Source of the DNA: an uncultured Pelagibacteraceae bacterium
Lineage (GTDB): Bacteria; Pseudomonadota; Alphaproteobacteria; Pelagibacterales; Pelagibacteraceae
Direction of reading: 5' to 3'
Assembly: GCA_902579215.1 (NCBI GenBank)
Contig: CACHGH010000002.1
Coordinates: forward strand, 1-36,493
Length of the DNA: 36,493 nucleotides
In this document: piece after piece, positions 1-36,493 of the stretch
Layout: the number at the start of each line of letters is the position of its first letter
Numbering within the stretch: the stretch's first letter is position 1
Position numbers and translations under genes: made by a program
Notes under the pieces: generated by a model
The model's input: only the letters and a program-made list of their open reading frames with translations
Database searches by the model: none
What the model was told of the DNA's origin: nothing

Positions 1-2013
1 AATTTAGGTGAAATTATCAACGGAACTTTAGCTTTAATTGAAAATAAAGATATTAAATTAAGCGAACTAATGAAACACATACCTGGTCCTGACTTCCCCA
101 CAGGTGGGATCATAATAGGAAAAAATATTATAAAGGAGGGTTATAAATCTGGAAGAGGATCATTCAAAATTAGAGGAGAAGTTAATATTGAACAAGCAAA
201 AAATGGTAGAGAAAGATTAGTAATCAGCTCTATACCATATCAAATTAATAAATCAGTTTTAAATGAGCGTATAGCTGAACTTGTAAGAGATAAAAAAATT
301 GAAGGTATAAGAGATATAAGAGATGAGTCTAATAGAGAAGGTATAAGAGTTTCAATCGATTTAAGATCTAACGTTGAACCTGAAACTGTAAAAAGACAAT
401 TGTACAAATATACGTCGATCGAAAGTTCTTTTGGATTTAACACGCTTGCTATTGTTGATAACAAACCAAAGACTTGCAATCTTAAAGAATTTTTAGAAAA
501 CTTTTTAAAATTCAGAGAAGATGTGGTTATTAGAAAAACCAAATTTGATTTGAAAAAAGCTGAAACCAGAGCTCATATATTAATTGGTTTATCTGTTTCT
601 GTAGAAAATTTAGATAAAGTAATAAAAATAATTAGAAGTTCGAAAACTCCAGATGACGCAAAAAAAACTTTGCTAGGTATTAAATTTAAAATTAGCAAAT
701 CAATTAAATTAATAAATTTAGTTACTGAAAAAAAAGCTAAGAACACTTATTCTTTATCTGAGGAGCAAGTTAATTCGATATTAGACTTACGATTACAAAA
801 ATTAACTGCATTAGGAATTTATGAAATTGAAACAGAAATTAAAAAAATATCAGAACTAATAATAGGTTATAAAAAAATTATAAACTCAAAAAAGGAACTT
901 TTAAAAGTTATAAGCAATGAACTAAAAAATATTAAAGAAAAATTTGCTACTCCTAGAAGAACTAAAATAATAGATGCAGTATTAAATTATGATATAGAAG
1001 AAACTATACAAAAAGAAGCTGTTATTATTACGGTTACGCTCCAAGGGTACATTAAAAGAGGAGCTCTAAGTAGTGTTAAGCAGCAAAAAAGAGGGGGAAA
1101 AGGTAGATCTGGAATTAAAACGCGAGATGAAGACTCAGTAGTTCAAACATTATCTGTAAATACTCATACATCAGTATTATTTTTTTCTACTGAAGGATTA
1201 GTCTATAAAATTAAGGCTTGGAAAATACCAGAGGGGTCTGCTTTGTCTAAAGGTAAGTCTTTATTTAATATTTTACCTCTAAAAAATCACCAATCTATAA
1301 GTTCAATTATGCCATTTCCAGAAGAGAAATCAGAGTTAAAAGACTTAAAAATTGTTTTTGCAACAGCTAAAGGAAAAATAAGAAAAAACAATATTGAAGA
1401 TTTCTCATCTATAAGCTCATCAGGTAAAATTGCAATGAAACTTGATCAAAGTGATAAAATTATTGGTGTAAAAATTTGTAAAGAAGATCAGGATATAATT
1501 TTAAGCACAAAACTCGGTAAATGTATAAGATTTGAATCTAAAAAATTAAGAGTTTTTAAAGGTAGATCTTCTAAAGGAATTAGAGGTATCAATTTAGCAG
1601 AAAATGACTCGATAGTTTCTTTATCTATTACAGATCATGATTTAAGCAAAAAAAATGGAAAATTAAATAAGGATGATAAATCTGAGATTAAGGCAAAAGA
1701 AAAATTTATTTTATCAATAACAGAAAATGGTTTTGGTAAAAGAACATCTCATTATGATTTTAGAGTAACAAATAGAGGTGGTAAGGGAATTATAGGTATA
1801 GTTAATTCTACAAGAAACGGAAATGTTTCTTCTTCATTTCCTGTAAATGAAGGTGATGAAATATTAATATCTACTAACAAAGGTAGAGTGATAAGAGTTG
1901 CTGTTAAGGAAATTAGAGTTGCAGGCAGAAATACTCAAGGCGTTAGAATTATTAAGCTATCAGGTGATGAAAAAGTTGTTTCAGCAATAAGAATTGATGA
2001 TAATCTTCTATAA
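1..2013 (+). CDS. gyrA: DNA gyrase subunit A, 5'-truncated by the window edge
   Basis: Type II topoisomerase subunit that cuts and rejoins DNA while GyrB supplies ATP; the complex introduces negative supercoils. The reading frame is open from base 1, so 670 C-terminal residues are present and roughly the first 185, including the catalytic tyrosine region, lie outside. The motif HIPGPDFPTGG near the start and LDLRLQKLTALG further on match the breakage-reunion domain. The GyrA box reads QKRGGKG (bases 1084-1104), followed by the C-terminal beta-pinwheel repeats. The box separates it from ParC, which lacks a canonical one. The stop codon overlaps the coaD start (TAATG), so the two are probably co-transcribed. 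The ATG at 70 is internal, not the real start. Confidence 0.96.
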   Translation, partial: NLGEIINGTLALIENKDIKLSELMKHIPGPDFPTGGIIIGKNIIKEGYKSGRGSFKIRGEVNIEQAKNGRERLVISSIPYQINKSVLNERIAELVRDKKIEGIRDIRDESNREGIRVSIDLRSNVEPETVKRQLYKYTSIESSFGFNTLAIVDNKPKTCNLKEFLENFLKFREDVVIRKTKFDLKKAETRAHILIGLSVSVENLDKVIKIIRSSKTPDDAKKTLLGIKFKISKSIKLINLVTEKKAKNTYSLSEEQVNSILDLRLQKLTALGIYEIETEIKKISELIIGYKKIINSKKELLKVISNELKNIKEKFATPRRTKIIDAVLNYDIEETIQKEAVIITVTLQGYIKRGALSSVKQQKRGGKGRSGIKTRDEDSVVQTLSVNTHTSVLFFSTEGLVYKIKAWKIPEGSALSKGKSLFNILPLKNHQSISSIMPFPEEKSELKDLKIVFATAKGKIRKNNIEDFSSISSSGKIAMKLDQSDKIIGVKICKEDQDIILSTKLGKCIRFESKKLRVFKGRSSKGIRGINLAENDSIVSLSITDHDLSKKNGKLNKDDKSEIKAKEKFILSITENGFGKRTSHYDFRVTNRGGKGIIGIVNSTRNGNVSSSFPVNEGDEILISTNKGRVIRVAVKEIRVAGRNTQGVRIIKLSGDEKVVSAIRIDDNLL

Positions 2014-2507
2014 TGAAAACAAATGCTATATACCCTGGTACCTTCGACCCTATAACTTTTGGTCATATAGACGTAATAAAGAAATCTCTTAAGATAGTTG
2101 ATAAAGTTATCGTAGCTATATCTGATATAAATAATAAAAATTACCTTTTTTCAGCTGAGGAAAGAATTGAAATAGTTAAAAAGGCACTATTTTCAGATTT
2201 AAAATTAAATAAAAAAAGAGTTAAGGTTATACTGTTTAATTCTTTAACAACTAGTCTTTGTAAAAAAAATAATGCCAACATTATTTTACGTGGTTTAAGA
2301 GCTGTTTCTGATTTTGAGTACGAATTTCAATTAGCAGGTATGAATAGAAAACTAAATGAAAATATTGAAACTATTTTTTTAATGTCTAATATTGAAAATC
2401 AAATTATTTCATCTAAATTTGTTAAAGAAATAATTGCTTTAGGTGGTGATATTAAAAAATTTACAACTAAAAGTACAATAAAAGCATTAATGAAAAAATA
2501 TGAATAA
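2013..2507 (+). CDS. coaD: Phosphopantetheine adenylyltransferase
   Basis: Transfers AMP from ATP to 4'-phosphopantetheine, giving dephospho-CoA, the penultimate step of coenzyme A synthesis in the cytoplasm. The 164 residues match the usual bacterial size. The N-terminus YPGTFDPITFGHIDV carries the nucleotidyltransferase GxFDPxxxGH signature, and a C-terminal segment containing ISSKF is typical of the family. The start overlaps the gyrA stop by one base, and the end overlaps the following cyclophilin gene by 8 bases, so it sits in the middle of a translationally coupled run. Confidence 0.96.
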   Translation: MKTNAIYPGTFDPITFGHIDVIKKSLKIVDKVIVAISDINNKNYLFSAEERIEIVKKALFSDLKLNKKRVKVILFNSLTTSLCKKNNANIILRGLRAVSDFEYEFQLAGMNRKLNENIETIFLMSNIENQIISSKFVKEIIALGGDIKKFTTKSTIKALMKKYE

Positions 2508-3060
2508 AATTATATGGAATTATTTAATAGTTTTTTTATTATTTACTAACAATCTAATAGCGGAGGAAAATTTTATGATACTTAAACTTAAAGACGGTGA
2601 TGTTAAAATTGAACTTTTTTCTGATGTAGCACCTAAACATGTAGAAAGAATTAAAAAATTAGCAGATGATGGTAAGTACGATAATGTTGTTTTTCACAGA
2701 GTGATAGATGGATTTATGGCACAAACAGGAGATGTAAAATTTGGTAACTCTGCAAATGATGAATTTGATCTTAGAAGAGCAGGAACTGGTGGTTCTTCTT
2801 TACCAGATTTAAAAGCAGAATTTAACGATCTACCTCACGAAAGAGGAACTTTATCAATGGCTAGAGCACAAAATCCTGATAGTGCTAATAGTCAATTTTT
2901 TATTTGTTTTAAAGCAGCCCCTTTTTTAGATCGACAGTACACAGTTTTTGGTAAAGTGGTAGAAGGAATGGAGCTAGTTGATAAAATTAAAAAAGGTGAC
3001 TCTAATAACAATGGATCTGTGAATGATCCTGATAAAATTATAAGTTTTAAATCATTGTAA
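2500..3060 (+). CDS. Secreted cyclophilin-type peptidyl-prolyl cis-trans isomerase
   Basis: Catalyses cis-trans isomerisation of Xaa-Pro bonds, here probably in the periplasm as a folding factor. The first ~21 residues form a hydrophobic signal sequence ending in NNLIAEE. The cyclophilin core follows with VVFHRVIDGFMAQTGD (containing the catalytic Arg), LSMARAQNPDSANSQFFI, and the C-terminal YTVFGKVVEGM. At 186 residues it is the size of PpiA/PpiB-class enzymes. The start ATG lies inside the coaD stop region, an 8-base overlap. The paralogue (ppiA or ppiB) cannot be settled from sequence alone, so no symbol is given. Confidence 0.93.
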   Translation: MNKIIWNYLIVFLLFTNNLIAEENFMILKLKDGDVKIELFSDVAPKHVERIKKLADDGKYDNVVFHRVIDGFMAQTGDVKFGNSANDEFDLRRAGTGGSSLPDLKAEFNDLPHERGTLSMARAQNPDSANSQFFICFKAAPFLDRQYTVFGKVVEGMELVDKIKKGDSNNNGSVNDPDKIISFKSL

Positions 3061-3068
3061 ATAAATTA

Positions 3069-4181
3069 ATGGCATTAAAAAAATTTTCTTTTAATGTTAT
3101 TCAAAAACATAAATATGCTAGATGTGGAGTCATAAAAACACATAGAGGCAATATAAATACACCAGCATTTATGCCCGTTGGAACTCAGGCTACAGTTAAA
3201 GCAACTTTTTTAAATGATATAAAAAAAACTGGTTCTGAAATTATACTTTCTAATACTTATCATTTAATGTTAAGACCAGGTGTAGATAGAGTTAAAGCCG
3301 CTGGTGGTCTTCATTCTTTTATGAATTGTTCTTTACCAATATTAACTGACTCTGGAGGATTCCAAGTAATGTCTTTATCTAAACTAAATAAAGTTGATAG
3401 AGAAAAAGGAGCAATATTTAATTCTCACATAGATGGAAAAAAATACATTTTAAGTCCTGAAGAAAGTATCAAAATACAAAAGGGGCTGAATTCAGATATA
3501 GTAATGGTTATGGATGAATGTCCCAAAAAATCCAAAGATTATAACCTCATTAATAAGTCGATGGAACTTTCAACTTACTGGGCAAAAAGATCAAAAAAAA
3601 CTTTTGGCAATATACCGCATAAAGCATTGTTTGGAATCGTTCAAGGTGGTCTTTTTGATGATTTAAGAGAAAAATCTTTAAATGAATTAGTGAAAATAAA
3701 TTTTGATGGATATGCTGTTGGTGGACTAGCTGTTGGAGAAACTCAGAAAGAAATGTTTAAAGTTTTGGATAATCTAAAAAAAATAATGCCTGAGGAAAAA
3801 CCTAGATATTTAATGGGTGTAGGAACACCATCTGATATATTGGGCGCAGTAAAAAGAGGAATTGATATGTTTGACTGTGTTCTTCCCACTAGGTCAGGTA
3901 GAACTGGATTAGCTTTTACTTGGGACGGTAAAATTAATATAAGAAATTCAAAATATCAAAAGGATAATACACCCTTAGATTCAAATTGTACTAATTTTGA
4001 TTTGAATAAATATTCTAAGAATTATTTAAATCATCTATTTAATACTAATGAAATTTTGGCATCTATGATATTAACTTTGCATAATATTAACTTCTATCAA
4101 GAATTGATGAAATCTATAAGGCATCATATTAAAAATGGTACTTTTGATCATTTTCATGATAAATATATTGGTAGGTTGTAA
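3069..4181 (+). CDS. tgt: tRNA-guanine(34) transglycosylase with degenerate zinc site
   Basis: Exchanges guanine-34 for preQ1 in tRNAs with GUN anticodons, part of queuosine synthesis. The 370 residues are full length. Asp94 (in TDSGGFQVMS) and the nucleophile Asp269 (in DCVLPTRSGRTG) are both present, as is GLAVGE in the substrate pocket. The C-terminal zinc site is altered. Bacterial Tgt normally has C-x-C-x2-C plus a His 31 residues after the first Cys. Here Cys307 and His338 are kept with that exact spacing, but the other two positions are Asn309 and Leu312. The fold and catalytic residues argue for a working enzyme, possibly one that does not hold zinc in the usual way. It lies 8 bases after the cyclophilin gene. 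Confidence 0.95.
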   Translation: MALKKFSFNVIQKHKYARCGVIKTHRGNINTPAFMPVGTQATVKATFLNDIKKTGSEIILSNTYHLMLRPGVDRVKAAGGLHSFMNCSLPILTDSGGFQVMSLSKLNKVDREKGAIFNSHIDGKKYILSPEESIKIQKGLNSDIVMVMDECPKKSKDYNLINKSMELSTYWAKRSKKTFGNIPHKALFGIVQGGLFDDLREKSLNELVKINFDGYAVGGLAVGETQKEMFKVLDNLKKIMPEEKPRYLMGVGTPSDILGAVKRGIDMFDCVLPTRSGRTGLAFTWDGKINIRNSKYQKDNTPLDSNCTNFDLNKYSKNYLNHLFNTNEILASMILTLHNINFYQELMKSIRHHIKNGTFDHFHDKYIGRL

Positions 4182-4234
4182 TATTTATTCACATTGATTA
4201 TTTCGGAAAAAAGTCTATAAGATTTTTTATTGAT

Positions 4235-4310
<76 letters not shown>

Positions 4311-5138
4311 TTAACTAATCTTAATTGGTGGATATTCTAAAATTACCTGATTCATCCAATCGTTTATTTTTTTTATTCTATTAGTTGAAGATGGATGTGT
4401 GCTCATGAACTCAGGTGGTTCTTTTCCTTTATTTGCTTCTTTCATTCTTTCCCAGATTTTTACAGTCTCTCTGATATCGTATCCTGAGAGAGAAGAAAAA
4501 ATTAACCCCATGTAGTCAGCTTCGCTTTCTTGTTTCCTGTTAAAAGGATTAAGAATTCCAATTTGGGACAACAAACCAACTGTATTCATTCCAGTTGCTC
4601 TATTAACTTGAGAAAGTTTGCCCCCAGTAAATATATCAATTAATGATGTGCTTGTGTTAAGTAAAACAGTTCTGCTAGCTCTTTCAACTGAATGTTTAGC
4701 TACGGCATGCGCTATTTCATGACCCATTACAGCCGCAAGACCATTTGTATTTTTTGTTATATCTAGCATTCCAGTGTATACAGCTATTTTTCCTCCTGGC
4801 ATGCACCAAGCGTTTTTAACTTTTTTATTATCGATCAATATATACTCCCACTCAAAGTTTTGTGTTGGATCAGGTAAATTAGATTGTGCAAAATATTCAC
4901 CAATTGAATCTTCCATCTTTTTACCAATTTCTTTTATTTCATTTAATGTTTTGATATCAGGACTTAGCTTTTCATTTTCTTTAATCTTTTCAAAAACAGC
5001 AGCTGCCTGGGCATTTAATTTGGCCTCTGGTACCAATTTTAATTGTTTTCTTTCAGTTATTGGGGTTGAAGAGCATGACGATAAACCAAATGACATACAC
5101 CCACAGCCAAATAAATGTAAAAAATCTCTTCTATTCAT
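4311..5138 (-). CDS. M48-family metalloprotease, Tat-type lipoprotein
   Basis: Zinc metalloprotease of the M48 group (BepA/LoiP/YcaL relatives), probably acting in envelope protein quality control. The motif HEIAH occupies residues 140-144, and a downstream ESEAD (residues 204-208) supplies the third zinc ligand. The N-terminus has a twin-arginine-like motif (NRRDFL), a hydrophobic stretch and a lipobox ending LSSC at Cys22. This suggests Tat export followed by lipid attachment; RR-containing signals sometimes still use Sec. The 275 residues cover only the protease domain, with no TPR extension as in BepA. It is transcribed towards tRNA-Lys and is divergent from the DUF502 gene, with a 38-bp gap that must hold both promoters. 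Confidence 0.9.
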   Translation of the reverse strand: MNRRDFLHLFGCGCMSFGLSSCSSTPITERKQLKLVPEAKLNAQAAAVFEKIKENEKLSPDIKTLNEIKEIGKKMEDSIGEYFAQSNLPDPTQNFEWEYILIDNKKVKNAWCMPGGKIAVYTGMLDITKNTNGLAAVMGHEIAHAVAKHSVERASRTVLLNTSTSLIDIFTGGKLSQVNRATGMNTVGLLSQIGILNPFNRKQESEADYMGLIFSSLSGYDIRETVKIWERMKEANKGKEPPEFMSTHPSSTNRIKKINDWMNQVILEYPPIKIS

Positions 5139-5176
5139 ATATTAAATAATTATAATACTATACTACTTGATTCAAT

Positions 5177-5797
5177 ATGAACATTTTAAAAAAAAGACGT
5201 AAATCAATTATATTATCATTAAGAAATTATTTTATCACTGGAATAGTTGTGCTTGTACCAATTGGCATAACATTATATCTTACAAAATTTTTTATTCAAA
5301 TATCATCTAAAATTATACCTAACGAAATAAATCCAAATAGCTATCTACCATTTGCTATACCAGGTATTGAAATTTTGCTATCTATTATACTTATAACTAT
5401 TATAGGTGGATTGTCGTTATCTTTTATAGGAAAAAAAGTTCTGCAAATTTTTAATGATATTTTAAAAAGAATACCTATTTTAAGAACAATTTATTCAGCA
5501 ATAGGACAAATGGCTGAAACACTTGCACCAAATAAAACTTCAAGAAAAAGTGTTGTATTAATTGAATACCCAAGAAAGGGAAGTTGGGCTGTGGGCTTTG
5601 CCACAAAAGAGAATAAAGGTGAAATTTCTAAAAAAACTAATAAAGAACTTATTAATGTTTTTGTACCAACAACACCAAATCCAACTAGCGGGTTCCTTTT
5701 GATGTTCCCTAAAGATGAGGTTGTTTATCTAGATATGACTTTTGAAGAAGCTTCAAAATTTATTGTCTCTGCTGGCACTTCAGGTAAACAAAATTAA
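5177..5797 (+). CDS. DUF502 family membrane protein
   Basis: Conserved inner-membrane protein of unknown biochemical role. Two hydrophobic segments are clear: about residues 16-40 (ending in the GITLYLTKFF stretch) and about 58-85 (IEILLSIILITIIGGLSLSFIGK). A soluble C-terminal domain follows with the family-typical IPILRTIYSAIGQ and VFVPTTPNPTSGFLLMFP. Length 206 is usual. Its TAA stop and the recG stop share a TTAA palindrome, so the two convergent genes overlap by 4 bases. Family assignment is from recognised motifs; function is not known. Confidence 0.85.
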   Translation: MNILKKRRKSIILSLRNYFITGIVVLVPIGITLYLTKFFIQISSKIIPNEINPNSYLPFAIPGIEILLSIILITIIGGLSLSFIGKKVLQIFNDILKRIPILRTIYSAIGQMAETLAPNKTSRKSVVLIEYPRKGSWAVGFATKENKGEISKKTNKELINVFVPTTPNPTSGFLLMFPKDEVVYLDMTFEEASKFIVSAGTSGKQN

Positions 5798-7842
5798 ACT
5801 AAATCGTTAATAATTTCTGCCTGATCGTACAGTTTAATTAATGGTTTAAATTTTAACAGACTCTCTTTGTTTTTCTCAATTCTACGAATTTCGTTTTCGG
5901 CTAATTTAAATAAACCATCATGATGTATTGGATCTGCTAGTCTAAAATATTTGATACCACTTTGTTTAAAACCTAGCAAATCACCAAATCCTCTTAATTT
6001 CATATCTTCTAAAGATATTGTAAACCCATCATTATTTTTTTTTAAAATTGTTATCCTTTTCCTAGCATTTTCACTTAAATTATTTTTGAACATCAATATA
6101 CAATAGGACTGCTTTGTACCTCTGCCAACTCTACCTCTTAACTGATGTAATTGTGATAAACCAAATTTGTTAGCATTTTCTATTATGATCACAGTTGCAT
6201 TTGGAAAATCAATTCCGACTTCAATAACAGTAGTAGAAACTAAAATTTTATATTTTTTTTTTAAAAATTTTTTAAGTATTTTTTCTTTATCATCAGGGTT
6301 AATATTTCCATGTATAATGGCGACTTGATTTGGAAATTTTTTCTTTAAATAATCATATTTTTTAATTGCAGATTCATGATCAATCTTTTTCGATTCTTCT
6401 ATTAATGGACAAACCCAAAAAATTTGATTGTCATTTAAAACTTCTTTTTTAACAAATTTTAGGACATCATCGATTTTTGCTTCATTTTTACTATATGTAA
6501 GTACTTCCTTTCTATTTTTAGGTTTTTCTTTAATTATCGATAAATCCATATCTCCATACATTGTCATAGTTAAAGTACGTGGTATAGGTGTAGCTGACAT
6601 CAATAAAATATCACAATTAACTCCTCCCTTATCTGATAATTTTTTTCTTTGTCTAACACCAAATTTGTGTTGTTCGTCTATAATAATATAACCAAGTTTT
6701 TTAAAATTAATTTTTTTTTGAAATAAAGCATGAGTTCCGAAAACTATATGCGTGTTAAAAGTTTCGATATCATTATAAATGTTTTTTTTAATTTTGGTTT
6801 CAGTTTTGCCTGTTAACAAATCTATTTTAACTTTGTCAGGAAAAATATTTTTTGCTAACGTATAATGTTGCCTAGCAAGAATTTCTGTAGGTGCCATCAT
6901 CGCAACTTGAAAACCAGAGTCGATAACATTTAATGCAGACGCCAATGCTACAATTGTTTTTCCTGTTCCTACATCACCTTGTAAAATTCTGAACATTTTA
7001 GAATCTGATGAAAGATCATAGTTTATTTCGTTTAGTGCTTTTTTTTGATCATTGGTGAGTTTAAAATTAACCTTTTTTTCTAAATCATTGATATTTTTTT
7101 TTGAAATAATCTTTTTATGTTTTTTGTTTTTCTTAATAGATTTTCTAATTTCAGAAAATAATATATTAGATGCCAATATTTCGTCAAATACTAGTCTTCT
7201 ATAAAAATCACTATTTAAGTTGCCTATATTTTTTGAGTCATGAAGCTTTAAAATAGATGACTTCCAACTTTCGTTACCAAATAACTTTAGTACTTCTGGA
7301 TTTAACCATTCATGTAAATCTGGTAAATTTTGTAAAATTTGATTAATAATTTTATTATATACTTTTTCACTAATTCCCTCAGTCAGTGTATATTTGTTAT
7401 GAATTTTTTCTATTATAGAACTATCTTTTGATACATATGTAGGGTTTGTTATTTGATATTTTTTTTTAAAATAATTAATTTTTCCACTTATAGTAACAGT
7501 TTCACTTAATGGTAATATTTTTCTTATATAACCTTCGTAACTATTAAAAAAAACGCATTCTATAGATCCTGTATCATCTTCGCATATTACTTTATTTGGC
7601 AAGTTTCTAATTCTTGGAAAAGAATATTTTTTGACAACAACTTTTAATGTTGCAACACTACCTATATGAAGTTGATTTATTTTTAGTTTTTCTGATCTAT
7701 CTACATAAGATTTTGGTAATTTAAATAACAAATCAAATAAATTAAATATTTTTTTTTGTTTTAATATCTCTGCAGTTTTTTTACCAACTCCCTTTAGTTT
7801 GGTTAAATCCTGCAGCAAATATTGATATTTATTCATCTCCAT
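5794..7842 (-). CDS. recG: ATP-dependent DNA helicase RecG
   Basis: Branch-migrating helicase that remodels stalled forks, D-loops and R-loops. An N-terminal wedge/OB domain (about residues 1-240) precedes two helicase lobes. Visible motifs are GDVGTGKT (Walker A), DEQHKFG (DEAH-like motif II), MSATPIPRT (motif III) and the RecG-typical LRGRVGRG (motif VI). The 682 residues are normal. Two in-frame ATGs lie six bases apart at the start (codons 1 and 3), and either could be used. It is divergent from sdhE with a 26-base gap; recG beside the sdhE/DUF339 gene is a common alphaproteobacterial arrangement. Confidence 0.96.
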   Translation of the reverse strand: MEMNKYQYLLQDLTKLKGVGKKTAEILKQKKIFNLFDLLFKLPKSYVDRSEKLKINQLHIGSVATLKVVVKKYSFPRIRNLPNKVICEDDTGSIECVFFNSYEGYIRKILPLSETVTISGKINYFKKKYQITNPTYVSKDSSIIEKIHNKYTLTEGISEKVYNKIINQILQNLPDLHEWLNPEVLKLFGNESWKSSILKLHDSKNIGNLNSDFYRRLVFDEILASNILFSEIRKSIKKNKKHKKIISKKNINDLEKKVNFKLTNDQKKALNEINYDLSSDSKMFRILQGDVGTGKTIVALASALNVIDSGFQVAMMAPTEILARQHYTLAKNIFPDKVKIDLLTGKTETKIKKNIYNDIETFNTHIVFGTHALFQKKINFKKLGYIIIDEQHKFGVRQRKKLSDKGGVNCDILLMSATPIPRTLTMTMYGDMDLSIIKEKPKNRKEVLTYSKNEAKIDDVLKFVKKEVLNDNQIFWVCPLIEESKKIDHESAIKKYDYLKKKFPNQVAIIHGNINPDDKEKILKKFLKKKYKILVSTTVIEVGIDFPNATVIIIENANKFGLSQLHQLRGRVGRGTKQSYCILMFKNNLSENARKRITILKKNNDGFTISLEDMKLRGFGDLLGFKQSGIKYFRLADPIHHDGLFKLAENEIRRIEKNKESLLKFKPLIKLYDQAEIINDLV

Positions 7843-7868
7843 GCTCTAATATAATATATTTATTAATT

Positions 7869-8126
7869 ATGTCTTTAGAAATTCAAGATTTAAAAAATAA
7901 GATACTTTACAGGTCAAGCTATAGAGGCACAAAAGAAATGGATCTACTTTTAAAAGGTTTTGTTGATAATGTGATTGATGCTCTTAATAAAGAAGATTTA
8001 TCAAGTTTACTAGATTTGATTAGCCTAGATGATGATAATCTTTACAAGTTTAAAATTGGTAAGAAAACAAGTATCTTAATCAAAGAAAATAAAATTACTA
8101 AATTATTTAAAGATTTTAACTTGTAA
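7869..8126 (+). CDS. sdhE: FAD assembly factor SdhE (DUF339)
   Basis: Small cytoplasmic protein that helps attach FAD covalently to SdhA of succinate dehydrogenase. The 85 residues are the family size, and the diagnostic RGxxExD motif is present as RGTKEMD near residue 20, followed by the leucine-rich helix LLLKGF. It starts 26 bases from the divergent recG start and ends 7 bases before the reverse tRNA-Ser gene. Confidence 0.92.
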   Translation: MSLEIQDLKNKILYRSSYRGTKEMDLLLKGFVDNVIDALNKEDLSSLLDLISLDDDNLYKFKIGKKTSILIKENKITKLFKDFNL

Positions 8127-8133
8127 ATATAAA

Positions 8134-8223
8134 TGGCGGAGAGACTGGGATTCGAACCCAGGAAAGAGTTGCCCCTTTGCCGGTTTTCAAGACCGGTGCT
8201 TTCAACCGCTCAGCCATCTCTCC
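8134..8223 (-). tRNA. tRNA-Ser (anticodon TGA)
   Basis: Read on the minus strand: acceptor GGAGAGA/TCTCTCC, anticodon stem CCGGT/ACCGG around CTTGAAA (anticodon TGA), a long variable arm as expected for a class II tRNA, T-arm CTGGG-TTCGAAT-CCCAG, and an encoded CCA after a G discriminator. Length 90 nt. Confidence 0.97.
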
Positions 8224-8298
8224 ATGTGCTTGTTTTTATAAGTATAATTTTAAAATTCAACAAAAAAATAGTATAACAAAATTAATTAGTCTTAGATT

Positions 8299-9177
8299 AT
8301 GAAACAATCACAATTTAAAAAAGGAATTATATATGCTTGTGCAGGTTCTTTGTGGTGGGGCTTGTTAGGAACTATTTTTTTTAAATATATTTCTTCAATG
8401 GGAGCTTTAGAGGTTACAGTTCATAGATTAATTTGGACTTGCTTAATACTTTTTACAACAACTATTATTTTTAAAAAGATAGACGTTTTTAAAAAAATTA
8501 TTTATCAAAGAAAAAAAATTTTTATTTTATTTTTAACAAGTATACTAATTTTTTTAAATTGGGGAACTTGGATTTATGCTATTTCTATTAATAAAATTAT
8601 AGATGCTAGTTATGGTTATTTTATTTTTCCAATACTAAACATTTTTTTAGGATATATTTTTTTAGGAGAAAAATTAAATTTTAAAAGAAAAATTTCTATA
8701 TTTGCTGTAATTTTATCGTCAGTATATTTACTTTTTAATCTTGAGTCATTTCCGTGGATTGGTTTTCTTGTTGCTTTTTTTTGGAGCACTTATAACTTTC
8801 TAAGAAAAAAAATAAGTGTTGATACTGATGTTGGGCTATTCGTGGAAGCTCTTTTCATGTTGCCAATTGCTTTAATTATTTCTTATTTTATTTACGAAAC
8901 TGGAAATAATGATTTTAGTTTAGTACTCCCAATCAATATTTTGTTTTTATTCTTGGCTGGGGTTATGACGGTGATTCCTTTATTTCTGTTTATTAAAGGT
9001 TTAGAAAAAACAACCATGGCTACATCAGGATTGATCTTTTTTGTTACGCCAACAAGTCAATTTTTATTAGGTTTTTTTTATTATAATGAACCCTTTAATT
9101 TAACCAAGTTAATTAGTTTTATTATTATATGGATAGCTGTATTTATATATTTAAAAGATCTATATGAAAAATATTAA
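8299..9177 (+). CDS. rarD: RarD-type EamA/DMT permease
   Basis: Inner-membrane permease of the drug/metabolite transporter superfamily, RarD subgroup. The 292 residues hold about ten hydrophobic helices in two halves. The N-terminal KKGIIYACAGSLWWGLLG and VTVHRLIWT, and the C-terminal MTVIPLFLFIKGLEKTTMATSGL, are characteristic of RarD-like proteins. The natural substrate is not known; chloramphenicol sensitivity is the historical label only. Its last 14 bases overlap the following transglycosylase gene, suggesting co-transcription with the cell-wall genes downstream. Confidence 0.88.
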   Translation: MKQSQFKKGIIYACAGSLWWGLLGTIFFKYISSMGALEVTVHRLIWTCLILFTTTIIFKKIDVFKKIIYQRKKIFILFLTSILIFLNWGTWIYAISINKIIDASYGYFIFPILNIFLGYIFLGEKLNFKRKISIFAVILSSVYLLFNLESFPWIGFLVAFFWSTYNFLRKKISVDTDVGLFVEALFMLPIALIISYFIYETGNNDFSLVLPINILFLFLAGVMTVIPLFLFIKGLEKTTMATSGLIFFVTPTSQFLLGFFYYNEPFNLTKLISFIIIWIAVFIYLKDLYEKY

Positions 9178-10159
9178 CATTTTTATTATAATTTTTTTGC
9201 TGTTGAGTAGCAGTATCTCATTTTCTGATGATGGTAGTTTTAATGATTGGAAAATTTCATTTAAAAAATATGCTTTAACCCAAAACATCTCAGAGGAAAC
9301 TTTTAACAAGGTTATGAAAAATGCTAGGTTTTTACCAAAGGTAATTGAATATGATAGATATCAACCTGAATTTTATGAAGATACTAATACTTATGTATCA
9401 AAAAGAACTTCTGACAATAAATTAAAAAAAGGTCTAAATTTTTACAATAAAAATAAAATTTTAATAAATAAAATAGAAAAGGAATTTAAAGTTGAGCAAG
9501 AATTATTATTAGCTTTAATGGGAATTGAGACAAATTATGGTACTTATGTAGGAAAAATGGATATTATATCTTCACTAGCGACTTTAAGTTTTGACAAAAG
9601 AAGAACTGAATTTTTTACAAATGAATTAATAACAATATTAAAGTTAGTTGATAAAGGTATAGTAGATTATAAAATTTTGTATGGTTCTTGGGCTGGAGCC
9701 TTTGGTAATTTTCAGTTTATGCCATCAACAATTGAAAGATACGCAATTGATTATAATAAAAATAATTTAATTGAACTTAAAAATACACATGATTCATTTG
9801 CTTCTGCTGCAAACTATTTAAAGAAAATTGGTTGGAAAAAAAATAAACCTTGTTATTTAAAAGTAGATTTAGACAATAACATTCCAAAAAAATATTTAAA
9901 TACCTCTGCTAAAAAAATAAAAAATAAAAAAAAATTAAAATTTTTTAAAAAATATCTAGTTAATTACGATGAGTCTGTAAACGGAAATCCAACTGTTGGT
10001 ATCATTACCCCTGATTTTGAGATTGTTGAAAACCCTAATAAATATGAACCAGCTTATATAGTGTTCGAAAACTATGAATTAATATTAAAATGGAATAGAT
10101 CTTTAAGATTTGCTCTGGCAGTATGTACATTAAAGGATAAATTCAAAAATGAAATATAA
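9164..10159 (+). CDS. Lytic murein transglycosylase, MltB-like
   Basis: Cleaves the glycan backbone of peptidoglycan, forming 1,6-anhydro ends; acts in the periplasm. A signal peptide covers about residues 1-21 (hydrophobic run ending SSSISFSDD). The catalytic Glu lies in GIETNYG, and the GH103 pattern continues with WAGAFGNFQFMPSTI and a later DSFASAANYLKKIGW. The 331 residues match soluble MltB-type enzymes. No lipobox is visible, so unlike E. coli MltB it may be soluble in the periplasm. It overlaps both neighbours (14 bases with the permease, 11 with the RlpA-like gene). Confidence 0.92.
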   Translation: MKNINIFIIIFLLLSSSISFSDDGSFNDWKISFKKYALTQNISEETFNKVMKNARFLPKVIEYDRYQPEFYEDTNTYVSKRTSDNKLKKGLNFYNKNKILINKIEKEFKVEQELLLALMGIETNYGTYVGKMDIISSLATLSFDKRRTEFFTNELITILKLVDKGIVDYKILYGSWAGAFGNFQFMPSTIERYAIDYNKNNLIELKNTHDSFASAANYLKKIGWKKNKPCYLKVDLDNNIPKKYLNTSAKKIKNKKKLKFFKKYLVNYDESVNGNPTVGIITPDFEIVENPNKYEPAYIVFENYELILKWNRSLRFALAVCTLKDKFKNEI

Positions 10160-10925
10160 TAAATTATTATTAGTTCTATTATTTTTAATCAATAGCTGTA
10201 GCAGCTATACAACAGATCAAACTGAAATTGTAAATATAATAAAGCAAAATAATTTTTCAAATACTGGTTTTGCGCTAATATATAATGATGATTTGTACAA
10301 AAAAAAAATTGTATCTAAAAAATTAGAAAATAGAGACTTGTTAATATTTCAGAAAAATTTAAAAAAAGGGACCAAAGTGAGAATTACTAATGTTCTTAAT
10401 AAAAAAACAGTAATAGCAAAAGTTGGAAGCAATTCTAAATATCCACTTTTCAACAACTCGGTTGTATCAATAAGAATTTCTAAAGAATTAGAACTAGATA
10501 TAGATGAACCATATGTTGAGATAGTTGAAATTTTAAACAATTCTATGTTTGTAGCAAAAAAAGCAAAAACATTTGATGAAGAGAAAAATGTTGCTAATAA
10601 AGCACCTATAGACAGTATTAGTGTTAACGATTTAAATGCGAAAAAAAATAAGAAGAAAAAAATATCTAAAACTGCTAATTTTAATTACATAATTAAAATT
10701 GCAGATTTTTACTTTATAGATAGTGCTAAATCCATGATTCAAAAGATTAAAAAAGAAACATCCCTAAATAAAAACAAAATTCTTCTCAAAAAAATATCAA
10801 ATACACAATATAGAGTTATTTTAGGTCCTTTTTTAAACAAAAAATCTCTACAAAAAGCATTTAATGATATAAATATATTGAACTTTGAGAACATTGAAAT
10901 TATTAAAAATGCAAAAAACAGTTAA
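10149..10925 (+). CDS. rlpA: RlpA-like septal-ring lipoprotein with SPOR domain, degenerate catalytic core
   Basis: Lipoprotein of the RlpA type. Residues 1-17 are a signal with lipobox INSC (Cys17). A double-psi beta-barrel-like region (about 45-125, GTKVRITNVLNKKTVIAKV onwards) follows, then a Lys-rich linker and a C-terminal SPOR domain (about 178-255, YRVILGPFLNKKSLQKA) that binds denuded septal glycan. Catalytic RlpA enzymes have a His and conserved Asp residues in segments like VNDRGP and IIDLS. Here these read VGSNSKYP and VVSIRIS, and the ASxYG and His motifs are not seen. It may therefore bind glycan rather than cut it. It overlaps the transglycosylase upstream and the carboxypeptidase downstream. 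Confidence 0.78.
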   Translation: MKYNKLLLVLLFLINSCSSYTTDQTEIVNIIKQNNFSNTGFALIYNDDLYKKKIVSKKLENRDLLIFQKNLKKGTKVRITNVLNKKTVIAKVGSNSKYPLFNNSVVSIRISKELELDIDEPYVEIVEILNNSMFVAKKAKTFDEEKNVANKAPIDSISVNDLNAKKNKKKKISKTANFNYIIKIADFYFIDSAKSMIQKIKKETSLNKNKILLKKISNTQYRVILGPFLNKKSLQKAFNDINILNFENIEIIKNAKNS

Positions 10926-12069
10926 ATCTTTTATTTTAAAATTTTTATTTTTCTTATACTTGTTAAATCCTGCTAACGCAGCTTTTGAAATTAAAGCTTC
11001 TACTGCCATTCTTCAGGATTATTTATCAGGTGAAATTTTGTACGAAAAAGATGCTGATTTACAAATATATCCAGCTTCTATGACAAAAATAATGACATCT
11101 ATAATTGCTTTTGAACTAATTAAAAAAGGTGAATTAAGTTTGGATGATAAATTTATGGTTTCAGAAAATGCATGGAGACTATCAAAAAGTGGATACTCAT
11201 CAATGTTTATTATGATAGGTGACGAGGTTAGTGTAGAAAATCTTCTTAAAGGTATAATCGTTGCGTCAGGTAATGATGCATGTGTTGCACTTGCTGAAGG
11301 TATCGCTGGATCAGAAGAAGAATTTGCAATAATGATGACATCAAAAGCAAAAGAAATTGGTATGGAAAATTCAAATTTTTCTAACTCTTCGGGTATTGAT
11401 CATATAAATAACTATTCAACAGTTAGAGACATTATGATTATGTCTAACTATTTAATAAAAAATTATCCAGATTTATATGAATATTTTAAAGAAACAGAAT
11501 TTACATGGGATAGAACCGGGGGAGACCCAATCACACAAGGCAATAGAAACCCTTTACTATACAAAAATATCGGAGCTGATGGTATTAAGACTGGGCATCT
11601 AGCAATATCAAAATATTCTTTAGCGGCTTCGATATTTAAAAATAATAGAAGATTGATTTCTGTTGGTAGTGGATTTGAAAGTAAAAACTCTAGATCTAGA
11701 GAATCAACAAAGCTTCTAATTTGGGGCCTTACAAATTTTGATGTTATAGAAATATCTAAAAAAGAAACAGATATAGATGAATTAGATGTATGGCTTGGAA
11801 AAAATAAAACAGTTAAAGTGCATACGCAAACTGATATTTACAAAACTATACCAAAAGCCAGAAAAAAATATTTAAAAGCTAAAATTGTCTATCAAGGACC
11901 GATACAAGCGCCTATTGAAAAAAATAGTAAATTGGGAAGTTTAATAGTTACGTATAAAGACGAAATTATTGGTGAATATGATTTATTTGCATCAGAGGAA
12001 ATTAAGAAATTAAATATTTTCTCGAGATTAATACAATCAATTAATTATTTAATATGGGGCGATGTCTAA
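10909..12069 (+). CDS. D-alanyl-D-alanine carboxypeptidase (PBP5/6 type)
   Basis: Removes the terminal D-Ala from peptidoglycan pentapeptides in the periplasm. The ATG at 10909 is preferred because it is followed by a proper signal peptide (about residues 1-24, ending NPANAA); an in-frame TTG at 10885 would only add residues overlapping the upstream gene. The penicillin-binding motifs are complete: S57-M-T-K60, S120-G-N122 and K227-T-G229. A C-terminal beta-rich domain (about 285-386) as in PBP5 follows and ends in a short hydrophobic/amphipathic tail that could anchor it to the membrane. 386 residues, normal. It overlaps the RlpA-like gene by 17 bases and tmk by 8. Confidence 0.94.
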   Translation: MQKTVKSFILKFLFFLYLLNPANAAFEIKASTAILQDYLSGEILYEKDADLQIYPASMTKIMTSIIAFELIKKGELSLDDKFMVSENAWRLSKSGYSSMFIMIGDEVSVENLLKGIIVASGNDACVALAEGIAGSEEEFAIMMTSKAKEIGMENSNFSNSSGIDHINNYSTVRDIMIMSNYLIKNYPDLYEYFKETEFTWDRTGGDPITQGNRNPLLYKNIGADGIKTGHLAISKYSLAASIFKNNRRLISVGSGFESKNSRSRESTKLLIWGLTNFDVIEISKKETDIDELDVWLGKNKTVKVHTQTDIYKTIPKARKKYLKAKIVYQGPIQAPIEKNSKLGSLIVTYKDEIIGEYDLFASEEIKKLNIFSRLIQSINYLIWGDV

Positions 12070-12673
12070 AAAACCTATTATTGTTTTTGAGGGTATCGAA
12101 GGATCAGGCAAAACTCTACATATACAAAATGTAGCTAAATACTTAAAAAAAAGAAAAATCAAATTTGTAAAAATTAGAGAACCTGGTGGGAGCAAAGGTT
12201 CAGAAAAGATTAGACAATTAATTCTTAAAAAGAAAAATAAGTTTCATAAGAATACTGATTTATTATTATATTTGGCCGCTAGAAATGAAAATATAGTAAG
12301 TGTTATAAATAAAAATAAAAATACTATAATTTTGATAGATAGATTTATTGATTCAACATTGGCTTATCAGCATTATGGAATGAAAATTAATAAAAAAATT
12401 ATAAATCAATTAAACGATTTTTTATTGAATAAAATAAGAGTTACTTTCACTTTTTTAAATTTAGTAAGTGAAAAAAATATGAAACATAGGCTTGCTAAGA
12501 GAAAATCTTTAAATAGATATGATAGTTTTAAAGTTGGTTTTTATAAACAAGTACAATCAGGGTTTATTAAAATTGCTAATTTAAATAAAAAAAAGTATCT
12601 AAAGATTAATTCTAATTTACCTATAAACACAAATAAAAAAATAATTATAAATAAAATTAACAAAATAATATAA
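12062..12673 (+). CDS. tmk: Thymidylate kinase
   Basis: Phosphorylates dTMP to dTDP with ATP, needed for DNA synthesis. P-loop GIEGSGKT is at residues 11-18, the DRx motif occurs in LIDRFIDSTLAYQHYG, and a lid region lies around RLAKRKSLNRYDS. The 203 residues are the usual length. The start ATG lies within the end of the carboxypeptidase gene, and the TAA stop overlaps the holB start by one base. tmk followed by holB is a widespread bacterial pairing. Confidence 0.96.
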   Translation: MSKKPIIVFEGIEGSGKTLHIQNVAKYLKKRKIKFVKIREPGGSKGSEKIRQLILKKKNKFHKNTDLLLYLAARNENIVSVINKNKNTIILIDRFIDSTLAYQHYGMKINKKIINQLNDFLLNKIRVTFTFLNLVSEKNMKHRLAKRKSLNRYDSFKVGFYKQVQSGFIKIANLNKKKYLKINSNLPINTNKKIIINKINKII

Positions 12674-13611
12674 TGAAGAATCTTCCAGTTAATCAATTGA
12701 AACTACATGGTTTAGATATTTTTTTTAATGAAATTATAAGTTTAGTTAATAATAAAAAACTACCAAATCAAATTTTACTAAGTGGTCAGGAAGGTGTTGG
12801 CAAATCAACTTTAGCGTTTCATATCATTAACTACATACTTTCAAAAAAAGAAGAAAATCCATATATGTTAAAAGCAAAATCAATTAATAATAAAAATAGA
12901 TCTTATAATTTAATTAAAAATGGATCTCATCCAAATTTTTATTCAGTAGATTTAGTAGATGATAAAAAAAATATAGAAATTTCACAAATTAGATCTATGA
13001 TCGAGTATACTAATAAATCAACTTTTAATGAAGATAAAAAAATTATTTTAATAAACAAAGCAGAAAATCTTAATTCTAATTCGTTAAACTCTTTGCTTAA
13101 AATTACCGAAGAACCAAATGAAAATGTTTATTTTGTATTTATATATAATAATAATAAAAATATTTCTAAAACATTACTTTCAAGGTGTTTGATTTTTAAA
13201 ATTTATTTATCGTTTAATGAATCAATTAGTATAGCAAATCAAATAATTGAGAATGATTTAAGAAATGTATTAAACTCTGATTTTGTGAATTATTACTTTA
13301 CCCCTGGTAGATATGTTAATTTAATTAATTTTGCTAAAAAAAATGATATTGATTTAAAAAATTACAGTTTAAAAGATTTTTTGTACCATATAATTGAGAA
13401 TAAGTATTATAAGAAAAATACTTTTGTTAAATTTAATATATATTTATTCATAGAATTATATTTTTTAAAAATATTTAGTAATAGCAAACAAAAAAATAAA
13501 TTTATTTTATTTTACACAAACTTTATTAAAAAAATAAATAATGTTAACAAGTTTAACCTAGATTACGAAACACTTTTCATGGAATTTAAAAATAAAGTAT
13601 TAAATGGATAA
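12673..13611 (+). CDS. holB: DNA polymerase III delta' subunit
   Basis: Clamp-loader subunit that helps load the beta clamp on primed DNA. AAA+ Walker A GQEGVGKS is at residues 38-45, and the sensor-like segment KIILINKAENLN, the helix NSLNSLLKITEEPNENV and the SRC motif (SRCLIF) identify clamp-loader family members. The C-terminal half is poorly conserved and Lys/Asn rich, typical in this AT-rich genome. Position between tmk and metG supports the call. It overlaps metG by 8 bases. Confidence 0.9.
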   Translation: MKNLPVNQLKLHGLDIFFNEIISLVNNKKLPNQILLSGQEGVGKSTLAFHIINYILSKKEENPYMLKAKSINNKNRSYNLIKNGSHPNFYSVDLVDDKKNIEISQIRSMIEYTNKSTFNEDKKIILINKAENLNSNSLNSLLKITEEPNENVYFVFIYNNNKNISKTLLSRCLIFKIYLSFNESISIANQIIENDLRNVLNSDFVNYYFTPGRYVNLINFAKKNDIDLKNYSLKDFLYHIIENKYYKKNTFVKFNIYLFIELYFLKIFSNSKQKNKFILFYTNFIKKINNVNKFNLDYETLFMEFKNKVLNG

Positions 13612-15142
13612 GAATTATTACATAACAACTCCAATTTATTATCCTTCTGCAAGACCTCACATGGGACATGCTTATTCTAGTATTGTCGCAGATTTTTTTG
13701 CACGTTTTAAAAGAATTGAAGGATATAAAGTTTTTTTTTTAACAGGAACAGATGAGCATGGGCAAAAAATACAAAGAGCTGCTGAGAAAATTGGCAAAGA
13801 TCCTTTAATATTTTGTGATGAGATCAGTAAAACGTTTAAAGATTTATCTATAAAACTTAACCTATCAAATAATGATTTTATAAGAACTACCGAAAAAAGA
13901 CATTTTGACTCTGTAACTGAACTCTGGAATATTTTAGAAAAGAAAAAAGAAATTTATTTATCAAAATACTCTGGTTGGTACTCAGTTTCTGATGAAGCTT
14001 TTTATTCTGAAGATGAAATAGAAACTAATAATGAGAAAAAAATTTCAAAAATTTCTGGCTCTGAAGTTGAGTGGGTTGAAGAGGAGTCTTATTTTTTTAA
14101 ACTATCAAAATGGCAAGAACCTTTATTAAAATTTTACTCTGAAAATCCAAAATTTATTTTACCAGAAAGCAGAAAAAATGAAGTTATAAGTTTCGTAAAA
14201 AGTGGATTACGAGATCTATCGGTAAGTAGAAAGTCTTTTTCATGGGGTATTAAAGTTCCGTCAAATAAAGATCATGTAATATACGTCTGGCTTGATGCCT
14301 TGACCAATTACATAAGTGCACTAAACTATCCTAATACTAAAGACAAATTATACAAAAGTTATTGGCCTGCAGATCTTCATTTAATAGGTAAAGACATTTT
14401 AAGATTTCACGCTATTTATTGGCCAGCCTTTCTATTAGCTGCAAACCTTCCTTTGCCAAAAAGAGTCTATGGTCATGGTTGGATACTGTCTGGTGATGAA
14501 AAAATGTCAAAATCCAAAGGTAACATTTTAGATCCACTAGAAATAATTGATAAATATGGCTTGGACCCACTTAGATACTATTTACTTAAAGAAGTTTCTT
14601 TTGGAAATGATGGAAATATATCACAGGAAAAACTTGAAAACTGCATTAACAGTGATTTAGCAAATAATTATGGAAACTTATGTCAAAGAGTTGTTTCTTT
14701 TGTAGAAAAAAATGCAAATTTAGAAATTCCTGAAAAAGATCAATTCAATTCTGATGATTTAATAATACTCGATGATTTTAAAAAAGAATTTAATAATCTA
14801 ATTAAATACATAAATGATCAAGAACTGAACTTGTATTTAAACTTTATTGTTGATAAACTATTTTCTGCTAATAAATACTTTAATGATCAAGAGCCGTGGA
14901 AAAAAAAATCAGATATTAAAAGATTGAATACAATTATTTATGTAGCATTAGAGTTAATAAGAAAAATTACAATTATGCTTTACCCAATTATTCCTGAAAC
15001 AGCGGTAAAAGTTTTAAAAATATTTAATATCGACGAAATGAAAATAGATTTTAATACAATAACTAACCATGAATATTTGACGCCTAAAAATAAAATTAAT
15101 ACTATTGAGATTTTATTTAAAAAGATTCAAAAAAATGATTGA
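13604..15142 (+). CDS. metG: Methionyl-tRNA synthetase
   Basis: Charges tRNA-Met, including the initiator. Class I signatures are HMGH at residues 19-22 (HIGH) and KMSKS at residues 300-304. SGWYSVSDEAFY and VEWVEEESYFFKLS belong to the connective peptide, and WPADLHLIGKDILRFHAIYWPAF to the catalytic core. At 512 residues it is the short form without the C-terminal tRNA-binding extension found in E. coli MetRS. The stop region overlaps the TatD gene by 8 bases. Confidence 0.97.
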   Translation: MDKNYYITTPIYYPSARPHMGHAYSSIVADFFARFKRIEGYKVFFLTGTDEHGQKIQRAAEKIGKDPLIFCDEISKTFKDLSIKLNLSNNDFIRTTEKRHFDSVTELWNILEKKKEIYLSKYSGWYSVSDEAFYSEDEIETNNEKKISKISGSEVEWVEEESYFFKLSKWQEPLLKFYSENPKFILPESRKNEVISFVKSGLRDLSVSRKSFSWGIKVPSNKDHVIYVWLDALTNYISALNYPNTKDKLYKSYWPADLHLIGKDILRFHAIYWPAFLLAANLPLPKRVYGHGWILSGDEKMSKSKGNILDPLEIIDKYGLDPLRYYLLKEVSFGNDGNISQEKLENCINSDLANNYGNLCQRVVSFVEKNANLEIPEKDQFNSDDLIILDDFKKEFNNLIKYINDQELNLYLNFIVDKLFSANKYFNDQEPWKKKSDIKRLNTIIYVALELIRKITIMLYPIIPETAVKVLKIFNIDEMKIDFNTITNHEYLTPKNKINTIEILFKKIQKND

Positions 15143-15893
15143 TTCACACTGTCATTTAGATCACGAACCATTATCAAATAATATAAAAGATATTATTTCA
15201 AGATCTAAGAGTATAGGAATAGATAAATTATTAACAATTTGCACTACTATAAGTGGGTATAAAAATATTTTAAAACTTGTCAATGAAGATCCAATGATAT
15301 TTGGAACATTTGGTGTTCATCCTCATGAAGCAAAAAACAACAAGATTTTTTCAGCAGAAATAGTTGATAAAATCTCTTTGAATGAAAAAATTATAGGAGT
15401 AGGTGAGACTGGCTTAGATTTTTATTATAATAATAGTGATAAAGAAACTCAGATTTTTAGTTTTGATGAACACATAAAAGCATCAATTAAACTAAACATT
15501 CCATTAATTGTTCATTCAAGAAATGCAGAAAATGAAACTTATGAAATTTTAGACAAATACAAAAAAAGTAAACCAAAAATTCTAATGCACTGTTTTACGG
15601 GGTCTTTTCAATTTGCAGAAAAACTTCTAGACTTAAATGCTTATTTTTCAGCCAGTGGAATAATTACTTTTAAAAATAGTTCTGATCTTCAAACAACTTT
15701 TAAAAAAATACCTTTGAATAAAGTTTTAATTGAAACAGACAGTCCTTTTCTTGCTCCAGTGCCAATGAGAGGTAATAAAAATGAACCTAGTTACTTAAAA
15801 TACACACTTGAAAAACTTGCTGAAATAAAAAACATTTCCTCAAATGAATTAGATGAAATCACTTCTCAAAATTTTAATAATTTGTTTGCATAA
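15135..15893 (+). CDS. TatD-family metal-dependent hydrolase (DNase)
   Basis: Cytoplasmic metallo-nuclease of the TatD/YcfH family. The protein should start MIDSHCHLDHEP at 15135, the usual N-terminus; an in-frame upstream codon at 15105 would only add ten unconserved residues inside metG. All expected metal ligands are visible: HCH near the start, the Glu in GVGETGLDF, His in PLIVHSRN, His in LMHCFTG and Asp in IETDSPFLAP. 252 residues. metG followed by this gene and an MBL-fold gene is a frequent alphaproteobacterial order, and the YcfH-type name is inferred from that. Confidence 0.92.
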   Translation: MIDSHCHLDHEPLSNNIKDIISRSKSIGIDKLLTICTTISGYKNILKLVNEDPMIFGTFGVHPHEAKNNKIFSAEIVDKISLNEKIIGVGETGLDFYYNNSDKETQIFSFDEHIKASIKLNIPLIVHSRNAENETYEILDKYKKSKPKILMHCFTGSFQFAEKLLDLNAYFSASGIITFKNSSDLQTTFKKIPLNKVLIETDSPFLAPVPMRGNKNEPSYLKYTLEKLAEIKNISSNELDEITSQNFNNLFA

Positions 15894-15895
15894 AA

Positions 15896-16669
15896 ATGGA
15901 AATAAAATTTACAATACTAGGTTGTGGATACTCTTTAGGAATTCCAAGAATTGATGGATCGTTTGGAAAATGTAACCCAAAAAACAAAAAAAATTATAGA
16001 ACTAGATGCTCAGCATTATTAACTGTACAAAATCATAATATTTTAATTGATACATCTCCTGATATAAAATCTCAATTAATTAGAAATAAAGTAAAAAATA
16101 TTGATAAAATTTTTTATACACATCCACATGCTGATCAAACACATGGAATTAATGATTTAAGATTTTTTTATATTAAAAATAGAATTAGAATTGATGTTTA
16201 TGCTGACAATTTTACAAAAAAACACTTACTATCTTCTTTTGGTTACTGCTTTAAAAACAAAAGTGAATATCCACCAATACTAAAACTAAATAACCTTAAA
16301 GAAACACATAGATTTAAATATAAAAATAAAAAGATTGAATTTAAAAGTTTTAAAGTTCAACACGGTAGAATTAATAGTATTGGTTATATAATAAATAAAA
16401 AATGTGGATATATTAGCGATGTAAGTAAGATATATAATAACGATCTTAAAAAAATAAAAAACTTAAAGTATTTAGTTATTGACTGTCTAAGATATGAGCC
16501 TCATTACTCACATTTTAATCTTAATGACGTCTTAAAATTAGTTGAAAAAATAAAACCTAAGAAAACAGTACTTACAAATTTAAATAGTGAAATGGATTAT
16601 TCATTATTAAAAAAAAAGCTACCTAAACATATTGTGCCGGCGTATGATGGCTTAAGTTTTATTTTATAG
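15896..16669 (+). CDS. MBL-fold hydrolase, PhnP-like, with altered second metal site
   Basis: Metallo-beta-lactamase-fold hydrolase resembling PhnP phosphodiesterase; the substrate is unknown. The N-terminus LGCGYSLGIPRIDGSFG and the sequence THPHADQTHGINDLR are typical. In the metal-binding motif HxHxDH the last His is Gln: H76, H78, D80, Q81. Other ligands, H156 (VQHGR) and D175 (ISDVSK), remain. A late position that is often His reads Asn228 in VLTNLNSEMDY. Both substitutions fall on the second metal site, so a one-metal enzyme is possible. This may be a trait of the alphaproteobacterial clade rather than of this strain. It starts 3 bases after tatD and its 3' end overlaps the convergent peroxidase gene by 6 bases. 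Confidence 0.85.
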   Translation: MEIKFTILGCGYSLGIPRIDGSFGKCNPKNKKNYRTRCSALLTVQNHNILIDTSPDIKSQLIRNKVKNIDKIFYTHPHADQTHGINDLRFFYIKNRIRIDVYADNFTKKHLLSSFGYCFKNKSEYPPILKLNNLKETHRFKYKNKKIEFKSFKVQHGRINSIGYIINKKCGYISDVSKIYNNDLKKIKNLKYLVIDCLRYEPHYSHFNLNDVLKLVEKIKPKKTVLTNLNSEMDYSLLKKKLPKHIVPAYDGLSFIL

Positions 16670-17227
16670 TATCTTTTCTAATTCTTTTAGTATTTTTTTT
16701 GACATAGGGTTTGTAAATGAAACAAACGTATCATGAACTTTGCCATTTTTATCAATTAAAATTTTATGAAAGTTCCATTTGGGAACTGCTTTATTTCCAA
16801 AAGTTGCTTTAGCCCATTTGTATATATCGTGAGCGTTTTCTCCTTTAACATCATACTTTGATGTCATTGGAAAATTTACATTAAAGTTAACTTCACAAAA
16901 GTTTTTAATTTCAGAGTTAGATCCAGGTTCTTGGTTTCCAAATTGATTTGACGGTACACCCAATACTATTAAATTTTTTTCTTTATATTTTTCCCATAAA
17001 TTTTGTAAATCACTGTATTGACTTGTAAAACCACAGTTGCTGGCAACATTAACAAGTAAAATAGTTTTGCCCTTGTAAATTTCAAGACTAATTTCTTCTC
17101 CTTGTATATTTTCTATTTTAAAATCATAAAAATTCATTTCATTTATACTTGTTTCTGCATTAACAAATTTTGTAAAAGTTAAAAATATAAATATTATTAA
17201 TATTATATTGAACTTTGTATTATTCAT
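16664..17227 (-). CDS. Glutathione peroxidase family protein, exported
   Basis: Thiol peroxidase of the GPx family, reducing hydroperoxides. The active site is the Cys form, Cys65 in NVASNCGFTS. The tetrad partners are visible in SNQFGNQEPG (Gln99) and KWNFHK (Trp151, Asn152). An N-terminal hydrophobic segment ending FVNAETS (about residues 1-24) looks like a signal peptide, so the enzyme probably acts in the periplasm, likely with a thioredoxin-like reductant rather than glutathione. 187 residues. The start overlaps the nhaA stop by 4 bases (ATGA), suggesting coupling behind nhaA. Confidence 0.93.
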   Translation of the reverse strand: MNNTKFNIILIIFIFLTFTKFVNAETSINEMNFYDFKIENIQGEEISLEIYKGKTILLVNVASNCGFTSQYSDLQNLWEKYKEKNLIVLGVPSNQFGNQEPGSNSEIKNFCEVNFNVNFPMTSKYDVKGENAHDIYKWAKATFGNKAVPKWNFHKILIDKNGKVHDTFVSFTNPMSKKILKELEKIL

Positions 17228-18396
17228 TTTTTAGAAGAGCTTAATATCAAAAAATATCCTGCTAATGTGGATAAAAGTGACCCAGATAAAACTCCAAGTT
17301 TTACACCATCCATATATTCAGTGTTATCTACAAAAGCTAAATTTCCTACAAATAAACTCATGGTGAAACCAATACCTGTAAGAATTCCAACGCCATATAG
17401 ATTAATCCAATTTGAGTTATTTGGCATTTGCGCAAATCCTAGTTTAATAGATATGTAAGAAAAAATGAAAACTCCTAGTTGTTTTCCAATAAATAAACCC
17501 AGCAAAATTCCAAGTGGCACAGGTTTTAAAAGAGAAATTAAAGAAATACCTTCTAAAGAAACGCCGGCATTTGCAAAAGCAAATAATGGCATTATTCCAA
17601 ATGCAACATAGGGACTTATTATATGTTCAATTTTAACTAATAACGAAAAGTCTTTTTCTTTTTTTCTATGGGGTATTGTACACGCTAATAATACACCAGC
17701 TATCGTTGCATGAATACCAGACTCATGAGTAAAATGCCAAAGTGCTACACCTAAAATTATATAAGGTAAAAATGTTTTAAAACCAGTTCTATTTAATATA
17801 AGTAATCCAATAAAAGTTAGAAGCATCATAGTTAAATAAAAGATGCTTAAATTTCCAGAGTAGAAAAAGGCAATGATAACTATAGCTCCAAGGTCATCAA
17901 TAATAGCTAGAGCTGTCAAAAAAACTTTTAAAGAAATAGGCACACGAGATCCAAGTAAGGATAGTACTCCTAGTGAAAATGCTATATCTGTAGCAGAAGG
18001 GATAGCCCATCCATTTATCGTTAAAGAGTTACCCCAGTTTATATAAACATAAATTAATGCTGGGACAAGCATACCACCAACAGCAGCAACGATAGGCAGA
18101 ATAGCTTGTTTAATATTTGAAAGTTCGCCTTGTATGAATTCTCTTTTAATTTCTAAAGTTACGAAAAAAAAGAAGATTGCCATAAGGACATCATTTATCC
18201 AATGTAAAACAGATAGTTTTAGTCCATAATTATTTAATCCAATAAATATATATTTCTCTAAGGATTCAAAATAAAGATTTGATAATGATGAATTGCTTAT
18301 TATAAGAGCTAAAATTGCACTAATTAATAATATTAAACCGCTTGCAGCTTCTAGTTTGAAAAACCATATAAAAGGCTTAGATAGATATTTAATCAT
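17224..18396 (-). CDS. nhaA: Na+/H+ antiporter NhaA
   Basis: Inner-membrane antiporter exchanging protons for sodium, for salt and pH homeostasis, as expected for a marine cell. Approximately twelve hydrophobic helices span 390 residues. The ion-site residues are present: Asp137 in SATDIAFSLG and the pair Asp167-Asp168 in AIIDDLGAI. VTLEIKREF is also a family hallmark. It lies 4 bases downstream of the zinc-ribbon gene and overlaps the peroxidase gene by 4, so the three reverse genes look like one operon. Confidence 0.97.
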   Translation of the reverse strand: MIKYLSKPFIWFFKLEAASGLILLISAILALIISNSSLSNLYFESLEKYIFIGLNNYGLKLSVLHWINDVLMAIFFFFVTLEIKREFIQGELSNIKQAILPIVAAVGGMLVPALIYVYINWGNSLTINGWAIPSATDIAFSLGVLSLLGSRVPISLKVFLTALAIIDDLGAIVIIAFFYSGNLSIFYLTMMLLTFIGLLILNRTGFKTFLPYIILGVALWHFTHESGIHATIAGVLLACTIPHRKKEKDFSLLVKIEHIISPYVAFGIMPLFAFANAGVSLEGISLISLLKPVPLGILLGLFIGKQLGVFIFSYISIKLGFAQMPNNSNWINLYGVGILTGIGFTMSLFVGNLAFVDNTEYMDGVKLGVLSGSLLSTLAGYFLILSSSKK

Positions 18397-18400
18397 ATTT

Positions 18401-18829
18401 TTATTGCAATAAATCTTTTATGAATAAAGATAGGTCTTTTAAACTTTCATATAAGCTATTTAAAATAAGGTCTATATCTGGAAAGTAATTTGAAATAGGT
18501 TCCTTAAAAGTATCTAATAAAACAATCAATGATGCAAATGAAATTAAAAAAACTATAATGATGCTTAATACGCCAACTTTTTTATCTTCATTTTTTGAAA
18601 TTTTAGTTTCTTCATTATCTGATTTATTGATTTTAGTTTCAATTTTTCTAGCTTTTACTTCTTTATTTTTTTGAATTTTTATAGTTTTTTCATTTTTAGT
18701 TGGTGAAATACTTTTTTTAAAAAACCATTTATGACCACATGAGCTGCATTGGAGTAATCTTCCACTTGGTGGAATAAGATTAGACTCTACTTCAAAGTTT
18801 TTGTTACATTGTTCGCAAGAAATAATCAT
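18401..18829 (-). CDS. Zinc-ribbon (MJ0042-type) single-pass membrane protein
   Basis: Unknown role. The N-terminus carries a zinc-ribbon of the MJ0042 type with two Cys pairs, C5-x2-C8 and C28-x2-C31 (LQCSSCGHKWFF). A charged Lys-rich linker follows, then one hydrophobic helix (about residues 87-107, VGLSIIIVFLISFASLIVLL-like) and a short C-terminal tail. 142 residues. This architecture is common in alphaproteobacteria, where it is usually annotated only as a zinc-ribbon domain protein. First gene of the reverse run with nhaA; a promoter must lie between it and tRNA-Pro. Confidence 0.82.
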   Translation of the reverse strand: MIISCEQCNKNFEVESNLIPPSGRLLQCSSCGHKWFFKKSISPTKNEKTIKIQKNKEVKARKIETKINKSDNEETKISKNEDKKVGVLSIIIVFLISFASLIVLLDTFKEPISNYFPDIDLILNSLYESLKDLSLFIKDLLQ

Positions 18830-18923
18830 AATTTCTTATATAGCAGATTCTTTAAAAAATCTTTGATTTTTGATGCCGTTTATGCTTTGAAATTATCAAT
18901 ATCTGCTGTATTAGTACATTTAT

Positions 18924-19000
<77 letters not shown>

Positions 19001-19003
19001 TTT

Positions 19004-19285
19004 ATGAATAAAGCCAAGATATATATGCCAGCTAAAACCTCAATGCAATCCGGTTATGGAAAGACAAATAAATGGATTATTGAATTTAATACTAAAAATA
19101 CTGGAATTAATCCTTTAATGGGATGGGAAAGTTCGACAGATACTATGAGTGAAGTAAAATTAGAATTTACTTCAAAAGAACTTGCTATTAACTACGCAAA
19201 AAAAAATAAAATTGATTTTGAAATAATTGAACCTCAAAAAAGAAAGTTATCTAAAAAATCTTACGCGGATAATTTTACAAAATAA
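19004..19285 (+). CDS. NDUFS4-like accessory subunit of respiratory complex I
   Basis: Alphaproteobacterial homologue of the mitochondrial 18-kDa NDUFS4 subunit, which stabilises the electron-input arm of NADH:quinone oxidoreductase. The 93 residues contain the family pattern: ARIY-like [15 protein letters not shown], then KWIIEF, then [15 protein letters not shown], and a C-terminal YADNF. The start is 3 bases after tRNA-Pro CCA, and its stop is directly followed by the next ATG. The gene is unlinked to the nuo operon in this window, as is usual. Confidence 0.88.
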
Positions 19286-20284
19286 ATGTTTAAATTTTTT
19301 ACTCAAAAAAAATGGTTTGTATGGAGTGTTTTGGGATCGATATTAATTTTAGTTTCAACTTGGTACCAAGTACAATTAGATGTTAAAATTAATGAGTGGT
19401 TTGGAGAATTTTATGATACTCTTCAGAAAGCTCTAACAACACCTAATTCAGTAACTGAGGGTGAGTTTATCGGTTACTTATTTACTTTTGCAAAAATTGC
19501 AGCACTTTGGATTTTAATAGCTGTTTTTACAGGTTTTTTTACTAGTCATTGGGTTTTTAGATGGAGGACATCAATGGCTAATTACTATCACGAACAATGG
19601 TTAAAAGCGAGGCTTACTGAAGGTGCTTCCCAAAGAGTTCAGGAAGATACTTTAAAGTTTGCTAGGATTATGGAAGGATTAGGTACAGGATTATTAGATA
19701 GCATTATGACTTTAATTGCATTTACTCCAATTCTGTGGGGTTTATCAAAACAAATTGATATTTTGCCATGGATTGGTGAAGTGGACCATGCATTAGTTTG
19801 GGTTGCAATCATTTCTGCACTTGGTGGGACTTTATTGTTAGCGGCGGTTGGTATAAAATTACCAGGTATAGAATACGATATACAAAAAGAAGAAGCGGGA
19901 TACAGAAAAGAACTAGTTCATGGTGAAGATGATCCCATAAGAGCGGCACCACCAACAATAGGTCAGTTGTATAATCGTGTTAGAGGTATACATTATAAAT
20001 CATATTTCCATTATTTGTATTTTAATACTGTTAAGTGGAGCTATTTCCAAGGAATGGTTATTGTTCCATATTTAGCGTTGGCTCCAACTATAGTTACTGG
20101 TGCAATAACTTTAGGTTTTGTTCAGCAAATTACACGAGCATTTGGAAGAGTGGAAGGATCATTACAGTACTTAGTTAAAAGTTGGTCTACAATAGTTGAA
20201 TTAATATCAGTATGGAAGAGATTAAGAGAATTTGAAGCAAAATTAAAAATAAATCAAATAGAGAAAACTGTTGGTACTCTTTAA
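19286..20284 (+). CDS. SbmA/BacA-like peptide transporter
   Basis: Inner-membrane transporter of the SbmA/BacA family, which in other bacteria imports peptides and peptide antibiotics using the proton gradient. The 332 residues contain about six to seven membrane segments and family motifs including VFRWRTSMANYYHEQW, GASQRVQEDT and LWGLSKQ. No nucleotide-binding domain follows, which fits SbmA rather than an ABC transporter. It begins directly at the stop of the NDUFS4-like gene and overlaps glpX by one base (TAATG). The base composition is a little less AT-rich than that of its neighbours. The substrate in this organism is unknown. Confidence 0.88.
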   Translation: MFKFFTQKKWFVWSVLGSILILVSTWYQVQLDVKINEWFGEFYDTLQKALTTPNSVTEGEFIGYLFTFAKIAALWILIAVFTGFFTSHWVFRWRTSMANYYHEQWLKARLTEGASQRVQEDTLKFARIMEGLGTGLLDSIMTLIAFTPILWGLSKQIDILPWIGEVDHALVWVAIISALGGTLLLAAVGIKLPGIEYDIQKEEAGYRKELVHGEDDPIRAAPPTIGQLYNRVRGIHYKSYFHYLYFNTVKWSYFQGMVIVPYLALAPTIVTGAITLGFVQQITRAFGRVEGSLQYLVKSWSTIVELISVWKRLREFEAKLKINQIEKTVGTL

Positions 20285-21234
20285 TGCCTCTAAACAAAAA
20301 TTTAATAGATAAGTTTATAAACATTACATCAATGGCTGCAGTTGCATCTTATAAATATGTAGGAAAAAAAGATAAAAAGTTAGCTGATAAAGCTGCAACC
20401 GATGAAATGAGAAAAAATATTAATATATTGGACATTAAAGGCGAGGTTGTTATAGGTGAAGGAGAATTAGATGATGCTCCAATGCTTTTTATAGGTGAAA
20501 AATTGGGTACTGGTATTGGTCCTGAGATTGATATAGCAGTGGATCCTCTTGAAGGAACTAACTTTGCTGCAAACAACCTTCCAGGGGCATTGTCTGTTAT
20601 TGCAATAGCTCCTAAAGGTAATTTATTCAAAGCTCCTGAAACATACATGAACAAGTTAGCAGTTGGTAAAGATGTACCAGGAGATGCTGTAGATTTAGAT
20701 TTTACTGTCGAAAAAAATATTAAAAATCTATCAGAAGTTAAAAATAAAAAAATTTCTGATCTAACAGCTTGCATACTTGATAGGCCAAGACATAAAAAAA
20801 TTATTGAGGAATTAAAAAAACTTAAAGTAAATTTAAAGTTGATTTCTGATGGTGATATATCTGGGGCTCTTCTTGTTACAGATAAAAAATATAATGTTGA
20901 TATCTTTTTAGGTATTGGTGGAGGTCCTGAAGGTGTTTTAGCGGCTTCAGCACTAGATGCATTTGAATGTAAATTTCAGGGACGTTTTTTATTTAAAACT
21001 TCCAACGATATTATGAGAGCTAAAAAAATGGGAATTAACGATATTAATAAAAAATATGATTTAAAAGAAATAGTAAAAGATGACTCAATCTTTTGTGCTA
21101 CCGGTATAACCAATGGCGATTTGGTTAAAGGCATTGAGTACAAAAATAATATTTTTATTTCTGAGACATTAATCACACATAAAGCTGGTAAATTAACTAA
21201 AATTATTAGAAGAGAAAATATTCTAAAAACTTGA
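20284..21234 (+). CDS. glpX: Fructose-1,6-bisphosphatase, class II
   Basis: Hydrolyses fructose 1,6-bisphosphate to fructose 6-phosphate in gluconeogenesis. GlpX signatures are EGELDDAPMLFIGE, AVDPLEGTN (metal-binding DPxxGT), DRPRHKK and LGIGGGPEGVLAAS. 316 residues, normal for class II. One-base overlap with the transporter upstream. The tRNA-Glu gene begins 35 bases after the stop; the gap has no obvious strong terminator. Confidence 0.96.
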   Translation: MPLNKNLIDKFINITSMAAVASYKYVGKKDKKLADKAATDEMRKNINILDIKGEVVIGEGELDDAPMLFIGEKLGTGIGPEIDIAVDPLEGTNFAANNLPGALSVIAIAPKGNLFKAPETYMNKLAVGKDVPGDAVDLDFTVEKNIKNLSEVKNKKISDLTACILDRPRHKKIIEELKKLKVNLKLISDGDISGALLVTDKKYNVDIFLGIGGGPEGVLAASALDAFECKFQGRFLFKTSNDIMRAKKMGINDINKKYDLKEIVKDDSIFCATGITNGDLVKGIEYKNNIFISETLITHKAGKLTKIIRRENILKT

Positions 21235-21269
21235 TAATTATTAACATATACAATAAAAGATTTCTTTTT

Positions 21270-21344
21270 GGTCCCTTCGTCTATCGGTTAGGACACGTGG
21301 TTTTCATCCTCGAAAGAGGGGTTCGATTCCCCTAGGGACCGCCA
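21270..21344 (+). tRNA. tRNA-Glu (anticodon TTC), with U-U mismatch in the anticodon stem
   Basis: Acceptor GGTCCCT/AGGGACC, D-arm with GTC/GAC stem, T-arm AGGGG-TTCGATT-CCCCT, encoded CCA. The anticodon loop is TTTTCAT with anticodon TTC. The anticodon stem CGTGG/CCTCG has a T-T opposition in the middle (positions 29-41), while the other four pairs are good. It lies at the left edge of the accessory segment, a typical location for island insertion, but I see no repeat of its 3' end further along. Confidence 0.96.
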
Positions 21345-21347
21345 AGA

Positions 21348-21611
21348 ATGAACTACTTTGTATATTTGCTCATAAGTATTAATAATGGAAAGCGGATAAC
21401 ATATGCTGGATATACCAATAATTTAAAAAAAAGATTAAAATTGCACAATGCCTCCAAAGGTGCAAAATTTACAAGAGGTAGAAAGTGGCAAATTATATAC
21501 AAAAAAAAATACACGAATAAATCAAATGCTATGAAAAATGAATATAAGCTAAAAAATGACACAAAATTTAGGAATAAAATTAAAATAAATTTTTTAAAAA
21601 AAAATAAATAA
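21348..21611 (+). CDS. GIY-YIG domain endonuclease-like protein
   Basis: Small GIY-YIG family protein of the YhbQ/UPF0213 type. Of its 87 residues, the first ~75 form the domain: YFVYLL, then TYAGYTNNLKKRLKLHN (YIG-equivalent plus the conserved Arg), GAKFTRGRKW and a conserved Glu in NEYKLK. These proteins resemble the nuclease domain of UvrC and homing endonucleases, but their cellular role is mostly unknown. It starts 3 bases after tRNA-Glu CCA and ends 1 base before the first glycosyltransferase gene, so it may be co-transcribed with either. Confidence 0.86.
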   Translation: MNYFVYLLISINNGKRITYAGYTNNLKKRLKLHNASKGAKFTRGRKWQIIYKKKYTNKSNAMKNEYKLKNDTKFRNKIKINFLKKNK

Positions 21612-21612
21612 A

Positions 21613-23736
21613 ATGAAAATATCTATTTTATTGCCATACAAAGAAAATTTTTCACCTAACTATGCTGGTGCTGTTTCTTTATTTGTCAAAGATATGACTC
21701 GACAAAGTAAATATAGAAATACTATTTCAGTTTTTGGAAATACATCATATAAAAAAAAATTATTAAATAATTATATAAACCTTAAATTAAATAAAAAATT
21801 TTATCAAAGCAGTAGTAAATTGTATGTAGAAAGTTTTTTATACTATGAAAAAAAAAGAAAGTCCGATGTTATTGAGGTGCACAATAGACCTAATTATATT
21901 AAATTTTTAAAGGATAATTCTAAGTCTAAAATAATTTTATATTTCCATAATGACCCATTAACTATGAATGGATCAAAAACAATAAAAGAAAGAGTTGATT
22001 TATTAAAAAATTTAGATCACATAATTTTTAATAGTGAGTGGTCAAAAGAACGATTTTTTATAGGTTTAGATAAAAAAGATTTAGATCTAGAGAAAATATC
22101 TGTAGTATATCAATCTGCACCAAAAACAAAAATAAATTTTAATAATAAGAAAAAAATAATTTCATTTATAGGTAAGTTAAATTCTGCAAAGGGGTATGAT
22201 TTATTTGGTAATGCTATAATAAAGATTTTAGATAAATATAATGATTGGAAAGCTATTGTTATTGGTGATGAGCCAAGAGAAAAACTTTTTTTTAAACATA
22301 AAAATCTAAATGTAATTGGTTTTAAAAATAATGATTATATTTTAAATTTTTTGAAGAAAGTAAGCATATCTGTAGTTTGTTCTAGATGGAATGAGCCCTT
22401 TGGGAGAACAAGTCTAGAGGCTGCTAGCCGAGGATCAGCTGTAATAATAAGTAATCGAGGCGGTTTACCTGAAACCGCTAAGAATGCTTTAGTTTTAGAC
22501 TCTCTCACTGTAAATAATTTATGTAAAAATATTGAAAAATTAATACGAAATAAAAAATTACTTCTAAAACTTCAAAAACAAAATTATTTAAACTTTAAGT
22601 ATGACCATAAATTCATTTCTAATTTAATTGACAAAATTAGAAATAATTTAATACCCTCATTTGTTAAAAAAATATTTTTTTTGCAACCCCCGCAATTTAA
22701 AATAATTCACATAACTAATTTTAATGAAAGATATGATGGAAGACTTCATTATAATACTGGCAGAAGAATAAATAACGGATTTATAAGACTGGGTCATAAT
22801 GTATTAACTATTAGTGATCGTGATATTATTAGCAAAGGAAAATCTATTGGTGATTTTAAAGGTCATAAAATTTTACAAAAAAAAATTTTAGAAAGTTTCA
22901 CCAATTTTAATCCAGATATTGTAGTTTTAGGCCATGCTGATGCAGTATCTACTGATACACTCAAATTATTAAAGCTTAAAAAAAATAATTTAAAATTAAC
23001 ACAATGGTTCTTAGATCCTGTTAGTCAATTTGGCCCCGATTTTGTAAAAAATAAGAATAGAATTCTAGATAAACACAAATACTTAGACACAACTTTTTTA
23101 ACATCTGATCCAAAATCAATATCTTTTGAAGTTAATAATAGTTTTTTTATGCCAAATCCTTGCGATAGGTCTTTTGAAATATTAAAAAATTATGAAAATA
23201 AATGCGAAAATGACATTTTTTTTGCAATGAGCCATGGTGTCCATAGAGGGGAGCTTAAAAGAGGAAAAGTTGATGATAGAGAGTCTTTCATAAATAAATT
23301 ACTCAAAAAGGGAAAAGATATCAAATATGATATTTATGGAATGAATAATGTTCAGCCAATATGGGGAGATGAATTCATTAAAAAAATTTCTAATTCATAT
23401 ATGGGTCTAAATCTAAGTAGAGGAAAACCAATGAAATATTATAGTAGTGACAGAATTGCACAATTATTAGGAAATGGTTTACTTACATTTGTAGATGAAA
23501 AAACATGTTTTGATGATTTTATAGATAAAAATTATATGGTTTTTTATAAAAATTTAGAGGATTTAAACTATAAAATTCATAAATATAAAAAAGATAAATC
23601 TAGTAGAGTAAAAATTGCAAAAAATGGTAAAAAATATTATTTAAAATATTTTAACTCCACTATTATTGCTGAATATATTTTGTCAAAAACTTTAAACTTT
23701 AAACCTAGCAATAACTTTATTTGGGAAAATAAATAA
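21613..23736 (+). CDS. Two-domain glycosyltransferase (GT4-like fused to CgeB-like)
   Basis: Probable surface-polysaccharide glycosyltransferase made of two GT-B-type modules. Residues about 1-345 resemble family GT4: an N-terminal acceptor half, FIGKLNSAKGYD, then SRWNEPFGRTSLEAASRG with the EX7E pattern and SNRGGLPE. Residues about 365-705 start with IIHITNFNERYDGRLHYNTGRRINNGF and include YYSSDRIAQLLGNG, as in CgeB/Glyco_trans_1_2 proteins. The 707-residue length fits two complete domains. Donor and acceptor sugars cannot be read from sequence. Very AT-rich with many Lys and Asn. First of a forward three-gene run, 10 bases before the GT2 gene. Confidence 0.85.
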   Translation: MKISILLPYKENFSPNYAGAVSLFVKDMTRQSKYRNTISVFGNTSYKKKLLNNYINLKLNKKFYQSSSKLYVESFLYYEKKRKSDVIEVHNRPNYIKFLKDNSKSKIILYFHNDPLTMNGSKTIKERVDLLKNLDHIIFNSEWSKERFFIGLDKKDLDLEKISVVYQSAPKTKINFNNKKKIISFIGKLNSAKGYDLFGNAIIKILDKYNDWKAIVIGDEPREKLFFKHKNLNVIGFKNNDYILNFLKKVSISVVCSRWNEPFGRTSLEAASRGSAVIISNRGGLPETAKNALVLDSLTVNNLCKNIEKLIRNKKLLLKLQKQNYLNFKYDHKFISNLIDKIRNNLIPSFVKKIFFLQPPQFKIIHITNFNERYDGRLHYNTGRRINNGFIRLGHNVLTISDRDIISKGKSIGDFKGHKILQKKILESFTNFNPDIVVLGHADAVSTDTLKLLKLKKNNLKLTQWFLDPVSQFGPDFVKNKNRILDKHKYLDTTFLTSDPKSISFEVNNSFFMPNPCDRSFEILKNYENKCENDIFFAMSHGVHRGELKRGKVDDRESFINKLLKKGKDIKYDIYGMNNVQPIWGDEFIKKISNSYMGLNLSRGKPMKYYSSDRIAQLLGNGLLTFVDEKTCFDDFIDKNYMVFYKNLEDLNYKIHKYKKDKSSRVKIAKNGKKYYLKYFNSTIIAEYILSKTLNFKPSNNFIWENK

Positions 23737-23746
23737 AATATAATTT

Positions 23747-24634
23747 GTGATTTCAATAATTATTCCAACTTATAATAATTTAGATTATCTTAAAATTTGT
23801 CTTAATAGTATTAAAAAAAATTCTGCATATAATCATGAAATAATACTTCATATAAATGAAGGCGTAGATGGAACACTAAAATTTGCAGAGGATAATAATA
23901 TTAAATTTACATATTCAAAAAAAAATAATGGTATATGCGTAGGGTGCAATCAAGCAGCAAGAATTAGCACTAATGATCTTTTGCTATACGCTCATGATGA
24001 TATGTATTTTTGTCCAGATTGGGATAAGTTTTTGATAGAAGAAGTTAAAAATATCAATACTAAAATGTTTTACATATCAGGTATAATGATTAATGGTGAT
24101 CCAAATTTAAAAGGTCATATCGATTTTTTGGCCGGTGAAAATGCTAAAAATTTTGATGAAAAAAAACTTTTAGATAACTATGAAAAACTTGAACACTTTG
24201 ATTTTCAAGGTTCTACATGGGCACCACATCTAATTCATAAAGAAATATGGAATAAAGTAGGAGGTTTTAGCGAGGAATTCAGTCCGGGGACAGGATCTGA
24301 CCCAGATTTAAATATGAAACTATGGAAATTTGGTGTTAGAATTTTTAAAGGATTATCTAAGTGTAAAGTTTATCATTTTGGATCTGTTGTAACTAGACAA
24401 AAAGAAAAAAAATATTTAACTGAAACCGAAACAGGTAGTAGAGGTAATAAAATTTTTTTATTAAAGTGGGGTATAAGTATAAAATTTTTTAAAAAACATT
24501 ATTTAAGATCTGATACTAGATATTATAAACCTTTAAATGAACCAATAAAAAATTTAAGTTATTTATTAGACTTAATAAAATGTAAAATTACTTTTTTATA
24601 TTTTATTTTGACAAATAAAAAAATATTAAAATGA
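23747..24634 (+). CDS. Family 2 glycosyltransferase (GT-A fold)
   Basis: Inverting-type glycosyltransferase for cell-surface glycan. The start is a GTG at 23747, giving MISIIIPTYNNLDYL, the standard GT2 opening. NNGICVGCNQAA and the DxD-like metal site AHDDMYF follow, and a C-terminal acceptor region has GGFSEEFSPGTGSDPDLNMKL. 295 residues. The stop overlaps the next transferase start by 4 bases (ATGA), so products are likely made together. Sugar specificity unknown. Confidence 0.88.
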   Translation: MISIIIPTYNNLDYLKICLNSIKKNSAYNHEIILHINEGVDGTLKFAEDNNIKFTYSKKNNGICVGCNQAARISTNDLLLYAHDDMYFCPDWDKFLIEEVKNINTKMFYISGIMINGDPNLKGHIDFLAGENAKNFDEKKLLDNYEKLEHFDFQGSTWAPHLIHKEIWNKVGGFSEEFSPGTGSDPDLNMKLWKFGVRIFKGLSKCKVYHFGSVVTRQKEKKYLTETETGSRGNKIFLLKWGISIKFFKKHYLRSDTRYYKPLNEPIKNLSYLLDLIKCKITFLYFILTNKKILK

Positions 24635-25608
24635 AAATTTGTTTTTTAGATAACACAAAGTTCAAATATTCATATTTAGACAAACATTCTCCATTACTAA
24701 GGGGTGCTGAGACAATTTTAATTAATTTAGCTGAAAATTTAAAAATGTTAGGTCACGAAGTAACTGTATTTAACAATTGCCCAGATGATGTAGATAATAA
24801 TAGTTCCAATTGGTTTAATATAAACAAAGTCAATAAACAAATGAATTTTGATATAGCTGTAGCTAATGCTGATATGCGTTTATTAGACACTATTACAGCT
24901 AAGAAAAAATTTATAATTTCTTATAGTTTGCAATCAATTGAAAAATTTTTAAGAAAAGGTCAACTTATTTCATATTTTAAAAATAAACCTACTATTCTAT
25001 TGATCAGCAAATATCATATGAAAAATAGATCAAAGTTATTGTCACTTTTTGGCTCAAAAATTATAGATATTGCGGTAGATGATTTGTTCTTAAATACTAA
25101 ATTGACAAATAATATTGATAGTAATTTAGCTATATTCACCTCAAGACCAGACAGAAATTTAGATATATTAATAAAAATTTGGAGCGAGAATATTTTACCT
25201 AACTTTAAAAATGGTAAACTACTAACGACACCTACAGAAACAATTTCACAATCCAGTAATATAATATTTAGAAAAATGGATTCTCAGGAAAATCTTATTA
25301 AAGATTTACTTAGATCTAAAGTTTTTTTAGCTCCTGGCCACAAAGCTGAACTATTTTGTTTAGCAGCTGAAGAGGCTAGGGAGCTTTGTTTACCTATTGT
25401 TACTTTAGGTATTGGATCTTTATCTGAAAGAGTTACCCATGAAAAGACCGGATTTATTGCTAAAAACAATAAAGATTTTGCTGATTATACTATTGAACTT
25501 TTTAAAAATAATAAACTATGGAATAGTATTAGAGCCAATCTAATTAATTTACGTGGTTCTAGCAATTGGAAGAGTTCTACTAAAGTTTTTTTAGACTCTG
25601 TTGGTTAG
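24631..25608 (+). CDS. GT4-like glycosyltransferase
   Basis: Probable GT-B glycosyltransferase. An N-terminal Rossmann half contains RGAETILINLAENLKMLGHEVTVF, typical of family GT4. The C-terminal half has KVFLAPGHKAELFCLAAEEARELCLPIV, where the usual E-x7-E pattern is recognisable (AELFCLAAEEA), and TLGIGSLSERV. 325 residues, slightly short but apparently complete. Its 3' end overlaps the convergent glycosyltransferase by 18 bases. Function beyond sugar transfer is not inferable. Confidence 0.8.
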   Translation: MKICFLDNTKFKYSYLDKHSPLLRGAETILINLAENLKMLGHEVTVFNNCPDDVDNNSSNWFNINKVNKQMNFDIAVANADMRLLDTITAKKKFIISYSLQSIEKFLRKGQLISYFKNKPTILLISKYHMKNRSKLLSLFGSKIIDIAVDDLFLNTKLTNNIDSNLAIFTSRPDRNLDILIKIWSENILPNFKNGKLLTTPTETISQSSNIIFRKMDSQENLIKDLLRSKVFLAPGHKAELFCLAAEEARELCLPIVTLGIGSLSERVTHEKTGFIAKNNKDFADYTIELFKNNKLWNSIRANLINLRGSSNWKSSTKVFLDSVG

Positions 25609-26325
25609 TTTTTTAATAAAAAAGTATTTTAAATATTCAATTTTTTGAATTTTTCTTCTGTTTAAAAAAAACCTAGATTTATGAATTGTTTGATGAAGTG
25701 CGTCTATATTTTGATTTTCTGTAGCTTTGTATGCAATTTTTTGCTTAGTCTCATTTTTAAATATTTCGATAAGATTTTCAATTTTAGTTTTTTTAACAAA
25801 ATATAAATATAATGCTAACCATAAATCATCATCATGAAATAAATTTTCATTTTTTTCAACATTTTTTAAATAAAACTCTTCAATTTGATCAAGATATTTA
25901 CTATTAATCAAAAAACCATCAGCACACTGTCCCATCCTTATGTTGAATATTTTATTTAAATAAAATGAATAATTTATAGGTTTGTTTTCAAAATTTTTTA
26001 AAAAAATTTCTAAAATTTTTTCATGATATATGTGATCATCGTCTAATAATATTACAAAATCATATTTATCTTTAATTTTTTTCAAGGATCCCATTATTTT
26101 AGTGCCAGGACCGTAATCTTTACATCTAGTTATTTCTAAATTTTCATATGCAATTCTTTTTATATACTCATCAGTAAATTTATTATTCTTAAATCTCCTA
26201 AACTCTGTTGGTAAGTTTAAAAAAATCTTATCTGGTTTTATTGTTTGTTTATTAATTGAATCTAATGTTATTTTTATATTCTCTATACGAGATGGAATAG
26301 TTGTTAAAGAGACACAAAATTTCAT
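25591..26325 (-). CDS. GT-A type glycosyltransferase
   Basis: Probable nucleotide-sugar glycosyltransferase, of the group that begins with a VSLTTIPSR-like motif. An Asp-rich metal-binding site, LLDDDHIYH, lies near the middle and an HDDDLWLALYL segment sits in the C-terminal half. The C-terminus is very basic with KKxxYLKYFFIKK. 244 residues. It runs opposite to the other three transferases and lies 1 base downstream of the recombinase gene, so it may be read from the recombinase promoter. Acceptor unknown. Confidence 0.78.
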   Translation of the reverse strand: MKFCVSLTTIPSRIENIKITLDSINKQTIKPDKIFLNLPTEFRRFKNNKFTDEYIKRIAYENLEITRCKDYGPGTKIMGSLKKIKDKYDFVILLDDDHIYHEKILEIFLKNFENKPINYSFYLNKIFNIRMGQCADGFLINSKYLDQIEEFYLKNVEKNENLFHDDDLWLALYLYFVKKTKIENLIEIFKNETKQKIAYKATENQNIDALHQTIHKSRFFLNRRKIQKIEYLKYFFIKKLTNRV

Positions 26326-26326
26326 T

Positions 26327-27280
26327 TTAAAGTTTAATTTTATTTAATGCGTTGTTTTTAAAGATATTCGCCTCCCTTATATATCTTCTTACCATTTGAG
26401 AAGTTTTGTGACCAGTCATTGCCATAATGCTTCTTTCGTCAGCTCCTGATTCAGCAGCTACTGTTGCAAATCCTGCTCTTAAACTGTGACCAGAAAAATT
26501 TGAATTATCAATGCCTGCTAAACTTAAGTAGTTTTTGATTAACAAAACAACCGTTTGATCGGTCAATCTATTTTTTGTAACGGAAAGTCCTTTTGCAAAA
26601 CGTCTAAATATTGGACCATCTTTTATTTTTGATAGCTCTAACCATTTTTTTAGATTGGTTACCGGACAATATAATTCATTATCGAAGTAGGGTAGACCCT
26701 TTATCATTCCTTCTCCAAACTGATCAGTTTTTGACCTTTTGATCGTTATTTTAAGACCCTCAGGAACAAATTCTAAGTCTTCATGGTCTAGAGAGACTAA
26801 TTCAGTTCTTCTAAAACCACCGCCAAAGCCAATAAGAACTATAGATTTATCTCTTGCCTTTTTAATCTCTTCAATTTTTTGTTCATTTATTACATTAATT
26901 ATTGACTTTAAATGATTGATTAATATAGGTTTTTTACCTTTCTGAATGGTACCTTTTAACCTTTTTATTCCCATTAAATTTTCAATTATTACAGGATGTT
27001 TTGTATCTAAATAATGCCCTTTTATTTTATGTACCATGCTTATGGATACTAATCTTCTTCTTAATGTGCTCATTTTGGAGTTTTTAGAGAGGTGGGTAAG
27101 GTACAAAGATACGATTTTTGGTTCTGTTGGCATTGAATTAAATCTATGTTTTGCACAAAAAGCACCAAAGTCTTTAAAATCTGATTTATAAGCCCTTAAT
27201 GTATTTGCTGCTTTTGAGCTCTTTAAATTGTTTAACGTTGCTTCGTGAAGCTGTTTTAGATCAGTTGTCAGTTCATTCAT
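26327..27280 (-). CDS. Tyrosine recombinase / integrase
   Basis: Site-specific recombinase cutting DNA through a Tyr-phosphodiester bond. An N-terminal SAM-like core-binding domain occupies about residues 1-110 and the catalytic domain 125-310. All six active-site residues are identifiable: Arg157 (FRRTEL), Lys184 (RSKTDQ), His265 and Arg268 (HSLR), His291 (TGHKT) and Tyr300 (RRYIREA). 317 residues, full length, no frameshift. It sits at the right edge of the glycosyltransferase cluster. A 35-bp inverted repeat lies 3 bp upstream of its ATG, overlapping its predicted promoter. It could be an integrase of an island or a stable XerC/D relative; the sequence does not decide. Confidence 0.93.
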   Translation of the reverse strand: MNELTTDLKQLHEATLNNLKSSKAANTLRAYKSDFKDFGAFCAKHRFNSMPTEPKIVSLYLTHLSKNSKMSTLRRRLVSISMVHKIKGHYLDTKHPVIIENLMGIKRLKGTIQKGKKPILINHLKSIINVINEQKIEEIKKARDKSIVLIGFGGGFRRTELVSLDHEDLEFVPEGLKITIKRSKTDQFGEGMIKGLPYFDNELYCPVTNLKKWLELSKIKDGPIFRRFAKGLSVTKNRLTDQTVVLLIKNYLSLAGIDNSNFSGHSLRAGFATVAAESGADERSIMAMTGHKTSQMVRRYIREANIFKNNALNKIKL

Positions 27281-27283
27281 ATA

Positions 27284-27318
27284 ATTACTATTGATAACAA
27301 TTAATTATCATTAGTAAT
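27284..27318. repeat. 35-bp imperfect inverted repeat, candidate recombinase core site or operator
   Basis: Two 14-bp arms, ATTACTATTGATAA (27284-27297) and TTATCATTAGTAAT (27305-27318), are inverted with 13 of 14 positions matching, separated by the 7-bp spacer CAATTAA. Paired arms around a 6-8-bp centre, with inner ends reading ATAA and TTAT, are the layout of tyrosine-recombinase core sites such as dif. It starts 3 bp from the recombinase start codon. It also covers the predicted transcription start, so bound recombinase could repress its own gene. A role as a plain operator is equally possible. Confidence 0.6.
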
Positions 27319-27342
27319 AATATATCACATTTATAAAGTCAA
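27314..27342 (-). promoter_or_regulatory. Predicted sigma-70 promoter of the recombinase gene
   Basis: Read on the minus strand: -35 TTGACT (27342-27337), a 17-bp spacer, and -10 TATTAC (27319-27314). The start point would fall near 27307, giving a leader of about 27 nt with no clear Shine-Dalgarno. The -10 overlaps the outer arm of the inverted repeat. Confidence 0.5.
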
Positions 27343-27363
27343 GCAAATAAGTTAGGCTCAATA

Positions 27364-27528
27364 ATGCCTAAATATATAATTATAGGACTTGTTGTGGTTA
27401 TTGGTAGTTTTGTAATTATGAATTATTGGGGAAAATTAAAAGACAGTACAAAAAATAAAATTATAGCCTCTATATTTGGTTTTATTGCAATTGGTTTTAT
27501 TATTCTAATATCACTACTAATTCTTTAA
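27364..27528 (+). CDS. Small two-helix membrane protein (54 residues), unknown
   Basis: A 54-codon reading frame divergent from the recombinase. It begins MPKYIIIGLVVVIG and encodes two hydrophobic helices (about residues 4-19 and 33-54) joined by the polar loop GKLKDSTKNK, an architecture that random AT-rich sequence rarely gives so cleanly. No family is recognised. The start is an ATG with no strong ribosome-binding site. Lying between the recombinase and the structured RNA, it belongs to the accessory segment; a role in the element is conceivable but unsupported. Confidence 0.6.
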   Translation: MPKYIIIGLVVVIGSFVIMNYWGKLKDSTKNKIIASIFGFIAIGFIILISLLIL

Positions 27529-27529
27529 T

Positions 27530-27547
27530 TTATCCCCACTATCCCCA
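27530..27547 (+). repeat. Two adjacent DnaA-box-like 9-mers
   Basis: TTATCCCCA (27530-27538) is directly followed by CTATCCCCA (27539-27547). They differ from the DnaA-box consensus TTATCCACA at one and two positions. An AT-only run follows (27550-27570). They may be chance or the binding sites of another protein. Confidence 0.3.
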
Positions 27548-27617
27548 GATTATTAAAAAATTAATAAATTCAACAAAAAAGTGATACATACAACTCATTG
27601 TCTTTGATAATTTAATA

Positions 27618-27805
27618 ATGAATTAAGAGGCAACTCTTAACTGGCCAATTGGGGAAAAACCGAGAGGTTCAAGCCTAGGGGGCAGAAAACTCTGCGGAGT
27701 AGCGCTAAAATCGTAGAGTGGAAGGCATGGCGGTAGCGCATACAACGACGTGCCAAAACTACTGTTCTTTGCACCGTAAAAAGTGCAAGGAAACAGGGTT
27801 TTTTC
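27618..27805 (+). ncRNA. Candidate structured RNA upstream of the alkyltransferase gene
   Basis: A block visibly richer in G and C than its surroundings, with no convincing reading frame, that folds into successive hairpins. They are TTAAGAG-GCAA-CTCTTAA (27623-27640, GNRA loop), AACC-GAGA-GGTT (27658-27669, GNRA loop), GCAG/CTGC (27682-27695), a 9-bp stem GGCATGGCG/CGACGTGCC with one mismatch (27724-27754), and a closing AGTAG/CTACT pair (27698-27702 with 27759-27763). It ends in a strong terminator. A GATAAT -10-like box at 27606-27611 would start transcription just before the first hairpin. No signatures of RNase P RNA, SRP RNA, tmRNA or 5S rRNA are seen. It could be an independent RNA or a cis-acting leader for the gene at 27813. 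Confidence 0.6.
27762..27805 (+). terminator. Intrinsic terminator of the candidate RNA
   Basis: The stem CTGTTCTTTGCAC (27762-27774) pairs with GTGCAAGG-A-AACAG (27783-27796) as 13 bp with one bulged A around an 8-nt loop, followed by GG and six T (27799-27804). It ends only 8 bases before the ATG of the alkyltransferase gene, so that gene needs readthrough or its own start within this region. Confidence 0.8.
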
Positions 27806-27812
27806 TTATTAA

Positions 27813-28088
27813 ATGATCCTAAAAGGCACAAAATTTCAAATCAAAGTCTGGAATTACCTTATGAAAATACCAAAAGGCAAGGTAAAAAGCTATAAACAAG
27901 TTGCTTTGGGTATAAATAGGCCTAGATCGGCTCGTGCTGTTGCTAATGCATGTGGAAAAAACCCCTATGCTCCTAAAGTACCATGTCATAGGGTTATTAG
28001 GTCAGATGGTTCACTGGGTGGTTACTCTGGATCTGGAGGTATAAAAACTAAGAAAAAGCTCCTAAAAAAAGAAGGTTTTTCCTTTTAA
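27813..28088 (+). CDS. Stand-alone O6-alkylguanine-DNA alkyltransferase domain (MGMT/Ogt-like)
   Basis: Matches the C-terminal, DNA-binding and active-site domain of MGMT/Ogt: TKFQIKVWNYLMKIPKGKVKSY, then RSARAVANACGKNP (helix-turn-helix with the Arg finger), the active-site PCHRV (Cys58) and the closing GGYSGSGGIKTKKKLL. The 91 residues lack the N-terminal domain of full-length enzymes. Alkyltransferase-like (ATL) proteins of this size carry Trp in place of Cys; here Cys is kept, so alkyl transfer from damaged guanine remains possible. No Shine-Dalgarno precedes the ATG. The start at 27813 follows the RNA terminator directly. Confidence 0.88.
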   Translation: MILKGTKFQIKVWNYLMKIPKGKVKSYKQVALGINRPRSARAVANACGKNPYAPKVPCHRVIRSDGSLGGYSGSGGIKTKKKLLKKEGFSF

Positions 28089-28530
28089 AAGCTAGCAATA
28101 CCAACGATTTTAGTAAATTTTCCCCTATTAACCTGATATTTTTTGTTTTCGCCCTTCAGTTGTACTCTGTATTGGTAGATCGTAGAATATACCCCTTCTA
28201 TGGCCGTTTAAACGCTATATTCATGTTATGCAATGCTCTATAATTAGCCATCATCAATTCATATTTAAACCCTCAAAATCAATCATTTTAAGGTGGTTTT
28301 ACTCTATTTTTATTTATTGATTGCTATTTTTATAAACTATTTTTTTAGTATATCCAAAAACCTTGATTTTATTATTTTTTTAAGGGTTTTAAATAATATA
28401 ATTTACATGCTTATGTATATATTACTTAATTATATGTTACTTTAAGTTATATAAATAATGTAATAATTTCAGTATGTTATTTTAATAACTTAAAGTAAAA
28501 TATTATAAAATAGGTAATGTTTATTTACTA
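28089..28530. other. 442-bp gene-free stretch
   Basis: Lies between the alkyltransferase gene and the convergent DMT permease. No protein longer than about 20 codons with recognisable features is seen on either strand. The left part (28090-28250) is less AT-rich and contains the palindrome CGTTTAAACG (28204-28213) and a short minus-strand frame that begins MANYRALHNMN and is soon interrupted by stops, possibly a decayed gene. The right part (28290-28520) is almost pure A/T and contains a 14-bp inverted repeat, listed separately. Confidence 0.6.
28437..28498. repeat. Perfect 14-bp inverted repeat with 34-bp spacer
   Basis: TTACTTTAAGTTAT at 28437-28450 is repeated inverted as ATAACTTAAAGTAA at 28485-28498. 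The spacer ends in a smaller palindromic motif GTTATT-TT-AATAAC that overlaps the right arm. In RNA it could form a long hairpin, serving as a bidirectional end signal between the two convergent genes; in DNA it could be a protein-binding pair. The arms differ from those of the repeat near the recombinase. Confidence 0.55.
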
Positions 28531-29370
28531 TTAAATATTAGCTTCTCTTTTAAAAATATAGATACCTGAACCAATAATTATAAACAATCCAATAAAATGA
28601 AATAGGTCTGGAAGATGATTAAAGTAATAATAACCAATTATTATATTGGTGACTATCTCAAAATAACCGAATGGTGCTAGTTTTGATGCATCAGCAAATC
28701 TTAATGAAAGAATTAAAAATAAATGACCTATTGAGGCAAAAAAACCGATAGCAAACATCATATACCATTCACTAATTGACGGTTGAACCCAAACAATTGG
28801 TATTATTAAAGAACCTATTGTGGCCCCTACTACACCTGTTAGTAAAAGTGTTAAAAGTGGATGGTCAGAGTTATGTAATTTCCTAGTTACAATTATATAA
28901 AAAGCATACAAAATACCGGTTCCTATAGCAGCAATACTTGCTAAGTTTATTTCTACAAATCCTGGTCTAATAACAATTAAAGATCCTATAAATCCTACTA
29001 TTACAGCTGTCCATCTTCTATAACCAACTTTTTCGCCTAATAAAAAAGCTGATAAAGCAGTTACAATTAAAGGAGCTATAAAAGCTAAAGTAAGAGCTTT
29101 TGAAAGTGATATTACAGATATTGAGTAGAAAAATAAAATATTTGCAGAAAATAATAGCAATCCTCTAATTAGTTGAAGTTTAGGTTTCTCGGTCCATTTA
29201 AGGTTATTTCGAAAAAAAAGTAACATTACGGGTAAAACGATAACAACCGTAAAAAAATACCTAGACCAAGTAATTTGCAATACAGGAATTGATGAACTTA
29301 GATACTTAGCAAAACCATCCATTATAGGCAGCATTATCCATGCTGATAAATTTAATATAATTGCCTTCAT
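28531..29370 (-). CDS. EamA/DMT-family permease
   Basis: Inner-membrane transporter with two EamA repeats and about ten helices over 279 residues. WSRYFFTVVIVLP and LTLAFIAPLIVTALSAFLLGEKVGYRRW are typical of S-adenosylmethionine/metabolite-type DMT proteins; the repeat end of the second half is FGYFEIVTNIIIGYYYF. The substrate is unknown. It begins with a one-base overlap of the AEC permease stop, so it is the last gene of the hom operon. It ends facing the 442-bp gap. Confidence 0.87.
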   Translation of the reverse strand: MKAIILNLSAWIMLPIMDGFAKYLSSSIPVLQITWSRYFFTVVIVLPVMLLFFRNNLKWTEKPKLQLIRGLLLFSANILFFYSISVISLSKALTLAFIAPLIVTALSAFLLGEKVGYRRWTAVIVGFIGSLIVIRPGFVEINLASIAAIGTGILYAFYIIVTRKLHNSDHPLLTLLLTGVVGATIGSLIIPIVWVQPSISEWYMMFAIGFFASIGHLFLILSLRFADASKLAPFGYFEIVTNIIIGYYYFNHLPDLFHFIGLFIIIGSGIYIFKREANI

Positions 29371-30269
29371 TAAGAAAAATATTTTAACGCTATAAATACA
29401 ATAATTGGTACAGTAATTAAAGACATTAAGGTCGAAACAACAATCATGCTAGAAATGTTATCAACTATTTCTTTTGGTGAATACATTGAGGCAATTAAAT
29501 AAGTTAAAATTGCACTAGGCATAGAAGATTGGATTAACAAAACTCCAGCAGCATATCCTGATAAATCAAATATTTTTATTAATAGAAAACCTATAACAGG
29601 GCCTAAAATAACTCTACCTACTGATGAAATTAAAGAATTTTTTAAAGAAAAAACTTTCAGTTGAGTTAAAGATATACCTAATGACATTAATATTAATACT
29701 ATCATTGCGTAACCTAACAACATTACAGTGTTTAAAACAAATTTAGGCATTTCCATATCAAAATATAAAAACGCTACTGCTATAATTACTGCGTATGATG
29801 AAGGGCTTTTTAAAATAATAAATATATCAAATTTTTTACTGGCTAAGAAAACGTTTACTGTGAAATGAAGAAGTACAACTAAAGAAGAAATTGCTGCTGC
29901 GACACCCATTCCTAAAGTACCGTAGGCAAAGAGACATATAGGAATGCCCATATTTCCTGTATTTGGTAGAAAAAAAGGAGGAAGTTCTCTTATATAGTCT
30001 TTTTTCATAAATATTAAAAAGATAACTCCGACTATAGCGAAAGAAGAAAGTGCAATTATTGAATAGAAAAAATACTCAGCAAAAATATCAAATTTTACAC
30101 CTGAGGAAGTAATTGCAAATATAAATAAGGCAGGGGCACCAAAGTTTGCTGAATAATTAGTAATAAAAACAGTGTCTACATCACTTTTTTTTTTACCCAA
30201 AAAATAACCTATGCCAACAATAAAAAAAACAGGAAATAAAACCTCAAATAATTTTAAGTAAATGTCCAT
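29370..30269 (-). CDS. AEC-family permease (auxin efflux carrier type)
   Basis: Inner-membrane transporter of the auxin-efflux-carrier family, which in bacteria includes malate and other organic-acid carriers. About ten helices over 299 residues. The motifs FFLPNTGNMGIPI (the broken-helix region) and LLIQSSMPSAILTYLIA are family hallmarks. The substrate cannot be read from the sequence. It lies directly behind hom with no gap between stop and start codons and overlaps the DMT permease by one base, so export or uptake of a compound of the homoserine/threonine route is a reasonable guess only. Confidence 0.87.
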   Translation of the reverse strand: MDIYLKLFEVLFPVFFIVGIGYFLGKKKSDVDTVFITNYSANFGAPALFIFAITSSGVKFDIFAEYFFYSIIALSSFAIVGVIFLIFMKKDYIRELPPFFLPNTGNMGIPICLFAYGTLGMGVAAAISSLVVLLHFTVNVFLASKKFDIFIILKSPSSYAVIIAVAFLYFDMEMPKFVLNTVMLLGYAMIVLILMSLGISLTQLKVFSLKNSLISSVGRVILGPVIGFLLIKIFDLSGYAAGVLLIQSSMPSAILTYLIASMYSPKEIVDNISSMIVVSTLMSLITVPIIVFIALKYFS

Positions 30270-31562
30270 TTAATTAAATAGACGGATTAAAGTGGGTTTT
30301 TTTAATATATTTTTATTAAATTTAAATGATTTAATACAACTTTGAGCATCATGTTCATTAGACTTGTGAGTAATAATAACAATTGAAGCAGTTTTTTTCT
30401 TATTATCTGGTATTTGTATTAACCTCTCTACAGAAATTTTTTTTGTAGCTAATTGTTTGGTAATTTGAGCCAATACTCCAGGTTTATCTTTAACTTCAAA
30501 TCTTAAATAAAGTGAATTAAAATAATTATTTATATTATAGACTTTTGCTATTTTTCTTTTCTTTTCAGGGATCCCAAAAGGGTATTTAATATTTCCTCTA
30601 AGTATTGATAGCAGATCAGACATTAAAGAGGATGATGTCGGGCCTGGACCAGCACCCTCCCCTTGAAAAATGCTTTCACCAACTGGGTTACCATGTACTA
30701 TCACTGCATTCATTACTCCATTAACATTTCCGATATAAGTATCTTTTTTTACTAGGCTTGGGTGAACTCTCTCAAAAAGTTGATTATTTATCAACTCGGT
30801 TATTCCTAAAAGTTTTATTCTATAATTTAGCTGGTTAGCAATATTTATATCTTTATACTCGATATTTTCAATACCTTCCATTAAGCAATCTTTATTTGAT
30901 ATTTTTTTATTGAAAGATAAAGAAGATAAAATCCGTACTTTTGCAAATGCATCAAATCCATTTAAATCTAACTTTGGATTTCCAGGTTCTGCATATCCAA
31001 GTTTTTGTGCTTTTTTCAGAACATTTGAGAAATTTTCTCCAGATTTTTCCATTTCTGAAAGAATATAATTACAAGTTCCATTTAATATGCCGTAGACTTT
31101 AAATATTTTATTTGTAGCTAAACTGTCTTTTATTGATCTTAAAATTGGTATTCCGCCTGCAACTGATGCTTCAAATTCTAAATTTACTTTATTTTTTTCA
31201 GCTAATTTAGATAAATAGTTACCGTGTTTGGATATTAAAGCTTTATTAGGCGTAATAACGTGTATGTGATTTTTTAAAGCTAGCTCTACAACCTTTTTAG
31301 AAATTTTATCTGAAAGACCAATAGCTTCAAACAATATATCTACATTACATTTTTTTATTATTTCTAAAGGATTTTTATAAAAAATTTTCTTATTAATTTT
31401 ATATTTTCTTTTTTTATTCTTATTCTTGGCAGAAATAGCAACAATTTTGATTTTCTTTCCTGTTTTAAGTTCAATGTCTTTTTTCTTATTATTCAGTTCA
31501 TTTAATAAATAGTTTCCTATTTGACCCAACCCAACAATAGCTATATTTACATTTTTTTTCAT
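30270..31562 (-). CDS. hom: Homoserine dehydrogenase
   Basis: Reduces aspartate-semialdehyde to homoserine, the branch point to threonine and methionine. NAD(P)-binding GLGQIG is at the N-terminus, VITPNKALISKHG and GGIPILRSIKDSLATN are in the core, and a catalytic-region GYAEPGNPKLDLNGFDAFAK is well conserved. A C-terminal ACT domain (about residues 345-425, VKDKPGVLAQITKQLA) implies allosteric control, usually by threonine. 430 residues, normal. It follows the small lipoprotein by 3 bases and feeds homoserine to metY chemistry encoded about 2 kb further along on the other strand. Confidence 0.95.
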   Translation of the reverse strand: MKKNVNIAIVGLGQIGNYLLNELNNKKKDIELKTGKKIKIVAISAKNKNKKRKYKINKKIFYKNPLEIIKKCNVDILFEAIGLSDKISKKVVELALKNHIHVITPNKALISKHGNYLSKLAEKNKVNLEFEASVAGGIPILRSIKDSLATNKIFKVYGILNGTCNYILSEMEKSGENFSNVLKKAQKLGYAEPGNPKLDLNGFDAFAKVRILSSLSFNKKISNKDCLMEGIENIEYKDINIANQLNYRIKLLGITELINNQLFERVHPSLVKKDTYIGNVNGVMNAVIVHGNPVGESIFQGEGAGPGPTSSSLMSDLLSILRGNIKYPFGIPEKKRKIAKVYNINNYFNSLYLRFEVKDKPGVLAQITKQLATKKISVERLIQIPDNKKKTASIVIITHKSNEHDAQSCIKSFKFNKNILKKPTLIRLFN

Positions 31563-31565
31563 ATT

Positions 31566-31730
31566 TTAATTATCAATATTTGGAAAATCTGTATTATTTG
31601 CATATTTTTCAACGAGAATTTTAAATTGATCAAAACTTAAATTTTTATTGAAATTTAAAATTTCACTTTTTTTAACTGGTTTAGTGCAAGAACTTAATAA
31701 AATTAATAAAAAAAATATTATTTTTTTCAT
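31566..31730 (-). CDS. Small lipoprotein (54 residues), unknown
   Basis: A short frame beginning MKKIIFFLLILLSSCTKP, a classic signal with lipobox LSSC (Cys15), followed by about 39 polar residues containing FDQFKILVEKYANNTDFPNID. Its ATG overlaps the argC stop (ATGA), and its stop is 3 bases before hom, so it is embedded in the argC-hom operon. The coupling and clean lipobox make it a real gene. No family recognised; resembles in size only the tiny lipoproteins such as LptM. Confidence 0.72.
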   Translation of the reverse strand: MKKIIFFLLILLSSCTKPVKKSEILNFNKNLSFDQFKILVEKYANNTDFPNIDN

Positions 31731-32749
31731 AACAATCCTTTTTTTTCAGAAAAGTTAAATTTTAAATTCATATTTTGAACTGCCTGTCCTGCACCACCTT
31801 TTATAAGATTATCAATTGCTGATAAAATTATATATTTATTTTTATACTTAGTTTTGCATATAGATATATAACAATTATTTGTATTAATCACATCATTAGT
31901 ACTTATATGTGAGTTAATTTTGAGAATTTTAACAAAATTTTTATTTTTATAAACTGATCTAAGTTTTGAATAAATTTTGTTAATTGTTATACCCTTTTTT
32001 GTTTCAAAATATATGGTGCTTAAAATGCCTCTAAACATTGGTGTTAAGTGTGGTGTAAAAGTAAAATTAAATTTTTTATTAGTAATTTTTTTAATTTCTT
32101 GTTCAATCTCAGCATTATGTCTATGGAAACCAACACCATAAGCACTTAGAGACTCATATAAATTTTTATTAATATATTTTTTATGAACACTTCTTCCTGC
32201 ACCAGAATATCCTGACTTAGAGTCTATAATTATATTTTTTAGACTAACCAAATTTTTCTTAATTAGGGGTAATAATGGAATTAAAATTGATGTTGGATAA
32301 CACCCTGGGCAAGAAATAATTTTATAATTTTTAACTTTTCTTCCTGTAATTTCAGGTAAAGCATAAATGCTTTTCTTGATATTAAAAATTGCCTTATGTT
32401 TTTGTTTATACCAGTTTAAATATGATTTTGATGTGTTGAGTCTAAAATCAGCTGCTAAATCAATTAATGTATTATGTTTATTTAATAGTTTAGAAATAAC
32501 TTGAGCCTCCCCATTTGGCAATGCAGTAAAGACAACATCAACATTATTTAATAAATTTTTGTTAAATTTAATAATTGTAGGTAATTTTTTTAATTTAAGA
32601 CTTCTGTCAAAAATTGAAATATTTTTACCAACAGAAGTATTTCCACACAAATATTTAATAAAAATATTTTTATGTTGTAATAACAGTTTAACTAACTGTA
32701 TCCCAATATAACCAGTTGATCCCGCAATTAATACTCTAAGCTTGTTCAT
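31727..32749 (-). CDS. argC: N-acetyl-gamma-glutamyl-phosphate reductase
   Basis: Third step of arginine synthesis: NADPH-dependent reduction of N-acetylglutamyl phosphate. Residues 1-20 give the Rossmann motif IAGSTGYIGIQL, the catalytic Cys150 is in CPGCYPTS, and HRHNAEIEQEI holds the conserved His. GGAGQAVQNMN at the C-terminus is diagnostic. 340 residues, typical of the long form. Gene order rplM-rpsI-argC is common in alphaproteobacteria. It is 33 bases downstream of rpsI. Confidence 0.96.
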   Translation of the reverse strand: MNKLRVLIAGSTGYIGIQLVKLLLQHKNIFIKYLCGNTSVGKNISIFDRSLKLKKLPTIIKFNKNLLNNVDVVFTALPNGEAQVISKLLNKHNTLIDLAADFRLNTSKSYLNWYKQKHKAIFNIKKSIYALPEITGRKVKNYKIISCPGCYPTSILIPLLPLIKKNLVSLKNIIIDSKSGYSGAGRSVHKKYINKNLYESLSAYGVGFHRHNAEIEQEIKKITNKKFNFTFTPHLTPMFRGILSTIYFETKKGITINKIYSKLRSVYKNKNFVKILKINSHISTNDVINTNNCYISICKTKYKNKYIILSAIDNLIKGGAGQAVQNMNLKFNFSEKKGLL

Positions 32750-32782
32750 TTTATATTATACCAGTAAAAAATTAAAAAAAAA

Positions 32783-33208
32783 TTATCTTTTAGAAAACTG
32801 GAAGCTTCTTCTAGCTTTCCTATGACCGTATTTTTTTCTTTCAACAGCCCGAGAATCTCGTGTGGTTAGTTTTTCTTTTTTAAGAGTTGGTTTTAAAGTC
32901 GAATCAAATTGAAGAAGTGCTTTTGAAATACCATGAACCATTGCTCCCACTTGTCCCGTATGCCCTCCACCTTTTACATCGCATCTAACATCATATGATG
33001 TTGATTGGTTTATAATTTCAAAAGGTCTTAATAATTGCATTTTATGATTAGCTCTAGTGAAATACACTTTGTAATCTTTTCCATTTACTACAATTTTACC
33101 AGATCCTTTTTTTAACCAAATTTTAGCAATTGAAGTTTTCCTTTTTCCTGTTGCGTACTTGCTATCTTTAAAATCTAGTTCACTAGTATTATCTTGATTT
33201 GTTTCCAT
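32783..33208 (-). CDS. rpsI: 30S ribosomal protein S9
   Basis: Small-subunit protein whose C-terminal tail contacts P-site tRNA. TGKRKTSIAKIWLKKGSG, the central GGGHTGQVGAMVHGI and the basic C-terminus DSRAVERKKYGHRKARRSFQFSKR-like tail ending SKR are definitive. The 141 residues include a short acidic N-terminal extension of about 17 residues. It starts 1 base after the rplM stop. Confidence 0.98.
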   Translation of the reverse strand: METNQDNTSELDFKDSKYATGKRKTSIAKIWLKKGSGKIVVNGKDYKVYFTRANHKMQLLRPFEIINQSTSYDVRCDVKGGGHTGQVGAMVHGISKALLQFDSTLKPTLKKEKLTTRDSRAVERKKYGHRKARRSFQFSKR

Positions 33209-33209
33209 G

Positions 33210-33668
33210 CTAATTTCTAATAATGTTTTTCGTGTTTAATTTTGCTAAGTTAATTAATTTTGGATTTTGTGATGAGTGAGGGTGAGTCTCTCCTGTGTAA
33301 ATTTTTAACTTCGTCAATTGTTTTTTTGCAAGAGGACCACCTGGTAGCATACGTTTAACTGCAAGTTTTAAACTTTCTGCAGGTTTTTTTTTAGAAAGTT
33401 TTTCTGGAGTAGTTTCTTTAATTCCTCCCGGATAACCAGTATGACGATAATATTTCTTATTTTGAAATTTTTTTCCTGTAAATTTTATTTGTTCTATATT
33501 CTTAACAACAACAAAATCACCATGATCCATATGAGGAGTATAATTAGTTTTATTTTTACCTCTAATTATTTTTGCAATTATAGTAGCTAGTCTACCCACA
33601 ACAGCATTTTTAGCATCAATTTCAAACCAATTGCTTGATATTTCAGATTTTTTTACAAATTTAGTCAT
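33210..33668 (-). CDS. rplM: 50S ribosomal protein L13
   Basis: Early-assembling large-subunit protein. The family pattern NWFEIDAKNAVVGRLATIIAKIIRGKN, then YYRHTGYPGGIKE and VKRMLPGGPLAKKQLTKLKIY, is complete. The start ATG at 33668 gives MTKFVKKSEISSNW, like other L13 proteins; an upstream in-frame TTG at 33707 would add 13 residues lying inside the promoter and is rejected. About 152 residues. Confidence 0.95.
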   Translation of the reverse strand: MTKFVKKSEISSNWFEIDAKNAVVGRLATIIAKIIRGKNKTNYTPHMDHGDFVVVKNIEQIKFTGKKFQNKKYYRHTGYPGGIKETTPEKLSKKKPAESLKLAVKRMLPGGPLAKKQLTKLKIYTGETHPHSSQNPKLINLAKLNTKNIIRN

Positions 33669-33678
33669 AAGATGCGCA

Positions 33679-33707
33679 TAATTACTGACATTTAGGCTTA
33701 AAGTCAA
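33679..33707 (-). promoter_or_regulatory. Predicted sigma-70 promoter for rplM-rpsI-argC-hom
   Basis: On the minus strand, -35 TTGACT (33707-33702), a 17-bp spacer and -10 TAATTA (33684-33679). The start point would be near 33672, only 4-5 nt before the rplM ATG, so the transcript would be nearly leaderless. Confidence 0.5.
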
Positions 33708-33770
33708 ACATTAGGTTGTATTTAATTACCTTATAAATACAACAAAATCTCTATTTTAATGACTTGAAAC

Positions 33771-33791
33771 TTTATTACATGCTGTAATAAA
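33771..33791 (+). repeat. 9-bp perfect hairpin ahead of the metY riboswitch
   Basis: TTTATTACA and TGTAATAAA flank a 3-base centre TGC. It lies 27 bases before the riboswitch core and could be an operator, an RNA hairpin, or overlap of a promoter (TTGAAA at 33764-33769 is a possible -35). Confidence 0.4.
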
Positions 33792-33817
33792 CTCATTAAT
33801 ACGAAAATTTTTTCGTT

Positions 33818-33878
33818 GGGTATTTATACTAACTTGTGCGCCCTGAATTAATCAAAAGCACTAAAAAGGAGAAATAAA
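33818..33878 (+). promoter_or_regulatory. SAM-V/SAM-II-like riboswitch controlling metY
   Basis: An H-type pseudoknot can form here. GGG (33818-33820) pairs with CCC (33841-33843), and loop bases GTGC (33836-33839), within AACTTGTGC, pair with GCAC (33858-33861). TAAAAAGGAG follows directly, and its AAGGAG (33866-33871) is the Shine-Dalgarno 7 bases before the metY ATG. SAM-II and SAM-V aptamers share this shape, and SAM-V is known from marine SAR11 upstream of methionine genes. Ligand binding would hide the ribosome-binding site, giving translational repression when S-adenosylmethionine is plentiful. Subclass assignment is from memory of the consensus, not a covariance search. Confidence 0.75.
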
Positions 33879-35210
33879 ATGTCAAATACAACAAAAAATC
33901 CAGAAACAATAGCTTTGCATGGTGGTGATTATAGAAGAGATCCAGCTACAACTGCAGTAGCTGTTCCTGTATATAGAACTACATCTTATCAGTTTAATAA
34001 TGCTGAACATGCAGCAAATTTATTTGCTCTAAAAGAATTTGGAAACATATATACGAGAATAATGAACCCGACTAATGATGTCTTAGAAAAAAGGGTTGCC
34101 GCTTTAGAAGGTGGTTTAGCATGTGTTACAGTTGGGTCAGGTCAAGCTGCATCAACTTTTGCAATTCTTAACGTTTGTCAATCTGGTGACAACTTTGTAA
34201 GTTCAACAGATTTATATGGTGGAACTGTAAATTTGTTTACACACACTTTAAAAAAATTAGGAATAGAAGTTAGATATGCTGATCCTTCAGATCCAAAAAA
34301 CTTTGAAAAAGCAATAGATGAAAGAACAAGGTGTTTTTACGCTGAAACATTACCTAATCCATATTTGAGAGTATTTCCAATAAAAGAAGTTTCAGATATT
34401 GGAAGAAAACATAATATACCATTAATAATGGATAATACAGCGGCTCCAATAATATGTAAGCCTCTTGAGCATGGTGCAGCAGTTGTTGTTCATTCACTTA
34501 CAAAATTTATAGGTGGACATGGAACTGTAATTGGTGGATGTTTAGTCGATGGTGGTAATTTTGATTGGACAGCTGATCCAAAAAGACAACCATTATTTAA
34601 TGAACCTGATATGAGTTATGGTGGCGCTAAATGGGGTGAAGTTGTACCTCAATTAACTGGTGCAAATGTTGCTTTTGCTGTTAGAGCAAGAGTTTGTTTA
34701 TTAAGAGATTTAGGTGCACCTTTAGCTCCAGATAATGCATGGGGTATAATCCAAGGTTTAGAAACTGTCCCACTAAGAATGAAACAACATTGCTCAAATG
34801 CAGAAAAAGTTGTCGCTTTTTTACAAAAACATAAAAACGTTGAAAGAGTAATATATCCAACTTTACATAAAGGTGAGATAGGTAATAGATCTAAAAAATA
34901 TTTTAAAGGTGGAAATGGAGCTTTGGTAGGTATTGAGGTTAAAGGTGGTGTAGAAGCTGGTAAAAAGTTTATTGAAGCTTTAAAAATGTTTTATCATGTT
35001 GCTAATATTGGAGATGCAAGGAGTCTTGCTATTCATCCTGCAACAACAACACATAGCCAGTTAACTTCTGAAGAATTACTTGCTGCTGGAGTGACACCAG
35101 GATATGTTAGGTTATCAATAGGTATAGAGCATCCTGATGATATAATTGGTGATTTAGATCAAGCATTAAATTCATCATCTGGTAAACCTAATTTGAAGGC
35201 GGTAAGTTAG
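33879..35210 (+). CDS. metY: O-acetylhomoserine sulfhydrylase / Cys-Met metabolism PLP enzyme
   Basis: PLP-dependent enzyme of the Cys/Met metabolism family, most likely converting O-acetylhomoserine (plus sulfide or methanethiol) to homocysteine or methionine. The PLP lysine is Lys209 in HSLTKFIGGHG; VGSGQAASTFAILN binds the cofactor phosphate, and NPTNDVLEKRVAALEGG and LSIGIEHPDDIIGDL are MetY-typical. 443 residues, the MetY length rather than the ~400 of MetB/MetZ. A strong Shine-Dalgarno lies inside the riboswitch. Its 3' end overlaps the convergent ctaA by 23 bases. Confidence 0.93.
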   Translation: MSNTTKNPETIALHGGDYRRDPATTAVAVPVYRTTSYQFNNAEHAANLFALKEFGNIYTRIMNPTNDVLEKRVAALEGGLACVTVGSGQAASTFAILNVCQSGDNFVSSTDLYGGTVNLFTHTLKKLGIEVRYADPSDPKNFEKAIDERTRCFYAETLPNPYLRVFPIKEVSDIGRKHNIPLIMDNTAAPIICKPLEHGAAVVVHSLTKFIGGHGTVIGGCLVDGGNFDWTADPKRQPLFNEPDMSYGGAKWGEVVPQLTGANVAFAVRARVCLLRDLGAPLAPDNAWGIIQGLETVPLRMKQHCSNAEKVVAFLQKHKNVERVIYPTLHKGEIGNRSKKYFKGGNGALVGIEVKGGVEAGKKFIEALKMFYHVANIGDARSLAIHPATTTHSQLTSEELLAAGVTPGYVRLSIGIEHPDDIIGDLDQALNSSSGKPNLKAVS

Positions 35211-36219
35211 CTCTTGTATTTACATACAAAAAATAAATACACGAACTTACTAAAAAAATTGAACTAATTTGGTGCATAGATGCTAGGAATATCTGTGCAC
35301 CATATAATAAAGTTAATATACCTAAAACAACTTGTACAATTAATAGAAACCCAACAATTTTGATTACATTAAAGAACACTTTTAATTTTTTCTTATAAAC
35401 CTCAGCTAAAATAAAAAAGTAAAAAATTAATATTAAATAAGCTAAGTTTCTATGCATAAACTGAACCAAGGACGGATCGCTAAAAGCTTCAAAATTAAAT
35501 AGATTAACTAATTCATTATCATCAGGAAAAAATGCTGAACCCATTAACGGCCAAGTATTATATATTTTACCTGCATCCATTCCCGATACAAATGCACCAA
35601 TAGCAATCTGACAGAATATTAAGAATATAAAAATAAAAGGTATATAGAAACTCATTTTATTTCCATTAGAGACTTGATGATTTAATCTTAAATAGTTCCA
35701 AATTATTAATGAAAGAATAATGAAGGCTACTAGAAGATGTACAGATAGTCTAAAATGACTAACATCGACTCTATCAACTAATCCACTAGAAACCATGTAC
35801 CAACCGATAAACCCTTGGAAACATATTAGAAAAAAAATATAATAAAGATTAATTAATTTTTTAAATCCCAATTTTATAGAAAAAAACACTAATGGAATTA
35901 AAAAAGATAAACCTATTAATCTACCTAAAAATCTGTGTGCCCATTCCCACCAAAATATAATCTTGAACTCCTGTAATGTCATTTCATAATTTTGGAGCTC
36001 ATATTCAGGAATTTTTTTATATAAGTTAAAATAATTTTCCCAATCTGCAGCTTTTAATGGAGGTAAAAAACCAGAAAATAATTGCCATTCAGTTATTGAT
36101 AAACCAGAGTCTGTAAGTCTAGTCAAACCACCTACTACTATCATAATTGATATAATCCAAAACATGGCAACTAGCCAATGAGAAATATATTTTTTTAATA
36201 CTTTATTTTCTATATACAT
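35188..36219 (-). CDS. ctaA: Heme A synthase (COX15/CtaA)
   Basis: Inner-membrane enzyme oxidising the heme O methyl group to make heme A for cytochrome c oxidase. About eight hydrophobic helices over 343 residues. GLTRLTDSGLSITEWQLFSG, WWEWAHRFLGRLIGL (with the heme-ligand His), VSHFRLSVHLLVAF and FMHRNLAYLI carry the conserved His residues of the COX15 type, and the N-terminal domain matches the alphaproteobacterial class. It is divergent from the chorismate mutase gene with a 43-base gap. Confidence 0.94.
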   Translation of the reverse strand: MYIENKVLKKYISHWLVAMFWIISIMIVVGGLTRLTDSGLSITEWQLFSGFLPPLKAADWENYFNLYKKIPEYELQNYEMTLQEFKIIFWWEWAHRFLGRLIGLSFLIPLVFFSIKLGFKKLINLYYIFFLICFQGFIGWYMVSSGLVDRVDVSHFRLSVHLLVAFIILSLIIWNYLRLNHQVSNGNKMSFYIPFIFIFLIFCQIAIGAFVSGMDAGKIYNTWPLMGSAFFPDDNELVNLFNFEAFSDPSLVQFMHRNLAYLILIFYFFILAEVYKKKLKVFFNVIKIVGFLLIVQVVLGILTLLYGAQIFLASMHQISSIFLVSSCIYFLYVNTRANLPPSN

Positions 36220-36262
36220 ATTAAAATAAATATATTAATTATAACTAAATCCAATTAAATAA

Positions 36263-36493
36263 ATGTCGCCTTATAACAAAAAAAAATTAAATAAATTAAG
36301 AAAAAGTTTAGATATTATAGACAAACAACTTTTAAATATATTTAAAAGAAGAACTGAAATTGTAAAACAGGTTATAAAAACTAAAGAATTTAAAAAAGAT
36401 ATAATTGACAGAAAAAGAATTGATGTAATTTTAAAAAAAATTAAAAAAGAATCTATTAAAAGAAAAATTGATCCAAAAATAACAAAAAGAATT
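36263..36493 (+). CDS. Chorismate mutase (AroQ type), 3'-truncated by the window edge
   Basis: The frame is open to the window end, giving 77 residues. It reads KLNKLRKSLDIIDKQLLNIFKRR near the start, the helix H1 pattern of AroQ chorismate mutases (LRxxIDxIDxxLLxLLxxR), with the active-site Arg equivalent. A later DRKRIDVIL fits helix H2. The enzyme turns chorismate into prephenate for Phe/Tyr synthesis. Whether it is a stand-alone mutase or the N-terminus of a PheA/TyrA fusion cannot be seen. Confidence 0.82.
   Translation, partial: MSPYNKKKLNKLRKSLDIIDKQLLNIFKRRTEIVKQVIKTKEFKKDIIDRKRIDVILKKIKKESIKRKIDPKITKRI

Follow-up and report, generated by a model that had tools for sequence, protein, structure and literature searches.

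IMES-2 (RF02035) is an RNA family already catalogued in Rfam, found in SAR11 ocean bacteria and without an assigned function. Its source is reportedly a paper in Nature in 2009. That original description lies outside the literature searched here, in which the sole paper to name IMES-2 is a report on the giant squid genome, where it figures as environmental (marine) contamination. SAR11 bacteria are among the commonest cells of the ocean and have few regulators, and an RNA regulator in them would have wide interest. IMES-1 (RF02034) belongs to the same naming series of marine environmental RNAs but forms a separate family; a search of 48 SAR11 genomes, run with no positive control, returned no match to it. 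The fourth candidate motif of Meyer et al. 2009 is a likely separately transcribed SAR11 RNA with glycosyltransferase-region genes as its 5' neighbours, drawn as a three-stem junction with no covariation (PMC2704228). Both that motif and IMES-2 come from SAR11, but the three-stem junction sets it apart, by description, from the four serial hairpins of IMES-2.

The window analysed here is a stretch of 36,493 nucleotides from an uncultured Pelagibacteraceae bacterium (contig CACHGH010000002.1). We read its RNA locus as a self-contained, accessory gene for a stand-alone structured noncoding RNA that has a helix between two of its loops and would act in trans, and we assign this reading a probability of about 0.72. 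IMES-2 was catalogued from marine metagenomes without a function; a gene of its own, a near-unique promoter element, absence from complete relatives and loop pairing now open the way to specific tests.

Identity and extent of the gene

A cmscan run over the whole window finds RF02035 at 158.9 bits, compared with a gathering score of 54.7 (E 5e-42), and the match covers model positions 1-141 of 141 with no truncation. The window RNA is a complete, full-length IMES-2. It has all four consensus hairpins, the conserved loop sequences and the marine SAR11 origin of the family, and differs from it in nothing at the sequence level. An earlier note on this DNA had presented the RNA as unassigned, perhaps a new small RNA, and had proposed a covariance-model search against Rfam; that search, with its high-scoring family match, removes the novelty. 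The same note had recognised no RNase P, SRP RNA or tmRNA, and these Rfam models are indeed unmatched at the locus in a permissive cmscan to E = 5, which besides IMES-2 gives just a chance match to PhrS at 8.7 bits. The genome to which the window belongs has one copy of IMES-2. The minimum free energy of the IMES-2 stretch is -66.4 kcal/mol, against -46.8 +/- 4.0 kcal/mol for shuffled sequences (z = -4.95, with 0 of 200 shuffles as good).

Folding places a hairpin with a T-run downstream of the RNA in 137 of 138 IMES-2 sequences, at a median of -22 kcal/mol, compared with 4% of shuffles; the sequence of this terminator hairpin varies between genera. The noted structured RNA, ending in a terminator of its own (a long hairpin followed by six T), is thus borne out by the shuffle-tested fold and by the hairpin and T-run, as is the coding start 8 bases beyond the T-run, which is the alkyltransferase ATG at 27813. 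The 5' end of the RNA is placed from sequence at about 27616-27621, and the gene is predicted to be a transcription unit of about 230 bp that yields an RNA of about 185 nt. Table 1 lists the features of the locus.

Table 1. Features of the IMES-2 locus, in window coordinates; promoter, terminator and pairing assignments are predictions.
Feature	Position	Strand	Basis
IMES-2 RNA	27616..27756	+	RF02035 model positions 1-141, cmscan
Conserved promoter element CAACAAAAAAGTGATA	27571..27586	+	Consensus CAA(C/g)NA..AA(A/G)GTGAT in 141/141 upstream regions
Extended -10 (TG-A-TAATTT)	27605..27613	+	Fixed 20-nt spacing from GTGAT
Hairpin 1, GCAA tetraloop	27623..27640	+	Covariation, 54 sequences
Hairpin 2, conserved internal loop and GAGA tetraloop	27641..27685	+	Covariation, 54 sequences
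Hairpin 3, GCGCU in loop at 27702-27706	27689..27719	+	Covariation, 54 sequences
Hairpin 4, AGCGC in loop at 27735-27739	27724..27754	+	Covariation, 54 sequences
Loop-loop helix, 27702-27706 (GCGCU) with 27735-27739 (AGCGC)	27702..27739	+	Covariation
Intrinsic terminator, hairpin and six T (27799-27804)	27757..27804	+	Folding, 137/138 sequences

Covariation of the hairpins and of loops 3 and 4

The nested structure was scored on an alignment of 54 sequences. Over its 39 consensus pairs, 93.4% of cells are paired and 31 pairs have changes on both sides; by every measure, none of 500 shuffles was as good. Hairpin 1 has 100% of its cells paired, with both-side changes at 4 of its 7 pairs, while such changes appear at 9 of 11 outer pairs and 3 of 4 tip pairs of hairpin 2, at all 8 pairs of hairpin 3, and at 7 of 9 pairs of hairpin 4. 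Covariation in the homologous SAR11 regions, which the earlier note had proposed to look for, therefore supports the four predicted hairpins. Its two GNRA-capped hairpins were correctly seen: TTAAGAG-GCAA-CTCTTAA is hairpin 1, and AACC-GAGA-GGTT forms the tip of hairpin 2. The stem it gave as 9 bp, GGCATGGCG/CGACGTGCC (27724-27732 with 27746-27754), does have nine positions, but these comprise eight standard pairs and one G.A mismatch. The mismatch (27730 with 27748, alignment columns 125 and 144) is a standard pair in 0 of the 54 sequences and probably represents a non-canonical pair that has been conserved.

The loops of hairpins 3 and 4, of 15 and 13 nt with a linker of 4-6 nt between the two hairpins, are near-invariant save for two letters each, and those letters vary in concert. 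Six combinations occur: GCGCU/AGCGC, GUGCU/AGCAC, GCACU/AGUGC, GUACU/AGUAC, GUUCU/AGAAC and GAACU/AGUUC. Scored as a pseudoknot, the loop-loop helix has 98.5% of cells paired, and in 29 cells both partners have changed; none of 500 shuffles scored as high, and sliding the partner by 1-3 columns leaves at most 65% paired. Its four inner pairs are standard in all 54 aligned sequences and are kept in about 139 sequences, with the two variable pairs in the six combinations above; the single apparent exception, L049, arose where the search pattern had matched a wrong part of the sequence, and in the alignment L049 has GUUCU/AGAAC. At two further loci a change from G-C to U-A (UCGCU/AGCGA) preserves the outer pair, which is the weaker one. 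The IMES-2 alignments were not fitted to this helix. On a tree built from the IMES-2 RNA itself, with the loop-helix columns left out, the loop states switch about 8-9 times, both loops together. The covariation indicates that the two loops pair with each other, and it fits a kiss within one molecule or between two. Rfam's printed nested consensus for RF02035 has no helix between loops 3 and 4, no promoter element and no terminator, and to our knowledge such printed consensus lines never carry pseudoknots. We claim to have tested the loop pairing, without being certain that it is unpublished: no prior description was found in the literature searched, the original 2009 paper being outside it.

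Phage phi29 pRNA forms dimers and rings through loop-loop contacts, and the loops of IMES-2 might likewise meet between molecules, giving a dimer or larger ring through contacts of loop 3 with loop 4'. Both loops are near-identical and complementary, and the short linker would strain a straight coaxial kiss within one molecule; but loops as large as these, with unpaired flanks, could permit a bent intramolecular kiss, and we hold the intermolecular arrangement to be possible, if somewhat unlikely. Should it apply, the likeness to phi29 pRNA and to the RNA-only oligomers GOLLD, ROOL and OLE would lie in loop-loop self-contacts; no sequence relation is claimed, and an IMES-2 oligomer is hypothetical.

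Promoter, distribution and candidate modes of action

The consensus element upstream of IMES-2 lies 34-37 bases before the model start in every one of 141 distinct upstream regions. It is 16 bp long (CAAC...AAGTGATA), and lining up the sequences on GTGAT brings out an extended -10, TGNTNNNNT, at constant spacing. From that constant spacing, transcription would start at about model position 4-6 (about 27619-27621), and the element would span about -49 to -35. The site has its centre near -42, and a recognisable -35 box is absent. The promoter may be activator-dependent (class II-like), as comparison with known class II promoters suggests. The window's own genome has one exact match to the element, at IMES-2. 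Across 11 genomes, the element and the -10 are found at IMES-2 where the exact pattern fits, and other matches are no commoner than in a backward control. A search for a regulon with the element, in the window's own genome and the 11 genomes, gave nothing beyond IMES-2 above control; because the other matches stay at control level, no regulon could be read off, and the element is, in effect, unique in each genome. Promoter-like element and terminator accompany IMES-2 across unrelated neighbourhoods, and IMES-2 appears to be a self-contained gene that carries both.

IMES-2 was found in 134 of 197 sampled Pelagibacteraceae genomes, representing 12 of 14 genera, and always as one copy. A new covariance model, R1, constructed from 54 diverse members, recovers the IMES-2 members of this bacterial family, in 54 of 147 genomes of the order; its search of 288 genomes of the class gave no new IMES-2, the two matches being family members already known. 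The exact pattern of hairpin 1, searched in GTDB contigs, occurs solely in Pelagibacteraceae/Pelagibacterales among the matches listed, and R1 confirms IMES-2 in 80 of 80 of these pattern matches. Viral contigs gave zero matches to the patterns of hairpins 1 and 3 and four to that of hairpin 4, none of them confirmed by the covariance model. Occurrence is patchy inside the window's genus (g1), where seven of the listed genomes without the RNA are 99-100% complete. A degenerate pattern, used to look for diverged IMES-2 in genomes without it, recovered four positives, and elsewhere its matches did not exceed the level of the backward control. Since there are complete relatives that do without it, IMES-2 is an accessory gene.

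As we picture its action, an activator at the element near -42, together with the extended -10, would switch on the IMES-2 promoter; the loop-loop helix would lock the 3' half of the RNA into a compact fold or join two molecules; and the RNA would act in trans, where a regulatory RNA of the protein-binding or tertiary-fold kind is more likely than a simple antisense RNA. Invariant unpaired bases occur in the tetraloops, in the internal loop of hairpin 2 (GAAA/AA) and in the A-rich flanks of the kissing loops, as they do in RNAs that form tertiary contacts or bind protein. It is because these bases are not gathered in one open seed that we favour such an RNA over an antisense RNA. Our first choice is a compact or dimeric RNA with a regulatory or scaffold role, since the loop cores co-vary together instead of holding one sequence for an outside target; a base-pairing sRNA comes second and a leader last.

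As a base-pairing regulatory sRNA, IMES-2 would use the conserved loops GUAGCGCU and GUAGCGC as seeds for mRNAs. The high conservation of the loops is consistent with this, as is the 3' poly-U terminator hairpin, a feature of Hfq-dependent sRNAs, but loop cores that change together are expected of mutual pairing and not of separate outside targets, and IMES-2 has no C-rich anti-Shine-Dalgarno stretch; such a role is unlikely. Quite unlikely, too, is an elaboration in which IMES-2 builds dimers or rings by reciprocal contacts of loops 3 and 4, as an RNA-only or RNA-protein complex, with a dedicated activator at its unusual promoter.

IMES-2 is not itself 6S RNA (RF00013), as the window gives no 6S match and the four hairpins stand in series. 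It could instead be a functional stand-in, for RF00013 was found in 0 of 48 SAR11 genomes, mostly complete and with or without IMES-2, by a search that detects the 6S RNA of Caulobacter as a positive control. Against this, 6S RNA is a single long rod with a bubble at its centre, unlike four serial hairpins, and there are complete genomes without both RNAs; replacement of 6S RNA by IMES-2 is unlikely, and very much so.

Genomic neighbourhoods

Gene order in g1 runs from an integrase gene on the minus strand through a small membrane ORF and IMES-2 to the alkyltransferase gene on the plus strand; wherever a sampled g1 locus has the RNA, IMES-2 again precedes the alkyltransferase. Nine other sampled genera have IMES-2 directly after mnmA, facing a convergent membrane-protein gene and with no integrase beside it. 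In genus g9 its neighbours are a nuclease-like gene before it and a convergent SRAP gene beyond it, and in genus g7 the next sense gene after it is rmuC. There are three unrelated IMES-2 neighbourhoods, and most have a convergent downstream gene, so that in most genera other than g1 there is no sense gene to regulate. Among 20 g1 genomes without IMES-2, 18 have the alkyltransferase, and in several g1 genomes the small membrane ORF on the integrase side runs straight into it, with the entire IMES-2 unit absent.

These arrangements bear on a suggestion of the earlier note, that the RNA is an attenuating leader of the repair gene. In this view it would be a cis-acting attenuator, or a riboswitch-like leader, for the alkyltransferase, and a ligand or DNA damage would control its terminator. 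The closeness of the ATG to the T-run in the window and the order retained in g1 speak for it. A leader needs a conserved sense gene, however, and this is missing: the next gene is a convergent one in the nine genera with mnmA and, as SRAP, in g9, and is different or unrelated elsewhere, while relatives without the RNA retain the alkyltransferase, several of them directly after the small membrane ORF. The convergent contexts already largely refute a leader, which is the least probable of the readings weighed here. Since IMES-2 in g1 ends a few bases before a sense gene, read-through of the terminator could still feed the alkyltransferase there. An RNA belonging to the mobile segment, also suggested, is rejected on the single copy, the mnmA context without an adjoining integrase in nine other sampled genera, the integrase that occurs without IMES-2 and the lack of a confirmed copy in viral contigs. 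Given the missing sense gene and the loci without the RNA that keep alkyltransferase and integrase, the repair gene does not account for IMES-2, and nor does the recombinase.

In six loci (L051, L052, L057, L059, L062 and L063), the small membrane ORF and the alkyltransferase are present while IMES-2, with its promoter and terminator, is precisely missing between them. These represent natural loss or pre-gain states and are useful for comparison.

Three further elements were seen in the window. At 28147-28244 on the minus strand lies a conserved noncoding element, about 100 nt long (AGAGC.ATGCA...GAATATA.C.TTTAAA.G.CCATAGA.GGG...ACAACT.AAGGGTGAA). In the fetched SAR11 loci it is present at 78 places, adjoining the alkyltransferase and pointing either way. 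The element has no match in Rfam, and as RNAalifold gives it no consensus structure, we take it for a probable DNA site and not an RNA. A near-perfect inverted repeat, ATTACTATTGATAA-N-TTATCATTAGTAAT, lies at 27284-27318, directly upstream of the tyrosine recombinase gene; it is near-invariant in 66 matches in the fetched loci and is a candidate recombination core site or operator. Finally, a SAM-V riboswitch is found at 33809-33874, upstream of a gene for a PLP-dependent sulfhydrylase-like protein, a position in which this riboswitch is known from SAR11.
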